64,000 nucleotides of DNA from Candidatus Microbacterium phytovorans. Lineage in GTDB: Bacteria > Actinomycetota > Actinomycetes > Actinomycetales > Microbacteriaceae. Location: contig CP119321.1 in the NCBI GenBank assembly GCA_029202445.1, forward strand, positions 1,054,001-1,118,000, read 5' to 3'. This document shows positions 1 to 64,000 of this stretch, one piece after another; positions within the stretch are counted from its first letter, which is position 1, and each line of letters opens with the position of its first letter. Below the pieces are notes generated by a model that did not search any database, was not told the origin of the DNA, and saw only the letters and a program-made list of their open reading frames with translations. Both the position numbers and the translations under genes were made by a program.

Positions 1-1299
1 GGCGCAGCGCTCCCCCGGGGCGAGCTGATCGGGGTTCATCCCGAGGCACATCGAGCACCCGGCGAAACGCCACTCCGCGCCGAAGTCCAAGAAGATGCGG
101 TCGAGACCTTCGGCCTCCGCCTCGAGACGGACGCGCGCGGAGCCCGGCACCACCATGACGCGCACGCCCTCGGCCTTCGTCCGCCCCTGGATGATCGAGG
201 CGAACTGGCGAAGGTCCTCGATGCGGCTGTTGGTGCACGAACCCATGAACACGGCGTCGACGACGACATCCTTCAGCGGTGTGCCCGCCGTCAGGTCCAT
301 GTACTCGAGTGCTCGCTCGGCTGCCGCCCGCTCGTTCGGGTCGGCGAACGACGCAGGATCGGGGACGACGTCGCTCAGCGACACACCCTGACCGGGGTTC
401 GTGCCCCACGTCACGAACGGCTCGAGCTCGTTGGCATCGAGGAACACTTCGGCGTCGTAGACGGCGCCTTCGTCGGAAGGCAGCGTGCGCCAGTAGGCGA
501 CGGCATCCTCCCAGTCCTGGCCCGTGGGAGCGTGATCGCGCCCCTTGACGTACGCGAACGTCGTCTCGTCGGGAGCGACCATCCCCGCCCGGGCGCCCGC
601 CTCGATGGACATGTTGCAGATGGTCATGCGGCCTTCCATCGACAACGCGCGAATCGCGCTGCCGCGGAACTCGAGCACGTAGCCCTGCCCGCCGTTGGCG
701 CCGAGCTTCGCGATGACGGCGAGGACGATGTCCTTCGCACTGACACCGGGCTTGAGCTCTCCCTCGACCGTGATCGCCATCGTCTTGAAGGGCTTGAGCG
801 GCAGCGTCTGCGTCGCGAGCACGTGTTCGACTTCGCTCGTGCCGATGCCGAACGCCATCGCACCGAAGGCGCCGTGGGTGCTGGTGTGCGAGTCGCCGCA
901 GACGACGGTGATCCCCGGCATCGTGAGCCCCAGCTGGGGGCCTACGACGTGCACGATGCCCTGCTCCTTGTCGCCCAAGGAGTGCAGGCGCACACCGAAC
1001 TCCGCGGCATTGCGCCGCAGGGTCTCGATCTGCGTCCGGCTGGTGAGGTCGGCGATCGGCTTGTCGATGTCGAGCGTCGGGGTGTTGTGATCCTCCGTTG
1101 CGATCGTCAGATCGAGCCGACGCACGGGGCGCCCTTCCGCGCGGAGGCCGTCGAAGGCCTGCGGGCTCGTGACCTCGTGCACGAGGTGCAGATCGATGTA
1201 GATCAGGTCGGGTTGGCCGTCTTCACCCTTGACCACGAGGTGGTCGTCCCAGACCTTCTCGGCCAGGGTGCGGGGGCGGTCCGGAATCGCAGTGCTCAT
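1..1299 (-). CDS. leuC: 3-isopropylmalate dehydratase large subunit (3' end outside window)
   Basis: Aconitase-family enzyme that isomerises 2- and 3-isopropylmalate in leucine synthesis, acting with LeuD. The 433 visible codons give a clean aconitase-type sequence: the N-terminus contains [10 protein letters not shown], the substrate/Fe-S region contains [13 protein letters not shown], and the cluster cysteines appear in GSCTNSR and in [12 protein letters not shown] near the window edge. The family is about 470-480 residues, so roughly 40 C-terminal residues are missing; leuD would be expected just outside. The ATG at 1299 follows a CTGGAGAACGAG ribosome-binding region. A candidate leader peptide lies upstream. 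Confidence 0.97.
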
Positions 1300-1357
1300 G
1301 TATCTCGTTCTCCAGAAAGGGGGTGTGCCCGCGACGGACTCCGCGACGAGAGAGGGC

Positions 1358-1408
1358 TCAGAACGAGGTCTCGCCGCGGCCGCTAAGGAGAAGGCGAGCG
1401 AACCGCAT
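1358..1408 (-). CDS. Candidate leucine leader peptide of the leuC transcript (16 aa)
   Basis: A short ORF reads [16 protein letters not shown], with three consecutive leucine codons (CTT, CTC, CTT), the kind of run used in leucine attenuation. A TAATCT -10-like hexamer ends six bases before its ATG, so the transcript may start at or next to the start codon (leaderless). Its stop is about 58 nt before leuC. Known: amino-acid biosynthetic operons are often controlled by leader peptides rich in the end product. Inference: this one tunes leuC(D). I did not resolve a convincing terminator/antiterminator pair, so control could instead act on ribosome access. Confidence 0.5.
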
Positions 1409-1410
1409 CG

Positions 1411-1420
1411 GGCCAGATTA
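1411..1420 (-). promoter_or_regulatory. Putative -10 region of the leuC transcript
   Basis: Minus-strand TAATCT ends six bases before the leader-peptide ATG at 1408, right after the terC stop codon. No clear TTGACA-like -35 box is visible; it would lie inside the end of terC. Seen in sequence; promoter activity is inferred. Confidence 0.4.
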
Positions 1421-1425
1421 CCACT

Positions 1426-2541
1426 TCACGATCGGCGGTCGTCCGTGCCGTCGGTCGACGGATCGACCACGGTCGACGGCGTTCCCTTCTCCTCCGCGAC
1501 CGTCTGCGCGGCGGCCACCGGTGTCGCATCGGACGTCGCGGCGCCGTCGGCGACGATCGCGCGGCGCTCTCGTGCCGATGCCGCGAGGCTCGCGAGGGTG
1601 GCGACGACCATCGCCACCACGATCACGCCGAGCGACATCCAGGTGGAGATCTCGGGCGCCCACTCGATGTGCTCCCCACCGTTGATGAACGGCAGCTCGT
1701 TGACGTGCATCGCATGGAAGACGAGTTTCACGCCGATGAAGGCGAGGATGAATGCGATGCCGTAGTGCAGGTAGCGCAGCCGATCGAGCAGGTCTCCCAG
1801 CAGGAAGTAGAGCTGGCGGAGGCCCATCAGCGCGAAGAGGTTCGCCGTGAAGACGATGAAGGGGCTCTGCGTGATGCCGAAGATGGCGGGGATGGAGTCG
1901 ATCGCGAAGAGCAGATCGGTCACACCGATGGCCGCGAACACGATGATCATCGGCGTCCACATCTTCTTCCCACCGACGACCGTGCGGATCTTGGCCCCGT
2001 CGTAGGAGTCGGAGATGTCGATCGTCCGGCGCAGCAGCCGGACGATGAAGTTCTCCCGCTGCACCTCGTCGTCGTGGTTGCCGCCAGGGAATGCCTGCCG
2101 CCACGCCGTCCAGACGAGGAACGCACCGAAGAGGTAGAACACCCAGCTGAACTGCTCGATGATGGCCGCGCCGGCGAGGATGAAGAGCCCGCGCAGGACG
2201 AGCGCGATGATGATGCCCACCATCAACACTTCCTGCTGATAGCGGCGGGGCACGGCGAACTGGCTCATGATCAGCACGAAGACGAACAGATTGTCGATCG
2301 ACAGGCTGTATTCCGTCAGCCAGCCCGCGACGAACTGCCCGGCGAACTCCCCGCCCGCGAAGATCCACATGAGTCCCGCGAAGATCAGCGCGAGCGTCAC
2401 GTAGAAGACCACCCACAGTGTCGACTCCCTCGTCGAGGGGATGTGCGGCCGCTTGAGGATGATCAGCAGGTCGGCAACCAGGATGAGAGTCAGCACGATC
2501 AACGAGCCGATCTCGAACCAAATGGGCAGATCGAGGTCCAT
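1426..2541 (-). CDS. TerC family integral membrane protein
   Basis: 371-residue polytopic membrane protein of the TerC family, linked to metal-ion homeostasis (tellurium resistance, Mn2+ export) in the cytoplasmic membrane. It starts MDLDLPIWFEIGSLIVLTL and has about nine hydrophobic segments with the family acidic residues in membrane helices (SIDNLFVFV, GVTDLLFAIDSIPAIF). The C-terminal ~60 residues are Ala/Thr-rich and hydrophilic, as is common in actinobacterial members. The ATG at 2541 is chosen over an upstream in-frame extension because the extension would read through the riboswitch-like leader. Probably a Mn2+ exporter given that leader. Confidence 0.9.
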   Translation of the reverse strand: MDLDLPIWFEIGSLIVLTLILVADLLIILKRPHIPSTRESTLWVVFYVTLALIFAGLMWIFAGGEFAGQFVAGWLTEYSLSIDNLFVFVLIMSQFAVPRRYQQEVLMVGIIIALVLRGLFILAGAAIIEQFSWVFYLFGAFLVWTAWRQAFPGGNHDDEVQRENFIVRLLRRTIDISDSYDGAKIRTVVGGKKMWTPMIIVFAAIGVTDLLFAIDSIPAIFGITQSPFIVFTANLFALMGLRQLYFLLGDLLDRLRYLHYGIAFILAFIGVKLVFHAMHVNELPFINGGEHIEWAPEISTWMSLGVIVVAMVVATLASLAASARERRAIVADGAATSDATPVAAAQTVAEEKGTPSTVVDPSTDGTDDRRS

Positions 2542-2569
2542 GGGGGCCTTTCGGAAGGGATGACGAATC

Positions 2570-2685
2570 GTCGAAAGTCTCTCCCCCGCAGAGCGCGGCG
2601 CGCTCCCGGGGCTCCATCTCCGGAGCCCGTGATGACGGGACGCGCGATTTCGGGATACTCCCTCTCGCCCGTTCAGACTACCCCT
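2570..2685 (-). promoter_or_regulatory. Putative yybP-ykoY (manganese) riboswitch upstream of terC
   Basis: The minus-strand leader holds the ordered hallmarks of the yybP-ykoY aptamer: a closing helix AGTCT (2675-2679) with AGACT (2576-2580), GGGAGTATCCC in the first conserved internal loop, the second loop in CCCGTCATCACGGG, and GAGAGAC before the 3' closing strand. Known: this aptamer senses Mn2+ and often precedes TerC/MntP genes. Identified by eye only. Confidence 0.7.
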
Positions 2686-2756
2686 CGCGCGCCGCCCTCT
2701 CACCCACGTCATGAGACGTTCGCGTCATTGCCGACACTCCAAGGCTGAGAGACGAT

Positions 2757-3326
2757 ATGACCATCATGACCGAACCCGCGGAGCGCACCGACGCCGAGCT
2801 CGTCGCTGCGGCGGCGGGCGGCAGCGAGCACGCCTTCCGCGAGCTCTATCGGGCCTACGTGCGGCCGGTGTATTGGATCGCCCACGGGCTCGTGGGCAAC
2901 CCCGCGGATGCCGAGGAGGTGACGCAGGAGACCTTCCTCGCCGCGTGGCGAAAGCTGCCCGGCATGGAGCTCGCAGGTGAGTCGCTGCTCCCCTGGCTCG
3001 TCACCATCTGCCGCTTCCAGTGCGCCAACCGGATCCGGCGGCAGCAGCGCGACCGCACCCACACGGCGGCCGCTGCGGAGGAGACGCTGCCGTCGACGGT
3101 GGACGTCGAGCACCAGGTCGTGCAGTCGCAGCTCGTCGAGCGCATCCTGAAGGAAGTGGCGACACTGAGTCCGTTGGACCAGCAGATCTTCCGCCTGTGC
3201 GCCGCGGAAGGCTACGCCTATCAGGCAGCTGCCGAGGAGCTGGGCGTCACGCATGGCGTGGTCAGGAATCGTCTCTCCCGTATCCGCACGCAGTTGCGGA
3301 CCGTCGTGGAACCGGAGGGGACGTGA
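2757..3326 (+). CDS. ECF-type RNA polymerase sigma factor
   Basis: 189-residue sigma-70 family factor with only regions 2 and 4. Region 2 spans about residues 20-65 (AFRELYRAYVRPVYWIAHGL, then NPADAEEVTQETFLAAWRKL). Region 4 spans about 130-185 (LSPLDQQIFRLCAAEGYAYQ through a helix-turn-helix ending RNRLSRIRTQLR). The start ATG follows GAGACGAT. It overlaps the next gene by 4 bp (GTGA), so the two are almost certainly co-translated. The next gene encodes a membrane protein with a cytoplasmic N-terminus that may be its anti-sigma partner. Confidence 0.92.
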   Translation: MTIMTEPAERTDAELVAAAAGGSEHAFRELYRAYVRPVYWIAHGLVGNPADAEEVTQETFLAAWRKLPGMELAGESLLPWLVTICRFQCANRIRRQQRDRTHTAAAAEETLPSTVDVEHQVVQSQLVERILKEVATLSPLDQQIFRLCAAEGYAYQAAAEELGVTHGVVRNRLSRIRTQLRTVVEPEGT

Positions 3327-4483
3327 ACGACGACATGAACACCGAGGACATCACACTGCCCGAGTTGACCGACGCACGCATCGACGAGATCGAGCGCAGC
3401 CTCTTCGCCGCGATCGACGACGAACGGCGTGAACGCAGTGGCGTCGTGCGCGCCCGGCGCGCACGACGCGGCCGGGTCTGGCTGGGAGCGGCGGGAGCGG
3501 CCGCCGTCGTCGTGGTCGCAGCCGTGCTCGCCCCGTCGATGCCCGCGATGCTCGGCGGAGATGGCAGCGCCTCCACTGCGGAGGGCGCCCCCGACGTCGC
3601 CCCCGCCACCGATCCCGATCTGGGCGGCACCGACCCGGGCTCGATCGGCGGGGAGATGACCGGCTCCACGACCGCATCTGAGGAGGACGGTCCCGTGACG
3701 TCGCCCTCCGCGGGCGAGCGGGAGATCATCGCCACGGCGTCCGCGACGGTGCGTGTGACGGATGCCGAGGCGGCGGCGGCAGGCATCGGCGAGATCGCCG
3801 AGGCCTCCGGCGGCTACGTCGAGGCCATGAGCGTGGGCACGAGCGGATCGCCGATCGAGCCGTATCCCGTCGATCCGTATGCGGGTGAAGACGTCGCCGT
3901 CGGCAGCGCCCCGCTGGCATCCAGCGCGTGGATCACCGTGCGCGTACCCGCCGACAGCCTCACCGAGACGACGAACGCGCTGTCGGACATCGGCGACGTG
4001 ACGGCGTCGCAGGTCGACCGCCGCGACGTGACCGCCGAGGCGATCGACGTCCGCGCTCGTATCGACGCGCTGACCGCCTCGGTCGACCGCCTCCGCGATC
4101 TTGTCGGGCAGGCCGAATCGACCGCCGACCTCATCGCGGCCGAAGACGCCCTCGCGACTCGCCAGTCCGAGCTGGAGTCCTACCAGCAGCAACTGAGGTA
4201 CCTCGACGAACAGGTCGGGATGTCCACGCTGACCGTTTCGCTGTTCGAACCGGCCCCCGTCGTCACCGCCGATCCTGCCGGGTTCGGCGACGGCGTCGCG
4301 GCGGGCTGGAACGGTCTCGTGGCGGCGCTCAACGGCTTCGTCATCGCGGTGGGGTTCCTGCTCCCCTGGCTCGCCGTGCTCGCGGCGGCCGGACTGATCG
4401 TTTGGGGCGTACGCCGGATGCTGCGCAGTCGTCGCGGCCGCGCGGTGGAGACGGCGTCCATGGCGGCCGACGACGAGCGCTGA
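3323..4483 (+). CDS. DUF4349 membrane protein, putative anti-sigma partner
   Basis: 386-residue protein starting at GTG 3323 inside the stop of the sigma gene. Order: an acidic then Arg-rich cytoplasmic N-terminus (about 1-50), a transmembrane segment (about 52-72), a Ser/Thr/Gly/Asp-rich linker, a DUF4349 domain with a central coiled-coil stretch (about 230-300, RIDALTASVDRLRDL and ATRQSELESYQQQLRYLDEQ), and a C-terminal transmembrane helix (FVIAVGFLLPWLAVLAAAG). Translational coupling to the sigma factor and the topology suggest an anti-sigma or envelope-sensing role. No HxxxCxxC zinc anti-sigma motif is visible, so that role is inference. Confidence 0.8.
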   Translation: MNDDMNTEDITLPELTDARIDEIERSLFAAIDDERRERSGVVRARRARRGRVWLGAAGAAAVVVVAAVLAPSMPAMLGGDGSASTAEGAPDVAPATDPDLGGTDPGSIGGEMTGSTTASEEDGPVTSPSAGEREIIATASATVRVTDAEAAAAGIGEIAEASGGYVEAMSVGTSGSPIEPYPVDPYAGEDVAVGSAPLASSAWITVRVPADSLTETTNALSDIGDVTASQVDRRDVTAEAIDVRARIDALTASVDRLRDLVGQAESTADLIAAEDALATRQSELESYQQQLRYLDEQVGMSTLTVSLFEPAPVVTADPAGFGDGVAAGWNGLVAALNGFVIAVGFLLPWLAVLAAAGLIVWGVRRMLRSRRGRAVETASMAADDER

Positions 4484-4564
4484 GCGCAATTGCGACACTC
4501 GGCGAGGGCGTCGAGGCCAATCTCGCTCGCCAGCCATATCTCGTCATCGGCTAACATCCCCCGC

Positions 4565-4840
4565 ATGATCATCACGCAAGGCGATCCCGCGACCGGACAC
4601 ATCGAGTACACAGAAGTCGTGTACTGGGTCACCTTTTGGACTGAAGAGTCGCCCGGACAATGGTTGTCTGACACAGTCCGCCTGAGCGGTGCCGGCAGCG
4701 TGAGCGAGGCACTCGAGTACTGCGTCGCACGTGTCGCGACCACCTTCGTCTTGTCCGTCGAGACCCCTCAGGACCCGCACGGACGTCTTGTGCTGCAGGG
4801 TAGAGATCCGCTCGCGGAAGGACAGGCTCTGAGCTTCTAA
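4565..4840 (+). CDS. Hypothetical protein, 91 aa
   Basis: Starts at ATG 4565 (MIITQGDPATGHIEYTEVVY); the ribosome-binding site is weak. No transmembrane segment, signal peptide or recognised motif; the fold looks like alternating beta strands and a helix. Its 3' end overlaps by 4 bp the 3' end of the convergent CPBP gene. Base composition is less GC-rich than the flanking core genes, and it sits at the edge of an atypical patch running to tRNA-Glu. Function unknown. Confidence 0.6.
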   Translation: MIITQGDPATGHIEYTEVVYWVTFWTEESPGQWLSDTVRLSGAGSVSEALEYCVARVATTFVLSVETPQDPHGRLVLQGRDPLAEGQALSF

Positions 4841-5613
4841 GCCAGTGCGCCAACAAGCACGATGTCTGGAACGAAGTGCGCCACCATCGCGGGCACCAGC
4901 GAGTTTGACCATGCTCTTAGTGCACCCACAGCAAGGCCGAAGGCTGTCGTGAGAATGACTCCAACGGGTCCAGAGGGCACCCCATGAAGGTGGGCTATCC
5001 CGAAGGAGATAGACACAATAGGCAGGGCAAGCAGCGGAGCCACGCCTGACGACTCCAATGCGCTCATTGCGGCCCCGCGCCAAAGAACCTCTTCAAAGAC
5101 GGAGTTCGCCGCTGCGAACGCTGTTGCGGACACAGCAAGGAACAGCGGTGTGTTTGTGATCACGTCTGGAAACAGCATGAGGCGAAACCACATCCGTTGT
5201 AGGTAGGGCTCAAGCCAAACCGCCCACAGAACGACCGCGCTGCCCAGCCCGGTAATGACAGCGATCCACCAAACGCGGCGGCGGGAAGGTTCGGGAAGCG
5301 CGTACGCCCATCGTCGTGCTGGCGGCCAGATCGTCGCGCACGCAATCACGGCGAGCGGTGCCGCCGGCCAACCCACAAAGTATGGGATCAAGTACCCAGC
5401 CGATGCCGAGCAGAGCACCCCACAGGCAAACACGGAACCTCTGGCAATGAACGCGAGTGCGAGGAATCCCAAAGACGCAAACGGGAAGTTGGCGTCAGTT
5501 CGCGCAAGCGCTGGGATGCCGATCGAGGCTGCAAACAGCGACGCGACTGCGAATACTGGACTGGCTCGCTTGATTTGCTCTAACAGTTCGACACCGTCCA
5601 GGTCGAGCTCCAT
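4837..5613 (-). CDS. CPBP family intramembrane glutamic endopeptidase
   Basis: 258-residue protein with about seven to eight hydrophobic segments and the CPBP (Abi/Rce1-like) active-site motifs: EE at 174-175 and Arg179 in FEEVLWRG, His208 in FGIAHLHG, and His246 in AHFVPD. Family members cleave substrates within the membrane; some process bacteriocin-related or prenylated peptides, others have no known substrate. The start at ATG 5613 gives the first helix soon after a short acidic N-terminus and overlaps the end of the upstream lipoprotein gene by 34 bp. Codon use is less GC3-biased than neighbours, consistent with transfer. Confidence 0.85.
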   Translation of the reverse strand: MELDLDGVELLEQIKRASPVFAVASLFAASIGIPALARTDANFPFASLGFLALAFIARGSVFACGVLCSASAGYLIPYFVGWPAAPLAVIACATIWPPARRWAYALPEPSRRRVWWIAVITGLGSAVVLWAVWLEPYLQRMWFRLMLFPDVITNTPLFLAVSATAFAAANSVFEEVLWRGAAMSALESSGVAPLLALPIVSISFGIAHLHGVPSGPVGVILTTAFGLAVGALRAWSNSLVPAMVAHFVPDIVLVGALA

Positions 5614-6044
5614 GTCTTCTTGGTGGAGTGAGAGATGCCATTCCCTGTGCCCCTCAAGATTGACCAGTATCGCCACTTGCCGATAACACAGGCTGCTGAC
5701 GGCGTGTAGAACACGGCGGTGGCCCCGGCCGGGAGCTTGAGGCGCGCATCGTTCTTTTGAGATCCGATCGTCACCCACTCTCCACCTACGAGTCGCTGCA
5801 GCTGCGATGACATCGCGTGGTACGTGAGGTCCACGCCGTCGCACCGGAAGCTGACCTTTCCATGCACCACCCGCGCACCGCTCGCCTGCGAAGTTGTCGC
5901 GTGCACCGCGTTCTGTTTCCCAACGCATCCAGCCAGGGCCAGTTGGGCCGACGTGCACCCTGTCAACCCAAATGAAAGCGCAAGAGTCGTCGCCGCGAGC
6001 AGCGCTCTGCACCTCATCGACAACATCATCATTGGCTTCTCCAT
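5580..6044 (-). CDS. Putative lipoprotein, unknown function
   Basis: 154-residue protein with a lipoprotein signal peptide: basic N-terminus, hydrophobic core (LLAATTLALSFG) and lipobox LTGC with Cys30. The mature part has a few conserved-looking cysteines (C40, C103-region, final C) and no motif I recognise. The ATG at 6044 follows AGGTAGGTGG. The gene overlaps the CPBP protease gene downstream by 34 bp, so they are likely one transcript. AT-richer than the surrounding genes. Confidence 0.72.
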   Translation of the reverse strand: MEKPMMMLSMRCRALLAATTLALSFGLTGCTSAQLALAGCVGKQNAVHATTSQASGARVVHGKVSFRCDGVDLTYHAMSSQLQRLVGGEWVTIGSQKNDARLKLPAGATAVFYTPSAACVIGKWRYWSILRGTGNGISHSTKKTWSSTWTVSNC

Positions 6045-6362
6045 CCCACCTACCTCTGAACTAGCCGCTGCGTCCCTCCTGCGGCGCAAGATGAAGTTGG
6101 CGACACGAATGGCATGCAAGTGCCGTTGGGCGGCGTGCTCCAACTCGCGCAGCTATATTCCGGGGCGGTCGGCTCAAATGAACACGCGTATCTTCCGGTC
6201 GGTCTGCCGCTCCGTCGTTGAGGCCCGCTGGCTGAGCGCTCATTGTTCTTGGAGTATCGCGGAGACGACGCACCACGGCCGGTGCCGTGTAGTTCCTGCC
6301 ACGAAGGCTGGCGTCGCGGACAGAAGGTAGAGGCTGAGCCGGGCGCACCGGCGCGAAAACCA
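6045..6362. other. 318-bp intergenic stretch without a recognisable gene
   Basis: Short ORFs in all frames lack ribosome-binding sites and actinobacterial codon bias. On the minus strand the right end probably carries the promoter of the lipoprotein gene. Composition is mixed and lower in GC than the flanking core genes. No repeat or integrase remnant was seen. Confidence 0.5.
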
Positions 6363-6392
6363 CGAAACGCCCGTCCGAAGACGGGCGTTTCG
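6363..6392 (-). terminator. Rho-independent terminator after tRNA-Glu
   Basis: A near-perfect hairpin (arms CGAAACGCCCGTC and GACGGGCGTTTCG, loop CGAA) starts a few bases after the tRNA 3' end and is followed on the minus strand by TGGTTTT. Confidence 0.85.
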
Positions 6393-6397
6393 TGTGT

Positions 6398-6473
6398 TGG
6401 TGACCCCAGCGGGATTCGAACCCGCGTTACCGCCGTGAGAGGGCGGCGTACTAGGCCGCTATACGATGGGGCC
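6398..6473 (-). tRNA. tRNA-Glu (anticodon CTC)
   Basis: 76-nt minus-strand tRNA with encoded CCA. The acceptor pairs GGCCCCA with TGGGGTC, the T-arm reads GGGTTCGAATCCC, and the anticodon stem-loop CCGCC-CTCTCAC-GGCGG places CTC at positions 34-36. It borders the AT-richer patch to its left, a typical place for transferred genes. Confidence 0.95.
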
Positions 6474-6570
6474 GATCAGGCAACCGTTCGATTATGCCAT
6501 GCCTCGAACGCTCCGGCCAAATCGGTGCCGCGCCTTGCCTCGAGCCCCTCCGAACGCGTTGACTTACACC

Positions 6571-7209
6571 ATGCGCGTCACGAAGCACGAACACGCCTGC
6601 CTCCGACTCGAGTCCGAGGGGCGCACCCTGATCATCGATCCTGGCGGATTCACCCTGCCCCTGCACGACCTCCGCAAGGTCGTGGCGATCGTCCTCACTC
6701 ACGAGCACCCCGACCACTGGACGGCCGAGCATCTGGAGCGTCTGACCGAAGCCTTCCCGGAGGCGGAGGTGTTCGGACCGGCGGGCGTCGTGTCCGCCGC
6801 TGCCGGCTTCGACGTCACCGTGGTCGCTGCCGGGGACAGCGTCACAGTCGACGGCTTCACCCTCGACTTCTTCGGCGGCACCCACAACGTCATCCATTCC
6901 TCGATGCCGGTCGTCGACAACGTCGGCGTGCTCGTCAACGGCGACTTCTACTACCCGGGCGATTCCTACACCGTGCCCGAGGGCGTCGACGTGGGGCTCC
7001 TCGCCGCGCCGATCGGCGCGCCGTGGCTCAAGATCGGCGAGGCCATGGACTTCGTGCTCGCCGTCGCGCCTCGCCGCGCGTTCGGCACCCACGACATGAC
7101 CCTCTCCCGCATCGGCCTCGACATGCATCGACAGCGTCTCACCTGGGCCACCGCACAGGGCGGCGGCGAGTTCCTCGCCCTCGAACCCGGCGAGTCCACC
7201 GACCTCTGA
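6571..7209 (+). CDS. MBL-fold metallo-hydrolase (UlaG/YtnP-like)
   Basis: 212-residue metallo-beta-lactamase-fold protein. The metal motif is HEHPDHW near residue 50 (HxHxDH), with further ligand candidates in GDSYTVPEG and GTHDMT near the C-terminus. The start MRVTKHEHACLRL is typical of small single-domain UlaG-like hydrolases, whose substrate cannot be read from sequence. ATG 6571 is preferred over an extension that would run into the tRNA. It lies alone, ending in a strong terminator shared with the convergent PTS operon. Confidence 0.88.
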   Translation: MRVTKHEHACLRLESEGRTLIIDPGGFTLPLHDLRKVVAIVLTHEHPDHWTAEHLERLTEAFPEAEVFGPAGVVSAAAGFDVTVVAAGDSVTVDGFTLDFFGGTHNVIHSSMPVVDNVGVLVNGDFYYPGDSYTVPEGVDVGLLAAPIGAPWLKIGEAMDFVLAVAPRRAFGTHDMTLSRIGLDMHRQRLTWATAQGGGEFLALEPGESTDL

Positions 7210-7224
7210 CCCGCACCGAAGACG

Positions 7225-7272
7225 AAAGACGGATGCCGCGGGGCTCTCGCTCCGCGGCATCCGTCTTCTTTT
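7225..7272. terminator. Bidirectional terminator between the MBL hydrolase and ptsH
   Basis: Inverted repeat with 15-bp arms (AGACGGATGCCGCGG and its complement) and a 10-nt loop, followed on the plus strand by TCTTTT. It lies between two convergent genes. Confidence 0.85.
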
Positions 7273-7278
7273 CGAGTG

Positions 7279-7548
7279 TTACTCGGCGTCGTGGTCGGTC
7301 TCCAGGAAGGCGACCAGGGAGTCCAGCGCCTCCTCGGCGCCGTCACCCTCGGCCTTCAGCGTCACGACCGTGCCCTGCGTGGCGCCCAGACCCATGAGGG
7401 TCAGGATGCTCCCGGCGTTCAGGTCGGGACCGCCGTCGACGGCGATCGTGACGGGCACACCGGTGGCTTGGACCGCCTGGACGAAGAGCTTGGCGGGGCG
7501 AGCGTGCAGCCCGGAGCTGCTCGCGACGGTGGCGGTACGTTCTGCCAT
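7279..7548 (-). CDS. ptsH: HPr phosphocarrier protein of the PTS
   Basis: 89-residue HPr. Phosphate passes from Enzyme I to His15 (SSSGLHARPAK) and on to EIIA. The Ser46-region motif is present as GSILTLMGLG. Last gene of the fructose operon, about 30 bp after fruA, with a good SD (AAGGAGGAACACC). No Enzyme I gene lies in the window. Confidence 0.96.
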   Translation of the reverse strand: MAERTATVASSSGLHARPAKLFVQAVQATGVPVTIAVDGGPDLNAGSILTLMGLGATQGTVVTLKAEGDGAEEALDSLVAFLETDHDAE

Positions 7549-7578
7549 GGTGTTCCTCCTTGGATCGGTGCTACGAGC

Positions 7579-9624
7579 CTATGCCGTGACGGCTACTGCC
7601 GGCACGTCCGCCGCCCCGTCGATAACCTCGGCCGGACGCCGGCGAGCGAACCGCTTCAGCACGACCACGAGCACCGCACTGACGACCGTACCGAGGGCGA
7701 TCGAGAGCAGCCACAGCCAGAAGTTGTCGATGGCGAAGAAGACGAACACGCCGCCGTGCGGAGCCTTCGACGTGACGGCGAACGCCATCGACAGTGCACC
7801 CGTGATCGCGCCGCCGACCATCGCGGCCGGGATGACGCGGAAGACGTCCGCGGCGGCGAACGGAATGGCGCCCTCGGAGATGAACGCCGCGCCGAGGAGC
7901 CACGCAGCCTTACCGTTCTCGCGTTCGGGCTTCGAGAAGAGCTTCCGGTCGAGAATGGTCGAGGCCAGCGCCATCGCCAACGGCGGCACCATGCCCGCGG
8001 CCATGACGGCCGCCATGATCTGCAGGTAGCGCTCATCCCCCGCGATGCCGGCAGCGAGGTTCGCCGTGGCGAACCCGTAGGCCACCTTGTTGACGGGACC
8101 ACCGAGGTCGAAGCACATCATGAGGCCGAGGATCACGCCGAGAAGCACCACACCCGCGCCGGTCAGGCTGCTCAGCCAGTCGTTCAGAGCGGCGGTGAGC
8201 CAGGCGATGGGTCCACCGAGCACCATGAGCATGAGACCGGACGCGAAGATGGAGCCCAACAGCGGGATGATCACGACCGGCATGAGGCCGCGGAGCCAAC
8301 GAGGTACGTCAAGGCTGTTCAACCACCACGCGGCAAGACCCGCCAGCAGACCGCCGACGATACCGCCGAGGAAGCCGGCGCCCATGAGGGAGGCGACCGC
8401 ACCGGCCACGAAACCGGGGGCGATACCCGGTCGATCGGCCATGCCGTACGCGATGTAGCCCGCGAGAGCAGGGACGAGGAAGCCGAACGACGCCGCACCG
8501 ATGACGAACGCCACCGATCCGAGGTACTGCCCGAGCGGACCGAACATCGAGGTGATGTTCTCCGTCGGCAGGTTCCACAGCGAATTGTTGAGCACGACGT
8601 CCTGAGCGTTGTCCGTGACGTTGTAGTTGCCCAGCAGGAAGCCGAGCGCGATGAGCAGACCACCACCGGCGACGAACGGGATCATGTAGCTGACGCCGGT
8701 GAGGAGTGCGCGCTTGACGGTGCCCCCGAGCGACGTCGGCGCAGCCGACGCGGTCGCGCCCGTCGCGGCGGCGGCCGCCACCCGCGGCGCGGCGGGGTTC
8801 TTGGCCGCAGCCACCGCTTCGGCGATCAGCTGCGACGGCTGCTCGATGCCGCGCTTGACACCCGCGCGCACGACGGGCTTGCCGGCGAACCGCTGCTGCT
8901 CGCGCACGTCCACGTCGACGGCGAAGATGACGGCATCCGCCTGTTCGATGATTCCGGAGTCGATCGCCTTGTAGCCGCTCGAGCCCTGCGGCTCGACGAC
9001 GAGATCGACGCCGTCCTTCTCACCGGCTGCCGTCAGCGCGTCGGCGGCCATGAAGGTGTGGGCGATGCCGGTGGCGCAGGCGGTCACCGCGACGATGCGG
9101 GCAGGGCGCCCGTCGATCTGGTGCGCCGCGTCGGCCTCGACGGCGGCCGGTGCACTGGCCGATGCGGCGGGGGCGCCGGAGACGGCAGTGGTGACGAGCG
9201 CCACGACGTCCGCGGGGGTAGCTGCGGTGCGAAGTCCCGTCGTGAAGTCGTCGCGCATGAAGCTGCGGGCCAGCTGCGAGAGGACGGCCAGGTGTTCCTC
9301 GGCTGCCGTGTCGGGCGCAGCGATGAGGAAGACGAGGTCGGCAGGGCCGTCGGGTGCCCCGAAGTCCACGCCGGGCGTGAGCCGCGCGAACGCGAGCGTC
9401 GCCTGCGTGACGGCGGCGCTCTTCGCGTGCGGGATGGCGATCCCGCCGGGGAGCCCGGTCTCGTCCTTCTGCTCACGGGCCCACGCGTCGGCCGCGAGCG
9501 CCGCAGCGTCGGTGGCTCGGCCCTGAGCGGCGACGCGCGCCGCGAGGGCCTCGATGACAGCGCGCTTGTCGCTGCCGAGCGGTTCGTCGAGACTGACGAG
9601 CTCCGCGGTGATGATCTCTGTCAC
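7579..9624 (-). CDS. fruA: Fructose-specific PTS permease, EIIABC fusion
   Basis: 681-residue fusion that imports fructose and phosphorylates it to fructose-1-phosphate. Order: EIIA about 1-150 (phospho-His66 in GIAIPHAKS), an Ala/Pro-rich linker, EIIB about 172-275 (phospho-Cys183 in VTACATGIAHTFMAA), another Ala-rich linker, and EIIC from about 300 with eight or more membrane segments (SYMIPFVAGGGLLIALGF). The start is GTG 9624, placed by a strong GGAGGT ribosome-binding site; a longer in-frame extension would overlap fruK. It follows fruK by 29 bp. Confidence 0.96.
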   Translation of the reverse strand: MTEIITAELVSLDEPLGSDKRAVIEALAARVAAQGRATDAAALAADAWAREQKDETGLPGGIAIPHAKSAAVTQATLAFARLTPGVDFGAPDGPADLVFLIAAPDTAAEEHLAVLSQLARSFMRDDFTTGLRTAATPADVVALVTTAVSGAPAASASAPAAVEADAAHQIDGRPARIVAVTACATGIAHTFMAADALTAAGEKDGVDLVVEPQGSSGYKAIDSGIIEQADAVIFAVDVDVREQQRFAGKPVVRAGVKRGIEQPSQLIAEAVAAAKNPAAPRVAAAAATGATASAAPTSLGGTVKRALLTGVSYMIPFVAGGGLLIALGFLLGNYNVTDNAQDVVLNNSLWNLPTENITSMFGPLGQYLGSVAFVIGAASFGFLVPALAGYIAYGMADRPGIAPGFVAGAVASLMGAGFLGGIVGGLLAGLAAWWLNSLDVPRWLRGLMPVVIIPLLGSIFASGLMLMVLGGPIAWLTAALNDWLSSLTGAGVVLLGVILGLMMCFDLGGPVNKVAYGFATANLAAGIAGDERYLQIMAAVMAAGMVPPLAMALASTILDRKLFSKPERENGKAAWLLGAAFISEGAIPFAAADVFRVIPAAMVGGAITGALSMAFAVTSKAPHGGVFVFFAIDNFWLWLLSIALGTVVSAVLVVVLKRFARRRPAEVIDGAADVPAVAVTA

Positions 9625-9653
9625 GGTGACCTCCAGTGGTCGGGTTGTGTGCG

Positions 9654-10601
9654 TTACGAGAGCGGACGGACCGGCACGTCGCCGGGGGGAAGGTCGTGGG
9701 GGGCGGGCGCCTGCGTCCCGGGCAGGGATGCCGCGGCGGAGCCGTAGCGGATGCCGCCGCGCACGCGCTCTTCGGGCGGTGCTCCCGCGGCCCCGGCGAG
9801 GAGGTAGCCGGCGAGGGAGCTGTCGCCCGCCCCCACGGTGCTCCGCACCTGGATCGGCGGCGGGGTGCCGTGCCATGCGCCGTCAGCCGTGACGAGGACG
9901 GCGCCGTCGCCACCGAGCGTCACGAAGGCCGCCCCCACCTTCTCGGGGACGAGCTTGCGCGCGACGGGTAGGACGGCCTCGGCGAGCGGCGCCCCGGGCT
10001 CGATCGCGATGCCCGCCAGTGCGGCGAGCTCGTCCTCGTTCGGCTTGATGAGGTCGGGATGGCCGTGCTCGACCACGGCGCGCAGCGCGGCGCCCGACGT
10101 GTCCACCGCGATCGCCGGTGCGTGGGCGCCCCAGCGGGCGCGAACGGCACGAATGAGGTGAACGTAGTAGTCGTCGGGCAGCCCCGGGGCCAGCGAGCCC
10201 GCGAGCACGAGCCAGTCGGCTCCCCCGGCCGTCTCGACAACGGCATCCGCCAGTGCGGAGGCATCCTCTTCGGTCAGCGAGATGCCGGGAAGATTGAGTT
10301 TCGTGGTCACGCCTTCGGGGTCGGCGATGGTGAGATTCGCCCGCGCCGGTCCGTGCACGCGCACCGTGCGCACCGGCAGCCGCGCGCCGCGCAGTGCGGC
10401 CGCGAAGGGGTCGCTCTCGTCGAGCGGCAGCACGGCGATGGTCGGGTGTCCGGCGGCTGCGACCACCCGTGCGACGTTGATGCCCTTGCCGCCCGCGTCT
10501 TCCCGCGATCCGACGGCGGCCTGCACTTCGCCGACGCGCAGCGGCTCGCCGATGCTGATCGTGCGATCCAGTGACGGATTGGTGGTGACGGTGACGATCA
10601 T
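9654..10601 (-). CDS. fruK: 1-phosphofructokinase
   Basis: 315-residue PfkB-family sugar kinase that phosphorylates fructose-1-phosphate to fructose-1,6-bisphosphate. The N-terminus MIVTVTTNPSLDRTI and the motif DAGGKGINVARVV are typical of FruK. The catalytic/anion-hole motif GAGDSSLAGYLLAG lies near residue 255. The start overlaps the stop of the upstream fruR by 4 bp (ATGA), so the two are translationally coupled. Confidence 0.95.
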   Translation of the reverse strand: MIVTVTTNPSLDRTISIGEPLRVGEVQAAVGSREDAGGKGINVARVVAAAGHPTIAVLPLDESDPFAAALRGARLPVRTVRVHGPARANLTIADPEGVTTKLNLPGISLTEEDASALADAVVETAGGADWLVLAGSLAPGLPDDYYVHLIRAVRARWGAHAPAIAVDTSGAALRAVVEHGHPDLIKPNEDELAALAGIAIEPGAPLAEAVLPVARKLVPEKVGAAFVTLGGDGAVLVTADGAWHGTPPPIQVRSTVGAGDSSLAGYLLAGAAGAPPEERVRGGIRYGSAAASLPGTQAPAPHDLPPGDVPVRPLS

Positions 10602-11380
10602 GCGACATGCACCTCGACTTCGGCGTCGTCGAGCGCACGAGCGAGGTCACCGCGGGGCTCGGCGTCGGTGATGAGAACGTCGACGGCCGACAGCGGTGCA
10701 AAGGAGACAAGGAGTTCGGCATCGAACTTCTCGGCATCCGCGACGACCACGACCCGTCGCGCCGCGGCGACAACGGCGCGCTTGACGGCTGCCTCGTCCG
10801 GGTCGGGGGTGCTCAGTCCGAACGCGGCGGAGATGCCGTTGACGCCGACGAGAGCGACGTCCGGACGCAGTCGCGAGACCGCCTCCACCGTCTGGGCGCC
10901 CACGGCCGCGGCGGTGAGTCCGCGCACACGTCCGCCGATCGCGGTGAGACCGACCGCTGGGGAGCCGGCGAGCGTGTGCGCCACCGTCATCGAGTGCGTC
11001 ACGACCTCGAGCCCGGTGCCGACGGCGGTCTCCCGGGCGAGGAGCTGGGCGATGGCCGCGGTCGTCGTGCCGGCGTCGAGGTAGACGGCGCCGTCGAGAC
11101 CGTTGCCGAGGAGATCGACAGCGGCGCGAGCGATCGCCTGCTTCGCTCCGCTGCGGACACCGGTGCGCTCGGCGAGAGAGCGCTCGACGGTGCTCGCACG
11201 CGTGCGGCTGACGGCGCCGCCGTGCACGCGCCGCACGAGACCCGTGCGTTCGAGGTGGGCGAGGTCGCGGCGCACGGTCTCCGTGGTGACGCCGAATCGA
11301 TCCGCCAGATCGACGACCGCGACACGTCCGTCGGCGGCGATCAGCTGCTCGATCTGCTGCTGGCGCTCCGTTGCGTACAT
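10598..11380 (-). CDS. fruR: DeoR/GlpR-family repressor of the fructose operon
   Basis: 260-residue DeoR-family regulator: N-terminal winged HTH (MYATERQQQIEQLI, then VTTETVRRDLAHLERTGLVR) and a C-terminal sugar-phosphate sensing domain (VYLDAGTTTAAIAQLL, LVGVNGISAAFGLSTPD). ATG 11380 follows GGAGGACCAC. It is the first gene of the fruR-fruK-fruA-ptsH operon and probably represses its own promoter, where repeats lie about 20-55 bp upstream. Fructose-1-phosphate is the usual inducer in this setting (family knowledge). Confidence 0.93.
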   Translation of the reverse strand: MYATERQQQIEQLIAADGRVAVVDLADRFGVTTETVRRDLAHLERTGLVRRVHGGAVSRTRASTVERSLAERTGVRSGAKQAIARAAVDLLGNGLDGAVYLDAGTTTAAIAQLLARETAVGTGLEVVTHSMTVAHTLAGSPAVGLTAIGGRVRGLTAAAVGAQTVEAVSRLRPDVALVGVNGISAAFGLSTPDPDEAAVKRAVVAAARRVVVVADAEKFDAELLVSFAPLSAVDVLITDAEPRGDLARALDDAEVEVHVA

Positions 11381-11400
11381 GTGGTCCTCCTTGAACAAGC

Positions 11401-11436
11401 CACACATTACAACACATACCAACATGTCACAACAGG
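11401..11436 (-). promoter_or_regulatory. Putative FruR operator: phased TGTTG repeats
   Basis: The minus strand carries TGTTGTGACA, TGTTGGTATG and TGTTGTAATG, three near-identical blocks spaced about one helical turn apart, directly before fruR. AT-rich repeats of this kind are typical DeoR-family operators and include candidate -10 sequences. Confidence 0.55.
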
Positions 11437-11488
11437 CGGATGCCAACGACCGCATCGCACGGCAGTGCCCGCCCCACACTCCCGCCGC

Positions 11489-11530
11489 AACGACGAAGGT
11501 CCCGGCCAGTCGGCCGGGACCTTCGTCGTT
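11489..11530 (-). terminator. Terminator after the oxygenase-like gene
   Basis: Perfect hairpin with 19-bp arms (AACGACGAAGGTCCCGGCC and its complement) and a 4-nt loop, 11 bp after the stop codon at 11541. There is no strong U-tract. Confidence 0.75.
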
Positions 11531-11540
11531 ATCGCGAGGC

Positions 11541-12314
11541 TCAGGCCTCGCTCATCACCGTCACTTCCTTCTGTCCGCGGGCCGCGAGGGCGGCAGCGCG
11601 CGCGGCGAGGCGGCGAGCCTGCTCCGCCTGACCGGCGTCGAGCTCCTCCTGGTCGACCGGGAAGCTCTCGACGCGGTTCACGCCGTTGTACTTCTCGATG
11701 TAGGCGTCGAGCTCGGGGCCGCTCGTCCACGAGGTGATCAGGCAGTAGCGGGGCGCGTCGCCGTGGTGCGTCGCCGCGTGCCACAGCCGCTGGGTGTCGA
11801 TGATCAGCTGCGCGCCGGCGGGGAGCGCGATGCGCGTCTCCTCGCTCGGATCGGTGCGGTTCTCCCGGAGGACGAAGAAGCTGTCCTTGTCGTCGGTGAG
11901 GTTGAAGAAGCTGCGGACGACCCATCCCGTACCGTCGGGGTTCAGGCGGTTGTTGTCGTCCTGGTGCAGGTTGTAGAGGCAGTCGGCGTACGTGTTCGGC
12001 TGCAGTTCGATGATGCGGCAGCGGCCGACGTTCGAGCCCGGCTCGAGGGCGCGCTCCGTGAGCGTGGGCGCGATGGCGGTCTGCGAGTCGATCCAGACGC
12101 CGTCCTTGTCGGTGCGCGGCGGCTTGTGGTTCCAGAACCCGTTGCACTCGATCTCACCCTTGGCGGACGCGAGCGGCGCGAAGCGCGTGTCACCGGAGGA
12201 CTTCCAGTCGACGTACTCGACGTCGAGCCACTCCTTCGGATCGATCTCCTTGTTGTAGCGATCGAGAACGACGTAACCCGTCTCCTCGAGATGCTTCGAC
12301 TTGATGTAACCCAT
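11541..12314 (-). CDS. Orphan Fe(II)/2-oxoglutarate-dioxygenase-like protein
   Basis: 257-residue soluble protein I cannot assign to a named family. Visible features fit a double-stranded beta-helix oxygenase: HQD at 117-119 in LYNLHQDDNN, a distal histidine at about 179-184 (RLWHAATHHG) and Arg189 (APRYCLITSW) where 2-oxoglutarate binders carry one. The C-terminal 40 residues are a charged, Ala-rich helix. It stands alone with its own terminator, and a DtxR/IdeR-like box lies about 50 bp before the start, so iron-repressed expression is likely. Could instead be a cupin-like protein without catalysis. Confidence 0.6.
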   Translation of the reverse strand: MGYIKSKHLEETGYVVLDRYNKEIDPKEWLDVEYVDWKSSGDTRFAPLASAKGEIECNGFWNHKPPRTDKDGVWIDSQTAIAPTLTERALEPGSNVGRCRIIELQPNTYADCLYNLHQDDNNRLNPDGTGWVVRSFFNLTDDKDSFFVLRENRTDPSEETRIALPAGAQLIIDTQRLWHAATHHGDAPRYCLITSWTSGPELDAYIEKYNGVNRVESFPVDQEELDAGQAEQARRLAARAAALAARGQKEVTVMSEA

Positions 12315-12363
12315 GACGAATCATGCCCTTTCCGCGGACCAGCGAAGTTTTTACAGGCCCGAC

Positions 12364-12382
12364 TTAGGCAAGCCTACAGAGC
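12364..12382. promoter_or_regulatory. Putative DtxR/IdeR iron box
   Basis: TTAGGCAAGCCTAC has the TAGG...CCTA dyad of actinobacterial iron boxes (consensus TTAGGTTAGGCTAACCTAA; about 12 of 19 positions match). It lies between two divergent starts, 50 bp from the oxygenase-like gene and 55 bp from the restriction gene, so it could affect either. Confidence 0.55.
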
Positions 12383-12437
12383 CGTCCGCGGGGGCCGATT
12401 AGACTCGTCGGGGGTTCCGAGGAGCGATACGGAGAAC

Positions 12438-14450
12438 ATGAGCACTGCCACGAATGTCGATGCCACCGCCGTCAACACGATCGCGTGGCTCTCGGCATCC
12501 GAGACCACGATCGTGGTCCCCGTCTATCAGCGTCAGTACCGCTGGGACATCGGCGGGTGCGAGCAGTTGCTCCACGACATCCGCGCTGTCGCCGATACCG
12601 ACGACGGGCACACCCACTTCATCGGCTCGATCCTGTCCACCGCGTCGACCACCGCATCCGACGATGCTCACCTCGTGCTGATCGACGGTCAGCAGCGCAT
12701 CACGACCCTCATGCTGCTCGTCGCGGCGCTCCACCACACCCTCGTCGACGACGACCCCGCACTCGCGGCGGAGCTCGCGCGCGTGCTCGTGCGCGACGGC
12801 GACCGGAGCCGCACGAAGCTGCGACCGCACCGGGCGTGGGCCGACGTGTTCGAGAGCGTCGTCCTCGACCGCCGCTCCCCCGACGACGCACAGCGCGAGT
12901 CGCGGTTCGACGACAACTACGCCTTCTTCCGCAGTCAGATCCGACCCGACGAGGCCGCACGCATCTGGCGCGGGCTCCAGAAGCTCGAGCACGTGTCGAT
13001 CACCCTGGGTGCCGACGCCAACGCGCAGCAGATCTTCGAAAGCCTCAACTCCACGGGCGAACCGTTGCGCGACCACGAACTCATCCACAACTACGTGCTG
13101 ATGGGGTTGTCTCACGCCGAACAGAGCGAGATCGAGAACGACTACTGGCTCCCGATCGAGCAGAACACCGGTGAGCAGATCGGCTCGTTCTGGCGCCACT
13201 ACCTCGTCATGCTGACAGGGCGTGAGGTCGCCGTCGTGGGCGAGCGCGGCGTCTACGACGCCTTCCGCCACGAGTTCCCCCGCCTGGGGATCGACACGCT
13301 GCGTGTCCACGCCCGCCGATGGCGCGAACTGTCGGAGATCTACCGCACACTGCTCGATCCCACACTTGCCCCCGACCCGGAGATCGGCCGACAGCTCGCC
13401 TACCTCAACACCTTCGGCCGCGGCATGTACCCCCTCGTCATGCGGCTCTACCGTGACCACCTCGCGGGCACGCTGAGCGTCGACGAGCTCATCGCGTCGA
13501 CCGAGCACCTCCAGTCGCTCCTGCTGCGCCGCAAGGTCGTCGGCCTCTCCAACGACCGCTTGGTCGCCCGGCTCTGCCGCGCCGCCGATGAGGGCCGCGA
13601 CGCACTCGTCCACGCCATCGCCCGCATCACGCCGTCCGATGAGCGCGCCCGCGTCGGCCTGAAGTACAGCGACCTCCCCCACGCACCGTATGTGCTGGGA
13701 CGCCTTGCGGGCGTGGACGAACACGACGGACTCGACGTCGACCACGTGGTCCCGCTCGCCCCGAGCGACGACTGGACCGGCGACGGCGTCCGCCGCTGGG
13801 CGGACTACACCGACGACGAGCAGAACGCGCATCGGGCGCTCGCGCAGACCCTCGGCAACCTGGTGCTCCTCGAAGGCGACCTGTTCGATCGCGCGTTCGA
13901 CGCCCCCTTCCCCGCCAAGCGCGACGTCTACGCCCGCAGCGCCGTCGTCCCCACCTCCGAGCTGGCTCTCGAACCGTCGTGGAACACGGCAGCGATCGCG
14001 GCACGCACCGAGAACCTCACGGCGCGCTTCGTGCAGGTGTGGGAGCGTCCGGCCGTCGTCGGGATCGACGACGACAACCTCACCCCCATCCTGGACGCCA
14101 AGAAGCGCCGCGGGTGGCCCCGGGGATGGCAGCGCGAGTTCGACTACGTGGAGTTCCGCGGCGAGCACTGGGAGGTCAAGGACGTCCGCTACCTCTTCAA
14201 CCGGGTGTTCAAGCGGTTGTGGGCCGACTCGCGTCAGAGCGTCATCGACTTCAGCGCACGCCGCGGCGGGCCGCTCTACCCCTCGATGGCGTGGAACGGC
14301 CAGTGGGACGAAGTCGCCGACGGTCAGTACCTCTACATGGGGTGGGACTCGAAGTACATGATGACCGCCGTGCAGGGCGTGCTCGACGAGGCCGGCTGGG
14401 CGTCGGAGGTGTTCCTGAAGTACTCCTACATCGGGGATGCGATGCCGTGA
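12438..14450 (+). CDS. Single-chain GmrSD-like DUF262/DUF1524 protein, putative type IV restriction enzyme
   Basis: 670 residues. The N-terminal DUF262 domain has VPVYQRQYRW at 27-36 and the catalytic DGQQR at 83-87. A helical middle follows. A DUF1524 HNH nuclease motif begins at about 432 (LDVDHVVPLAP, D435/H436), with the matching Asn in LGNLVLLEGDLF near 473. A C-terminal ~110-residue region I do not recognise (EFRGEHWEVKDVRYLF ... QYLYMGWDSKYM) may be a sensor domain. Known relatives: GmrSD, BrxU and SspE, which use NTP and cut modified phage DNA. No DNA-modification or BREX genes are nearby. ATG 12438 follows GGAGAAC. Confidence 0.82.
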   Translation: MSTATNVDATAVNTIAWLSASETTIVVPVYQRQYRWDIGGCEQLLHDIRAVADTDDGHTHFIGSILSTASTTASDDAHLVLIDGQQRITTLMLLVAALHHTLVDDDPALAAELARVLVRDGDRSRTKLRPHRAWADVFESVVLDRRSPDDAQRESRFDDNYAFFRSQIRPDEAARIWRGLQKLEHVSITLGADANAQQIFESLNSTGEPLRDHELIHNYVLMGLSHAEQSEIENDYWLPIEQNTGEQIGSFWRHYLVMLTGREVAVVGERGVYDAFRHEFPRLGIDTLRVHARRWRELSEIYRTLLDPTLAPDPEIGRQLAYLNTFGRGMYPLVMRLYRDHLAGTLSVDELIASTEHLQSLLLRRKVVGLSNDRLVARLCRAADEGRDALVHAIARITPSDERARVGLKYSDLPHAPYVLGRLAGVDEHDGLDVDHVVPLAPSDDWTGDGVRRWADYTDDEQNAHRALAQTLGNLVLLEGDLFDRAFDAPFPAKRDVYARSAVVPTSELALEPSWNTAAIAARTENLTARFVQVWERPAVVGIDDDNLTPILDAKKRRGWPRGWQREFDYVEFRGEHWEVKDVRYLFNRVFKRLWADSRQSVIDFSARRGGPLYPSMAWNGQWDEVADGQYLYMGWDSKYMMTAVQGVLDEAGWASEVFLKYSYIGDAMP

Positions 14451-14496
14451 CAGCGCCGCGCGGACCACGTCCGTGCGGCATTCCCCGGGGAAACGC

Positions 14497-14522
14497 AAAA
14501 CCCCCGCGTGAGCGGGGGTTTT
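14497..14522. terminator. Terminator between the GmrSD-like gene and tRNA-Gln
   Basis: Perfect hairpin, arms AAAACCCCCGC and GCGGGGGTTTT with loop GTGA. It ends in T-runs on both strands, so it serves the plus-strand restriction gene and the minus-strand tRNA. Confidence 0.88.
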
Positions 14523-14527
14523 CCTTG

Positions 14528-14599
14528 CTGGGGTACCTGGACTCGAACCAAGAACAACTGAACCAGAATCAGCCGTGTTGCCAATTACACCATACCCCA
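14528..14599 (-). tRNA. tRNA-Gln (anticodon CTG)
   Basis: 72-nt minus-strand tRNA without encoded CCA. The acceptor pairs TGGGGTA with TACCCCA, the T-arm reads TTGGTTCGAGTCCAG, and the anticodon stem GCTGA/TCAGT flanks loop TTCTGGT with CTG at 34-36. It sits immediately downstream of gltX. Confidence 0.94.
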
Positions 14600-14688
14600 A
14601 GGGCTGTGCGACGTGAGTCGCACCGAGGATCGAGTCTACCCGACGCCGGGAGCCTCTCCAAACCGGAACGGCCCCGGGCGTTTCGCGC

Positions 14689-16203
14689 TCACACGTCGCG
14701 CGAGGCGAGCGCCCGCAGCCGTCGGAGCGTCTCGGTCTTCCCGAGGAGCTCCATCGACTCGAACAGCGGCGGGGAGACGCGCCGGCCGCTGAGGGCGACT
14801 CGGAGCGGTCCGTACGCGACGCGGGGCTTGAGGCCGAGGCCGTCGATGAGCGCCGCCGAGAGGGCCTGCTGAATGGGCGTCGCCTGGAAGTCCGACTCGC
14901 TGAGCGGCTCCAGGGCGGCAGCGGATGCCTTCAGCACCTCGTTCGCGTTGGCGGGAAGGCCCCCGAGGGCGTCGTCGTCGTAGGCGACCTCGTCGCGGAA
15001 GAGGAAGCCGAGAAGTCCCGGCGCCTCCCCCAGCAACTGCATGCGCTCCTGGACGAGCGGGGCCGCGGCATCCAGGAGGCGCTGCTGCTCGGCGGTGGGC
15101 GGCTCGGCGACGAGGTTCGCCGCGGCGAGGTACGGCACGAGGCGGGCGGCGAAGTCCTCGGGCGCCAGCATGCGGATGTGGTCGCCGTTGATCGACTCGG
15201 CCTTCTTCTGATCGAAGCGGGCGGGGTTCGGGTTCACGTCGGCGATGTCGAAGGCCGCCGTGAACTCGTCGAGGGAGAACACGTCACGGTCGGCCGCGAT
15301 CGACCAGCCGAGGAGCGCCAGATAGTTGAGGAGCCCTTCGTGGATGAAGCCCTTCTCGCGCTGCAGGAACAGATCGGCCTGCGGGTCGCGCTTGGACAGC
15401 TTCTTGTTCCCGGTCTCTCCCAGCACGAGGGGCATGTGCCCGAAACGCGGAACGAACGTCGTGACGCCCGCGTCGATCAGCGCCGCATACAGCGCGAGCT
15501 GACGGGCCGTGGAAGGCATGAGGTCTTCGCCGCGGATGACGTGGGTGATGCCCATGAGGGCGTCGTCGACCGGGTTGGTGAACGTGTACAGCGCCTGCCC
15601 TCCGGCCCGCACGACGACGAAGTCGGGGAACGACCCGGCAGGGAAGGTCACCTCACCGCGGATCAGATCGACATAGGTGAGGTCGCGGTCGGGAACCCGC
15701 AGGCGCCATGCCGGCTCACGGCCCTCCGCCCGGAAGGCCGCGCGCTCCTCGTCGGTGAGATGCCGGTCGTGGTTGTCGTAGCCCAACTGCTTCGCGCGAC
15801 CGTTCGCCTCGTTGCGCGCGTCGATCTCCTCCGCCGTCGAGTACGACTCGTAGACCGCTCCGGCCGCGATGAGCGTGTCGAGCACGCCCGCATAGATCTC
15901 GGACCGCTGCGACTGGCGATAGGGGCCGTGCGGTCCGCCCTTCTCCACGCCCTCGTCCCAGTCGATCTTCAACCAGGTCAGCGCGTCGACGAGCTGACGA
16001 TAGCTCTCCTCGCTGTCGCGGGCGGCGTCGGTGTCTTCGACGCGGAACACGAGCTTGCCCCCGGTGTGACGCGCATAGGCCCAGTTGTAGAGGGCAGTGC
16101 GGATCATGCCGACGTGCGGCAGCCCCGTCGGCGACGGGCAGAACCGCACGCGGACATCGGTTCCGGAGGCGGTGGTGGTACGAGGATCGATCGCGGCAGA
16201 CAT
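14689..16203 (-). CDS. gltX: Glutamyl-tRNA synthetase
   Basis: 504-residue class I synthetase charging tRNA-Glu (and often tRNA-Gln by misacylation in bacteria that use GatCAB). The HIGH-type motif lies in [16 protein letters not shown] near residue 24, and the KMSKS-type motif is [12 protein letters not shown]. Length is typical. ATG 16203 is chosen; the upstream in-frame extension is out of family. The tRNA-Gln gene next to it is a notable pairing. Confidence 0.97.
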
Positions 16204-16213
16204 CCGCACCAGT

Positions 16214-17188
16214 CTAGTTCTGCAACGCCGTTCGCTCCGTCGCCGGCGCGGCCCCCGTCGTGGCGACGGCGACGGCGCGCGCGAGCACCGACAGCACCAC
16301 CGCGACCGCGGGTACCCGCTCCGCGCCGTGGGCCGTGACGGCGTGAATCGTCCGCTCCTCTCCCGGCGGCAGTCGCCGGGTGACGACACCGGGCAGCGGC
16401 GGGAAGGAGGCGACTCCCAGTGCGGGAAGCGTCGCCACACCGATCCCCTGCGCGACGAGGCCTTCGACGGCGACCACATTGTCGGTTTCGAAGCCGATGT
16501 GCGGCTCGAAGCCCGCTCGACCGCACAGCTCCAGAAGGTGACCCCGGCAGCGAGGACATCCGGCGATCCAGTTCTCGCTCGCGAGCACCGCGGGGTGGAC
16601 CACGTCGTCGTCCGCCGCAGGATGCCCGTCGGGCAGCACCACGAGCAGCTCGTCAGTGCCCACCCGACGCACGGCCAGTCCACGGGCGCTGGCCCCGTGC
16701 GGGTCGTCTCGGTCGCCGGGATACGAGAAGGTGAGCGCGATGTCGGCGCGATCCTCCCTCACCGCGGTGACCGCTTCCGGCGGCTCGGCCTCGACGTAGG
16801 TGATCGTGATGCCGGGATGGCTCGCCGTGAGAGTGGCGAGAACCCGCGGCAGAATCGTCGGCGTCGCGGACGGAAAACCCACGATGCGCACCGTGGCCGT
16901 GCGGAGGCCACGAAGCTCGTCGAGCTCGCCCGCCACGGCTTCCAGCGCGGTGGCGACAGCGGGCGCATGGCGGGCCAGCACCCTTCCCGCCTCCGTCAGG
17001 CGCACCCCACGACCGACACGCTCCACGAGGGGAAGACCCAGGCGGGCCTCGACGCGCCGCATCTGCTGACTCACCGCAGGCTGGCTGTACCCGAGCGCCT
17101 GAGCCGCCGCCGTCAGAGAGCCGGTGTCGGCGATGGCCTTCACGAGCCGCAGAGTCTGCGCATCGATCGGTGCGTCAGCGTCGGTCAT
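16214..17188 (-). CDS. LysR-family transcriptional regulator
   Basis: 324 residues with an N-terminal winged HTH ([20 protein letters not shown], then [19 protein letters not shown]) and a periplasmic-binding-protein-like effector domain. It is divergent from a class V aminotransferase across about 80 bp, the standard layout for a LysR regulator and its target. Effector unknown. The downstream gltX start is only 10 bp away, so readthrough is possible. Confidence 0.9.
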
Positions 17189-17200
17189 GGCATTACATAA

Positions 17201-17224
17201 TCACATGGCATGTTTTTCATGCAA
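17201..17224. promoter_or_regulatory. Putative LysR operator
   Basis: GCATG-TTTTT-CATGC (17208-17222) is a short dyad in an AT-rich patch between the divergent LysR and aminotransferase genes. Placement fits the activator site; assignment is inferred. Confidence 0.45.
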
Positions 17225-17268
17225 TACCTGCTCTGGTCCAATGTTCGAGCAGTCGCGAGGCTGGTCGC

Positions 17269-18336
17269 ATGCCCGCCACCATCATCGCCGCCCCGCCCGC
17301 GCCGCAGACGACCGACGTCGCATCGCTGCGTCGCGAGTTCCCGGGCGCGCGAGGATATCTCGCCGCCTGCACCGCGGGCCTGCCCCCGCTCGCGACGCGC
17401 GACGCGGTGCGTACCGACCTGGACGCGCGCCCGGACCCCGCGCGCTACTCGCTCGCCGTCGAGTCCTCTCGCGCCTCCGCCGCCCGCCTGCTCGGGGCCG
17501 AGCCCGGGCGCGTCGCGATCGCATCGCAGACCTCCGTCACCGTCGGGATGATCGCCGTATCCCTCCCGATCGGCGCCGAGGTGCTGTGCGCCGAGGGCGA
17601 CTTCTCGTCGCTCGTGCTCCCCTTCGTCCACTCGGGCCGCGATCTCCGCGTCCGCTTCGCCCCCCTGGCCGAGCTCGCCGACGCCGTCCGCCCCACCACC
17701 GCGCTCGTCGCCTTCTCCCTCGTGCAGTCGGCGTGCGGCGAGGTCGCCGACCCGGTGGCCATCGCCGCCGCCGCACGCGCCGTCGGCGCGCGCACGCTCT
17801 GCGACGCGACCCAGGCCGCGGGATGGATGCCGGTCGACGGCTCGCTCTTCGACGCCGTCGTCTGCCACGCCTACAAGTGGCTGTGCGCTCCCCGCGGCGT
17901 CGCGTTCCTCGCGGTTTCGGCGGAGTTCGGCGAGGCCTTGCGGCCGATACACGCCGGCTGGTACGCGGGCGATGACCCCTGGGCGTCGTGCTACGGCGGC
18001 GACGCGGTATTGGCATCCGATGCGCGACGGTTCGACGTGTCTCCCGCGTGGCAGGCGTTCGTGGGTGCCGACCCCGCGCTGCGCCTCTTCGCCGACGCCG
18101 ACATGCCCGCCGTCGAGCGGGAGACCACGCGGCTGGCCGATCGCTTCCGCGCCGAGCGCGGCCTCCGGGGAACGGGCGCGATCGTGTCGTGGCCGGATCC
18201 CGACGGCGACGATCTGACCCGGTTGTCCCGTGCGGGCATCGCGGCCTCCGGCCGCCGCGGACGCACGCGCGTCGCGTTCCACGTCTTCAACGACGACGAC
18301 GACGTGGACGACGCCGTTCGCGCGCTGACCGCCTGA
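17269..18336 (+). CDS. Class V aminotransferase (PLP-dependent)
   Basis: 355-residue fold-type I PLP enzyme of the class V aminotransferase/cysteine desulfurase group. The cofactor lysine is in CHAYKWLCAPRG, the preceding Asp/Gln in DATQAAGWMPVD, and the phosphate-binding region in IASQTSVTVGM. It lacks the active-site Cys loop expected of an IscS/SufS-type desulfurase, so a transaminase or lyase role is more likely. ATG 17269 is preferred over a 33-residue extension that would cross the operator. Substrate unknown. Confidence 0.82.
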   Translation: MPATIIAAPPAPQTTDVASLRREFPGARGYLAACTAGLPPLATRDAVRTDLDARPDPARYSLAVESSRASAARLLGAEPGRVAIASQTSVTVGMIAVSLPIGAEVLCAEGDFSSLVLPFVHSGRDLRVRFAPLAELADAVRPTTALVAFSLVQSACGEVADPVAIAAAARAVGARTLCDATQAAGWMPVDGSLFDAVVCHAYKWLCAPRGVAFLAVSAEFGEALRPIHAGWYAGDDPWASCYGGDAVLASDARRFDVSPAWQAFVGADPALRLFADADMPAVERETTRLADRFRAERGLRGTGAIVSWPDPDGDDLTRLSRAGIAASGRRGRTRVAFHVFNDDDDVDDAVRALTA

Positions 18337-18372
18337 TCCCGTCTTCCGCCGCTTCCCCGCGGAAGACCCCGC

Positions 18373-19602
18373 TCACCGTCGAGCGAAAGGCGACAGGACC
18401 GTGACGGCGATGACGATGACGAGCGCTACGAGAGCGAGCCCGCCGTAGCCGATCCAGCTGAGGACGACCCCGGCCAGCACGGCGCCGACAGCGGCGCTCA
18501 GGGTCATCACGGTGTCGGAGAGTCCCTGACGACGCGGTCGGAGGGCCGTCGCACTGCTCTCGGTCAGCAACGACGCGCCTGCCACCGTCGCCGCGCTCCA
18601 CCCGAGACCCAGCAGCAGCAGAGCCACGAGCACCGCCCACTGATTCCGTGGGGCGACGGCCGCCACGACGAGCGAGGCGGCGAGGACGCCCTGGCCGAGG
18701 AGGATGACCGGGATACGGCCCCAGCGGTCGGCAGCCACACCGAACAGCGGCGACAGCCCATACATGCCGAAGACGTGCAGTGCGATGGTCGTGCCCACGA
18801 TGAGCGTCACGTGATCTGGGGCCAGGTGAGAGAGGTGCACCGGCGTCATCGCCATGACGGATGCCATCACGACATGCGATCCGGTCACGGCGAAGATCGC
18901 GTACCGCGCCGACCGCGGGCGGTCCTCCGTGGCGACCACCCCGCCCGGGGCGGCGCCCGTGCGGGCCAGCCGCTGCGCCACCAGGAGCGGGTCCGGCCGC
19001 AGCGCGATGATGTACAACACGAATGCGCACACCTGCGCGACGATGGAGAACGCGTACGCACCCGTGAGCGGCGGCATCCCGATCGCCTGCCCGACCGCCT
19101 CACCGGGCGTCAGCATCAGCGGACCGAGCACCCCGCCGACCGTCGTCGCCCACACGACCGTTCCGAGGTCTCGGCCCCGGCGGCTCGACGTCGCCAGATC
19201 GGTGGCAGCGAATCGCGATTGGAGGTTTCCCGCGTTCCCGGCGCCGATCAGCACGACGCCGACGATCAGGAGCGGGAATGCACGGGATGCCGCGGCCACC
19301 AGCACGACCGAGATGCCCACGAGGGCGAACAGGTTCCCGAGCGTCAACGCGAGCCGGCGCCCCCGGCGGGCGGCGAGACGGGCCAGCGGAATCGCGCACA
19401 GCGACGCACCCAGGGTGACCGAGGCCGTGGCGAGACCGGACAGCGACTCATCGCCGGACAGATCCGCGGCCAGCAGCGCGCCGAGGGAGACGGTCGCCCC
19501 GAACGCGATGCCGCCGAGCACCTGTCCCGCGGCGAGGACCCGCACGGTGCGCCGCTGAAGGGCGGCGACCTCCATGGGAGTGTCGAGGACGGTCTCAGGC
19601 AT
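18373..19602 (-). CDS. Major facilitator superfamily transporter
   Basis: 409 residues, 12 predicted membrane segments, with an MFS loop motif between helices 2 and 3 (RLAARRGRRLALTLG). A GTG three bases upstream (19605) is an alternative start; either start overlaps the end of the FAH gene, so it is co-transcribed with ilvE and FAH. A drug- or metabolite-efflux role is likely, substrate unknown. Confidence 0.87.
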   Translation of the reverse strand: MPETVLDTPMEVAALQRRTVRVLAAGQVLGGIAFGATVSLGALLAADLSGDESLSGLATASVTLGASLCAIPLARLAARRGRRLALTLGNLFALVGISVVLVAAASRAFPLLIVGVVLIGAGNAGNLQSRFAATDLATSSRRGRDLGTVVWATTVGGVLGPLMLTPGEAVGQAIGMPPLTGAYAFSIVAQVCAFVLYIIALRPDPLLVAQRLARTGAAPGGVVATEDRPRSARYAIFAVTGSHVVMASVMAMTPVHLSHLAPDHVTLIVGTTIALHVFGMYGLSPLFGVAADRWGRIPVILLGQGVLAASLVVAAVAPRNQWAVLVALLLLGLGWSAATVAGASLLTESSATALRPRRQGLSDTVMTLSAAVGAVLAGVVLSWIGYGGLALVALVIVIAVTVLSPFARR

Positions 19603-20362
19603 CACGTGCCGTGTTGCGCAGCACGCCGATCCCCGAGATTTCCACCTCCACGGTGTCGCCCGCCTCGAACGGTCCGATGCCCGCGGGCGTGCCCGTCAGG
19701 ACGACGTCGCCCGGGAGCAGGGTGAAAGCGGCCGAGGCGTACGCGATGATGTCCGCGACCGAATGCACCATGTCGCTCAGCGGGCCGTCCTGGCGGACCT
19801 CGCCGTTGACGCGCGACACGATCCGATGGCCGCCATCGAGGTCAAACTCCGTCTCGATCACGGGACCGAGCGGACAGAACGTGTCGAAGCCCTTCGCGCG
19901 CGCCCACTGTCCGTCGGAGCGCTGGAGGTCGCGCGCGGTGACATCGTTGGCGACCGTGTAACCGAAGATGTACGAGTCCGCGTCGGCCGCGGGGACGTCC
20001 TTCGCCACCCGGCCGATCACGACGGCGAGCTCGCCCTCGAAGTCGGTGCGCTCGGACTGACGCGGGCGCACGATCACGTCGCCCGGGCCGATCACCGACG
20101 TGTTGGGCTTGAGGAACAGCAGCGGTTCAGCCGGCGCCTCGCCACCCATCTCGGCCGCGTGGTCGCGGTAGTTCTTTCCGACGCACACGACCTTCGAGCG
20201 TGGGATCACCGGCGCCAGGAGGACGGCGTCTGCGAGAGCGACCCGCTCCCCCGTGGTCTCGAAGCCCGCGAACAGCGGATCGCCCGCGAGGACGACGAGG
20301 TCGCCGTCGTCGAGGATGCCGAAGCGGATCGCATCGTCGTGGCGGAAGCGCGCGATCTTCAC
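19595..20362 (-). CDS. Fumarylacetoacetate hydrolase (FAH) family protein
   Basis: 255 residues covering the whole FAH domain: CVGKNYRDHAAEMGG, LFLKPNTSVIGPGD, the metal ligands in DFEGELAVVIGR, VANDVTARDLQ and LLPGDVVLTGTPAGIG. Members include acylpyruvases, oxaloacetate decarboxylases and homoprotocatechuate-pathway isomerases; the exact reaction cannot be read. GTG 20362 overlaps the ilvE stop by 4 bp and the gene's end overlaps the MFS start, so ilvE-FAH-MFS form a coupled unit. Confidence 0.9.
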   Translation of the reverse strand: MKIARFRHDDAIRFGILDDGDLVVLAGDPLFAGFETTGERVALADAVLLAPVIPRSKVVCVGKNYRDHAAEMGGEAPAEPLLFLKPNTSVIGPGDVIVRPRQSERTDFEGELAVVIGRVAKDVPAADADSYIFGYTVANDVTARDLQRSDGQWARAKGFDTFCPLGPVIETEFDLDGGHRIVSRVNGEVRQDGPLSDMVHSVADIIAYASAAFTLLPGDVVLTGTPAGIGPFEAGDTVEVEISGIGVLRNTARDA

Positions 20363-21483
20363 CGGGCGTCCTCGGCATCCGTCGGCTCGTCCAACCGCAG
20401 CAGCCAGCCGTGGGTGTCCTCCGCGCGACCGTACTGGATGTCGGTGAGGTGCTGGCGGAGCTCCAGCGCGAGGGAGCCGGTCGGCTGGACGTCTTCGAAG
20501 CCCTTGGCCTTCAACACGCCGATAGGAGCGACCACGGCGGCCGTTCCGCACGCGAACACCTCGACGATGTCACCCGATGCGACGCCGTCGCGCCACTCCT
20601 GCAGCGACACGTGGCGCTGCTCGACGACGTGTCCACGGTCGCGCGCCAGCTGCAGCAGCGAATCGCGGGTGATGCCCTCGAGGATCGAGTCCGACTGGGG
20701 GGTGACGATCGTGCCGTCCTTGTAGACGAAGACGATGTTCATGCCCCCGAGCTCCTCGACGTTGCCGTCCTGATCGAGGAAGACCACCTGATCGCATCCC
20801 TGCTCATACGCCTCCGCCTGCGGGAGCAGGCTGGCGGCGTAGTTGCCTCCGGTCTTCGCCGCGCCCGTGCCGCCCTTGCCGGCGCGGGAGTAGTCCTCGC
20901 TCAGCCAGATCGACACCGGCTTCGCACCGCCCTTGAAGTAGGCGGCCACGGGACTGGCGATCAGGTAGTACGCGACCTTCGCCGCCGGGCGGACGCCGAG
21001 GAACGCCTCCTTGGCGAACATGAATGGGCGCAGGTACAGGCTCTGGTCGGCACCGGAGGGCACCCACTCCCCGTCGACGGCGATAAGCTCGCGCAACGAC
21101 TGGATGAAGTACTCGACCGGCAGCTCGGGAAGGGCCAGGCGTCGTGCGCTGCGCTGCAGTCGCGCCCCGTTCTGGTCGGGACGGAAGGTGTGGATCGATC
21201 CGTCGGCGTGGCGGTAGGCCTTGATGCCCTCGAAGATCTCCTGGCCGTAGTGGAGCACCGCGGCGGCGGGGTCGAGCGAGATCGGCCCGTACGGCTGCAC
21301 GCGCGGACGGTGCCATCCCCCACGCGCGGACCAGCAGATGTCGACCATGTGGTCGGTGAACGTCGTGCCGAAGACGGGATCGCGCAGGAGGTCCTCGCGC
21401 TCGGCGGCCGACTTCGCGGCGAGATTCCGGGTGACCGCGAAAGCGAGCGGAGCGGTCGCGGTCTGGGGGTCGGTGAGGGTCAT
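20359..21483 (-). CDS. ilvE: Branched-chain amino-acid aminotransferase
   Basis: 374-residue class IV PLP aminotransferase for the last step of Ile, Val and Leu synthesis. Motifs: YGQEIFEGIKAYRHADG, SLYLRPFMFA, the PLP lysine in GAAKTGGNYAASL, and VFLDQDGNVEELGGMN. ATG 21483 follows CAGGACAG. The leuB gene is just upstream (about 50 bp) on the same strand. Confidence 0.96.
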   Translation of the reverse strand: MTLTDPQTATAPLAFAVTRNLAAKSAAEREDLLRDPVFGTTFTDHMVDICWSARGGWHRPRVQPYGPISLDPAAAVLHYGQEIFEGIKAYRHADGSIHTFRPDQNGARLQRSARRLALPELPVEYFIQSLRELIAVDGEWVPSGADQSLYLRPFMFAKEAFLGVRPAAKVAYYLIASPVAAYFKGGAKPVSIWLSEDYSRAGKGGTGAAKTGGNYAASLLPQAEAYEQGCDQVVFLDQDGNVEELGGMNIVFVYKDGTIVTPQSDSILEGITRDSLLQLARDRGHVVEQRHVSLQEWRDGVASGDIVEVFACGTAAVVAPIGVLKAKGFEDVQPTGSLALELRQHLTDIQYGRAEDTHGWLLRLDEPTDAEDAR

Positions 21484-21535
21484 GATCTGTCCTGTTTCCT
21501 GCGCGGAGGCGACGGATGCCGGGTGCGTCACCAGG

Positions 21536-22603
21536 TTACGCCTGGAGACGGGAAACGATGGCGTCGCCGACCTGCGCGGTCGTGCGTGCGGTGGCCCCCC
21601 GCGTCGCGATGTCCTCCTCGACAGCGCGGGTGACGCGCTGAGCTTCGGCGGCGAGCCCGAGATGATCGAGCAACAGCGCCGTGGAGAGGATCGCGGCCGT
21701 GGGATCGGCCTTCTGCTGTCCCGCGATGTCCGGGGCCGAGCCGTGCACGGGCTCGAACATCGAGGGGAACGCGCCGTCGGGGTTGATGTTCCCCGATGCG
21801 GCGAGGCCGATGCCTCCGGTGACGGCGCCGGCCAAGTCGGTGAGGATGTCGCCGAAGAGGTTGTCGGTGACGATCACGTCGAAGCGGCCCGGGTTTGTGA
21901 CCAGGAAGATCGTCGCCGCGTCGACGTGGAAATAGTCTACGGTCACCTCGGGGTGCTCTGCCGCCACCGCGTCGACGATGCGCTTCCACATGCCGCCGGC
22001 GTGGACGAGCACGTTGGTCTTGTGCACGAGCGTGAGCTTCCCGCGTCGCCGCGCGGCCTGCGCGAACGCGAATCGCACGACGCGCTCGATCCCGTAGGCG
22101 GTGTTGACGCTCGTCTCGTTGGCCACCTCGTGGGGCGTGCCGGTGCGGATCGAGCCGCCGTTGCCGACGTAGGGGCCCTCGGTCCCCTCGCGCACGACGA
22201 CGAAGTCGATGTCCCCCGGCGCCGCCAGCGGCCCGGGCACCCCCGGATAGAGCTTGGACGGGCGCAGGTTGACGTAGTGGTCGAGCGCGAAGCGCAGCTT
22301 CAGGAGCAATCCGCGCTCGATGTTGGCGCCCGCGAGCCGCGGGTCGCCGGGCTGGCCACCGACCGCGCCGAGCAGAATCGCGTCGTGACCGGCGATCGCG
22401 GCCAGGTCGTCGTCGGTGAGCGTGTCGCCCGTCTCGAGGTAACGCGCGGCGCCCAGGGAGAAGCGCGTGATCGCGAACTCCACCGCGGAGTCCGCCGTCA
22501 CGGCATCCAGGACCTTCTCCGCCTCGGCGATGACCTCGGGGCCGATTCCGTCTCCCGGAATCACGGCCAGGCGGACGGTGCGTTCGGCGATCGCGCGCGA
22601 CAT
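21536..22603 (-). CDS. leuB: 3-isopropylmalate dehydrogenase
   Basis: 355-residue NAD-dependent decarboxylating dehydrogenase of leucine synthesis. Motifs: [45 protein letters not shown], and the metal-binding [16 protein letters not shown] 22603 follows GAGGAGAGCA. It is separated from leuC, so the leu genes are dispersed. Confidence 0.97.
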
Positions 22604-22638
22604 TGCTCTCCTCGTGGCTGGGGATCCGCGGGGCGCGC

Positions 22639-24186
22639 TCAGTGGTCGGTCGACGCGCTGCGGGTGCCTCCCAGCGTAGCGGCCGCGATGAGCGCGGCGA
22701 TGCCGACGAGCACGGCTCCGATGACGGCGGTGATGCCCACTCCGGCGTCGAAGGCGTGCGCCGCCGCCTGGCGAAGCGCCTCCCCCGCGCCGGCCTCCAG
22801 CTCGGAGGACACCGCGACGGCGCCGGCGAGCGTCTCGCGGGCGGCGTCGGCTGCGGCGCTATCCACACCCGGGGGGATCACGATCCCGGTGCGGTAGGCG
22901 GCCGTGAGGATGCCACCGAGCACCGCCGTCCCGAGCACCGCGCCGAGCTCATAGGCCGTCTCAGACACCGCGCTGGCCGCACCCGCCTTCGCGGGCGGCG
23001 CGCTCGCGAGGATGAGGTCGTTGGAGACCGTCTCGGCTGCGCCGATCCCGACACCCAGGAGGGTGAAGGCACCGACGAGCAGCGACAGCGCGCCGTCGCC
23101 GACCGCGAGCGGGACCAGCAGGTACGCCACGACCGAGAACAGGAGCGCCGCGGGCACGACGATACGCGGGGCGACCCGACGCGACACGGGCACCACGAGG
23201 AGACCCGCGACGATCATCGCGAGCATCCCCGGCACGAGCGCGAAACCGGCCTGCATCGGCGACAGGCCGACGATCAGCTGGAGGTGCTGCGCGACGAAGT
23301 ACAGGAAGCCGACGAGGGCGATCACGCTCAGGAGGTTGACCAGGAGCGCGCCGCTGAAGGTTCCCCGCCCGAACAGGCGCATGTCGAGCATGGGCACCTC
23401 GGCCGCGAGCTGGCGGCGGACGAACACCACCCCGAAGCCCACTCCGGTGATCACGAGCACGAGAGGCAGCCATCCCATGCCGTGCACCGCGACCTCCTTG
23501 ATCGCGTAGACGACGGGGATCATCGTCAGCATCGACAGCGCGATGCTGACGGGATCGATGCGCCCGGGGCGCGGATCCCGACTCTCCGGCACGAGGAGCG
23601 GCGCGAACACCAGCAGCGGAACGAGCACGGGCACCGACAGCAGGAACACGGATCCCCAGGAGAAGTGCTCCAGCAGGATGCCGCCGACGATCGGTCCGAG
23701 CGCGGCACCCGCCGAGAACATCGAGGCCCACACGGCGATGGCGAGGCGACGCTGGTCGCGGTGGGTGAAGATGCTGCGCAGCAGCGACAGTGTGGAGGGC
23801 ATGAGCATCGCCCCGAACACGCCCATCGCCGCGCGCGCCGCGATGAGCATGCCTGCCGACGTCGCGAAGGCGGCGAGCACCGACACTGCGGCGAATCCGA
23901 CGGCTCCGATCAGGAGCAGCTTGCGCCGGCCGTAGCGGTCGCCCAGCGTTCCCATCGTCACGAGCAGGCCGGCGAGGACGAGCGGGTACGCGTCGATGAT
24001 CCACAGCTGCTGCGCGCTGGAGGGCGCGAGGTCGAGGGCGATGTCGGGCAGCGCGAAGCTCAGCACCGTGTTGTCCACCGAGACGAGCAGCACGGGAAGC
24101 ATGAGCACGACCAACGCGGCCCAGCCGCGCCAGCCCACACGCCGCCCGGCGGCGTCGGCCAGGGAGATCTCTTCCGTCAAAGTCAT
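22639..24186 (-). CDS. DHA2-type drug:H+ antiporter (14-helix MFS)
   Basis: 515 residues with about 14 membrane segments. Motifs: [18 protein letters not shown] in helix 1, [16 protein letters not shown] (motif A), and an acidic/aromatic helix 1 typical of QacA/SmvA-like pumps. It is divergently paired with a TetR regulator over a 65-bp gap. No ribosome-binding site precedes the ATG; an operator and -10-like sequence lie directly upstream, so a near-leaderless mRNA is likely. Confidence 0.92.
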
Positions 24187-24189
24187 TTT

Positions 24190-24211
24190 CTATACCGTCC
24201 AGCCGGTATAG
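24190..24211. promoter_or_regulatory. TetR operator overlapping the pump promoter
   Basis: Inverted repeat CTATACCG-TCCAG-CCGGTATAG, starting 4 bp from the pump ATG. A minus-strand TACTAT overlapping its right arm is a plausible -10 box, which puts the transcription start inside the repeat. Binding by the adjacent TetR would block the pump gene directly. Confidence 0.65.
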
Positions 24212-24251
24212 TAACAGACTCCGCCGCCCGCCCGTCGTTACGATCGGAACC

Positions 24252-24797
24252 ATGAGCAGACCTCCGCACGCCCGAGAGAGCGTCCTCGATGCCTTCGAAG
24301 CGCTGCTCATCGCCGAGGGCGAACGCGCGGCCACGATGGAGGCTACGGCGCGCGCCGCCGGCGTCTCCAAGGGCGGCCTGCTTTACCACTTCGCCTCCAA
24401 GGAAGCCCTCGAGGCGGCGCTGCTGGCACGCATGGAAGTGCGCGTGCACGACGACGTCGAGGAGATGCGCGCCGATCCTTCGGGTCTCGTCGCCGCTTTC
24501 GTGCGCACGTCGGTCATGAACGACTCCCCCGTCGACCGCGCTCTCATCGCCGTGTCGAAACTGGCCCAGGCAGGCAATGCGGATGCCGCTCTCGCGCTAC
24601 GCCGCGTGCGGCAGCAGTGGGAGGATGCGCTGCGTCCCCACACCCGCGACGAGACCGCCCTCCACCTCGTGCTGCTCGTGAGCGACGGGCTCTACTTCAA
24701 CAACGCTCTCGACCAGGGTGCCGTCCCGGGTCCCGTGCCACAGGGCGCCGACATGGACGCGCTGATCGCACTGGTCGAGCGCGCCACGCGCGCCTGA
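24252..24797 (+). CDS. TetR-family regulator of the adjacent pump
   Basis: 181 residues: N-terminal TetR HTH (about 1-50: RESVLDAFEALLIAEGERAA, then GVSKGGLLYHFASKEALEAA) and a helical ligand-binding domain. Divergent from the DHA2 pump with a clear dyad between them, so it most likely represses the pump until a toxic ligand binds. Confidence 0.91.
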   Translation: MSRPPHARESVLDAFEALLIAEGERAATMEATARAAGVSKGGLLYHFASKEALEAALLARMEVRVHDDVEEMRADPSGLVAAFVRTSVMNDSPVDRALIAVSKLAQAGNADAALALRRVRQQWEDALRPHTRDETALHLVLLVSDGLYFNNALDQGAVPGPVPQGADMDALIALVERATRA

Positions 24798-24806
24798 CGG
24801 CGCGCC

Positions 24807-26411
24807 TCAGGACTCGGTGATCTCGATCTGACGGAACAGGTCCGCCTGGATCGCGGAGCGGACCTCGTCGAGCAGCTCGTCGGGCACCGGCGAGTCGACG
24901 GTCAGCACCGACAACGCCTGGCCGCCGGCCTGCGTGCGCGCGATCTGCATGCCTGCGATGTTGATCCCTGCTTCGCCGAACTTCTGGCCGTACACCGCGA
25001 CGATGCCGGGGCGGTCGGTGTAGATCATGACGATGTGGTGCTTCTCGATGGGCAGCTCCAGCGGGTGCCCGTTGATGCCGACGAGCTTCTCGGTCTGCTT
25101 CGTGCCCGTGAGAGTGCCCGACACCGAGAGCTGCGAGCCGTCCGAGAGCGCCCCGCGGAGCGTGATGACGTTGCGGTACTCGTCGGACTGGTCGTCTACG
25201 AGCAGGCGCGACTCGATGCCCCTCTGCTCCGCCAGCAACGGCGCGTTCACGTAGGACACCGTCTCACTGACGACGTTCGTGAAGACGCCCTTCAGCGCTG
25301 CGAGCTTGAGCACCTTGACGTCGTACTGGCTGAGCTCTCCGTGCACTTCCACGTCGAGGCTGGTCAGCGGCGAGTGGGCGAGCGCAGAGAAGATCTGCCC
25401 GAGCTTCTCCACGAGCGGGATGCCGGGGCGCACGTACGGGTCGATGACGCCCCCGGCGACGTTGACGGCATCCGGGACGAGTTCGCCGCCGAGCGCGAGA
25501 CGCACCGACTTCGCGACCGACACGCCCGCCTTCTCCTGCGCCTCGTCGGTCGAGGCGCCCAGGTGCGGGGTGACGAGGACGTTGGGAAGCTCCAGGAGCG
25601 GGAACGCCGTGCCGTCCTCCTTCGGCGGCTCGCTCGTGAACACGTCGAGGCCAGCCCCGGCGATCTCGCCGGTCGTCAGCGCCGTGTGCAAAGCGACCTC
25701 GTCGATGAGGCCACCGCGCGCGACGTTCACGACGTAGGCCGTCGGCTTCATGCGCGAGAACTGCTCGGTCGAGATCATGCCCGTCGTCTCGGGCGTCTTG
25801 GGCATGTGGATGGTGACGAAGTCGCTCTGCTCCAGAAGCTCGTCGAGCGTGACCAGCTGCACGCCCAGCTGCTGCGCGCGCGCACTCGTGACGTAGGGGT
25901 CGTAGGCGACCACCGACATGCCGAACGCCTGCAGACGCGCGGCGATCAGCGCTCCGATACGACCGAGACCGATGATGCCGAGGGTCTTCTCGAACAGCTC
26001 GACGCCCGTGTAGGCGCTGCGCTTCCACTGACCGGCCGACAACGACGCGTGGGCGGCCGGCAGCCGACGTGCGAGCCCGAGAATGTGGGCGACGGTGAGC
26101 TCGGCGGCGGAAATGATGTTCGACGTCGGGGCGTTGACCACCATGACGCCGGCCGTCGTGGCCGCCTTGATGTCGACGTTGTCGAGACCGACGCCGGCGC
26201 GCGCGATGACCTTGAGCGCGGGGGCCGCGGCGATCGCCTCGGCATCCATCTTCGTCGCCGAGCGGATCAGCACCGCGTGCGCATCGGCAAGCGACGGCAG
26301 CAGTGCAGCGCGGTCGGCGCCGTCGACGTGGCGGATCTCGAAATCCGGCCCGAGGGCATCGATCGTGGCGGGAGAGAGTTCTTCGGCGATGAGCACGACG
26401 GGCTTGGACAC
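24807..26411 (-). CDS. serA: D-3-phosphoglycerate dehydrogenase
   Basis: 534-residue long-form SerA, first step of serine synthesis. Order: substrate and NAD-binding domains (KVIARAGVGLDNVDI, LGIIGLGRIGALIAARL, catalytic His in LVTPHLGAST), an intervening ASB domain, and a C-terminal ACT domain (IYTDRPGIVAVYGQKF) used for allosteric feedback in actinobacterial forms. GTG 26411 is preferred because GAAGG lies at a suitable distance; a TTG nine bases upstream is too close to it. Confidence 0.96.
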   Translation of the reverse strand: MSKPVVLIAEELSPATIDALGPDFEIRHVDGADRAALLPSLADAHAVLIRSATKMDAEAIAAAPALKVIARAGVGLDNVDIKAATTAGVMVVNAPTSNIISAAELTVAHILGLARRLPAAHASLSAGQWKRSAYTGVELFEKTLGIIGLGRIGALIAARLQAFGMSVVAYDPYVTSARAQQLGVQLVTLDELLEQSDFVTIHMPKTPETTGMISTEQFSRMKPTAYVVNVARGGLIDEVALHTALTTGEIAGAGLDVFTSEPPKEDGTAFPLLELPNVLVTPHLGASTDEAQEKAGVSVAKSVRLALGGELVPDAVNVAGGVIDPYVRPGIPLVEKLGQIFSALAHSPLTSLDVEVHGELSQYDVKVLKLAALKGVFTNVVSETVSYVNAPLLAEQRGIESRLLVDDQSDEYRNVITLRGALSDGSQLSVSGTLTGTKQTEKLVGINGHPLELPIEKHHIVMIYTDRPGIVAVYGQKFGEAGINIAGMQIARTQAGGQALSVLTVDSPVPDELLDEVRSAIQADLFRQIEITES

Positions 26412-26535
26412 GCTGGGCAACCTTCAGGGGCGTCGCGGGAGCGAGGAGCGATGGGTGGGATGCCACGCCGCACACCGTCGGGGCGGGGCCCGACCAGCCT
26501 ACCGCTCACGACAGGTCGTCACCGACCGCATGACG

Positions 26536-26886
26536 TCATGCGCCCAGGAGCGTCCCGCCGCTGCTCGAGAGCGCGTAGGCGACGACGTTCAGCCAGAACA
26601 CTGCCACCAGCGCGAGCCCGGTGAGCATCAGGAGGGCGAACTCCCCCGCACGCCGGCGAGACCCCAGGGCGAACGCTGCGGCGAACACGAGGATCGGGAA
26701 CGCCGCAGTGAACAGCAGCAGCCCCCATCCGAGCGCATTGAGCCCGAACTGACCGCTGGCCTGACCGATGAGCAGCCCCACCGCGTTCCACACCGCGTAG
26801 GCGTAGAAGAGGCCGAACGCGCCACCGATCGTCGCGATGACCCACGTCGGCATCACTCGAGGTGTCTTCACTCGCTGCTCGCTCAT
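26536..26886 (-). CDS. Small membrane protein, unknown function
   Basis: 116 residues with three predicted helices (VIATIGGAFGLFYAYAVWNA, GWGLLLFTAAFPILVFAAAF, LALVAVFWLNVVAYAL). ATG 26886 overlaps the stop of the gene upstream by 4 bp (ATGA), so both are coupled and may form a complex. No motif recognised. Confidence 0.8.
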   Translation of the reverse strand: MSEQRVKTPRVMPTWVIATIGGAFGLFYAYAVWNAVGLLIGQASGQFGLNALGWGLLLFTAAFPILVFAAAFALGSRRRAGEFALLMLTGLALVAVFWLNVVAYALSSSGGTLLGA

Positions 26887-27386
26887 TGCCCCACCGCTCC
26901 GATCATGATGAACGGCCACGGCACCAGCAGCACCGCTCCGGCGACGAGCCAGACGAACCGCACCCACGTCGCGCGCCCGCGGGTGAGCACGAGGCTGGCG
27001 ACGAACCAGATCGCAGGAGCCGCGACGGCGAGCCAGAACGCGGGCACGTACGCCGCGGGGATCAGATTGAGGAACGGCGCGATCTCCTGCAGGCGCAGCC
27101 CGCCGATGATCCAGCCGACCGTGAACAGGAGGTACACGCCGCCGAGCAGCCCGAGGGCCACGAGCGCGACGTTCCCCAGCTGCGGCCCGACCTCGTCGGC
27201 GACCTCGCCGGCCTCGTCCTCGGTCGCCCGCCCGTCGGACGAGTCCAGGTCCTCGCTGCCGCGACCGACCGCCACGAAGCCCTCGGGCAGCCGCGGAGGG
27301 TGTTTCTCGACGGGGCGCGAACCGCCGACGTCCAGCGTCGGGTCGTCGTCGCCTCCCCAGGACAGCGCGTCGTCGTCTCGGCTCAC
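26883..27386 (-). CDS. Membrane protein with acidic N-terminus, unknown function
   Basis: 167 residues starting at GTG 27386. The first ~70 residues are acidic and soluble (DALSWGGDDDPTLDV), followed by three membrane segments (LVALGLLGGVYLLFTVGWII and two more). Coupled by 4-bp overlap to the small membrane protein downstream. Appears in a core metabolic neighbourhood; function unknown. Confidence 0.78.
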   Translation of the reverse strand: MSRDDDALSWGGDDDPTLDVGGSRPVEKHPPRLPEGFVAVGRGSEDLDSSDGRATEDEAGEVADEVGPQLGNVALVALGLLGGVYLLFTVGWIIGGLRLQEIAPFLNLIPAAYVPAFWLAVAAPAIWFVASLVLTRGRATWVRFVWLVAGAVLLVPWPFIMIGAVGQ

Positions 27387-27427
27387 CGCTTCAGCGTACC
27401 CGGGTGGCGCGCTCGTGCCGTGGATGA

Positions 27428-27464
27428 CGACGAGCCCGCTTCCTTGTAAGGAAACGGGCTCGTC
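27428..27464 (-). terminator. Terminator downstream of ilvC
   Basis: Hairpin with outer arms GACGAGCCCG/CGGGCTCGTC and inner TTCCTT/AAGGAA. It lies about 70 bp after the ilvC stop, before the next minus-strand gene. Confidence 0.8.
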
Positions 27465-27534
27465 TGGCTTGCGAGAAGCCGTACTCGGCGGGTGAGCCGA
27501 GGGACTGGACGCGCCGGAACGGCGCGAGGCGGGG

Positions 27535-29101
<1,567 letters not shown>

Positions 29102-29103
29102 TC

Positions 29104-30906
29104 TCAGGCCTCCTCGTCGAACTTCGGCGCGTGGTCGCGCGCGTACTGGATGTAGCTGTTGCTCACGCCCTGCGGCACCATCGGCCACACCATCGCATCG
29201 GCGCTGACGACGAAGTCGATCACCACCGGACGATCGTTCGTCTCGAGGGCGGTGCGGATCGCGGCATCCACGTCTTCCTCCTTCTCCACGCGAAGCGCGA
29301 GGCAGCCATAGGCTTCCGCGAGCTTCACGAAGTCGGGGATGCGGATCGTGTCATGGCCCGTGTTGAGGTCGGTGTTGGAGTAGCGCCCGTCGTAGAACAG
29401 GGTCTGCCACTGCCGCACCATCCCGAGCGACGAGTTGTTGATGATCGCGACCTTGATGGGGATGTTGTTGATGGCGCAGGTCGCGAGCTCCTGGTTCGTC
29501 ATCTGGAAGCAGCCGTCGCCGTCGATCGCCCACACGACTCGATCGGGCTCGGCGACCTTCGCGCCCATGGCCGCCGGCACCGAGTAGCCCATCGTGCCCG
29601 CGCCGCCGGAGTTCAGCCACGCGTTCGGACGCTCGTACTTGATGAACTGCGCCGCCCACATCTGGTGCTGTCCCACGCCCGCGGCGAAGACGCCCTCGGG
29701 TCCGGTGAGCTCGCCGATTCGGGAGATGACGTGCTGCGGGGACAGGAGACCGTCGGAGGGCTGCGTGTACCCCAGCGGGAACTCGTCACGGAGCCCGTCG
29801 AGGAAGGCCCACCACTCGGAGATGTCGGGGGCCGCACCGCCGGTGAGCCCCTGGAAGGCCGAGCCGAGGTCGATGAGCACATCGCGCAGATCGCCCACGA
29901 TCGGCACGTCGGCCGTGCGGATCTTGGAGATCTCGGCGGGGTCGATGTCGACGTGCACGACCTTCGCGTGCGGGGCGAACAGCGCCGCCTTGCCCGTGAC
30001 GCGATCGTCGAACCGCGCTCCGAGCGACACGAGCAGGTCGGACTCCTGGAGCGCGAGGACCGCCGGGACCGTGCCGTGCATACCCGGCATGCCGAGGTGC
30101 TGAGCGTGCGAGTCGGGGAACGCGCCGCGCGCCATGAGCGTGGTGACGACGGGCGCGCCGGTGGCCTCGGCGAGGGCGAGGAGATCGGCCGACGCCTGCG
30201 AACGGATCACGCCGCCGCCGACGTAGAGCACCGGCTTCTTCGCCTCCGAGAGCAGCTGCGCGGCCGCTTGGATCTGCTTTCCGTGCGCCTTCGTCACCGG
30301 GCGGTAGCCGGGCAGATCGATCTTCGGCGGCCAGATGAAGGGTGCCTCAGCCTGCTGGGCGTCCTTCGTGATGTCCACGAGCACCGGTCCGGGACGACCC
30401 GTGCCGGCGATCTCATAGGCAGCGGCGATCGCGCCGGGGATCTCGGCGGCATCCTTCACGAGGAAGGAGTGCTTCGTGATCGGCATCGTGATGCCGACGA
30501 TGTCCGCCTCCTGGAACGCGTCGGTCCCCATCAGGTTGGAGAACACCTGACCCGTGATGCAGACGATCGGCACGGAGTCCATGTACGCATCGGCGATCGC
30601 CGTCACGAGGTTGGTCGCGCCGGGACCGCTCGTGGCGATCGCGACGCCCACCTTGTTCGACGCGGCGGCGTAGCCCTCCGCAGCGTGGCCGGCACCCTGC
30701 TCGTGGCGCACGAGGATGTGGCGCAGCGCCGACGAGTCCATGAGCGGGTCGTAGACGGGCAGGATCGCGCCGCCGGGAAGGCCGAAGACGTCGGTGACGC
30801 CGAGCAGCTCGAGCGAGCGGACGACGGCTTCGGCACCCGTCAGCACGGGAGCGGACTGGTTTCGGGCGGGCGGCCGGGGAACGGCCGCAGCGGTGTCGGA
30901 TGACAT
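29104..30906 (-). CDS. ilvB: Acetolactate synthase large (catalytic) subunit
   Basis: 600-residue TPP-dependent enzyme. The catalytic Glu is in [13 protein letters not shown], the FAD-binding middle domain follows, and the TPP-Mg2+ motif is [20 protein letters not shown] short Ala/Pro-rich N-terminus precedes the fold. 42 bp separate it from ilvD upstream; no leader peptide fits in that gap. Confidence 0.97.
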
Positions 30907-30948
30907 GGGTGAACCTCGAATGGTGGAGTCGACGCAGTCGGGAGGGCC

Positions 30949-32655
30949 TCAGCCTGTCGTCGCGCCCTCCGCAGCGGAGCGCACGAGCTTCGAGTACTTG
31001 GCCAGGACGCCACGGGTATAGCGCGGAGGAAGGGGCTCCCAGCCTTCGCGGCGGGAACTCAGCTCAGCCTCGTCGACGAGTAGGTCGAGAGTGCGAGCCG
31101 CGATATCGACCCGTATCAGATCACCATCGCGCACGAAGGCGATGGGACCAGCGTCCACCGCTTCGGGTGCTATGTGGCCGATGCACAGGCCGGTTGTGCC
31201 GCCTGAGAATCTGCCGTCCGTCAAGAGTAGTACATCTTTTCCGAGCCCCGCGCCCTTGATGGCGGCGGTGATGGCGAGCATCTCGCGCATGCCCGGGCCG
31301 CCCTTGGGGCCCTCGTAGCGGATCACGACGACGCTGCCCGCCTCGATCTCGCCCGCCGCGAGCGCATCGATCGCACCGCGCTCGCGCTCGAACACGCGTG
31401 CCGGACCTTCGAAGACGGCCGCGTCGAAACCGGCGGTCTTCACCACGGCGCCCTCGGGCGCGAGGGAGCCGTGCAGGATCGTGAGCCCTCCCGTGGCGTG
31501 GATGGGGTTGTCGAAGGTGTGGATGACGGTGCCGTCGATGGGGTCGGGGTTCAGATCGGCGAGGTTCTCCGCGAGAGTCTTGCCGGTGACCGTGAGCGCA
31601 TCGCCGTGCAGGAGGCCTTCGTCGAGCATGGCCTTCATGATGACGGGGATGCCGCCGTGCCGGTCGACGTCGTTCATGACGTACTTGCCGAAGGGCTTCA
31701 TGTCCGCGACGTGCGGGACCTTGTCGCCGATGCGGTTGAAGTCGTGGAGGCTCAGATCGACCTCGGCCTCGCGGGCGATGGCGAGGAGGTGCAGGACGAC
31801 GTTGGTGGAGCCGCCGAGCGCCATCGCGAGGGCGATCGCGTTCTCGAACGCCTCCTTGGTGAGGATGTCACGCGTCGTGATGCCCTGACGGAGCAGATTC
31901 ACGACCGCCTCCCCCGAACGGTGCGCGTAATAGTCGCGCCGGCGGTCCGCCGACGGCGGCGCGGCGGAGCCGGGAAGGCTCAGCCCCAGCGCCTCGGCCA
32001 CGGACGCCATGGTGTTGGCGGTGTACATTCCGCCGCAGGCACCCTCGCCCGGAGCGATCGCGCACTCGATGCGCTTGAGGTCTTCCTCGCTCATCTTGCC
32101 CGCCAGGCACGCGCCGACGGCCTCGAAGGAGTCGATGATCGTGACATCCTTCTCGGTGCCGTCGGACAGCTTCACCCAGCCCGGAGCGATCGAACCCGCG
32201 TAGAGGAACACGCTCGACAGATCGAGGCGCGCGGATGCCATGAGCATGCCGGGGATCGACTTGTCGCAGCCCGCGAGCAGCACCGACCCGTCGAGGCGCT
32301 CGGCCATGATCACCGTCTCGACGGAGTCGGCGATGACCTCGCGGCTGACGAGCGAGAAGTGCATGCCCTCGTGGCCCATGGAGATGCCGTCGGAGACGGA
32401 GATGGTGCCGAACTGCAGCGGGTACCCGCCGCCGGAGTGCACACCCTCCTTGGCTCCCTGTGCGAGCCGGTCCAGGCTCAGGTTGCAGGGGGTGATCTCG
32501 TTCCAGCTGGATGCGATCCCGATCTGGGGCTTGTCCCAGTCCTCGTCACCCATCCCGACGGCACGCAGCATGCCTCGGGAGGTCGTGGCCTCGATGCCGT
32601 CGGTGACGACGCGACTGCGGGGCTTGATGTCGATGGTGTTGTCGGGCGCAGGCAT
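30949..32655 (-). CDS. ilvD: Dihydroxy-acid dehydratase
   Basis: 568-residue Fe-S dehydratase, third step of Val/Ile synthesis. Motifs: [33 protein letters not shown] (cluster Cys), [14 protein letters not shown], and [20 protein letters not shown]. Ten bases after otsB, so it may be read from the trehalose genes as well as its own promoter. Confidence 0.97.
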
Positions 32656-32664
32656 TCTCGAAGT

Positions 32665-33459
32665 CTATTCCCGCGCGGAGGTGCGCCGGTGCGCGAGCGC
32701 GCGCAGAAGGTCCGCCAGTTCTCGCTCGTCCGCGACACGCACGGTGGCCGCTGTCTCCCCCGCACCGACCCGGATACCGACGTCGCCCGGCTCGAGGCTG
32801 CGCAGGGCGTCCTCGTCCGTGACGTCGTCACCGGCGAAGAGCACGCCGGTGGCGCGGGTGAGCGCCCGCAGTCTCGCCACGGCGGTGTCCTTGCCCTCCT
32901 CGCGGAACGCGTACTCCGTGATGGAATGGCCGACCCGTCGGCGCCAGCCGGGGGCACGGTCGGCGATGAGAGCATCCACGCGCGCGTGCGCATCCGCCGC
33001 GCGTGCAGGGTCGACGAGGCGAGAGTGCACGCCGAAGCCGAAGGTCTTGGGTTCGATCCACGCGCCGTCGATGTCGGCCACGGCCGCCTCCGCCGCCTCT
33101 CGCAGCTCGTCGCGGAGAGCCTCTTCTGCCGGACGAGGGGTTGCGGTGCCTGTGCCGACGGCATCCCCTGCTCCGTCCTGCACCATGCCCCGCGGATGCC
33201 ACCACTGAGCACCGTGGGAACCGGCCAGCACGATGGCGGAGTCGTCGTCGTGCTCGGCGATCTCCCGCAGGTCGTCGAGCGAGCGCCCCGAGACGAAGGC
33301 CACGGTCGTCCCGGGCGCCGCCACGAGGGCCGCCACCGCGTCGGCCGCTTCAGGGAGCATGCGCGCCGTCAACGGCTCGTCGACGAGGGGCGCGAGCGTT
33401 CCGTCGAAGTCGAGCGCCACGAGGAGGCGCGGCGTGAGAGCGAGGTCGTCGAGGCTCAC
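32665..33459 (-). CDS. otsB: Trehalose-6-phosphate phosphatase
   Basis: 264-residue HAD phosphatase. The nucleophile motif is ALDFDGTLAPLVDE near residue 17, the Thr/Ser motif is VAFVSGRSLDDL, and the Mg2+ motif is LFAGDDVTDEDA. GTG 33459 overlaps the otsA stop by 4 bp, so OtsA and OtsB are coupled. Confidence 0.95.
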   Translation of the reverse strand: MSLDDLALTPRLLVALDFDGTLAPLVDEPLTARMLPEAADAVAALVAAPGTTVAFVSGRSLDDLREIAEHDDDSAIVLAGSHGAQWWHPRGMVQDGAGDAVGTGTATPRPAEEALRDELREAAEAAVADIDGAWIEPKTFGFGVHSRLVDPARAADAHARVDALIADRAPGWRRRVGHSITEYAFREEGKDTAVARLRALTRATGVLFAGDDVTDEDALRSLEPGDVGIRVGAGETAATVRVADERELADLLRALAHRRTSARE

Positions 33460-34865
33460 GCGTCGCCGCCCCGCACCGCCCGCAGGTCACCGAGGAACCG
33501 TGCCGACCACGCCGACACGTCGTTGTCCCGCACGCGGCGCCGCAGCGCCCGCATCCGCCGCCGCTGTTCTTCGACAGGCATCGACACCGCCGTCATCACG
33601 GCATCCTTCAGCCCTTCGATGTCATGAGGGTTGACCCGCAGCGCCTGCGTCAGCTCGTCCGCCGCGCCGGCGAACTCGCTGAGCACCAGCACTCCTCGCC
33701 CGTCGACGCGGCTGGCCACGTACTCCTTGGCGACGAGGTTCATGCCGTCGCGCAGCGCGGTGACGAGCATGACGTCGGCGGCGAGATAGAGGGCCACCAT
33801 CTCCTCACGCGGGTAGGAGTGGTGCAGATAGCGAACGGCGGTGAAGCCGATCGTGTCGTGGTCGCCGTTGAGGCGCCCGACGGCGAGCTCGATCTCATCG
33901 CGCAGCTGCACGTACGCGGCCACGCGCTCGCGGCTCGGACTCGCGACCTGCACGAGGGTGGCGTCTCCCGTGCCGAGGCGGCCATCGTCGAACAGCTCGC
34001 CGACCGCCTTCAGTCGGTGGCGGATGCCCTTCGTGTAGTCCAGCCGATCGACGCCCAGCAGCACCGTCTCGGGGTTGCCGAGCTCCGCGCGGATCTCGGC
34101 GGCGCGAGCCTGGATCTCCGGTCGCTGCGCGAGCACCTCGTACGAAGCGGTGTCGATCGAGATGGGGTAGGCCTTCGCGATCGCCGTGCGGTGTCCGCCG
34201 TCCCCCGTGGGAACGGTGATCGCCCCCGCCCGCGTGTCGTAGCCGAAGCGGCGTCGGACGGCCCGGGCGAAGTTGCCGGCATCCGCGACGCGCTGGAAGC
34301 CGATCACGTCGGCACCGAGGAGTCCTTCGAGCACCTGCGAACGCCAGGGCAGCTGTGAGTAGATGCCATATGCCGGGAACGGGATGTGATGGAAGTAGCC
34401 GATGACGAGGTCGGGACGCATCTCGCGCAGCATGCGCGGCACCAGTTGGAGCTGGTAGTCGTGCACCCAGACGGTCGCTCCCTCGCCGGCTGCCGCGGCG
34501 GCGGCTTCCGCGAACCTGCGGTTGACGCGCACGTACGCGTCCCACCAGGCGCGGTGGTACGTCGGGGCCGCGATCACGTCGTGGTAGAGCGGCCAGATCG
34601 TGTCGTTGGAGAAGCCTTCGTAGTACTGCGCGACGTCGTCCGTCGACAGTGTCACGGGCACGAGGTGCACCCCGTCGAAGTCGAACGGCTCCACCTCCAG
34701 GTCGGGCTGACCGGCCCAGCCGACCCAGGCGCCGCCCGTGCGCTGGACGACCGGCTCCAGAGCCGTCACGAGCCCGCCGGGAGAACGCCGCCAGGAAGAG
34801 TCGTCCTCACCTCTGTCGACGGGGAGACGATTGGCGACGACCACGAGTTCGGCGGCAGGGGGCAC
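33456..34865 (-). CDS. otsA: Trehalose-6-phosphate synthase
   Basis: 469-residue GT20 glycosyltransferase joining UDP/ADP-glucose and glucose-6-phosphate. Motifs: [49 protein letters not shown], and [18 protein letters not shown] 34865 follows GAGAGGAACGTC. Trehalose supports osmotic and desiccation tolerance. Confidence 0.96.
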
Positions 34866-34956
34866 GACGTTCCTCTCAGGGGGCGGGTGTCTAGCCAGGC
34901 TAACAACCGACGCGCAACCCCCCGCCCTTCCTTGTCAGGCCGGGTAGCGTGGTGAT

Positions 34957-35214
34957 ATGCGCAAGTACCTGTTCGGCACCGGGCTCCTCTCCGCCGTCAC
35001 CGGCGGACTCACCCTGTTGCGCTCCGCGCGCGACGATGCGCCGTTCAATTGGCGCACCGCACTCGCGTGGCTCAGCTGGGGCATCACGTTCGCCCTCGCG
35101 ATCGGATCGATCGTCGACACCTACCGCGCATCGCGCGGCGGTCTCATCGCCCACAACTCCCCCATCGCCGGCAAGGAGCAGAAGCTGCTGCGGCGTCGCG
35201 TGCGGGGCAGCTGA
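34957..35214 (+). CDS. Small membrane protein, unknown function
   Basis: 85 residues with two membrane segments (YLFGTGLLSAVTGGLTLL and LAWLSWGITFALAIGSIVDT) and a basic C-terminus. It is divergent from otsA. A TAGCGT -10-like box lies about 9 bases before the ATG, so its leader is very short. No family recognised. Confidence 0.72.
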   Translation: MRKYLFGTGLLSAVTGGLTLLRSARDDAPFNWRTALAWLSWGITFALAIGSIVDTYRASRGGLIAHNSPIAGKEQKLLRRRVRGS

Positions 35215-35220
35215 GCGGTC

Positions 35221-35340
35221 TCAGCGCGGGCAGTCGCAGCGATCGGCCACCGCGACGCCCGCGAGGGCCTCATCGACGTGCAGGCCACAGCCCTGCCAGG
35301 TGGTCTTACCGCAGTTCGCGCAGCGCACGGGTGAACACAT
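35221..35340 (-). CDS. 39-residue zinc-ribbon-like protein
   Basis: Encodes MCSPVRCANCGKTTWQGCG followed by HVDEALAGVAVADRCDCPR, with cysteines spaced as CxxC...C...CxC, a small zinc ribbon. ATG 35340 follows AGGAG at ideal spacing. Proteins of this shape recur in actinobacterial genomes; function unknown. Confidence 0.75.
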   Translation of the reverse strand: MCSPVRCANCGKTTWQGCGLHVDEALAGVAVADRCDCPR

Positions 35341-35399
35341 GAGGGCTCCTCGGGTGACGACGCGCCGCCCCGGCGCGCGTGCTTTCAGCGTACCGGCTG

Positions 35400-36584
35400 T
35401 CACCGGCGGAGGATCAGCGCCTCCCCCTGCCCACCGCCCCCGCACAGCCCGACCGCGGCGAGGCCCGTACCCCGGCGAACAAGCTCGTGCACCGCGTGAA
35501 CGACCAACCGGCATCCGCTCGCTCCGATCGGATGCCCGAGAGCGATGCCGCCCCCGTCCGGGTTGACCACGTCGTCGGAGAGTCCGAGCTGCGCTTGCGA
35601 CCGAGCGACGACGGCCCCGAACGCCTCGTTGATCTCGACGAGATCCAGAGCGGATGCCGCGAGCCCCTCCTTTTCGAGAGCGCGCTCGATGGCGCGTGAC
35701 GGCTGCTCGTGCAGTGAGTTGTCGGGGCCGGCGACCTGACCCGACGCGCCGACCACGGCCAGCACCGCCCAGCCGTTCTCGTCCGCGTGAGCGCGGGTCG
35801 TGAGGACGACCGCGGCGGCGCCGTCGGAGATCTGCGAGGCGTTTCCCGCCGTGATCGTGCCCTCGGGATGGAAGGCGGGGCGGAGAGCGGCGAGTGTCTC
35901 CGCCGTCGTGTCGGGCCGCACCCCCTCGTCAGTGGTGACGACGAGGGGCTCGCCGCGACGCTGCGGCACCGAGACGGGCACGATCTCCGCGTCGAACCGA
36001 CCCTCGCGCGCGGCGGCGGCGGCCCGCTGATGCGAGCGGACGGCCACGGCATCCTGCGCTTCCCGGGTCATGTCGAAGCGTGGGTTCAGCCGTTCCGTGG
36101 AGGCCCCCATGCTCTCGCGGTCGTACGCGTCGGTCAGGCCGTCGTAAGCCATGTGGTCGAGCACCTCCACCGACCCGTACGCCCAACCGTCGCGCGATCC
36201 CATGAGGAGGTGGGGCGCGCGTGTCATGGACTCCATGCCGCCCGCGACCACGACGCTCGCATCGCCGGTGGCGATCATCCGCGCACCGTCGATGACGGCC
36301 GTGAGGCCGGAGAGGCAGACCTTGTTGACCGAGGATGCCGGCACGTCCCAGCCGATGCCCGCGGCCAGCGACGCCTGACGCGCCGGGTTCTGCCCGGACC
36401 CGGCGGGAAGCACCTGCCCCATGATGACGGCGTCCACGGCAGAGGCCGGGATGCCGGCCTTGGCGAAGGCGCCGGCGATCGCGAACCCGCCGAGCTGTGG
36501 TGCGCTGAACGAGGCGAGCCGGCCCCGGAGGCGACCCTGGGGCGTGCGGGCGGCGGCGACGATGACGATGTCGTCAGTGCTCAT
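35400..36584 (-). CDS. Acetyl-CoA C-acetyltransferase (thiolase)
   Basis: 394-residue thiolase. The active-site Cys is in [12 protein letters not shown] near residue 88, the His in [11 protein letters not shown], and the second Cys in [16 protein letters not shown] 36584 overlaps the CoA-transferase B stop by 4 bp (ATGA). In this operon it most likely splits acetoacetyl-CoA to two acetyl-CoA; a beta-ketoadipyl-CoA thiolase role is possible. Confidence 0.94.
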
Positions 36585-37234
36585 GCGGGGATCTCCTTGT
36601 CGGATGGAACGATGAGTGGGGGCTCCGTGGCGGCGATGACCTCGGCCACCGTGACGCCGGGCGCCGTCTCCACGAGGACGAGGCCGTCGGGCGTGACGTC
36701 GATGACCGCCAGGTCGGTGATGATCCTGTCGACGACGCCCCGTCCCGTCAGCGGAAGGGTGCAGTCGACGACGATCTTGGGCGTACCGTCCTTCGCGACG
36801 TGTTCCATGAGGACGATCACTCGCGCTGCGCCGTGCACGAGGTCCATCGCCCCGCCGGGTCCCTTCACCATCTTGCCGGGGATCATCCAGTTCGCGAGGT
36901 CGCCGGAACCCGACACCTGCATGGCACCGAGGATCGCGGCGTCGATCTTTCCGCCGCGGATCATCCCGAAGCTCGTCGCAGAGTCGAAGTAGGCAGCGCC
37001 GGCGCGTACCGTGACCGTCTCCTTGCCCGCGTTGATGAGGTCGGGATCGACGTCGGCCTCCGCCGGGTAGGGTCCGACGCCGAGGATGCCGTTCTCCGAC
37101 TGCAGCACCACCGTGACGCCGTCGGGCACGTGGTTGGGCACGAGGGTCGGGAGCCCGATCCCGAGGTTCACGTACGAGCCGTCGGCGAGTTCCGCGGCCG
37201 CACGAGCCGCCATCTGATCGCGGGTGAGGGCCAT
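36581..37234 (-). CDS. 3-oxoacid CoA-transferase subunit B
   Basis: 217 residues. The catalytic Glu is in [14 protein letters not shown], and the family motif [14 protein letters not shown] is present. ATG 37234 starts 1 bp after the subunit A stop, so the subunits are coupled. Product-substrate pair is either acetoacetate/succinyl-CoA (ScoB-like) or 3-oxoadipate (PcaJ-like). The nearby thiolase and hydroxybutyrate dehydrogenase favour acetoacetate. Confidence 0.93.
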
Positions 37235-37235
37235 C

Positions 37236-38018
37236 TCAGTCTCCCGTCGGGCCGGCGGCGGCCACCGTCCGGCGCTCGATGCGCTTCTCGATATCGGCGC
37301 CCACTTCGACCACGCGGTGGACGTACACGCCCGGAAGGTGGACGCGGTCGGGGTCGAGCTCGCCCGCGGGCACGACGCGTTCGGCCTGTGCGATGCAGAC
37401 CCGTCCCGCCATGGCGGCGAGCGGATTGAAGTTCCGCGCCGCCTTTCGGAAGACGAGGTTCCCGTGGGTGTCGGCGACTGCGGCATGGACGAGTGCGTAG
37501 TCGGTGACGATCGCTTCTTCCAGGACGTACTCGCGCTCGCGACCGTGGACGTCGAAGACCCGCACGTCTTTGCGCGCCGAGGCGACCGCGACGCCGCCCG
37601 CGCCGTCATACCGCTGCGGAAGCCCTCCCTCCGCGACCTGCGTCCCGACTCCGGTCTGCGTGTAGAACGCCGCGATACCGGAGCCCCCGGCGCGGAGCTT
37701 CTCCGCCAGCGTTCCCTGCGGAGTGAGTTCGAGTTCGAGTTCGCCGGAGAGGAACTGCCTCTCGAACTCCTTGTTCTCGCCGACATACGACGAGGTCATC
37801 TTGGCGATGCGGCGGTCGGCGAGGAGGATGCCGAGACCCCAGTCGTCGACGCCGCAGTTGTTGCTGACCACGCGCAGGCCGCGCACGCCGCGCCGATGGA
37901 GCGCTTTGATGAGCAGCATCGGGTTGCCGGAGAGTCCGAAACCCCCCACCGCGAGGGAAGCGCCGTCGGGAATGTCGGCTACCGCGTCCTCGGGGGACGC
38001 CCACCTCTTGTCGATCAC
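37236..38018 (-). CDS. 3-oxoacid CoA-transferase subunit A
   Basis: 260 residues with the subunit A motif [20 protein letters not shown] and a full CoA-transferase fold ([19 protein letters not shown]). GTG start at 38018. First gene of the A-B-thiolase operon, divergent from an IclR regulator. Confidence 0.93.
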
Positions 38019-38123
38019 ACCGCACCTCTTCGTTCCGGTCTGTCACTCGTCCGTCCAGCGTGACCGTCCTCACGCCGGCGGACAAGGACGACGCTTGCCA
38101 TGTGGGAGCTCCTCGACGTAGCG

Positions 38124-38136
38124 TCCACTATGTGGA
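38124..38136. promoter_or_regulatory. Palindrome at the start of the IclR gene
   Basis: TCCAC-TAT-GTGGA, a dyad of the type bound by IclR-family regulators, lies in the gap to the divergent CoA-transferase operon and covers the likely GTG start codon of the IclR gene. Consistent with autoregulation. Confidence 0.5.
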
Positions 38137-38920
38137 ATCACCGCACCGCTCCGTGCCGGGAGCGCAGGCCGTGGCACGCGCCGCGACGCTGCTGCGGCTC
38201 GTGAGCGCGGGCGGCGAGGCGGGGCGTGCCCTGCAAGACCTGGCACGGGATGCCGCCCTGTCGCGGTCGACGGCACATCGCCTCCTGACCGCCCTCCGAG
38301 CGGAAGGTCTCGTCGATCAGGACGCACGGTCGTTGCGCTGGCTGCCCGGACCCGAGCTGTTCCTGATGGGCTCGGCAGCCGCCAACCGCTACGACGTCAC
38401 GCATCGCGCTCGCGACATCGTGCGCTCCCTCGCGGTGACGACGGAGGAGAGCGCGTTCCTGTCGGTGCGACGCGGCGACGAGACCGTCTGTCTCGTGCGC
38501 GAGGAGGGCGCCTTCCCGATCCGCTCATTCGTGCTGAGCGAGGGTGTGCGATTCCCACTGGGTGTCGCTTCAGCGGGGCTGGCCATCCTGTCCTTCCTGC
38601 CCGAAGCGGAGATCGACGCGTACCTCGAACGGCATCCGGAACTTCCTCAGCGCTGGGGCGCATCCCATGATGCGGGCGCACTCCGGGCCCGCCTCGCCGA
38701 CACGAGAGACCGCGGCTACGCCGTGAACCCCGGGCTGATCGTGGCGGGATCGTGGGGCATGGGGGCCGCCGTGTTCGACAGTGCGGGCCGTCCGGAGTGG
38801 GCGCTCAGTCTCACCGGGGTCGAATTCCGCTATGGGCCTGGCCGCCTGCCGATGCTGGGCAGGACACTTCTCGCGCATGCGCACCAGCTCACTTCACGCC
38901 TGAGCGCTCGCCGTACCTGA
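38132..38920 (+). CDS. IclR-family transcriptional regulator
   Basis: 262 residues from GTG 38132 (in-frame GTGs at 38102 and 38060 would add 10 or 24 residues that do not look like the family). N-terminal winged HTH (about 10-75: GAQAVARAATLLRLV, LSRSTAHRLLTALRAEGLV) and an IclR effector domain (LSVRRGDETVCLVREEG, PLGVASAGLAILSF, GYAVNPGLIVAGSWGMGAAV). Divergent from the CoA-transferase/thiolase operon, which it presumably controls. Confidence 0.9.
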   Translation: MESPHRSVPGAQAVARAATLLRLVSAGGEAGRALQDLARDAALSRSTAHRLLTALRAEGLVDQDARSLRWLPGPELFLMGSAAANRYDVTHRARDIVRSLAVTTEESAFLSVRRGDETVCLVREEGAFPIRSFVLSEGVRFPLGVASAGLAILSFLPEAEIDAYLERHPELPQRWGASHDAGALRARLADTRDRGYAVNPGLIVAGSWGMGAAVFDSAGRPEWALSLTGVEFRYGPGRLPMLGRTLLAHAHQLTSRLSARRT

Positions 38921-38986
38921 GCCGCGCTCGGGTGCGGGCGCCGTGCCTGGGAATTCACCCGGAGAGACGTTTCACGCTTGCTGAGA

Positions 38987-39027
38987 AACGATGCCTATGC
39001 CTTGATTAACGATGTCTGTATGTCGTT
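38987..39027. promoter_or_regulatory. Putative operator of the DUF2975/XRE unit
   Basis: Two direct copies of AACGATGYCTRTG (starting 38987 and 39008); the second copy also pairs with TCGTT at 39023-39027 as a dyad (AACGA-N10-TCGTT). The block lies 18-58 bp before the DUF2975 start and is AT-rich. Likely bound by the XRE regulator encoded next. Confidence 0.5.
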
Positions 39028-39044
39028 TATCGATAGGTACCGCT

Positions 39045-39521
39045 ATGAACCGCGCCACCACCCTCACGCTCCGCACGCTCCTCGCGATCACCCTCGTGCT
39101 CTTGGTCGTCGCGCAGGTCGTCGCCCTGCCGACGACGGCCACCACGTGGGCGACGCTCTACCCGGAGCTGGCGTGGTTGCGTGCACCCGGGCTCGTCATC
39201 GCGATCTCGTTCATCGTGTGCGTCCAAGTCGTGCTGGTCTGCCTGTGGCGCATGTTGACGTTGATCGACGCGGACGATCCGTTCAGCGCTCGCGCCCTGC
39301 GATTCATCACGATCATCATCGCCGCCATCGTCGCCGCCGACCTGCTGCTGGTCGTCGCCGTCGCGCTCCTGACCGCCGGGAACGCCGCGAACCCCTCGAT
39401 CCTGCTCCTCGGGTGCTTCGGCATCGTCGTCGGAGCCGCCCTCGCGTTGCTGGTCGCGGTGCTCCGCGCGCTCCTGCGGAAAGCCCTGGAACTGCAGCAC
39501 GACCTGTCGGAGGTGGTGTGA
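39045..39521 (+). CDS. DUF2975 membrane protein
   Basis: 158 residues with four membrane segments (LRTLLAITLVLLVVAQVVAL, VIAISFIVCVQVVLVCLW, FITIIIAAIVAADLLLVVAV, FGIVVGAALALLVAVL) and the DUF2975 motif LIDADDPFSARAL between helices 2 and 3. ATG 39045 follows ATAGGTACCGCT. It overlaps the XRE gene (TGATG), the standard DUF2975-HTH pair seen in many bacteria. Function unknown. Confidence 0.85.
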   Translation: MNRATTLTLRTLLAITLVLLVVAQVVALPTTATTWATLYPELAWLRAPGLVIAISFIVCVQVVLVCLWRMLTLIDADDPFSARALRFITIIIAAIVAADLLLVVAVALLTAGNAANPSILLLGCFGIVVGAALALLVAVLRALLRKALELQHDLSEVV

Positions 39522-39736
39522 TGCCCATCATCATCAACCTCGACGTCGAGCTCGCGAAGAAGAAGATGTCCGTCGGAGACTTCGCCGCGGCGATCGACAT
39601 CACCCCCGCCAATGTCTCGGTCCTCAAGAACGGGCGCGCGAAAGCCGTGCGGTTCACCACCCTCGACGCGATCTGCCGAGTGCTGGAGTGCCAACCCGGC
39701 GACATCCTGCAGTGGGTTCCGGAGGGGGACGAATGA
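39521..39736 (+). CDS. XRE/Cro-type HTH regulator, 71 aa
   Basis: Single-domain Cro/C1-type HTH (ELAKKKMSVGDFAAAIDITP, ANVSVLKNGRAKAVRF, ICRVLECQPGDILQWVPEG). The gene overlaps the stop of DUF2975 upstream and, by 4 bp, the start of the giant membrane protein downstream, so all three are co-translated. Likely autoregulator of this unit. Confidence 0.92.
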   Translation: MPIIINLDVELAKKKMSVGDFAAAIDITPANVSVLKNGRAKAVRFTTLDAICRVLECQPGDILQWVPEGDE

Positions 39737-42700
39737 GCGTCGCACGATCCGCGACGCCGTCGTGGAGCGAGATCGCCGTCACACGACTGCGGGATGCCGA
39801 GACCTGCCCGGTCTGCGGGCTCGGCAGGCTCAGCGCCGGCAGGTGCCCGGCGTGCGGCGCAGAGCTCTCGACCGCCATCGGCACCGACCTGTGGAACGCC
39901 TCCCTGGCCGCCGCCGATGCGCTCGCCCGCAGGGAGGACCTGCGCCGCCGCGTGCCGCGGACGCCGGTGGCCCCCGCGCAGCCGCCGCTCGTCCGAACGA
40001 CGGACGCCACGCAGTCCGCCGCAGGAATGTCGTCACCGCGACCCCCCGGCATCCCCGCGCCGCAGGTCGCTCCACGCGGCAACACGTCGGTGCAGTCGCT
40101 GCTGGCGATCGCCGGCGCCGGACTGTTCGCGGTCGCGGCCATCGTCTTCACGTTCTTCAACCCCGATCTGCGCGACCACGCGACGCGCAGCATCGTCACC
40201 CTCGTCGTCACCGCCGTCTTCCTCGTCGGCGCCCGGATGCTGGCGCGACGCCGACTCCGCGCCTCAGCCGAGGCGGTCGGTGCCCTCGGAATGGTGTTCG
40301 TCGCGCTCGACGTCTACGCGTTCGCCGGCTTCGCTCCCGCGCACGTGAGCGGGTGGGTGTTCGCGGGCATCGGCACGATCGTCGCGGCCCTCGTCATGAT
40401 CGCCGTCGGTGCCCGCGTCGGCATCCGCAGCTGGGTGGCCGTCTCCGTTCTCGGCCTCGCCTTTGCACCCGCCATGCTCGGCGCTGCGGAGTCCGATGCC
40501 GTCGCATGCGTCGCGGGCTGGCTGACGACCATGGCCGCCGGGCTCGCGCTCGTGCGCGTGTCACGCCGCCTCGAAACGTCGATGGGGCGCCCCCTGCGGG
40601 CAGAGCGTCGGGCGCTCACCGTCGTCCAGCTCATCGCGCTCGCGGCGAGTGCGCTCACTGTCTTCTCCGCAGGCGTGATGGGCGTCGCACCGTTCCTGTG
40701 GCTCGCCGCGGGTGCTGCCGCAGCCGCTGCGGCGGTGGCGCGACTCTCGGCGCAGCGTGTCGCACCCGCACTGTGGTCGTTCCTCTCCGGTGGTGCCGCA
40801 ACGATCGCGTCGACGGCAACGGCCCTCGCCCTCATCGAACCGCTCGCGCTTCCCGACGCACTCTCTCCTGCCTTCCTCACGGGCGGCCCGCTCGCGGGCT
40901 TCCTGCTCGTGACGGCGGTGCGTCCCCCGCGCTCGCGACGGCGACGCACGGCGGGCACGGCTGGCGCCCTGGTGGTCGTCGTCCCGGCGGTGCTCGCCGT
41001 CGTGTCGTCGGCGGCCACCTCGACCCTGCTCACCACCGCCTCCGTCATCCCGGCCTTCCGCGAGGGTCTCCCGGGTGGCGGCAGTGGCGAAGCGCTGAGC
41101 GCAGCCGTCGGGGCCGTCGTCGGCCTCGGGGTGGCGGCCGCGGGCTTCCTCGTCCACGCCAGAGCGACGGCGACCGCGCGCGTCGGAGCGCACGGGTCGG
41201 CGGTCGTCGCGGCCTGGATCGCTGCCGCTGGGGTCGTCGCCGTCGCCGGCCTGCCCTTCCCGGAGGCCGCGACCACCGCACTGGTCGCTCTCGGCGTCGT
41301 GGCGGCCGTCGCACTCACCGTGAAGGTCGCCGGGCGAGCACTCGTCCCGACGACGCGGGTGCCGCTCCTGCTGGGTGGTCACGGGGCACTCGTCCTGGCC
41401 GCAATAGCGTCGTGGCACTCGTCCGTGCTCGCCGTCACGCTCGCCGCGGGCGTGCTCGGGGCCGTCACTCTGCTCGCCCGCACCGTGCCGGTATCCGCGC
41501 GCTGGGTCTACGTCGGCGCCGGGTACGCGTACGCGCTGACCGTCGCCGCAGCCGGCTTCGAGCTGCTGGGCCTGCCCGACACCGCGGTGCTGAGTCTCAC
41601 GACGTCCGTCGGCGCGGTGATCGCGATCGTGTCGACGTTCCTCCGCGTCGTGCCCGTGCGCACCTGGTGGACGATCCTCGCGGTCACCTCCGTTCCATTC
41701 GCGATCGGCATCCTTCAGGTCGTGCGGGAACGCAGCGGGTGGACGGCGCTGTCGACGGGACTCATCTTCCTCCTCGCGCTGGCGCTGGTGGTCACACGCC
41801 GTCCCGGACTCGTCGCGGGGCTCCGCGCCGCGTGCGCCGCCCTCCTCGTGCCGTCGCTGTCGGTCGTCGTGATCTGTCTCGGGGCCCAGGTGCTGAGTGT
41901 GAGCGCGTCACCCATCACGCTCCCCGTGATCGCCGTCATCGTCGCTCTCACCCTGCCGACCACCGACATGGCTGCCGCCCTGCTCGGCCGTCGAGGCATG
42001 GCGGCAGCGGAGGCTACGCTCGTTCGCGTCGCGCTCGAGGCATCCGCTCTGCTCACGGGCGCGCTGGCTGTTGCGCTCGCGCTCGTCCGGGATGCCGCGG
42101 GCCTGCCCACCGCGGTCGCGGTGCTCGTCATCCTCGCCGCGGGGGCGGCCGCCGGCGCCCTCACCACGCGGCACGTCAGGCTCTGGTGGGTCGCCGCCGC
42201 GGCGGCGACGGGGGCGATGTGGTCGGTGTGGCGCATCGCCGAGATCGACCTCCTCGAGCCCTACGTACTGCCACCGGCGCTCGGCGCGGTGCTCGTGGGC
42301 ACGATCCTGACGGCTCGCGGACGCCCGGCCGTCGCCCTCGTGGCGAGCGGCATCGGCGTCGCGATCGCGCCGAGCCTCGTCGCGCTCGCCGTGAGCGGAG
42401 CGGGCTGGCGGATGGCGGGACTCCTCGCGGCCTCGCTCGCCCTGTACCTCGCCGCCGAGCGTGCCCGCCGTGCGGCGCGCCTCTCCGCGCTGCGCGTACC
42501 CGTTCTCGCCGGCGCGCTGCTGGCTGCCGCTTCCGGCCCGGTCGAGTCGGTCAGGCTCGGTGCGGGACTCGACGCCGTGCCGACGGGCTGGCATCCGGTT
42601 GTGCTCGGCCTCGGCCTCTCGATTACCGGCGGCCTTCTCGCGCTCGTCGCGGGGCGATCGCTCGCGCGTGAGATCCCGGACGTGCGACGGTGGCGCGAGC

Positions 42701-43407
42701 GATGGGTCCTCGCGCCCGCGGCGCTCTTCGTCGCCGGTGGGGCATGGCCCCTCATCTCCGACGACTGGCTGTCGATCTGGGCGATATGGGCGCTTCTCCT
42801 CGCCCTCCTCGTTGCCGTCGTCGGCATCGCGATCCGCGTGCGCCGGAGCCCGGCCGGCATCCTGCCTCCCGTCTGGTTCCTCTTCGCTCTCGCGTTCACG
42901 ACCGCGGTCGTCGCGTGGAGCCCCCGGGAGCTGCGCGTCGAGTGGTTCTCGCTGCCACTCGGGACAGCCCTCCTGATCGCCGGCGCCGCGCATCTGGACC
43001 GCGCACCCGTGCCGGAGCGAGGAACCTTGACCTCCTGGCCCGCCCGCTGGGTCGGTTCGTGGCCGCTGCTCGCGCCGGGACTCATCACGATCATGAGCGC
43101 GTCGATCCTGGCGACCTTCACGGATCCGCTCACCTGGCGGGCGATCCTCGTCATCGTGATGGCTCTCGCCGCGATCCTGATCGGTGCCCGGTGGCGGCTG
43201 TCCGCCCCGTTCCTCCTCGGCATCGCCGTGCTGCCCATCGAGAACGTGTCCGCGTTCGCCGTGCAGATCGGCCGGGGGATCGCGTCGATGCCGTGGTGGA
43301 TCACGCTCGCCGTCGTCGGCGCCGTCCTCCTGATCATCGCGGTCTCGTACGAACGGCGCGCCGGCGAGGCCGAGGGAATCGGAGCGCGGTTGCGAGACCT
43401 GCGGTGA
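39733..43407 (+). CDS. Giant polytopic membrane protein (SCO7613-like)
   Basis: 1224 residues. A short N-terminal zinc ribbon (CPVCGLGRLSAG, then RCPACGAEL, about 22-45) and a Pro-rich linker precede roughly 30 or more hydrophobic segments from about residue 115 to the end. Matches the layout of large actinobacterial membrane proteins named for Streptomyces SCO7613; no enzyme motif is visible. Translationally coupled to the XRE regulator (ATGA overlap). It may scaffold or transport an envelope component. Confidence 0.75.
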   Translation: MSVARSATPSWSEIAVTRLRDAETCPVCGLGRLSAGRCPACGAELSTAIGTDLWNASLAAADALARREDLRRRVPRTPVAPAQPPLVRTTDATQSAAGMSSPRPPGIPAPQVAPRGNTSVQSLLAIAGAGLFAVAAIVFTFFNPDLRDHATRSIVTLVVTAVFLVGARMLARRRLRASAEAVGALGMVFVALDVYAFAGFAPAHVSGWVFAGIGTIVAALVMIAVGARVGIRSWVAVSVLGLAFAPAMLGAAESDAVACVAGWLTTMAAGLALVRVSRRLETSMGRPLRAERRALTVVQLIALAASALTVFSAGVMGVAPFLWLAAGAAAAAAAVARLSAQRVAPALWSFLSGGAATIASTATALALIEPLALPDALSPAFLTGGPLAGFLLVTAVRPPRSRRRRTAGTAGALVVVVPAVLAVVSSAATSTLLTTASVIPAFREGLPGGGSGEALSAAVGAVVGLGVAAAGFLVHARATATARVGAHGSAVVAAWIAAAGVVAVAGLPFPEAATTALVALGVVAAVALTVKVAGRALVPTTRVPLLLGGHGALVLAAIASWHSSVLAVTLAAGVLGAVTLLARTVPVSARWVYVGAGYAYALTVAAAGFELLGLPDTAVLSLTTSVGAVIAIVSTFLRVVPVRTWWTILAVTSVPFAIGILQVVRERSGWTALSTGLIFLLALALVVTRRPGLVAGLRAACAALLVPSLSVVVICLGAQVLSVSASPITLPVIAVIVALTLPTTDMAAALLGRRGMAAAEATLVRVALEASALLTGALAVALALVRDAAGLPTAVAVLVILAAGAAAGALTTRHVRLWWVAAAAATGAMWSVWRIAEIDLLEPYVLPPALGAVLVGTILTARGRPAVALVASGIGVAIAPSLVALAVSGAGWRMAGLLAASLALYLAAERARRAARLSALRVPVLAGALLAAASGPVESVRLGAGLDAVPTGWHPVVLGLGLSITGGLLALVAGRSLAREIPDVRRWRERWVLAPAALFVAGGAWPLISDDWLSIWAIWALLLALLVAVVGIAIRVRRSPAGILPPVWFLFALAFTTAVVAWSPRELRVEWFSLPLGTALLIAGAAHLDRAPVPERGTLTSWPARWVGSWPLLAPGLITIMSASILATFTDPLTWRAILVIVMALAAILIGARWRLSAPFLLGIAVLPIENVSAFAVQIGRGIASMPWWITLAVVGAVLLIIAVSYERRAGEAEGIGARLRDLR

Positions 43408-43447
43408 GACGGGCTCACGAGCGCCCGTGCGGGCGAGCGCGCGCGGA

Positions 43448-44212
43448 TCAGCGAGCCGTCCAACCTCCGTCCATCGTGTAGCTGGCTCCCGTCACCATCC
43501 CGGATCGGTCGGAGGCCAGCCACGCGGCCAGGGCAGCGACTTCTTCGGGTTCGATGAGCCGCTTCACGGCCGACTCCGTCAGCATGATGCGGGAGACGAC
43601 GTCGGACTCGGGGATGCCGTGCACGGCGGCCTGGTCGGCGATCTGCTGCTCGACCAGCGGCGTGCGCACGTAGGCGGGGTTGATGCAGTTGCTCGTGACG
43701 CCGTGGGGGCCACCCTCCAGGGCTGCGGTCTTGGACAGCCCCTCCAGCGCGTGCTTCGCGGAGACATATGCCGACTTGAACGGGCTCGCGCGCAAGCCGT
43801 GTGCGCTCGAGATGTTGATGATGCGTCCCCATCCCCGCTCGTACATCGCCGGCAGCGCCGACCGAATGAGGAGGAACGGCGACTCCACCATCAAGCGATG
43901 CATGAAGCGCCAACGGTCCGGATCGAAATCCTCCAGCGGCGCGACCGTCTGCACCCCCGCATTGTTGACGAGGATGTCGACATCCAGGCGGAGATCCTCC
44001 AGGGCAGCGGTGTCGGAGAGGTCGACGGTCCACGCCTTCCCGCCGATTGCGTCAGCGGCGGCCTGCGCGGCTTCGGCTTGGCGGTCGGCGACCGTGACCT
44101 CCGCGCCGCGCGCAGCGAACTCGCGGGCGATGGCCAGCCCGATACCGCTCGCTCCCCCGGTCACGAGGGCCGTCCGACCGGTGAGGTCGTCTCCTCGAGT
44201 GGTCTCCGGCAT
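43448..44212 (-). CDS. 3-hydroxybutyrate dehydrogenase (SDR family)
   Basis: 254-residue short-chain dehydrogenase interconverting 3-hydroxybutyrate and acetoacetate with NAD. Motifs: TALVTGGASGIGLAIAREFA, NNAGVQTVAPLEDF, RIINISSAHGL, and catalytic YVSAKHA; the substrate loop VRTPLVEQQI is typical of bacterial BDH. ATG 44212 follows CAGGAGACGGGG. Links functionally with the CoA-transferase/thiolase operon about 6 kb away. Confidence 0.92.
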   Translation of the reverse strand: MPETTRGDDLTGRTALVTGGASGIGLAIAREFAARGAEVTVADRQAEAAQAAADAIGGKAWTVDLSDTAALEDLRLDVDILVNNAGVQTVAPLEDFDPDRWRFMHRLMVESPFLLIRSALPAMYERGWGRIINISSAHGLRASPFKSAYVSAKHALEGLSKTAALEGGPHGVTSNCINPAYVRTPLVEQQIADQAAVHGIPESDVVSRIMLTESAVKRLIEPEEVAALAAWLASDRSGMVTGASYTMDGGWTAR

Positions 44213-44300
44213 CCCCGTCTCCTGTTCTGCGCTGGTTGCGGCGATTCCGCCGGTGCCATGCTGGGCGCTGCGCACCGACGATGTCAACGCGTCCGTTTAG

Positions 44301-44326
44301 ATACCTCGGGTATATACTTTAGGTAT
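44301..44326 (+). promoter_or_regulatory. MarR operator and leaderless promoter
   Basis: ATACC-TCG-GGTAT (44301-44313) is a dyad; TATACT at 44313-44318 is a -10 box that ends 6 bases before the marR ATG (44325), implying a leaderless mRNA. A second GGTAT half-site ends at the ATG. Confidence 0.6.
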
Positions 44327-44756
44327 GCAACAGACGGACGACCTCCTGCGCCTGCTCCTAGGCGCCCACGCGCTCACACGCATCGCGTCGCTCGAGACGA
44401 GGAGCGATGCCCCCGCGGCCCAGTGGCGCACTCTCGCACTCCTTCGCGACCACGGTCCGCAGCGCCTCGGAGACCTCGCCACCCTCAGCAGAGTGACGCA
44501 GCCCGGCATGACGCGACTGGCGACCCAGATGGCGGATGCCGGTCTCATCGCACGCTCCGCCGACGCGCACGACTCGCGGGTGAGCATCCTGTCGCTCACG
44601 CCGGCGGGTGCCGCCGCACTCGATGGCTGGCTCACGCTCCTCGGCGAGACCCTCGCGCCTCGCTTCGAGGCCCTCGGCGAAGAGGATCGCGCCGTGCTCC
44701 GCCGCGCCGCCGACATCCTCACCGCCGTCGCCGCGCCGCTGGCGGTCTCTCGATGA
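44325..44756 (+). CDS. MarR-family regulator
   Basis: 143 residues with a winged HTH (LRDHGPQRLGDLATLSRVTQ, MTRLATQMADAGLIARSADA, HDSRVSILSLTPAG). Its stop overlaps the MFS start by 4 bp; the two form a regulator-efflux operon likely induced by a small aromatic or drug ligand. Confidence 0.92.
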   Translation: MQQTDDLLRLLLGAHALTRIASLETRSDAPAAQWRTLALLRDHGPQRLGDLATLSRVTQPGMTRLATQMADAGLIARSADAHDSRVSILSLTPAGAAALDGWLTLLGETLAPRFEALGEEDRAVLRRAADILTAVAAPLAVSR

Positions 44757-45982
44757 GCGCCGGCACCAGCGTCGGAAGCGTCTGGCGGCAGCCCGCCCAG
44801 GTGTGGGCCGTCGCGTTCGCGAGCGTCGTCGCCTTCATGGGCATCGGACTCGTCGACCCGATCCTCCCCGCCATCGCGGAGTCGCTGGAGGCGACCCCCG
44901 TGGAGACCGAGCTCCTCTTCACGAGCTACCTCGTCGTCACCGGCCTCGCCATGCTCGTCACGAGCTGGATCTCCAGTCGCATCGGAGCGAAGGCCACGAT
45001 GCTCGCCGGGCTCGCACTCATCGTCGTCTTCGCGCTCCTGTGCGCACTGTCGGGGTCGGTGGATGCCGTCATCGGCTTCCGGGCCGGGTGGGGACTCGGC
45101 AACGCCCTCTTCATCTCGACCGCTCTCGCCACCATCGTCGGCGCCGCGTCCGGTGGGAGCGCGGCCGCGATCGTGCTCTACGAGGCGGCCCTCGGCCTCG
45201 GCATCGCCATCGGTCCGCTCCTGGGGGGATTTCTCGGCGAGATCAGCTGGCGCGGACCGTTCTTCGGCGTCGTCGCCCTCATGGCGATCGCCTTCATCAC
45301 CGTGAGCCTGCTCCTGCGCACGCCCCCGGAGAAGCGCACCCCCATTCCGCTGTCGGCACCGCTGCGCGCTCTGCGGATCCCGTCGCTCGCCGTGCTCGCC
45401 ATCGCGGCGCTGTTCTACAACATCGGGTTCTTCGTGCTGCTCGCCTTCTCCCCGTTCCCGCTCGGCTTCGGCGCGATGGGCATCGGGCTCACCTTCTTCG
45501 GGTGGGGCGTGGCGCTGGCCGTCACGAGCGTCTGGGTCGCGCCGCTCCTGCTGCGGCGTTGGCGGCGGACCACAGCCATGCTCGTCGTGCTGCCGCTCCT
45601 GGCGCTCGATCTGATCGCGGCGGCGCTCGTCGTCGACAGCCCCACGGGCCTGGTCGTCTGCATCGTGATCGGAGGACTCCTCCTCGGCCTGATGAACACG
45701 ATCCTCACCGAGTCGGTCATGGAGGCCACCGACCTTCCCCGCTCGGTCGCCAGCTCCGCCTACTCGGCGGTGCGATTCCTCGGCGGAGCGGCGGCGCCGC
45801 CCCTCGCCGCTCTCCTGTGGCACGCCTGCGGTGCGGCCGTACCGTTCGTTTTCGCCGCGGCATCCGTGCTCGTCTCGGCCGGCGTCATCGCGCTCGGACG
45901 GCGCGCGCTCCGTCGCGTCGATGCGCGCGAAGCCGACCTGGGCGACGAAGCGGCGTCGATCCTCGTGGGTGACGCGTCCTGA
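44753..45982 (+). CDS. MFS drug transporter (12-helix)
   Basis: 409 residues, 12 predicted helices, beginning VWAVAFASVVAFMGIGLVDP and with an MFS motif ISSRIGAKATMLAGL. DHA1-like drug exporters share this start. Cotranscribed with marR. ATG 44753; the much longer upstream reading frame is spurious. Confidence 0.92.
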   Translation: MSAGTSVGSVWRQPAQVWAVAFASVVAFMGIGLVDPILPAIAESLEATPVETELLFTSYLVVTGLAMLVTSWISSRIGAKATMLAGLALIVVFALLCALSGSVDAVIGFRAGWGLGNALFISTALATIVGAASGGSAAAIVLYEAALGLGIAIGPLLGGFLGEISWRGPFFGVVALMAIAFITVSLLLRTPPEKRTPIPLSAPLRALRIPSLAVLAIAALFYNIGFFVLLAFSPFPLGFGAMGIGLTFFGWGVALAVTSVWVAPLLLRRWRRTTAMLVVLPLLALDLIAAALVVDSPTGLVVCIVIGGLLLGLMNTILTESVMEATDLPRSVASSAYSAVRFLGGAAAPPLAALLWHACGAAVPFVFAAASVLVSAGVIALGRRALRRVDAREADLGDEAASILVGDAS

Positions 45983-45990
45983 CGGTCCGC

Positions 45991-46080
45991 GCACACGACG
46001 AAGGCCCCGGACTCCTCCGGGCGCACGACGAAGGCCCCGGACTCCTCCGGGCGCACGACGAAGGCCCCGGATTTCTCCGG
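45991..46080. repeat. Three tandem 30-bp terminator-like repeats
   Basis: Units at 45991-46020, 46021-46050 and 46051-46080 each read GCRCACGACGAAGGCCCCGG followed by AYTYCTCCGG. The first two are identical except for one base; the third differs at two positions (ATTT instead of ACTC). Each contains a CCCCGG...CCGGG hairpin. They lie directly after the MFS stop and before the tRNA-Lys terminator. No spacers, so not a CRISPR. Confidence 0.9.
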
Positions 46081-46086
46081 GGCCTT
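46061..46086 (-). terminator. Terminator after tRNA-Lys / MFS operon
   Basis: Hairpin AAGGCCCCGGA...TCCGGGGCCTT formed by the last repeat unit plus the next six bases, about 8 bp beyond the tRNA-Lys 3' end. It can also serve the convergent MFS operon. Confidence 0.8.
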
Positions 46087-46093
46087 CTGCCTG

Positions 46094-46166
46094 TGCACCC
46101 CCTGGGACTCGAACCCAGAACCCACTGATTAAGAGTCAGTTGCTCTGCCGATTGAGCTAGAGGTGC
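46094..46166 (-). tRNA. tRNA-Lys (anticodon CTT)
   Basis: 73-nt minus-strand tRNA. The acceptor pairs GCACCTC with GGGGTGC, the anticodon stem ACTGA/TCAGT flanks CTCTTAA with CTT at 34-36, and the T-arm reads CTGGGTTCGAGTCCCAG. CCA is not encoded. Confidence 0.95.
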
Positions 46167-46261
46167 AGGCTGCTCGCCACGAGGCGAACCGAGGGTCAAC
46201 GTTACCATCCCGATGCCGTCTCTCGCCAATCGAGGCGGGAACGCCGCGTATCCTGGATGCC

Positions 46262-47086
46262 GTGACCTCCCCCACTTCGACGCCCTCCTGGAACGCGCCG
46301 TACACCGGGGACCTGTCCGACGATCTGGCGCTCGCTCTACGGCTGGCCGACGCGGCCGACGCGGCAGCCATGGCACGGTTCGATGCGCGCGATCTCGACG
46401 TGCGCATGAAGGCCGACGACACCCACGTGACCGAGGCCGATCTCACGACCGAGGAGGCGATCCGCGCGATCCTCGGCGCGGAGCGCCCCGACGACGGCGT
46501 GCTGGGTGAGGAGTTCGGATCGAGCGGGGCGAACCGCCGGCAGTGGATCGTCGACCCGATCGACGGCACCGCGAACTACCTCAAGGGCATTCCCATGTGG
46601 ACGACGCTGATCGCCCTCGCGATCGACGGCGTCCCTCGCGTGGGCGTCGCCAGCCAGCCCGCCCTCGGCCGCCGCTGGTGGGCGGCCTCCGGTCTCGGCG
46701 CGTGGACGGACACGCCGTCGGGTCCGCGCCGGTTGCGGGTGTCGACCGTTTCCGACATCGCCTCGGCGAGCGTGAGCTTTCAGAGCATCACGCAGTGGGA
46801 TGACGTGGGTCGCGTCGACGATCTCCTTCGCCTCTCGCGGGCGGTGTGGCGCGATCGCGGCTACGGTGATGCATGGCCGTACATGCTGCTCGCCGAGGGA
46901 CGGCTGGAGTTCGTCGCCGAGTTCGATGTCAAGGAGTACGACATCGCCGCGCTCGTACCCATCGTCACGGAGGCCGGCGGCCGCTTCACCGACATCGACG
47001 GCGCAGACTCTCTGACCTCCCGGTCGTCGTTGGCCACCAACGGCATCCTCCACGACGATTTCCTCTCCCTCATCCGCCCCCGCTGA
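46262..47086 (+). CDS. hisN: Histidinol-phosphatase, inositol-monophosphatase family
   Basis: 274 residues from GTG 46262. Metal motifs: GVLGEEFGSSG, WIVDPIDGTANYLKG and the C-terminal KEYDIAALVPIVTEAGG. Actinobacterial HisN, which removes phosphate from L-histidinol phosphate, has this form; an inositol phosphatase role is the alternative. No ribosome-binding site before GTG, so possibly leaderless. No other his gene in the window. Confidence 0.85.
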   Translation: MTSPTSTPSWNAPYTGDLSDDLALALRLADAADAAAMARFDARDLDVRMKADDTHVTEADLTTEEAIRAILGAERPDDGVLGEEFGSSGANRRQWIVDPIDGTANYLKGIPMWTTLIALAIDGVPRVGVASQPALGRRWWAASGLGAWTDTPSGPRRLRVSTVSDIASASVSFQSITQWDDVGRVDDLLRLSRAVWRDRGYGDAWPYMLLAEGRLEFVAEFDVKEYDIAALVPIVTEAGGRFTDIDGADSLTSRSSLATNGILHDDFLSLIRPR

Positions 47087-47099
47087 CCCGGAGCACGCC

Positions 47100-47699
47100 T
47101 TGACCGTTCGTCGCTCGCCCCGCCTCGCCCTGACGACCCTGCTCGCTCTCACCGTCGCGTTCGCCGCGGCCGGGTGCGCGCCGACGCCCTCCGGAACGCC
47201 CGCCGACCCGGGTGCACAGCCGTCGGCTCCCGCGGGTCCCACCGAACCGGGTTCGACGCCGACGCCCACGGTGACCGTGCCCGCCGTCGACCCCGCCGAT
47301 GTCACGTGCGAGAACCTGATCGGCGCCGACCTGGTCGAAGAGCTCACGGAGCAGGGGTGGACGCCGCGCGAAGACCCGTTCATCATCGGCGATCTGGAGC
47401 TGGCCGACGGCACGTCCTGCACGTGGGGCGACTTCGAGCAGGCGACCGGCGACGACCTGTTGCTCTTCGGCTGGTCGCCCATCACCGCCGACGAGGCATC
47501 CTCCGCGCAGGCCGCGCTCGAGTCGGAGGGCTGGCTGCGCGAAGAGGGCGCAGAGGGCGTGTACCTCACGGAGGATCCGTCACAGGCGATCGCCGTCGAC
47601 GAGGACGGCTACGGCATGACCTACCTCTTCGGCGACGGGTGGGTCACCGTCTCCGACACCAAGCAGGGACTGATCCTCATCGAGCGCCCGGGCGCCTGA
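47100..47699 (+). CDS. Putative lipoprotein, unknown function
   Basis: 199 residues starting at TTG 47100 after CCCGGAGCACGCC. Lipoprotein signal (LALTTLLALTVAFAAAGC, Cys26), then a Pro/Thr-rich linker to about residue 65 and a small globular domain with one likely disulfide (C70, C103). Resembles secreted or surface-bound lipoproteins with a C-terminal domain of unknown function. Follows hisN by 13 bp and precedes the amine oxidase by 17. Confidence 0.8.
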   Translation: MTVRRSPRLALTTLLALTVAFAAAGCAPTPSGTPADPGAQPSAPAGPTEPGSTPTPTVTVPAVDPADVTCENLIGADLVEELTEQGWTPREDPFIIGDLELADGTSCTWGDFEQATGDDLLLFGWSPITADEASSAQAALESEGWLREEGAEGVYLTEDPSQAIAVDEDGYGMTYLFGDGWVTVSDTKQGLILIERPGA

Positions 47700-47716
47700 C
47701 GACGAAAGCGGGAATC

Positions 47717-49045
47717 ATGGAGCGCTACGACACGGTCGTCGTGGGCGCGGGGGTGGCCGGCCTGACAGCGGCGAGGCTCCTCGTCGCGGAGGGCCGAGAC
47801 GTTCTCGTCCTCGAGGCACGGGACCGCGTCGGGGGTCGCGTGTGGAGCGACCGCACGGGGTCGCAGGTCATCGACCGCGGCGCGTCGTGGATTCACGGGA
47901 TCACCGATAGCCCTGTGGCAGCGGCAGCGGATGCCTTCGGCATGCGCACGATGGAGTTCACGGTCGGCGGATACCAGCCCGACAGTCGCCCCATCGCGTA
48001 CTACGGTCCCGACGGGCGACGGCTGTCCGACGCGGCCGCACAGCAGCACATCGCCGACATCCACGCCGTCGACGAGACTCTCGTGCGGGTGATCGCCGAA
48101 TCGCCGGACGACGCCTCGTACCGCGACGTCACCGAGGCCGCGCTCGCACAGCAGCCGTGGGATGTCGAACGCCTCCAGCGCGTGCGGGAGTACCTCGAGC
48201 ACCGCAGCGAGGAGCAGTACGGCGCCTGGATCGAGGATCTCGCGGCCCACGGACTGGACGACGACGAGATCGACGGCGACGAGGTCGTCTTCCCCGACGG
48301 GTACGACCGTCTACCCGCCGCCCTCGCGGAAGGCCTTGACGTGCGGCTGCGCAGCGTCGTGACCCGCATCGCCTGGTCGGAGGTCGGCGTCACGGTGCGC
48401 GTCGGCGGTACCGACCTGTCGGCGGCAACCGCCGTGGTCACCGTCCCCGTGGGTGTCCTGCAGTCGGGCGCCCTGGAGATCGTCCCCCCGCTGCCCGACG
48501 AGGTCGCCCAGCCCCTCGGACGGCTGCGGATGAACGCGTTCGAGAAGGTCTTCCTCTCCTTCCCCGAGAAGTTCTGGGACGACGACGTGTACGCGATCCG
48601 CCAGCAGGGCGCCGAAAGTCGCGCCTGGCACTCGTGGTACGACCTGACAGCTCTCCACGGCATCCCGACCCTGCTCACGTTCGCGGCGGGGCCGACCGCG
48701 CGGGAGTTCCGCGACCGGAGCGATGCGGAGGTCGCGGCAGCAGTGATGGTGCAGCTGCGTCGGCTGTACGGCGAGCGTGCGGTGGAACCGGATGCCGTCG
48801 TCGTCACCGACTGGCAGGACGATCCGTTCAGTCACGGTTCCTACGCCTACATGACCGTCGGTTCGACCACCGCCGACCACGATGCCCTCGCGACGCCGGT
48901 GGGCGGCGTGCTGCATCTGGCCGGCGAGGCGACGTGGACCGACGACCCGGCAACGGTGACCGCGGCGATGATGTCGGGCCACCGTGCGGCCTCTCGCATC
49001 GCGGGTCGTGAGGTGCCGATCGAGGGGCTCTGGAGCTCACACTGA
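47717..49045 (+). CDS. FAD-dependent amine oxidase (monoamine/polyamine oxidase type)
   Basis: 442 residues with the FAD motif VVVGAGVAGLTAARLLVAEG, the GG-doublet motif DRVGGRVWSDRTG, WIHGITDSP, and a C-terminal FAD-binding HLAGEATWTDDPATVTAAMM. Family members oxidise monoamines, spermine/spermidine or amino acids to aldehydes with H2O2. ATG 47717 follows GCGGGAATC. Same strand and spacing as hisN and the lipoprotein; substrate not inferable. Confidence 0.9.
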   Translation: MERYDTVVVGAGVAGLTAARLLVAEGRDVLVLEARDRVGGRVWSDRTGSQVIDRGASWIHGITDSPVAAAADAFGMRTMEFTVGGYQPDSRPIAYYGPDGRRLSDAAAQQHIADIHAVDETLVRVIAESPDDASYRDVTEAALAQQPWDVERLQRVREYLEHRSEEQYGAWIEDLAAHGLDDDEIDGDEVVFPDGYDRLPAALAEGLDVRLRSVVTRIAWSEVGVTVRVGGTDLSAATAVVTVPVGVLQSGALEIVPPLPDEVAQPLGRLRMNAFEKVFLSFPEKFWDDDVYAIRQQGAESRAWHSWYDLTALHGIPTLLTFAAGPTAREFRDRSDAEVAAAVMVQLRRLYGERAVEPDAVVVTDWQDDPFSHGSYAYMTVGSTTADHDALATPVGGVLHLAGEATWTDDPATVTAAMMSGHRAASRIAGREVPIEGLWSSH

Positions 49046-49125
49046 GCACACTGCTCACATCCGGGCCCGCCACCTCGGCGTGTCACTCATATCGACACGG
49101 TAGGCGCATGCTCTAGCGAAAAGTC

Positions 49126-49144
49126 GCTAGTTAGGCTAACTTCC
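49126..49144. promoter_or_regulatory. Orphan DtxR/IdeR iron box
   Basis: Contains TTAGGCTAAC, an exact match to the core of the actinobacterial iron-box consensus (TTAGGTTAGGCTAACCTAA). No coding gene starts within 700 bp downstream on the plus strand or is divergently placed. A CTAGCGA-AAAG-TCGCTAG stem abuts it on the left. Confidence 0.6.
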
Positions 49145-49200
49145 TTTTCACGGGTACCAGTCCCCCACTCAGCGACACCCCCCAGTCGCGCGGACCCGCT

Positions 49201-49232
49201 CGAGCCCTCGCCGCCTTCTGCGCGAGGGCTCG
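49201..49232. terminator. Strong hairpin downstream of the orphan iron box
   Basis: Perfect 11-bp stem (CGAGCCCTCGC and complement) with a 10-nt loop, about 60 bp past the iron box. There is no U-tract, so terminator function is uncertain. Confidence 0.55.
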
Positions 49233-49296
49233 ATCCGTGTCGGGTGCCGAGCGGTGAACCACCTCCGCACGAGGCGGCGGGCACGCCGCAACGACA

Positions 49297-49335
49297 GAGG
49301 CCCGAGCACCGCGCGTGCGCGCGGCCTCGGGCCTC
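49297..49335 (-). terminator. tmRNA terminator
   Basis: Hairpin GAGGCCCGAG...CTCGGGCCTC about 20 bp after the tmRNA 3' end on the minus strand. Confidence 0.75.
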
Positions 49336-49354
49336 TTGTGGTGACAGTGAATCG

Positions 49355-49735
49355 TGGAGATGGGGGGAATCGAACCCCCGTCCATCGCTGAAAAGCGGCG
49401 TCTTCTCCGGGCGCAGTCTGTGAAGTTCGTTCTGCTCGGCCCCAACCCTTGGTCACAGACACCCGAGTTGACGAGCCCAGTCCGGGAAAAGTCCCACGCG
49501 ACGTCCGGACGCCGTCGCGCAGCAAGATCCCTTAGATGACGCCAGGGAACGTGACGGGATCAGTCACGCACTGACGGACTCGGGCTCGCTGCTCAGGCAG
49601 CGAGGGCGAAGTCGGACTGCTTCTTTTCGGCAGTTATTGTTTCGCAGAGATCGTTTACGAGATAACCCTGCATCCTCGGCCCGCTTCCCGCAGCAACGCA
49701 GGCGATGTCGAAACCGATCATCCCCGGAGCGCCGT
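49355..49735 (-). ncRNA. ssrA: tmRNA (transfer-messenger RNA)
   Basis: 381-nt minus-strand RNA that frees stalled ribosomes with SmpB and tags the peptide. The 5' end GGGGATGATCGGTTTCGACA pairs its GGGGATG with CATCTCC at the 3' end, and the T-arm reads GGGGGTTCGATTCCCCCC. The tag frame ends in QSDFALAA followed by TGA (stop at 49604-49606), the degradation tail typical of tmRNA. I could not fix the resume codon by eye. Confidence 0.95.
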
Positions 49736-49844
49736 GAGGCAGACCACTGTCACCCTGTGGAGTTGTCACCCGAGTGCGAGCACCCGAGCATTACAGCCTA
49801 CAACATCCCCTCATCCCCCACCATTCCCCCGTAGAGTCGGCGCC

Positions 49845-50510
49845 ATGAGCGAAGTGATCATCACCGTCCGCGGCGAGAACGAGAGCCGCGTCGCACCTGA
49901 ACGGGCCGTCGCCCACGTGTCCGTCGCAGCCGACGGACCGCACCGGGGCGCCGTCGTCGAACGTATTTCCGCCGTGGCCACGCCGGTGCGCGACGACCTC
50001 GCTCGACGCAAGGATGCCGGCTCGGTCGCGGACTGGTCGAGTCAGCGTGTCTCGGTGTGGTCGGATCGGCCCTGGAACAGCGACGGGAAGCAGCTCGACC
50101 TCGTGCACCACGCCTCGCTCGAGATCACGGCGACGTTCACCGACTTCACCGTGCTGTCGGACTGGCTCAACGACGTCGCCGCACGCGATGGACTCCAGGT
50201 AGGGGCGGTGGAGTGGCTGCTGTCCCCCGAGACGCGGGCGCGGGTGGAACGCGATGTGGCGACGGCAGCCGTGTCGGTTGCTGTCGAACGCGCCGGCGCC
50301 TACGCCGCGGCTCTGGGCCTGCGCACGGTCGCGCCCCTGGAGATCGCCGATCTCGGGCTCCTCACGGGCGCCGCCGAATCCGCTCCCACCCCGCGCATGT
50401 ACGCGAAGGCTGCGATGGCGATGGATGCCGCGGGCGCACCTGCCGTCGACTTCCAACCTGACGACATCGTCGTATCCGCCGCCGTCGAAGCGCGCTTCCG
50501 CGCGAGTTGA
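49845..50510 (+). CDS. SIMPL-domain (DUF541) protein
   Basis: 221 residues with the SIMPL/DUF541 layout (ITVRGENESRVAPERAVAHV at the start; VGAVEWLLSPETRARVERDV; C-terminal VVSAAVEARF). No signal peptide, so cytoplasmic, unlike many secreted members. TAGAGT ends 7 bases before ATG 49845, suggesting a leaderless mRNA. Role unknown; stress links are reported for the family. Confidence 0.82.
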   Translation: MSEVIITVRGENESRVAPERAVAHVSVAADGPHRGAVVERISAVATPVRDDLARRKDAGSVADWSSQRVSVWSDRPWNSDGKQLDLVHHASLEITATFTDFTVLSDWLNDVAARDGLQVGAVEWLLSPETRARVERDVATAAVSVAVERAGAYAAALGLRTVAPLEIADLGLLTGAAESAPTPRMYAKAAMAMDAAGAPAVDFQPDDIVVSAAVEARFRAS

Positions 50511-50513
50511 CGG

Positions 50514-50990
50514 TCAGTCGCCGAGGCGGTTCTTCGTGCGCATGGCCCGCTCGGCCTCGCGCTTGTCCTCGCGCTCGCGAATCGTCTGCCGCTTCTCGAA
50601 CTCGCGCTTGCCCTTCGCGACGGCGATCTCGACCTTCGCGCGACCGTCGCTGAAGTAGAGCTTCAACGGGACGAGCGTGTAGCCACCCGCGCTGATCGCG
50701 TGGGACAGCTTGACGATCTCGTCCTTGTGGAGCAGCAGCTTGCGCGTGCGCTTGGCGGAGTGATTCGTCCAGTGCCCCTGCGAATACTCCGGGATGTTCA
50801 CGGCATCCAGGTAGGCCTGTCCTCCGTCGATGTAGGCGTACCCGTCGCTGAGGTTCGCCCGCCCCTGCCGCAGCGATTTCACTTCGGTGCCGGTGAGCAC
50901 GAGGCCCGCCTCGTAGGTCTTCTCGATGGCGTACTCGTGGCGCGCGCGACGGTTGGTCGCGATGACCTTCTCCCCGCGTTCCCTGGGCAT
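50514..50990 (-). CDS. smpB: SsrA-binding protein
   Basis: 158 residues; binds tmRNA and delivers it to stalled ribosomes. Motifs: KVIATNRRARHEYAIEKTYE, GLVLTGTEVKSLRQGRANL, KRTRKLLLHKDEI, and the basic tail KGKREFEKRQTIREREDKRE. Lies downstream of ftsX on the same strand and near tmRNA. Confidence 0.97.
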   Translation of the reverse strand: MPRERGEKVIATNRRARHEYAIEKTYEAGLVLTGTEVKSLRQGRANLSDGYAYIDGGQAYLDAVNIPEYSQGHWTNHSAKRTRKLLLHKDEIVKLSHAISAGGYTLVPLKLYFSDGRAKVEIAVAKGKREFEKRQTIREREDKREAERAMRTKNRLGD

Positions 50991-51058
50991 GACGTTCTCC
51001 TCGTGATCGGATGCCGTCCGGTGTCCTCGAGAGGAAGACGGCAGCCGTCCAGACTATC

Positions 51059-51973
51059 TCACGCGCGCAGCCAGCGGCGGATCGCGAAACCTGCCGATGC
51101 GGCGGCGAGCACGAGGCCGATGACGATGAGCGACGGGATGACGACCGCGGCATCCCGCATCCCCACCCACGACGTGATGAAGTCGACGCGATCTCGGAGG
51201 TACCCGTTGATCCCGAACTGGATGCCGGCGACGATCGCCAGACTCGCCAGGACGGACCCGATGAGCGCCGCGAACATGCCCTCCAGGATGAAGGGAGTCT
51301 GGATGAAGCGGTTGGAGGCGCCGACGAGTCGCATGATGCCGAGCTCCCGTCGTCGCGCGTACGCGGAGAGGCGGATCGTGGTGGCGATCAGGAGAACGGC
51401 GGCGATCAGCATGAGGACAGCGATACCGATCGCGATGTAGGTGGCGACGGTGAGCGCGGAGAACAGCGGATCGAGGTATTGCATCTGGTTCTGGACGGCG
51501 TCGACGCCCGCCATGCTGCGGAACGCTTCCTCGATCACGTCGGCGCGCGTGGGGTCGACGAGGTTGATGCGGAAAGCCTCGTTCATCTGATCTTCGGTGA
51601 CGAACTCGGCGTAGTCCTCGCCGTAGAGGTCGAGCACCGCCTGATAGGCCTGTTCGCGCGACTCGAAGTCGTAGCTGCGCACGACCGTCTGCAACGCCGG
51701 GCTGTCGAGCTTCTCCTTGACGGCGAGGATCTGATCGTCGCTGGCTACGCCGTCGGTGCAGTTCGGGCCGGACGAGATCGAGCTGCAGAGGAACACGGCG
51801 ACCTGAGCACGCTCGACCCAGTAGCCCTGCATCTTGACGATCTGCATCTGCATGAGCATCGCCGCACCGACGAAGGTCAACGACACGAACGTCACGAGGA
51901 TGACCGAGATCACCATGGACGCATTGCGTCGCAGTCCCGTCAGCGCCTCGCCGAGGATCAGTCCGACTCTCAC
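51059..51973 (-). CDS. ftsX: Cell division protein FtsX
   Basis: 304-residue permease-like partner of FtsE that controls cell-wall hydrolases at the septum. Four transmembrane segments flank an extracellular domain (about 50-180) with two cysteines (CSSISSGPNC). GTG 51973 overlaps the ftsE stop by 4 bp. Start [20 protein letters not shown] is typical of actinobacterial FtsX. Confidence 0.96.
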   Translation of the reverse strand: MRVGLILGEALTGLRRNASMVISVILVTFVSLTFVGAAMLMQMQIVKMQGYWVERAQVAVFLCSSISSGPNCTDGVASDDQILAVKEKLDSPALQTVVRSYDFESREQAYQAVLDLYGEDYAEFVTEDQMNEAFRINLVDPTRADVIEEAFRSMAGVDAVQNQMQYLDPLFSALTVATYIAIGIAVLMLIAAVLLIATTIRLSAYARRRELGIMRLVGASNRFIQTPFILEGMFAALIGSVLASLAIVAGIQFGINGYLRDRVDFITSWVGMRDAAVVIPSLIVIGLVLAAASAGFAIRRWLRA

Positions 51974-52971
51974 GACGTGGGCCCCACTTCGTCATCAGGC
52001 TCGTCTGCGAGGCCGAGTCGGTCCGCCGCTCCGAGTCCTCCCCCGAGTCCGAGTTCGGAGAGGTCGACCTCGGGAGCGGCGATCTGAATGGGGCGCGTGG
52101 ACGGGTCGGGTTCCGCCGCAGCCGGCGTCGTCAACTCCGGAGCCGCCGGTCGTTCGGCGACGGGCTCGGGAGTCGGCGCCGGAGCGGGCTGCGCGGCGAT
52201 CTCGCGCTGCAGTTGTAGCACGGCGGTGAGAGCAGCGGTCGCGGCGGCGCCCTTCTCCTCCTGAGGTGCGAGGCTCGGAATCGACGACGTGTCGCCGTAA
52301 CCGCCGTGGCGGTCGTCGCGCACGAGCACGCCGCCGCGAAGCTCAATGACGCGGCGCTGCATCTCGTTCACGAAGCCTGCCTCGTGGGTGGCCATGACGA
52401 CGGTCGTGCCACCGGCGTTGATCCGCGCGAGCAGTTGCATGATGTCGACCGAGGTCGCCGGGTCGAGGTTTCCTGTCGGCTCGTCGGCCAGCAGGATCTG
52501 CGGCCGGTTGACGAGCGCCCGCGCGATGGCGACGCGCTGCTGCTCACCGCCGGAGAGCTCGTGCGGCAGCCGCTTGTCCTTGCCCTCGAGCCCGACGAGC
52601 GCGAGAACCTCGGGCACGGTCTGCTGGATGAACGCGCGCGACGATCCGATGACCTGGAGCGTGAAGGCGACGTTCTGGAACACGGTCTTGCCGGGGAGAA
52701 GCCGGAAGTCCTGGAAGACCGAGCCGATGTGCCGACGGAAGTACGGCACCTTGCGGGTGGACAGGGTGCGCAGATCGCGCCCGAGCACGACCACGCGACC
52801 GTCGCTCGGACTGTCCTCCCGCAGGATGAGCCGGAGACACGAGGACTTCCCCGAGCCGGACGCGCCCACGAGGAACACGAACTCGCCGCGCTGGACCTCG
52901 AAACCGACGTCGTTCAGCGCCGGCTTGTTCGTCCCGCGGTACTTCTTGGTGACGTGCTCGAACCGGATCAT
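51970..52971 (-). CDS. ftsE: Cell division ATP-binding protein FtsE with C-terminal extension
   Basis: 333 residues. ABC ATPase core to about 225: Walker [10 protein letters not shown] (36-44), signature [15 protein letters not shown] (139-153), Walker B ILLADEP (159-165), H-loop ATHEAGF. The last ~105 residues are a Pro/Ala/Glu-rich tail absent from typical ~225-residue FtsE but frequent in Microbacteriaceae. Couples to FtsX by overlap. Confidence 0.95.
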
Positions 52972-53042
52972 GACCCGTCGAGCCTAAGCGCGGCGGGTGA
53001 GGATGCCGGATACGACACCCCCACGCGCGCGGAACGCCCGGC

Positions 53043-53780
53043 TCAGGAACTCTCGAGCTGGCCTCGCACGATCGAATCGCCGGAGTGGGTGTGGTCGCCG
53101 TCGTCGGGTTCCTGCGAGATGTCCACGACACTGAATCGCGCCGTGTCGACATCGGCGGGGATGGTGAACGACCCGGTCGTGCCATCGAGGATGCCGAGAC
53201 TCACGAGATCGGACCCGTCGGGCGTGAGCAGCCACACTTCGCGGTGACCGGTGTCGGCGAGGTCCGCGTCGAGGTCGACGATGACGCGCTCCACTCCGTC
53301 CGATTCGCGCTCGAGCGTCGCACTGCCGCGTGCACCGGGATGATCGGGGAATGCGTCGAGGGTCGCCGTCGCGATGTCGATCGGTCGCGGAGTGATGAGC
53401 GTGACGACGAGCACGACCACGGCCGCCGTCGCCACGAGTCCCCCCGCCAACACCGCGAGACGACGGGACAGGCGTGCGCTCCGCGGCGCGCGGTGGGCGC
53501 CGTCGCGACCTTCGCTGCGATCGAGGCGGGTGTCGGTGTCGGTCGGGTCGGCGTCGGTCGGGTCGGCGGCGATCTCACGGGCCACCGCGTCCCACACGTG
53601 GGGGGCAGGAGCAGCCAGCCCGGCGCGGTGCGCACCGCGGGCGACCGTCACGGTCTGCTCGAGAGCGGCCAGTTCGTCGGCGCACGTCGCGCACTGCGAC
53701 AGGTGTGCAGCGGCGTCGGCGTTGAGAGCGAGGTCGCCGAGGGCGGCCATCGCCAGGTCGTCGGGGTCAATATGCGACAT
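53043..53780 (-). CDS. RskA-like zinc anti-sigma factor
   Basis: 245 residues. N-terminal HxxxCxxC motif (His26, Cys30, Cys33 in AAHLSQCATCADEL) typical of zinc-associated anti-sigma domains; a transmembrane helix at about 108-132 (LAVLAGGLVATAAVVVLVV); and an extracellular RskA domain (LERESDGVERVIVDL, REVWLLTPDGSDLVSLGILD). Its start lies inside the 3' end of the sigma gene (14-bp overlap), so stoichiometric production is expected. It should hold the sigma factor at the membrane. Confidence 0.93.
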   Translation of the reverse strand: MSHIDPDDLAMAALGDLALNADAAAHLSQCATCADELAALEQTVTVARGAHRAGLAAPAPHVWDAVAREIAADPTDADPTDTDTRLDRSEGRDGAHRAPRSARLSRRLAVLAGGLVATAAVVVLVVTLITPRPIDIATATLDAFPDHPGARGSATLERESDGVERVIVDLDADLADTGHREVWLLTPDGSDLVSLGILDGTTGSFTIPADVDTARFSVVDISQEPDDGDHTHSGDSIVRGQLESS

Positions 53781-54351
53781 GGGTGCCCTCCCATCTCTTC
53801 CGCAGTCTTTGGAGGCTTCTTCTCACGTGGCTCTTCACGGTTCCCAGCGGCATGTCCAGCCGCTCCGCGATCTGGGCGTGGGTGAGGTCATCATAGAAGG
53901 CGAGTCTCACGACCGCCTGGGCGTCGGGTTCGAGTTGCTCGATCTCGTGCGCCACCATGATGGCATCCGTCGGATCGGGAGCGGGATCGATCTCGGGATC
54001 GGCATGCGCCTTGAGCGCGTCGAGCACACGGTGATCGCGCGCCCGTCGACGGTGCGCGTCGGCGATCCGCCGGCGGGCGATCGCGACGAGCCACGTCGGG
54101 AGCGACGCCTTGGCGGGGTCGAAGGTACTGCGGGCGCGCCACGCGGACACGAACGTCCATTGGGTGACGTCCTCCGCTTCGGAGACGTCGCCCAGCGAAC
54201 GGAGCGCGATCGTGTAAACGAGACGCGACCACCGGTCGTACACCTGCTTCAGCACCCGCTCGTCCGCCGTCGCGAACACGAACCCGAGGTGCTGCTCCTC
54301 TGCGTCGTCGATGACGCTCTCCTCCCGGGTCTCTGTGTATACGAGGGTCAT
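53767..54351 (-). CDS. ECF sigma factor (SigK-like)
   Basis: 194 residues: region 2 (LKQVYDRWSRLVYTIALRSL, then EAEDVTQWTFVSAW) and region 4 (LAFYDDLTHAQIAERLDMPL, then KSHVRRSLQRLRKRW). ATG 54351 is preferred because GAGGGG precedes it at good spacing; GTG 54360, overlapping the sortase stop, is the alternative. Paired with the RskA-like anti-sigma downstream; resembles SigK/SigL modules of actinobacteria. Confidence 0.92.
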   Translation of the reverse strand: MTLVYTETREESVIDDAEEQHLGFVFATADERVLKQVYDRWSRLVYTIALRSLGDVSEAEDVTQWTFVSAWRARSTFDPAKASLPTWLVAIARRRIADAHRRRARDHRVLDALKAHADPEIDPAPDPTDAIMVAHEIEQLEPDAQAVVRLAFYDDLTHAQIAERLDMPLGTVKSHVRRSLQRLRKRWEGTHVAY

Positions 54352-54356
54352 CGGTC

Positions 54357-55010
54357 TCACCCCTCGGGGCGGGCGACCGCGACCACGTTGTCACTGTACG
54401 TCCTCGTGGCCTCATCGAACGAGCCGCCGCATGTGATGATCACGAGGGAGGACTCACCGGAGCGCGAGAAGAGGTCTTCGACGGGCAGTTCCGCTCGCGG
54501 GATGTAGCGGACCGACACGACGGTGAACTCTGTGGTCTCGCCGTCCTCATCGCGCACCTGTACCTTCGCGCCCTTATCGAGGTCGCGGAGCTGTGCCAGC
54601 GGACCGATACCGAGGACCCGCGAGTCCACGTGGGCGGCGATCACAGCCGAGCCCTCATCGGCGCCGGGGGTCGGTCCGTAGCGGTACCAGCCCGCAACGG
54701 CCGGGTCCTCAGGGATCTCCATGGACCCGTCGTCCTGCACTCCCACCGGCTTCACCCGGAGGTCCGCATCGATAGCCGGGATACGGAGCTCGACCGGCCG
54801 GGCCGACGCGTCGATGGGTGCGAGCGTCGCCTGCGCGACCGGCACGTCGACGGCGGGTGTCGGCCGCTCCGTCGCCACTGCCTGGGGGACGCCCGCTCCC
54901 CCGACCGCCTGCTCCCCCACCGTGGGGGCGGCGGGGGAGCAGGCGGTGAGCAGCGACACGGTCACGACGACGCCGGCAGCGATCGCCCCACTCGTGCCGC
55001 GGCGGTTCAT
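54357..55010 (-). CDS. Class F sortase
   Basis: 217 residues. N-terminal lipoprotein-like signal (VVVTVSLLTAC), linker, then the sortase domain with catalytic His127 (AAHVDS), Cys194 (VIITCGGSFDEATR) and Arg203. The TCGG context is typical of class F sortases, which attach proteins to the wall. ATG 55010 overlaps the DUF4397 stop by 4 bp. No LPXTG substrate is visible in the window. Confidence 0.92.
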   Translation of the reverse strand: MNRRGTSGAIAAGVVVTVSLLTACSPAAPTVGEQAVGGAGVPQAVATERPTPAVDVPVAQATLAPIDASARPVELRIPAIDADLRVKPVGVQDDGSMEIPEDPAVAGWYRYGPTPGADEGSAVIAAHVDSRVLGIGPLAQLRDLDKGAKVQVRDEDGETTEFTVVSVRYIPRAELPVEDLFSRSGESSLVIITCGGSFDEATRTYSDNVVAVARPEG

Positions 55011-55834
55011 CGGGAGCGGTTCACCGCGGTGCGGCGCACGGCGACGATGACGAGGGCGGCGAGCAGCAGGCCCGCACCACCGAGGACGACCGGCATCCAC
55101 ACGTCTCCGCGGTTCTCGGCGGCGAGGCCGGCCGAACCGGTGTTCACCCCGTCGGGGTTCGAGTGGAGACCCTCGATCGTCTGTGCGGCGATGGCGAGGT
55201 TGCCGTCCTCGGCGCTGCCCCACGCGTACACGATCGTCAGGGTGCCGTCGGCGATCTCCACGTCTGTGGGTCCGAGCACGGGGTCGGTGGTCCCGGCCAG
55301 GGCGACCGACGCCGACACGGTGCCGGCCGGCAGGTCGAGCGTCGCCTCGTCGGGGTTCACGAGACCCTCGATCACGGGGCTGTCACCGGCGAGCACGTCG
55401 ACGGCGGGAGCGGCCGCCACGTGACGGACCGTCAAGCGGCCTTCGCCGGCGGCGGTCTCGGAGGTGTCGTTCGTGAACAGCTTGGCCGTGGGCTCGCCGT
55501 CTTCGGTGAGGTGAGCGACCGCCGTGTAGGACATGCCGCCCTCGAGCGTCAGGGTTATCGGTCCGAGCACCGGGTCGGAGTCGTCGGCGGCGTCCGTCGC
55601 GGTGAGGGCCACGTCGTAGTCCCCCGCGGGCAGCTCCAGCGGTCCGGCGAGGTCGCCCGGCTGGAAGTCGTCGAGCGTGAGGTCACCGTTGACGTAGACA
55701 TCCACGGGGGTGTCGGGGATGCCGTGCAGCACCGACAGAGTGGCGTCGTCCGAAGTTGCCGCGGTAGCGGGAGCAGCGACGGTCACCGCCGCGAGCCCTG
55801 CGACGGCGAGGCCGACGAGAATCCTGGATCGCAT
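55007..55834 (-). CDS. Exported DUF4397 protein with C-terminal membrane anchor
   Basis: 275 residues: signal peptide (LVGLAVAGLAAVTVAAPATA), two DUF4397 repeats (LSVLHGIPDTPVDVYVNG; RLTVRHVAAAPAVDVLAGD), a C-terminal membrane helix at about 247-267 and a basic tail. The region before the helix (LAAENRGDVWMP) has no LPXTG motif but is the layout of a wall-sorting signal. ATG 55834 follows GAAGGAGAAGGAC. Likely the substrate or partner of the sortase it is coupled to. Confidence 0.88.
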   Translation of the reverse strand: MRSRILVGLAVAGLAAVTVAAPATAATSDDATLSVLHGIPDTPVDVYVNGDLTLDDFQPGDLAGPLELPAGDYDVALTATDAADDSDPVLGPITLTLEGGMSYTAVAHLTEDGEPTAKLFTNDTSETAAGEGRLTVRHVAAAPAVDVLAGDSPVIEGLVNPDEATLDLPAGTVSASVALAGTTDPVLGPTDVEIADGTLTIVYAWGSAEDGNLAIAAQTIEGLHSNPDGVNTGSAGLAAENRGDVWMPVVLGGAGLLLAALVIVAVRRTAVNRSR

Positions 55835-55878
55835 GTCCTTCTCCTTCCGTGCGACGCGCCGATCGCGTCGTCATGGAT

Positions 55879-55894
55879 GTATTCGTGCGAATAC
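55879..55894. promoter_or_regulatory. Perfect palindrome upstream of the sortase cassette
   Basis: GTATTCGTGCGAATAC, two 7-bp arms around TG, 45-60 bp before the DUF4397 start and alone between prfB and the cassette. A GCATCC on the minus strand just upstream resembles a SigK-type -35, hinting at autoregulation. Binding protein unknown. Confidence 0.5.
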
Positions 55895-55949
55895 TCGGAG
55901 CTGGATGCAGCGGATCGAAGAAAATCTTCAGCGCATCGAGGAGAAAGCG

Positions 55950-57059
55950 TCAGTCGTCGCTTTTGCGCTTGCGCCAGCGGATGCCGGCTGCGATCAGACC
56001 GTCGAGGTCACCGTCGAACACGGACGCGGGGTTTCCCACTTCGTAGCCGGTGCGGAGGTCTTTCACGAGCTGCTGTCCGTAGAGGAAGTACGACCGCATC
56101 TGGTCGCCCCAGCTCGCGGTGATGACGCCGGCGAGCTCCTTCTTCTTCGCTGCTTCTTCTTCCTTCTGGAGCAGCATGAGGCGCGTCTGGAGCACGCGCA
56201 TGGCGGCGGCGCGGTTCTGGATCTGGCTCTTCTCGTTCTGCATCGAAACGACGATCCCCGTGGGGATATGCGTGATGCGCACGGCAGAGTCGGTGGTGTT
56301 GACCGACTGGCCACCGGGACCGGAGCTGCGGAAGACGTCGACGCGGATGTCGCCCTCGGGGACTTCGACCTCCTGGGCCTCCTCCATGACGGGGATGACC
56401 TCGACGGCAGCGAAGCTCGTCTGGCGCTTGTCGGCAGAACCGAACGGGCTGATGCGAGCCAGGCGATGCGTGCCGGCTTCCACGGAGAGCGTGCCGTACG
56501 CGTACGGGGCGTCGATCTCGAACGTGGCCGACTTGATGCCCGCGCCCTCGGCGTAGGAGGTGTCCATCACCTTGACGGGGTACTTGTGGCGCTCGGCCCA
56601 GCGCAGGTACATGCGCAGCAGCATGTCGGCGAAGTCGGTGGCGTCGTCGCCGCCGGCGCCCGAGCGGATCGTGACGACCGCGGCACGCGCGTCGTACTCA
56701 CCGTCGAGGAGCGTCTGCACCTCGAGCTGGCCGATCGTCTCCTGGAGGCTCGCGAGTTCGGCACGCGCTTCGGCGGCGGAGTCCTCGTCCTCCATCTCGT
56801 TGGCGAGTTCGATGAGGACGTCGAGGTCGTCGAGTCGCTGACCGACGTCGCTGATGCGCTTCAGCTCCGACTGACGGTGGCTGAGGGCGCTGGTGACCTT
56901 CTGCGCCTTCTCGGGGTCGTCCCAGAGGTCGGGGGCGCCGGCCTCTTCGGAGAGTCGCTCGATCTCCGAGCGGAGCGCGTCGACGTCGACCACCGCCTGG
57001 ATGTCGGCGAAGGTGGAGCGGAGGGCCTGGATGTCGGCGGACAGATCGAGTTCGAGCAT
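55950..57059 (-). CDS. prfB: Peptide chain release factor 2
   Basis: 369 residues; reads UGA and UAA stop codons. SPF tripeptide at 204-206 and GGQ at 249-251 ([14 protein letters not shown]). The frame is continuous from ATG 57059, so there is no programmed frameshift of the E. coli type. Usually followed by ftsE-ftsX-smpB; here a four-gene cassette intervenes. Confidence 0.97.
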
Positions 57060-57084
57060 GGCATCCCCAGACTAACGTGGAAGG

Positions 57085-58392
57085 GTGACCCCCGACGCCT
57101 CCCCCGATCCCGGAGAGGCCCCGATCGGGCAGATGCTGTGGCGCCTCGCGCCGATGATCTACGGACCCACGGTGCTGTTCGCGGTCGGCGAGGGTGCCGT
57201 GATCCCCCTGCTGCCGGTGCTGGCGGCGGCTCTCGGCGCGGACGTCCCGACCGCCGCCCTCGTGGCGTCCGCTCTCGTCGTCGGCCAGCTGTGCGGCAAC
57301 CTCCCCGCCGGCTGGGCGGTCGCACGCATCGGTGAGCGCGTGACGATGGCGATCGGCGGCGCGGTGGCGCTCGTCGGCACCGCGGGCCTCGCGTTCGCCC
57401 CCAATCTCGCGGTGCTCGCGGCATCCGTGTTCGTCATCGGGCTGAGCGCGGCCGCCTTCGGCCTCGCGCGTCACTCCTTCATGACGACGCGCGTGCCGCT
57501 CGCGTTCCGGGCGCGGTCGCTGTCGCTCCTGGGCGGCACGTTCCGCCTCGGCATGTTCGTCGGTCCGTTCCTGGCCGCCGCTCTGCTGGGCGTCTTCGGC
57601 GACCTGCGCGCGACGATCTGGTTCTTCGGCGGATGCCTCGTGGCGACGATCGCGCTCGTGCTCCTCGGGCCCGATCCGGAGGTCGAGGCTGCCGCTGCGG
57701 GTCGGTCGGCCGCACGTGCCGGCCGCGACGTCGAGGAGCGCGAGGACACGGGAGAGCCCGTGACCGGCGCGATCCCCACGCGGCGAGAGCCGGGGACGGG
57801 CGTGATCCGCACGATGTGGCGGCATCGGGGCGTGCTGTCGCGGCTCGGGGTCGCGGCGGCGTCGCTGTCGGCGGTGCGGTCGGCCCGTCAGGTGGTGCTA
57901 CCGCTGTGGGGTGTGTCGATCGGACTCGACGCGCAGACGATCGCGCTCGTGGTAGGCGTGTCGGGGGCGATCGACTTCGCCCTGTTCTATGCGAGCGGTC
58001 AGGTGATGGACCGCTTCGGCCGGTTGTGGGCAGCGCTGCCGGCGATGCTGCTGATGGGCCTCGGTTTCATCGCGCTGTCGTTCACGCATGACGTCGATCA
58101 GGCGGCGATGTGGTTCGCCCTCTTCGCCGCCGTGTTGGGGGTCGGAAACGGGCTGTCGAGCGGCATCCTGCTGACGCTCGGCGCGGACGCCGCCCCGCAA
58201 TCGGATCCGGCCGCGTTCCTCGGGTCGTGGCGCACGCTCACGGATGCCGGAGGTGCCCTGGCGCCGCTCCTCGTGTCGGCGGTCGCCGCAGTCTTCTCGC
58301 TGTCGATCGCCACGGGGCTCATGGGCGCCGTCGGACTGCTCGGCGCCGCCGCGTTCGCGAGGTGGGTGCCGCGCTTCGTCCCGCGGGGCTAG
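57085..58392 (+). CDS. MFS transporter
   Basis: 435 residues from GTG 57085, with 12 membrane segments (FAVGEGAVIPLLPVLAAALG, VVGQLCGNLPAGWAVARIGE) and a variable cytoplasmic loop of about 60 residues between helices 6 and 7. Typical multidrug or metabolite exporter; substrate unknown. Divergent from prfB by 25 bp and convergent with the tad operon. Confidence 0.9.
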   Translation: MTPDASPDPGEAPIGQMLWRLAPMIYGPTVLFAVGEGAVIPLLPVLAAALGADVPTAALVASALVVGQLCGNLPAGWAVARIGERVTMAIGGAVALVGTAGLAFAPNLAVLAASVFVIGLSAAAFGLARHSFMTTRVPLAFRARSLSLLGGTFRLGMFVGPFLAAALLGVFGDLRATIWFFGGCLVATIALVLLGPDPEVEAAAAGRSAARAGRDVEEREDTGEPVTGAIPTRREPGTGVIRTMWRHRGVLSRLGVAAASLSAVRSARQVVLPLWGVSIGLDAQTIALVVGVSGAIDFALFYASGQVMDRFGRLWAALPAMLLMGLGFIALSFTHDVDQAAMWFALFAAVLGVGNGLSSGILLTLGADAAPQSDPAAFLGSWRTLTDAGGALAPLLVSAVAAVFSLSIATGLMGAVGLLGAAAFARWVPRFVPRG

Positions 58393-58413
58393 CTGACCGT
58401 TTGGAGCCGGCGG

Positions 58414-58836
58414 CTATCCGAGCGCCGTACGCGACGTCGCCGTCGCCTCGACCGAGAGCCCTTCGGGAACGAACAGCGTGAGCACGGGGGGTCGCCACTG
58501 CAGCCGTACCGTGACGCGCGCGGACAACCCGTCGGGGGTTCCCGCGTCAAGGAGCGTCACTCCCGGCATCTCTCCGACGAGCGCTGTCGCCTGTTCGTGG
58601 ACGTGCGCATCGGTCAGTCGCGCGACCGCCTCGCCGCCTGCGACCGTGAAGACGAACCCATCGGCGCCCGCGAGCGCCGCGGCGTCGGCGGCGGCATCCG
58701 CACGCTTCTGCGTGAGATAGAGGCTCGTGGCATCCGCGCAGAGGAGGACGAGCACCAGCGCCAGCACCGCATAGCCGAGCGTGAGCAGGAGCGCCGTGCC
58801 GTCTTCTCCGCTCGCGACGCGCCACTCCCGCTTCAC
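58414..58836 (-). CDS. TadG/TadE-like Flp pilus-assembly protein (pseudopilin-like)
   Basis: 140 residues from GTG 58836, which overlaps the upstream TadE stop by 4 bp. Single N-terminal membrane helix (ALLLTLGYAVLALVLVLLCA) followed by the Tad motif RADAAADAAALAGADGFV, then a beta-rich domain. Corresponds to the Rv3654c-like last gene of actinobacterial tad clusters. Confidence 0.82.
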   Translation of the reverse strand: MKREWRVASGEDGTALLLTLGYAVLALVLVLLCADATSLYLTQKRADAAADAAALAGADGFVFTVAGGEAVARLTDAHVHEQATALVGEMPGVTLLDAGTPDGLSARVTVRLQWRPPVLTLFVPEGLSVEATATSRTALG

Positions 58837-59285
58837 CCTGCGCTCCACAGCCGCGACATCTTCTGCACGCTCGTCGCCTCCACGGCGACTCTCGTCTTCT
58901 GCTGCGCTCCGAACACGTCGGGAACGAGCGGGAGGGCAACGCGCACCCGGACGGTGACGACGAGGGTCGCCCCCGCGGACGGGCACAGCGCCGTCGCCGG
59001 ACGACAGGCGATGTCGACCTCCAACTCCTGTCGCTCGATGCCGTATTCGGCGGCGACCGCGCGGGCCGTCTGCTCGACACGCTCGCGGGCGTGCTCCGCG
59101 TTCTGGGCCGCGGCCACCCCGCGCGCGATCTGACGCGACGCCGTCTCGGCAGCGAACGAGCCGGACTGTATCTGTCCGAGCGCGATCACGAGATAGACGA
59201 TCGGCACCAGGAGGATCAGTCCCACGAGGAGGAACTCCACCGCCGCCGCTCCCCCGTCATCCCGCCAGGCTTTCGCGCGGTGCAC
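58833..59285 (-). CDS. TadE-family pilus-assembly protein
   Basis: 150 residues, start GTG 59285. TadE motif GGAAAVEFLLVGLILLVPIV in the single N-terminal helix, then SGSFAAETASRQIARG and a beta-rich tail with two cysteines (C96, C103). Minor pilin of the Tad machine. Confidence 0.88.
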   Translation of the reverse strand: MHRAKAWRDDGGAAAVEFLLVGLILLVPIVYLVIALGQIQSGSFAAETASRQIARGVAAAQNAEHARERVEQTARAVAAEYGIERQELEVDIACRPATALCPSAGATLVVTVRVRVALPLVPDVFGAQQKTRVAVEATSVQKMSRLWSAG

Positions 59286-59649
59286 GGGCGGTCACCTCCC
59301 ACCCGGCGGGAACACCGAAGATGCCGACGAGCGGCAGCGTGGCCGACACGGACACTTCGACTTCTTCTTGACCCTCGGCTCCGACGAGTGCAGCGGATGC
59401 CGCGACGACGTACCCGTCTCCGATCGCGCGTTCCACGACGGCGACGGCACGAGTTGCGCCCTCGCGGACGTCGACATCGGCCAGCGCGGCGTGGAACGCA
59501 CCCTCCACCGCCGCATCGTGAACGACGTTTCGGAGGTACACGGTGAGAGCGAACTGCAGCACTCCCAGCGTGAGCGCTGTGAGCAGAAGCCCGACGAGGA
59601 GGAACTCGACCGCGCTCGATCCACGATCGTCGCGCAGCAGACCGCGCAC
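59257..59649 (-). CDS. TadE-family pilus-assembly protein
   Basis: 130 residues, start GTG 59649 right after the Flp stop. Motif RGSSAVEFLLVGLLLTALTL, then LRNVVHDAAVEGAFHAALAD. The 3' end overlaps the next TadE gene by 29 bp. Second minor pilin of the locus. Confidence 0.88.
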   Translation of the reverse strand: MRGLLRDDRGSSAVEFLLVGLLLTALTLGVLQFALTVYLRNVVHDAAVEGAFHAALADVDVREGATRAVAVVERAIGDGYVVAASAALVGAEGQEEVEVSVSATLPLVGIFGVPAGWEVTARAPRESLAG

Positions 59650-59651
59650 CG

Positions 59652-59837
59652 TCAGAAGCCCGAGACGCGCCCGATGGCCTGCTCGAAGAGCTGGGCCAGC
59701 GCGGGACCCGCGAGCGCCCAGATCGCGACGACGAGACCCGCCGTCATGAGGGTTACCAGTACCCAGCCGGGCACGTCGCCTCGCTCGTCGCGGATCAGCG
59801 GTCGGCGCGTGCGCCCGCGGCGCGTCAGATGGGACAT
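59652..59837 (-). CDS. Flp-type pilin (DUF4244-like)
   Basis: 61 residues: basic leader (MSHLTRRGRTRRPLIRDERG) with a Glu-containing motif, then the single hydrophobic helix (VPGWVLVTLMTAGLVVAIWA). Position between tadC and tadE, size and shape match the Flp pilin of actinobacterial Tad loci (compare Rv3656c). Likely the main fibre subunit after leader cleavage. Confidence 0.8.
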   Translation of the reverse strand: MSHLTRRGRTRRPLIRDERGDVPGWVLVTLMTAGLVVAIWALAGPALAQLFEQAIGRVSGF

Positions 59838-59865
59838 CGTTCTCTTTCCTTTTCGGTGGGAAGGG

Positions 59866-60774
59866 TCAGGGGGTGCCGAGTCGGAGCATGACGACCCCCG
59901 GAAACACGGCGAACAAGACGGAGAGCGGAAGCAGCAGGAAGACGAGTGGGAGGAGCATCACGATCTCTTTGCGTCCGGCGAGTTCGATGAGCGCCCGCTT
60001 GGCCTCGTCTCGGGCGTCGCCCGCTTGCTCCTGCAAGACCTGCGCCAGTGGCGCGCCCCGATCGATCGCGGCGACGACATGATCGATCGAGCGTGCGAGC
60101 GCAGGTGAGCCGAGGCGGGCACTCACCGATTGGAGCGCCTCCGCGAGGCTGGACCCGGTGCCGCTGTCGAGGACGGCGCGGCGCAGCTCGGCGGTCAGCT
60201 CGCCCGTGCCGACATCGCCCACCCGCCGCAGCGCGTCGCGCAGGCCCTCCCCCGCCGCCAGGCACAGAGCGAGGAACTCCAGCACGGTGGGAAGCTCCTC
60301 CTCGATGCGCCGACGACGGCGCCGGACAGCGCGCGTCAGATGAGCGTCGTGAGCCACGACGGCGCAGACCGCACACGTGAGCGGGAGGAGCGCGGTGGCC
60401 GCGGTCACGCCGGCGAGCATTGCCAGCACGAGCGCGGTGAGGGCCCCTCCCACAAGCCCGCCGACCGCCCACCCGAGCGCGTGAGCCCGGTGAGTGACGG
60501 CGCCGTGCGACCGCCCCGCTTGTGCCAGCCGGCGCTCCACTCCGCTGGCCCGGGTCCCGAGCAGCTGAAGGACGAGCGCGCGCAGACCACGACCGGGCAG
60601 GCGCGCGGCAGGGGTGAGTCCACGGGGGTCGCTGACGTCGCGGACATACGGTGCGATCCGGTTCGCCAAGGTGGGCGCCGCCCAGCGCGCGTGACGAGAG
60701 GTCAGGAGGAGCACCCCGCCCGCCAACGCGACACCCGCGACGATCGCGACGGCGAGATCGGACAGCACGCTCAC
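59866..60774 (-). CDS. tadC: Tad inner-membrane protein TadC
   Basis: 302 residues, GTG 60774 overlapping the tadB stop by 4 bp. T2SSF domain near 150-280 (IEEELPTVLEFLALCLAAGE, DEAKRALIELAGRKEIVMLL) with flanking membrane helices. Platform protein of the Tad secretion machine together with TadB. Confidence 0.9.
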   Translation of the reverse strand: MSVLSDLAVAIVAGVALAGGVLLLTSRHARWAAPTLANRIAPYVRDVSDPRGLTPAARLPGRGLRALVLQLLGTRASGVERRLAQAGRSHGAVTHRAHALGWAVGGLVGGALTALVLAMLAGVTAATALLPLTCAVCAVVAHDAHLTRAVRRRRRRIEEELPTVLEFLALCLAAGEGLRDALRRVGDVGTGELTAELRRAVLDSGTGSSLAEALQSVSARLGSPALARSIDHVVAAIDRGAPLAQVLQEQAGDARDEAKRALIELAGRKEIVMLLPLVFLLLPLSVLFAVFPGVVMLRLGTP

Positions 60775-61628
60775 CCGAACCACCTCTGCGGTTCGGGAAG
60801 ACGACCCCACCGCATCATCAGGCGGTAGGCGACCACCGACACGACCGCCCCCGAGACGACGAGGACCATGCCTTCCGCAGACGCATAGGCCTGCATCCCC
60901 TCCGGTCTCGTGGCGAGCAGGCCGAGCACGACCCAGGGCGCGACGACGCCCAGGACCGCCGCCCCTCTGATCCACGACTGCCGCGCCTCCACCTCACCGC
61001 GCACCGCGGCATCCGCCCGAACCGATGCGGCCAGTGCCCGCAGGACCGGAGTCAGCTCGGTGCCGCCGACCTGACGCGCCATCCGCAAGGTCTCCACGAT
61101 CCGGTCGGCCACCGGATCGCCCAGCGCAGACTTCAGTCGCAGGGCGGCGGAGTCGAAGTGTCCCGATGCGGAGATGTCGGAGGCGAAGCGGGCGAATGCC
61201 GGCCGAAGCGGAGGCGGACCGGCGACCGCGAGCGCCGACACGGCTTCAGGAAGCGACATCCCCGCACGCACGGATGCCACCAGGAGTTCGCACACATCAG
61301 GCCAGAGCAGTCTGCGGGCGCGGCGCAAACGTCGCACGCGGGTACGCACCCAAGAGAAGGGAGCGGCGAACCCGACGACCATGGCGAGTCCCGCGACGAC
61401 GACGAGACCAGTGATGAGCCACGCGACAGCACCGCTCGCGAGCGAGCCGACTCCGGCGAGAAGCGGCAGACGCGCCACGGGGGCGTGGGCGAACCCTGCC
61501 GCGTCGAGGAGCTTGCGCAGTCGTCCTTCACGCCGTCCGACGCGCGGTGATGCGCCCGCCGGCCACAGCCACGGTGCCAGCGACAGCAGGATTCCGCCGG
61601 CGAGCATCGCCCCCGCGAGCGGGATCAT
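60771..61628 (-). CDS. tadB: Tad inner-membrane protein TadB
   Basis: 285 residues. N-terminal membrane helices, T2SSF domain (LLWPDVCELLVASVRAGMSL, VETLRMARQVGGTELTPVLR), and further C-terminal helices. ATG 61628 overlaps the tadA stop by 4 bp. Confidence 0.91.
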   Translation of the reverse strand: MIPLAGAMLAGGILLSLAPWLWPAGASPRVGRREGRLRKLLDAAGFAHAPVARLPLLAGVGSLASGAVAWLITGLVVVAGLAMVVGFAAPFSWVRTRVRRLRRARRLLWPDVCELLVASVRAGMSLPEAVSALAVAGPPPLRPAFARFASDISASGHFDSAALRLKSALGDPVADRIVETLRMARQVGGTELTPVLRALAASVRADAAVRGEVEARQSWIRGAAVLGVVAPWVVLGLLATRPEGMQAYASAEGMVLVVSGAVVSVVAYRLMMRWGRLPEPQRWFG

Positions 61629-62785
61629 CCGTGCCCTCTTCCGTAGAGCGGACGTGTCGAGACGTTTCCCGCCTGCACCTCACCGGTGACCTCCGCGACC
61701 TCGGCAACGACCCTTCGCCCGTCCGCGAGTCGATGGCAATGCACGACGAGGTCGACGGATGCCGCGATGGCGGGCAGCACGAAACCGGCGTCGATGTTTC
61801 GACCCGCCAGCAAGGGAAGGGCGGCGAGTTTGCGGATCGCTTCCGCCGCAGAGTTCGCGTGGATCGTCGCGGCACCCGGAATACCGGTGTTCAGCGCCAG
61901 GAGGAGATCGAGTGCTTCCGCGTCGCGTACCTCGCCGATCACGAGCCGATCCGGCCGCATGCGCAGCGCCTCCTTGACGAGCCGTCGCAGCGTCACCTCC
62001 CCCGTCCCCTCCAGGCTGGGCTGGCGTCCCTGCAGCGCAACCGTGTCGAGCGCCACGACCGCCAGTTCGAAGGTCTCCTCGACCGTCACGATCCGCTGGT
62101 GAGGTGGACACGCCCCGAGCAGCGCCGACAGCAGAGTCGTCTTTCCCGCGTGGGTGGCGCCGGAGACGAGGACGCTTCGACCGGCCACCATCGCGGAGAC
62201 GAGGAGGTGTGCCACGTCGGAAGGCACGGATCCGGCCTCCACGAGGTCGGCGAGCGTCCGGCGGTGCGGCACGAACTTGCGGATGTTGACGGACCAGTGC
62301 GCACGGGTGATGTCGGGAATCACGACGTGCAGGCGCGAGCCGTCGGGGAGGGACGCGTCGACGAACGGATGGCTGAGGTCGACGCGACGCCCGGTGGTGT
62401 GCAGCATCCGCTCGACGAGGTCACGGACGGCCTCGGGGGTGAGGGTGACCGGGACGCGCTCGTTGCGCCCGTCGCGCGCGCAGAACACGCGGTCGGGTGC
62501 GTTGATCCAGATCTCCTCGACCGACGGATCTTCCAGAAGGTGTTGGAGAGGGCCGAGACCGGCGATCACCGCGAGCACCTCGCGGGTGACTGCTTCCTCG
62601 TCCAGGATGAGCGCGTCCCCGCGCGCCGGGGCGAAGTCGTTGTGTCGGCGGACCTCCGCGGTGACGAGCTGCGCCGCACGTGCCGGGTTGCGTGAGGGTT
62701 CGATCTGCTCGGCCCGCAGCCGGTCCCGCACCCGCGCCGCAACCTCGAGCGTCACGGCATCGGCGGTGTCGAGGGCAGAGGGCAT
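61625..62785 (-). CDS. tadA: Tad secretion ATPase TadA/CpaF
   Basis: 386 residues from ATG 62785 (preceded by GAGG; ATGs at 62794 and 62875 would add 3 or 30). CpaF-type ATPase powering Flp pilus assembly: Walker A GATHAGKTTLLSA, Asp/His boxes (LVIGEVRDAEALDLLLALNT, IPGAATIHANSAAEAIRKL). First gene of the tad operon; a tadZ/cpaE gene, often ahead of it in relatives, is absent here. Confidence 0.92.
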   Translation of the reverse strand: MPSALDTADAVTLEVAARVRDRLRAEQIEPSRNPARAAQLVTAEVRRHNDFAPARGDALILDEEAVTREVLAVIAGLGPLQHLLEDPSVEEIWINAPDRVFCARDGRNERVPVTLTPEAVRDLVERMLHTTGRRVDLSHPFVDASLPDGSRLHVVIPDITRAHWSVNIRKFVPHRRTLADLVEAGSVPSDVAHLLVSAMVAGRSVLVSGATHAGKTTLLSALLGACPPHQRIVTVEETFELAVVALDTVALQGRQPSLEGTGEVTLRRLVKEALRMRPDRLVIGEVRDAEALDLLLALNTGIPGAATIHANSAAEAIRKLAALPLLAGRNIDAGFVLPAIAASVDLVVHCHRLADGRRVVAEVAEVTGEVQAGNVSTRPLYGRGHG

Positions 62786-62984
62786 GCCTGGCATCCTCGC
62801 TGCCGTGGCCGCATCGACGCGCGACTTGTCCACAACGCATTCATGCTCCGCATGCGTACGTGTGCATGAAGGCATCCCATGCGTTGCCCCGGACGCATTT
62901 TCCCTGCCCGCAGGTCGGCGCGGCCTCCCGCGCGCCCGGTAGATTCGCCTCGGCGGACGCGGATCCGCGGAAGGAGCGGGTGCG

Positions 62985-63809
62985 ATGCTCAGCATCCCCG
63001 AAGCGCTCGACGTGCAGGCCGATGCCGCCGTCCACAAGGTCGAAGCGGTCGGCTCCCCGGGACGGTTCCTTGTGTCGGGGATGCTCGCCGGCGCCTACAT
63101 CGGCATCGGCGTCGTGCTCATGGTGGCGACGGCCGGACCTCTCATCGAAGCGGGAACCGGCCTCGGCAAGCTCGTGAGCGGCCTCGTCTTCGGCGTCGCG
63201 CTCACCCTCGTCGTCTTCGCCGGCGGCGACCTCGCCACCTCCGCGATGATGGTGCTCCCCCAGGGAGCCCTCATGCGCGCCATCCGCCCCTGGCCCGCGC
63301 TCGGCACGCTCCTGGCCACCGTCGCGGCGAACCTCGTCGGCGCGCTGCTGTTCGCCGCGCTCATCGTCGTGTCGGGCGTGCTCCACAGCAACGCGCCCGC
63401 GGGGGCAATGCTGCAGGACATGCTCACCGCGAAGGCCCACGAGGGCCCGGCGGAGCTGTTCGTCCGCGGCATCCTGTGCAATCTGCTCGTCTGCCTAGCC
63501 ATCTGGATGGCCTCGCGCGTCACCACCGAGATCGCGAAGATCGTGCTCATCTTCGCCGCGATCCTCGCCTTCATCAGCTCCGGCTTCGAGCACGTCGTCG
63601 CCAACATGACGACCTACGGCATCGGGCTGTTCGGCGGCTACGCGGATGCCACGGTGGCGCTGTTCGCGACGAACGTGCTGTGGGTGGGGCTCGGCAACCT
63701 CGTCGGCGGCGGCCTGTTCGTGGGCGTCGCGTACTGGGTCGTCGGCGGCTCCCCGCGCCGCGCCCGCGTCGATGCCCCAGGCGCCCCCGCAGCGTCGACT
63801 CTGCGCTGA
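62985..63809 (+). CDS. Formate/nitrite transporter family protein
   Basis: 274 residues, six membrane helices of the FocA/NirC fold (VSGMLAGAYIGIGVVLMVAT, LFVRGILCNLLVCLAIWMAS, SSGFEHVVANMTTYGIG). ATG 62985 follows GGAGCGGGTGCG. Divergent from the tad operon, with a 199-bp gap carrying GCATGCG-type repeats. Transports formate, nitrite or hydrosulfide; which one is not readable. Confidence 0.9.
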   Translation: MLSIPEALDVQADAAVHKVEAVGSPGRFLVSGMLAGAYIGIGVVLMVATAGPLIEAGTGLGKLVSGLVFGVALTLVVFAGGDLATSAMMVLPQGALMRAIRPWPALGTLLATVAANLVGALLFAALIVVSGVLHSNAPAGAMLQDMLTAKAHEGPAELFVRGILCNLLVCLAIWMASRVTTEIAKIVLIFAAILAFISSGFEHVVANMTTYGIGLFGGYADATVALFATNVLWVGLGNLVGGGLFVGVAYWVVGGSPRRARVDAPGAPAASTLR

Positions 63810-63869
63810 GCCTCACACAGGCAGCTCGGCGCGGATTCGAAGGTTCCCGTCGGTAGACTGAAGCGGCCC

Positions 63870-63951
63870 GCGGGAGTGGTGAAACTGGCAGACACGCAGG
63901 ATTTAGGTTCCTGTGCCGAAAGGCGTGTGGGTTCAAGTCCCACCTTCCGCA
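63870..63951 (+). tRNA. tRNA-Leu (anticodon TAG)
   Basis: 82-nt plus-strand class II tRNA with a long variable arm (TGCCGAAAGGCGTG region). The acceptor pairs GCGGGAG with CTTCCGC, the anticodon loop TTTAGGT has TAG at 34-36 between CAGGA and TCCTG, and the T-arm reads GTGGGTTCAAGTCCCAC. CCA not encoded. Confidence 0.95.
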
Positions 63952-64000
63952 CGGCCGACGGCGTCGAGAGTTCCCTCACGGCACCACGGACACCCATCCG

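Follow-up and report, generated by a model that had tools for sequence, protein, structure and literature searches.

In the leuABCD leader of E. coli, Leu codons upstream of the leucine genes serve as the sensor, and the leader, which carries a Shine-Dalgarno sequence and a terminator/antiterminator pair, controls transcription. The LEU element described upstream of actinobacterial leuA comprises a leader with a Leu run, Leu codons that pair with the Shine-Dalgarno sequence, and a pseudoknot (Seliverstov et al. 2005, PMC1262725). The same authors doubted control by the leader peptide, because mutations in the leuA leader of S. coelicolor were inconsistent with classical attenuation, and proposed a binding protein; in its accessible main text, their report also mentions one LEU element inside a transposase gene and does not contain the word 'leaderless' (PMC1262725). 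The working of the element has been an open question since 2005, translation of the leader having then been judged unlikely. LeuL1, the leader of Streptomyces lividans leuA (MRFGLLLLSCRGEGL), has been reported to be leaderless and to have no typical terminator (PMC8079986). Leaderless polycysteine attenuators have also been cited for mycobacteria (Canestrari et al. 2020, in PMC13236596); these are likewise short ORFs with amino-acid-sensing codons that control a downstream operon, but they respond to cysteine and act on other genes.

We analyzed a window of 64,000 nucleotides from Candidatus Microbacterium phytovorans (contig CP119321.1, positions 1,054,001 to 1,118,000). All the features around leuC lie on the minus strand, which the preliminary description of the ORF and its promoter had left unstated. 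The leuC gene, for the large subunit of 3-isopropylmalate dehydratase (NCBIfam TIGR00170), occupies positions 1 to 1299 and extends beyond the window edge; it has its own GGAG site ahead of the ATG at 1299, and a LeuD-like ORF lies downstream of it in the genome. A distance of 58 nt separates the leuC ATG from the stop codon (1360-1358) of a 16-codon leader peptide ORF (1358 to 1408, ATG at 1408), which was read and translated from the DNA and is predicted to be leaderless. Here the window reads TGG TAATCT GGCCCG ATG CGG TTC GCT CGC CTT CTC CTT AGC GGC CGC GGC GAG ACC TCG TTC TGA. In other words, a TAATCT -10 element (1415 to 1420), with the TGG of an extended -10 just before it (1423-1421), is separated by a 6-nt gap (GGCCCG) from an ORF whose peptide contains LLL, encoded by CTT CTC CTT (1385 to 1393), the proposed sensor. 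This confirms the 16-residue ORF with three consecutive Leu codons behind TAATCT that had been described at 1358-1440, a stretch that contains both the ORF and the promoter. A co-oriented gene of the TerC/Alx family (1426 to 2712; NCBIfam TIGR03718) lies upstream, its stop codon 5 nt from the leader -10. The proposed Leu-codon sensor is shared with the E. coli leuABCD leader, which differs in its Shine-Dalgarno sequence, its terminator/antiterminator pair and its control of transcription. An Rfam scan of the window returned tRNAs and a tmRNA (gene at 49352-49725, minus strand) only, and no leader family.

A DNA search of the same genome revealed a 78%-identical stretch at 888552-888631, upstream of leuA, where TATCGT GTCACC ATG opens a leader encoding MRFGGLLLLSRRDETS; the preliminary description had overlooked both this homologue and the relationship with the LEU element. 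The covariance model R1 likewise recovered these two copies in the genome, with 96 and 80.5 bits. As in the LEU element, the leuC leader has a Leu-run ORF and Leu codons able to pair with a Shine-Dalgarno sequence, with a hairpin and a candidate pseudoknot between them; an intrinsic terminator was not found in the leuC leader and is not described for the LEU element in the accessible text (PMC1262725). Whereas the LEU element has been known upstream of leuA, the window copy precedes leuC and the other copy of the genome precedes leuA; location is not a structural criterion, and we treat the leuC copy as the same LEU element at a new location. LeuL1 resembles the leuA-type leaders of our analysis, such as VLFGLLLLSCRDES, but it precedes leuA in a different order, and no leuC leader appears in the leader table of that source (PMC8079986). 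Nothing relevant to a leader of leuC, leuCD or leuB, or to a leader in Microbacteriaceae, was found in the accessible parts of the open-access literature. What is new here is that a LEU element stands before leuC, within Microbacteriaceae, a family in which the IclR regulator of leuCD (NdgR/LtbR) was not found.

The leader ORF is well supported as a conserved element by these comparisons. The leuC leader region was matched in 196 of 198 genomes of the same genus, R1 matched 144 of 150 Microbacteriaceae genomes, and the longest Leu run was at least three in 157 of 159 family leaders. The Leu run is therefore kept in close relatives, where its absence had been proposed as a ground for rejecting the leader. 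Short Leu-containing ORFs are frequent in GC-rich DNA, and R1 itself gave one weak match elsewhere in the genome (L118, 28.9 bits, E = 0.0045), which we rejected as a chance hit; it lies where a gene begins whose N-terminus, as identified by eye, is pilin-like. However, the idea that the leuC leader is such a chance ORF without function is refuted by the conservation across the genus and many genera and by the homologue at leuA, and we regard it as practically negligible. The leader, its homology to the leuA leader and its taxonomic spread are thus established at the level of sequence comparison.

The spacing of the promoter was compared in 159 distinct leader regions (94 leuC and 65 leuA), obtained from 168 matches after removal of duplicate own-genome loci and identical contexts. 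The motif TAnnnT precedes the leader start by 6 nt in 133 regions, by 7 in 22 and by 5 in 2, and 2 regions lack it; this gives 157 of 159 at 5-7 nt, compared with 16 among 7242 control positions taken from these stretches (a background of 0.2%), although for ambiguous leader starts the candidate with a -10 was preferred. Some seed sequences were also chosen using the -10 as a criterion, while the search model starts at the start codon and contains no promoter. The start-choice bias is too small to account for 157 of 159 at a background of 0.2%. A TGn lies upstream of the hexamer in 88 of the 94 leuC leaders, which suggests an extended -10, and a sigma-70 promoter scan gave no match for a -35. 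A strict Shine-Dalgarno-like motif was found upstream of the leader in only 1 of 159 regions, and a looser motif set matched 2 of 159 leaders as against 142 of 159 main genes.

These distances fit those of leaderless genes in S. lividans, for which 5'-end data give a mean -10-to-start distance of 6.3 nt and a -10 in 93.4% of cases (PMC8079986). The leuC transcript is therefore predicted to begin with the A of ATG 1408 or an adjacent base, and we infer a leaderless start in Candidatus Microbacterium phytovorans. The earlier statement that there is no space for a ribosome-binding site and that the ORF starts at the predicted transcription start is supported. Because of this position and this lack of room, leaderless translation is the natural reading of the conserved Leu ORF. 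A leaderless attenuator leader has precedents in the S. lividans leuA leader, which is reported to be leaderless (PMC8079986), and in the polycysteine attenuators cited for mycobacteria. Another possibility is that the leader ORF is real but that the leuC message usually originates at a more distant upstream site, with readthrough from the TerC/Alx gene as one potential source, in which case the leader would rarely be leaderless and would have little effect. The orientation of that gene and its end 5 nt before the -10 would allow this. However, the -10 spacing and the extended -10 are conserved in the family, and a leader on a longer mRNA would have no ribosome-binding site; we consider this explanation very improbable.

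RNAalifold returned a single structure from 30 sequences, a 10-bp hairpin that we call P2. Its 5' arm (CCGCGGCGAG, 1370 to 1379) lies within the leader ORF directly past the Leu codons, and its 3' arm (CTCGTCGCGG, 1341 to 1350) lies beyond the stop codon. In 60 sequences, a set that also covers copies of leuA and leuB type belonging to other families and from which several mis-picked hairpins had been excluded beforehand, 99.7% of the 600 cells were paired, 3 pairs had changed on both sides, and 25 double-change cells were counted against 8.4 in shuffles. Together with the promoter spacing, P2 is established by the same kind of comparison as the leader itself and is well supported. Two further pairings were considered. 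P3, a pseudoknot candidate, consists in the window of 4 Watson-Crick base pairs between the loop strand GCCC (1354 to 1357) and the downstream strand GGGC (1327 to 1330). In P1, found in both the minimum free energy and the centroid fold, with P2 nested inside it, an anti-Shine-Dalgarno strand made up mainly of the Leu codons (CTCG CC TTCTCC, 1387 to 1398) faces GGAGAACGAG (1304 to 1313), which includes the leuC Shine-Dalgarno sequence GGAGAA (1313-1308); TTCTCC pairs with GGAGAA, and the pairing is extended by CTCG with CGAG. When matched partners were compared with swapped partners in 62 dereplicated leaders, the p-values were 0.0002 for P2, 0.02 for P3 and 0.04 for P1, all of which overstate the independence of leaders that are mutually related. 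Within a single gene class the swapped-partner test of P1 was not significant (leuC 0.064, leuA 0.21). The stability of the whole window transcript was not unusual compared with shuffles (z = -0.34).

P1 was also compared with synonymous recodings in which the Leu codons were redrawn from the coding-sequence mix. P1 became weaker after recoding: the real pairing was the stronger one in 72 of 94 leuC leaders (p = 3e-9) and in 46 of 65 leuA leaders (p = 0.006). The cost of opening the Shine-Dalgarno sequence in the free state was 5.86 kcal/mol for real and 4.28 kcal/mol for recoded leuC leaders, four Leucobacter rows with an uncertain main start being set aside, and 6.56 versus 5.25 kcal/mol for leuA leaders. 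A striking single case is that of Leifsonia (L017), in which CTCCTTAGC stands opposite GCTAAGGAG. The pairing of the Leu codons with the Shine-Dalgarno sequence is moderately supported by these results, as is the P3 pseudoknot by the partner comparison.

The codon choice bears on the same pairing. The three codons adjacent to the hairpin encode Leu in 159, 158 and 153 of the 159 leaders, while the outer codons are variable. The Leu codon nearest to the hairpin is CTT in 157 leaders and CTC in 2, and CTT makes up 308 of 624 Leu codons in the leaders versus 6 of 189 in the adjoining coding starts. CTG occupies only 8 of 477 slots at the three inner Leu positions, compared with 57 of the 76 listed at outer Leu positions. 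Therefore, the avoidance of CTG is limited to positions able to face the Shine-Dalgarno sequence, and it is there that pyrimidine-ending codons are kept. This usage is consistent with selection acting on the codons through the face that they present as RNA. The preference for CTT and CTC could also reflect the use of one isoacceptor tRNA, which would leave the choice of CTT over CTC nearest to the hairpin unexplained.

Based on these features, we propose, with a probability of roughly 65%, that a LEU element now controls leuC(D) by translational attenuation through leaderless translation of the leader. RNA polymerase would initiate at the leader's own start codon, so that the ribosome would have to enter at an exposed 5' end that has no Shine-Dalgarno sequence. 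When leucine is sufficient, the ribosome would pass CTT CTC CTT, halt in the P2 loop and depart; P2, probably together with P3, would then form, and the Leu codons would pair with the leuC Shine-Dalgarno sequence in P1, so that leuC would be translated only at a low level. If charged leucyl-tRNA ran short, the ribosome would stall on the Leu codons and mask both the anti-Shine-Dalgarno strand and the 5' arm of P2, so that leuCD would be translated. We infer both the stalling and the direction of regulation from the arrangement of these elements. When a ribosome was modelled at the Leu codons, the opening cost of the Shine-Dalgarno sequence fell from 5.86 to 3.76-3.89 kcal/mol in leuC leaders (n = 90, four Leucobacter rows with an uncertain main start being left out) and from 6.56 to 3.70-4.68 kcal/mol in leuA leaders (n = 65), in a model that excludes the pseudoknot. 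The effect on the window leuC itself was small (4.39 to 3.81 kcal/mol), and the leuA copy of the same genome showed no drop (5.04 to 5.17 or 5.00 kcal/mol).

A rival explanation is attenuation of transcription, in which the leader ribosome would decide between readthrough and premature termination. A leader peptide followed by a strong hairpin is indeed the classical arrangement, and in related orders ilvB leaders with intrinsic terminators have been reported (PMC1262725). However, no terminator-like site was found at 1250-1500, and the longest T-run between P2 and the main gene was 4 across the 159 leaders; with no intrinsic terminator found, termination would probably have to be Rho-dependent. 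The choice of Leu codons, moreover, favours pairing with the Shine-Dalgarno sequence. We regard transcription attenuation as unlikely and pairing with the leuC Shine-Dalgarno sequence as the better model; translational attenuation is therefore favoured on the basis of the modelled ribosome effect and the absence of a terminator-like site. The preliminary reading is thus supported in part: the conserved Leu ORF at the predicted start stands, whereas a leaderless attenuator leader has precedents and transcription attenuation has no visible support.

The distribution of the element suggests how it came to lie at leuC. Each of the 45 two-copy genomes examined has one copy at leuA and one at leuC, and in all 15 single-copy genomes examined the copy is at leuA. 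Because the single-copy genomes hold the leuA copy, this copy appears to be the ancestral one and the leuC copy a later gain. Applied to 80 named LeuC loci, R1 located the element ahead of leuC in 24 of 34 Microbacteriaceae and in 0 of 46 others, a split for which genera were assigned to the family in part from record titles. The element is present at leuC in Microbacterium, Agromyces, Leifsonia, Herbiconiux, Glaciibacter, Agreia, Leucobacter, Cryobacterium, Terrimesophilobacter, Rathayibacter and one MAG. The ten Microbacteriaceae leuC loci that lack it, among them those of Curtobacterium, Frigoribacterium, Agrococcus and Salinibacterium, are counted against translational attenuation. In Curtobacterium (L015, L020), a palindrome-like sequence, TTGGTATACCAA / TTGGTATACCAG, lies upstream of leuC and is possibly a repressor site. 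Outside Microbacteriaceae, the 33 R1 matches inspected comprised 28 at leuA, 5 of leuB type and 0 at leuC.

In Streptomyces, the IclR-family protein NdgR adjoins and regulates leuCD, and it also binds upstream of leuB (PMC4340878). We used as a query the IclR protein encoded divergently from Cellulomonas leuC (L052) and found a match of 63-90% identity in 52 of the 55 genomes that represent other families of the order, but in 0 of the 4 Microbacteriaceae of that sample. Among 60 Microbacteriaceae genomes, only 3 gave a match at E <= 1e-20, with 37-40% identity; neither in these genomes nor in that of Candidatus Microbacterium phytovorans was a match at ortholog-level identity found. Microbacteriaceae thus seem to lack NdgR and often carry a LEU element at leuC. 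This suggests that, in the family as a whole, an RNA leader took the place of a protein regulator (NdgR/LtbR) at leuCD, although this is one correlated event and not causal proof. Upstream of leuC in Micrococcaceae (L043, L049, L068, L070), we also observed a recurrent GTCTCA..ATCTGAG-like palindrome, a candidate NdgR/LtbR box.

Relatives of the element also occur at other leucine genes. In another family of the order (f18), second R1 copies precede a short ORF (MSEEAQKARQALQESMDLR...), leuB and ilvE. In these 24 regions (L285 of G487, L263, L265, L267, L269, L271 and L313-L330), the leader start lies 6-8 nt past TAnnnT in 23, and leuB was recognised inside the fetched stretch in 19. The leader peptides, such as MTRQVVLIAGRGEFQ and MTRQLVLLIASRGESR, are encoded with Val, Ile and Leu codons; no paper on leuB-ilvE leaders of this kind was found in the literature searched. 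Because Val/Ile/Leu codons occur at the leuB-ilvE operon and Leu codons at leuA and leuC, these sequences argue that the codons are the sensor.

This replacement of codons also bears on the proposal made in 2005 for leuA, namely that a regulatory protein binds the folded leader, in which the Leu run would act mainly as RNA structure. ML1624-like proteins were proposed for this role, and the non-classical behaviour of the S. coelicolor leuA leader mutations speaks for it (PMC1262725). In our 159 leaders, however, the distance from the start codon to P2 is 26, 29, 32, 35 or 38 nt, values that all equal 2 mod 3, so that the frame is preserved despite changes in length, and the stop codon lies within the P2 loop in all 159. 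The start codon also keeps its place at the predicted +1, and in the leuB-ilvE copies the Leu codons give way to Val/Ile/Leu codons. Since a pure protein site needs neither the frame, nor a start codon at +1, nor the codon swap, we consider this explanation distinctly unlikely. Returning to leaderless translational attenuation, we tentatively suggest a wider possibility, somewhat short of an even chance: a mobile, codon-matched LEU regulon may have spread by duplication from a leuA ancestor to leuC in Microbacteriaceae, replacing the lost NdgR/LtbR, and in another family of the order to leuB-ilvE, with a change of the sensor codons to Val/Ile/Leu, being leaderless throughout and with the sensor acting as the anti-Shine-Dalgarno strand. 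The many natural variants of the leuC copy and the codon-matched leuB-ilvE relatives offer tests of the control of a Shine-Dalgarno sequence by leaderless translation.

Two minor observations were made at related loci. Some genomes contain a further leuA gene with its own LEU element (L272 of G490; L275 and L276 of G513). In addition, the LeuC of Herbiconiux daphne (L018:859-2934, 691 aa) has an Ala-, Glu- and Asp-rich N-terminal extension of about 210 residues, which immediately follows the LEU element.

Follow-up and report, generated by a model that had tools for sequence, protein, structure and literature searches.

The four adjoining genes described here, which encode a DUF4397 surface protein, a class F-like sortase, an ECF sigma factor and an RskA-type anti-sigma factor, probably constitute an autoregulated operon dedicated to a single surface protein: RskA would hold the sigma factor, the DUF4397 protein would be the substrate of the sortase, and a fasciclin would be co-regulated with them. 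The DNA analysed (the window) is the 64-kb stretch at positions 1054001-1118000 of a complete genome of 3.03 Mb. Along the minus strand the order is prfB, DUF4397, sortase, ECF sigma, RskA-like anti-sigma, ftsE, ftsX and smpB. The features, in window coordinates, are:

55880..55909, minus strand: putative ECF (SigK-type) promoter TGCATCC-N17-CGAATA, -35 at 55909-55903 and -10 at 55885-55880
55879..55894, no strand assigned: inverted repeat GTATTCG-TG-CGAATAC (7-2-7), overlapping the -10
55007..55834, minus strand: DUF4397 surface protein gene, 275 aa (Pfam PF14344, 7e-32)
55127..55165, minus strand: predicted sorting motif, residues 224-236, HSNPDGVNTGSAG, from an alignment of 81 proteins
55022..55075, minus strand: C-terminal membrane helix, residues 254-271, from the AlphaFold2 model
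54357..55010, minus strand: class F-type sortase gene, 217 aa (Pfam PF04203, 6e-17; NF033748, 2.7e-39)
54939..54950, minus strand: lipobox predicted at the N-terminal end of the sortase, L21-T22-A23-C24
53767..54360, minus strand: ECF sigma factor gene, SigK-like (Pfam Sigma70 r2/r4; 4nqw SigK, 3e-18)
53043..53780, minus strand: RskA-type membrane anti-sigma gene (Pfam RskA_C, PF10099, 1e-11)
53682..53705, minus strand: Hx3Cx2C zinc-type motif of the anti-sigma, residues 26-33, in 73 of 75 orthologues

As the sequence-only reading had it, the four cassette genes overlap or nearly touch: all lie on the minus strand, the successive overlaps between open reading frames are 4, 4 and 14 nt, and Pfam agrees with the domain assignments. 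The DUF4397 alignment was scanned against 84,980 species genomes and returned 80 loci, hosted by Microbacterium, Cryobacterium, Agromyces, Cellulomonas, Demequina, Isoptericola, Georgenia, Nesterenkonia, Kocuria and others. Three of these end just after the DUF4397 gene, and 74 of the other 77 have all four genes in the same order and on the same strand, across many families of the Micrococcales. The four-gene unit is thus kept across many soil actinobacteria and is no local oddity, and the earlier proposals that surface display and its regulator form one module, and that the four genes would be found together in other genomes, both hold. Microbacterium sp. T2.11-28 has the closest named relative of the DUF4397 protein (89%), which makes Microbacterium very probably the genus of the window's genome. 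When 58 relatives were examined, 12 of the 35 same-genus genomes had a DUF4397 orthologue, in every case with an adjoining sortase 45% or more identical to that of the window; two of the 12 (G011 and G016) have the DUF4397-sortase pair with no neighbouring sigma gene.

In a tree of the concatenated DUF4397, sortase and sigma proteins, all nine prfB-ftsE insertions fall in one clade (support 0.995) and a second Microbacterium clade has the module placed after smpB; on this tree the prfB-ftsE placement is a single relocation within one Microbacterium clade. Among 30 same-genus prfB loci, the module lies beside prfB in 4 and ftsE follows directly in about 12. The boundary is variable, because about 14 of the 30 hold other DNA there. 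The claim that the module breaks a conserved cell-division gene order therefore stands in so far as prfB is parted from ftsE and fails in that ftsE-ftsX-smpB is intact and the boundary varies in relatives. Inserts between prfB and ftsE in the genus include DUF2510-like and HNH/13E12-like genes (both judged by eye) and hydrolase genes, mostly on the opposite strand.

The element conserved ahead of the cassette is a putative ECF promoter, 45 nt upstream of the DUF4397 ATG in the window. It resembles CCATCC-N16/17-CGAATA, the SigK promoter consensus, and its 11/12 match to the SigK-type consensus was attained in 2 of 1000 shuffles, the control being a mononucleotide one that keeps base and not dinucleotide composition. 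Exact TGCATCC with a GAA-like -10 is present in 70 of the 80 loci (spacer N17 in 60, N18 in 10), 40-77 nt before the start codon; most of the 10 loci in which exact TGCATCC is absent show related forms, e.g. TGCAACC with a GTAGT-like -10. Upstream of DUF4397 in five Micrococcaceae loci, that of Nesterenkonia sp. Act20 among them, TGCAAC with a GTAGT-like -10 replaces TGCATCC/GAA, which suggests that sigma and promoter changed together in these loci. In a genome-wide regulon scan by pattern matching only, the strict promoter pattern has 2 sites in the 3.03 Mb genome (0 for the reversed-pattern control) and, over 12 genomes, 1-5 sites each with one control match in total. Several strict matches with no gene at the proper spacing were taken as chance.

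Other genes sharing the sigma promoter, as the sequence-only reading had envisaged, are a fasciclin gene and a divergent alcohol dehydrogenase gene. Of the two strict sites in the genome, the second separates this alcohol dehydrogenase (PF08240) from the secreted fasciclin (PF02469), whose gene is preceded by a TGCATCC-N17-CGTACA of its own on the strand opposite to the strict site. This divergent Zn-alcohol dehydrogenase/fasciclin pair, each gene with a TGCATCC-N17 promoter of SigK type, occupies genome positions 2046917-2048718; the alcohol dehydrogenase promoter site is present also in relative G058. All seven fasciclin orthologues examined from Microbacterium genomes, the window's included, carry TGCATCC-N17-(C/G)GAA(T/C)A or CGTACA 53-60 nt before the ATG. 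Such orthologues are found in 5 of the 12 same-genus genomes with the module versus 0 of the 23 without it (hypergeometric 0.0024, computed by hand and ignoring kinship). G011 and G016 each have a single close orthologue of the sigma, which together with its RskA adjoins the fasciclin gene instead, with promoters before both. This swap of partner by the sigma pair speaks most strongly for one sigma acting on both units, and the module sigma probably controls both the DUF4397 operon and the fasciclin gene.

Judged by its anti-sigma partner, the module sigma would be of the ECF19 type. It has sigma regions 2 and 4 and is adjoined by a class I anti-sigma with an extracytoplasmic RskA_C domain and one hydrophobic segment (seen by eye), an arrangement shared with ECF19/SigK factors that pair with RskA. 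The N-terminus of the anti-sigma, MSHIDPDDLAMAALGDLALNADAAAHL, resembles by eye the helix 1 and 2 consensus HLDPDQLALLA / GEPLDADERAHL of the membrane-bound AS19-2 class I anti-sigmas of ECF19 (PMC7406223), and its Hx3Cx2C motif sets it apart from M. tuberculosis RskA (PMC7406223). The redox cysteines C133 and C183 of M. tuberculosis SigK have no counterpart in the window's sigma, which contains no cysteine at all, as do 54 of 74 orthologues. A separate SigK-type locus at genome positions 1561332-1565491 comprises genes for a sigma, an RskA, a DipZ-like protein and a fasciclin-like lipoprotein (the last two identified by eye), its sigma being 31% identical to that of the module. Because this canonical-looking locus exists elsewhere in the genome, the module sigma/anti-sigma pair probably parallels SigK in diverged form rather than being SigK itself.

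The AlphaFold2 model of the DUF4397 protein (pLDDT 81.7) comprises a signal peptide, two beta-sandwiches (residues 30-121 and 131-221), a disordered linker and the C-terminal helix. Its best fold match is the PepT1/2 extracellular domain pair (5a9h, E 6e-7), taken to mean no more than that the two beta-sandwiches are similarly arranged, and the PDB returned no significant sequence relatives of it. A search of the tail for LPXTG or a variant of it found none, so the earlier description of a membrane tail lacking LPXTG was correct. Alignment of homologues revealed instead the shared motif anticipated before the helix, with the consensus H-S-x-P-x-G-[VI]-[PNQD]-[AST]-G-x-x-G: P227 and V/I230 are found in all 81 proteins, A/S/T232 in 79 and G233 in 78. 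Residues 229-233 have pLDDT below 50, the lowest in the mature extracellular part of the model, and such high conservation within a floppy linker is the pattern that would be expected of a recognition tag. The motif lies some 15-20 residues before the helix, farther than in typical LPXTG signals, and the basic tail starts with Arg267-Arg268 in the last turn of the helix (R267 in 73/80, R268 in 60/78).

The layout of motif, helix and basic tail with a class F sortase adjoining is that of the GVDTG sorting domain catalogued in NCBIfam (NF058571), in which G-[VI]-x-T-G-x-[AG]-G precedes the helix; the module motif differs in having P/N/Q/D at position 3 and A/T/S at position 4. Next to other class F sortases lie proteins of different build (CHRD domain or a distant DUF4397) whose C-termini read GGVDTGAGG, GGIHTGGGG or similar; 5 of the 7 scanned match NF058571, 4 of them above the cut-off. 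Among module proteins the matches are 10 of 44 and weak (best 0.0018); the window's DUF4397 had no NF058571 match in hmmscan, its C-terminus scoring 17.3 bits where the cut-off is 29 bits. The suggestion of a new sorting signal is therefore upheld as regards a conserved motif that is not LPXTG, and tempered by the kinship of this motif to one already catalogued. In other Microbacterium genomes, CHRD proteins with a GVDTG tail adjoin class F sortases, often with an ECF sigma nearby that is divergent in several cases; these loci would represent a second kind of sortase-plus-sigma cassette.

The window's sortase is class F-like and no certified class F member, scoring 134.3 bits (E 2.7e-39) against the NF033748 model, below the curated cut-off of 166. 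Its AlphaFold2 model (pLDDT 86.6) has the sortase fold, with VIA-align Z 14-17 against solved SrtA/C/E, and no significant sequence relatives were found in the PDB. In common with class F sortases (NF033748; Actinoplanes SrtF1-4) it has a beta-barrel, His and Cys and a TCGG motif, the catalytic His127 being present in 77/77 and Cys194 in 76/76 orthologues. It is unlike them in its non-LPXTG tag, its operon-linked ECF sigma, the lipobox present in most orthologues and the residue at the SrtA Arg197 position, which in the HMMER sequence alignment is Asn208 in 75 of 76. No arginine is invariant across the orthologues; R110 or R183 may stand in for the canonical one. Among 76 orthologues, some of whose start codons may be misplaced, 60 have a lipobox with a hydrophobic region, against none of the composition-shuffled controls, so that most module sortases are predicted lipoproteins; a lipobox is seen also in some sortases of the CHRD loci.

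The sequence itself shows the genes and how they are linked, as well as the motif, the promoter and the copy of that promoter shared by fasciclin; from these we infer the remaining parts of the mechanism, namely the signal, RskA proteolysis, sorting by the module sortase, the cleavage site and the acceptor. The RskA-like membrane protein would keep the ECF sigma inactive until an envelope signal released it, probably via RskA proteolysis as in M. tuberculosis. The freed sigma would then transcribe its own operon from TGCATCC-N17-CGAATA, yielding the sortase, lipid-anchored in most species, together with its DUF4397 partner. Cleavage of the DUF4397 precursor by the sortase would fall within G-V-N-T|G, before the C-terminal helix, and the enzyme would join the product to a cell-envelope acceptor. 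From near-identical promoters at other places in the genome, the same sigma would drive the secreted fasciclin and might drive the divergent alcohol dehydrogenase too. Against this scheme stand the distance between motif and helix, the lack of the canonical arginine in the sortase, the sub-threshold NF058571 score of the window's tail, the 10 loci with no exact TGCATCC and the absence of a phenotype when the Actinoplanes class F sortases were deleted together (PMC13251363). An extension of this scheme to a closed circuit, in which a lipid-anchored sortase without the canonical arginine serves one substrate and fasciclin reaches the surface alongside the DUF4397 coat as its partner, we regard as doubtful; in it, sorting would feed back on sigma because RskA would sense the DUF4397 layer or the unsorted precursor.

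The sorting step has a rival in which the motif serves structure or folding, the DUF4397 protein stays in the membrane and the sortase acts on other proteins of LPXTG type, much as the sequence-only reading had allowed. The fairly long linker after the motif would suit this, as would the LPXTG-like proteins encoded near other sortases in the genome. Yet the genome has three other sortases, two of which adjoin those proteins with LPXTG-like tails (identified by eye), the motif is nearly invariant where model confidence is lowest, and it is common to CHRD proteins of a different fold beside other class F sortases. A second substrate was sought in the genome with the NF058571 and module-tail profiles: the module-tail profile found DUF4397 at 5e-20, and the other matches were helix-only noise starting after the motif. 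The operon's own DUF4397 protein is thus the only visible substrate in the genome, and because no other protein there carries the motif, the sortase and DUF4397 look like a dedicated enzyme-substrate pair. We consider the structural reading of the motif improbable.

On the regulatory side, the sigma/anti-sigma pair could be an ordinary envelope-stress regulator of wide regulon, with the DUF4397-sortase genes one of many targets. ECF sigmas can accept variant promoters, and the published proteome of the module-bearing Nesterenkonia sp. Act20 shows a drop in RskA (a SigK-type anti-sigma) under UV-B (PMC8965627). That drop is not assignable to the module pair because Act20 carries three RskA_C proteins, and UV induction of the module was dropped from consideration for the same reason. 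Together with the handful of strict promoter sites per genome against a single control match, this leaves a wide regulon unlikely, though less so than the structural reading of the motif. A far fainter prospect is that the palindrome, implied by the earlier note to matter, is an operator for an unlinked repressor. The perfect 7-2-7 repeat does lie directly upstream of the cassette as claimed, but it is not conserved: any 7-bp inverted repeat occurs in only 13 of the 80 orthologous upstream regions, differing in place and sequence, and arms of 7-9 bp are frequent (43 inverted repeats in 3.1 kb around the cassette). The hope of finding the same palindrome at other genes came to nothing, with one other site in the window within 3 mismatches, at chance level. 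Since its right half is the -10, the palindrome is best taken as an incidental mirror of that element, the conserved element being the ECF promoter, and the operator was discarded for its non-conservation.

An autoregulated, dedicated surface-protein operon of the kind proposed here recalls the M. tuberculosis system of mpt70/mpt83, whose regulator SigK is kept in check by RskA, itself cleaved by Rip1 (PMC7509140). Both have a SigK-like ECF sigma co-encoded with an RskA_C membrane anti-sigma and a secreted fasciclin in the regulon; what the module has in addition is a dedicated sortase with its predicted DUF4397 substrate. P. acnes SrtF reportedly recognises LPXTG. No physiological role is known for class F sortases, and their joint deletion in Actinoplanes gave no phenotype (PMC13251363). 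The main text of the ECF19 paper makes no mention of sortase or fasciclin (PMC7406223). The components are of known kinds, and searches of the open-licence literature that paired class F sortase with DUF4397 or ECF19 with fasciclin, or looked for GVDTG, turned up no account of the combination. The module gives a class F-like sortase one predicted substrate, a cleavage motif, a promoter and a regulator, making its function directly testable. It points to sortases that are predicted lipoproteins and lack the usual arginine, and it would link the fasciclin regulon known from M. tuberculosis SigK to sortase-dependent display in a large actinobacterial group.
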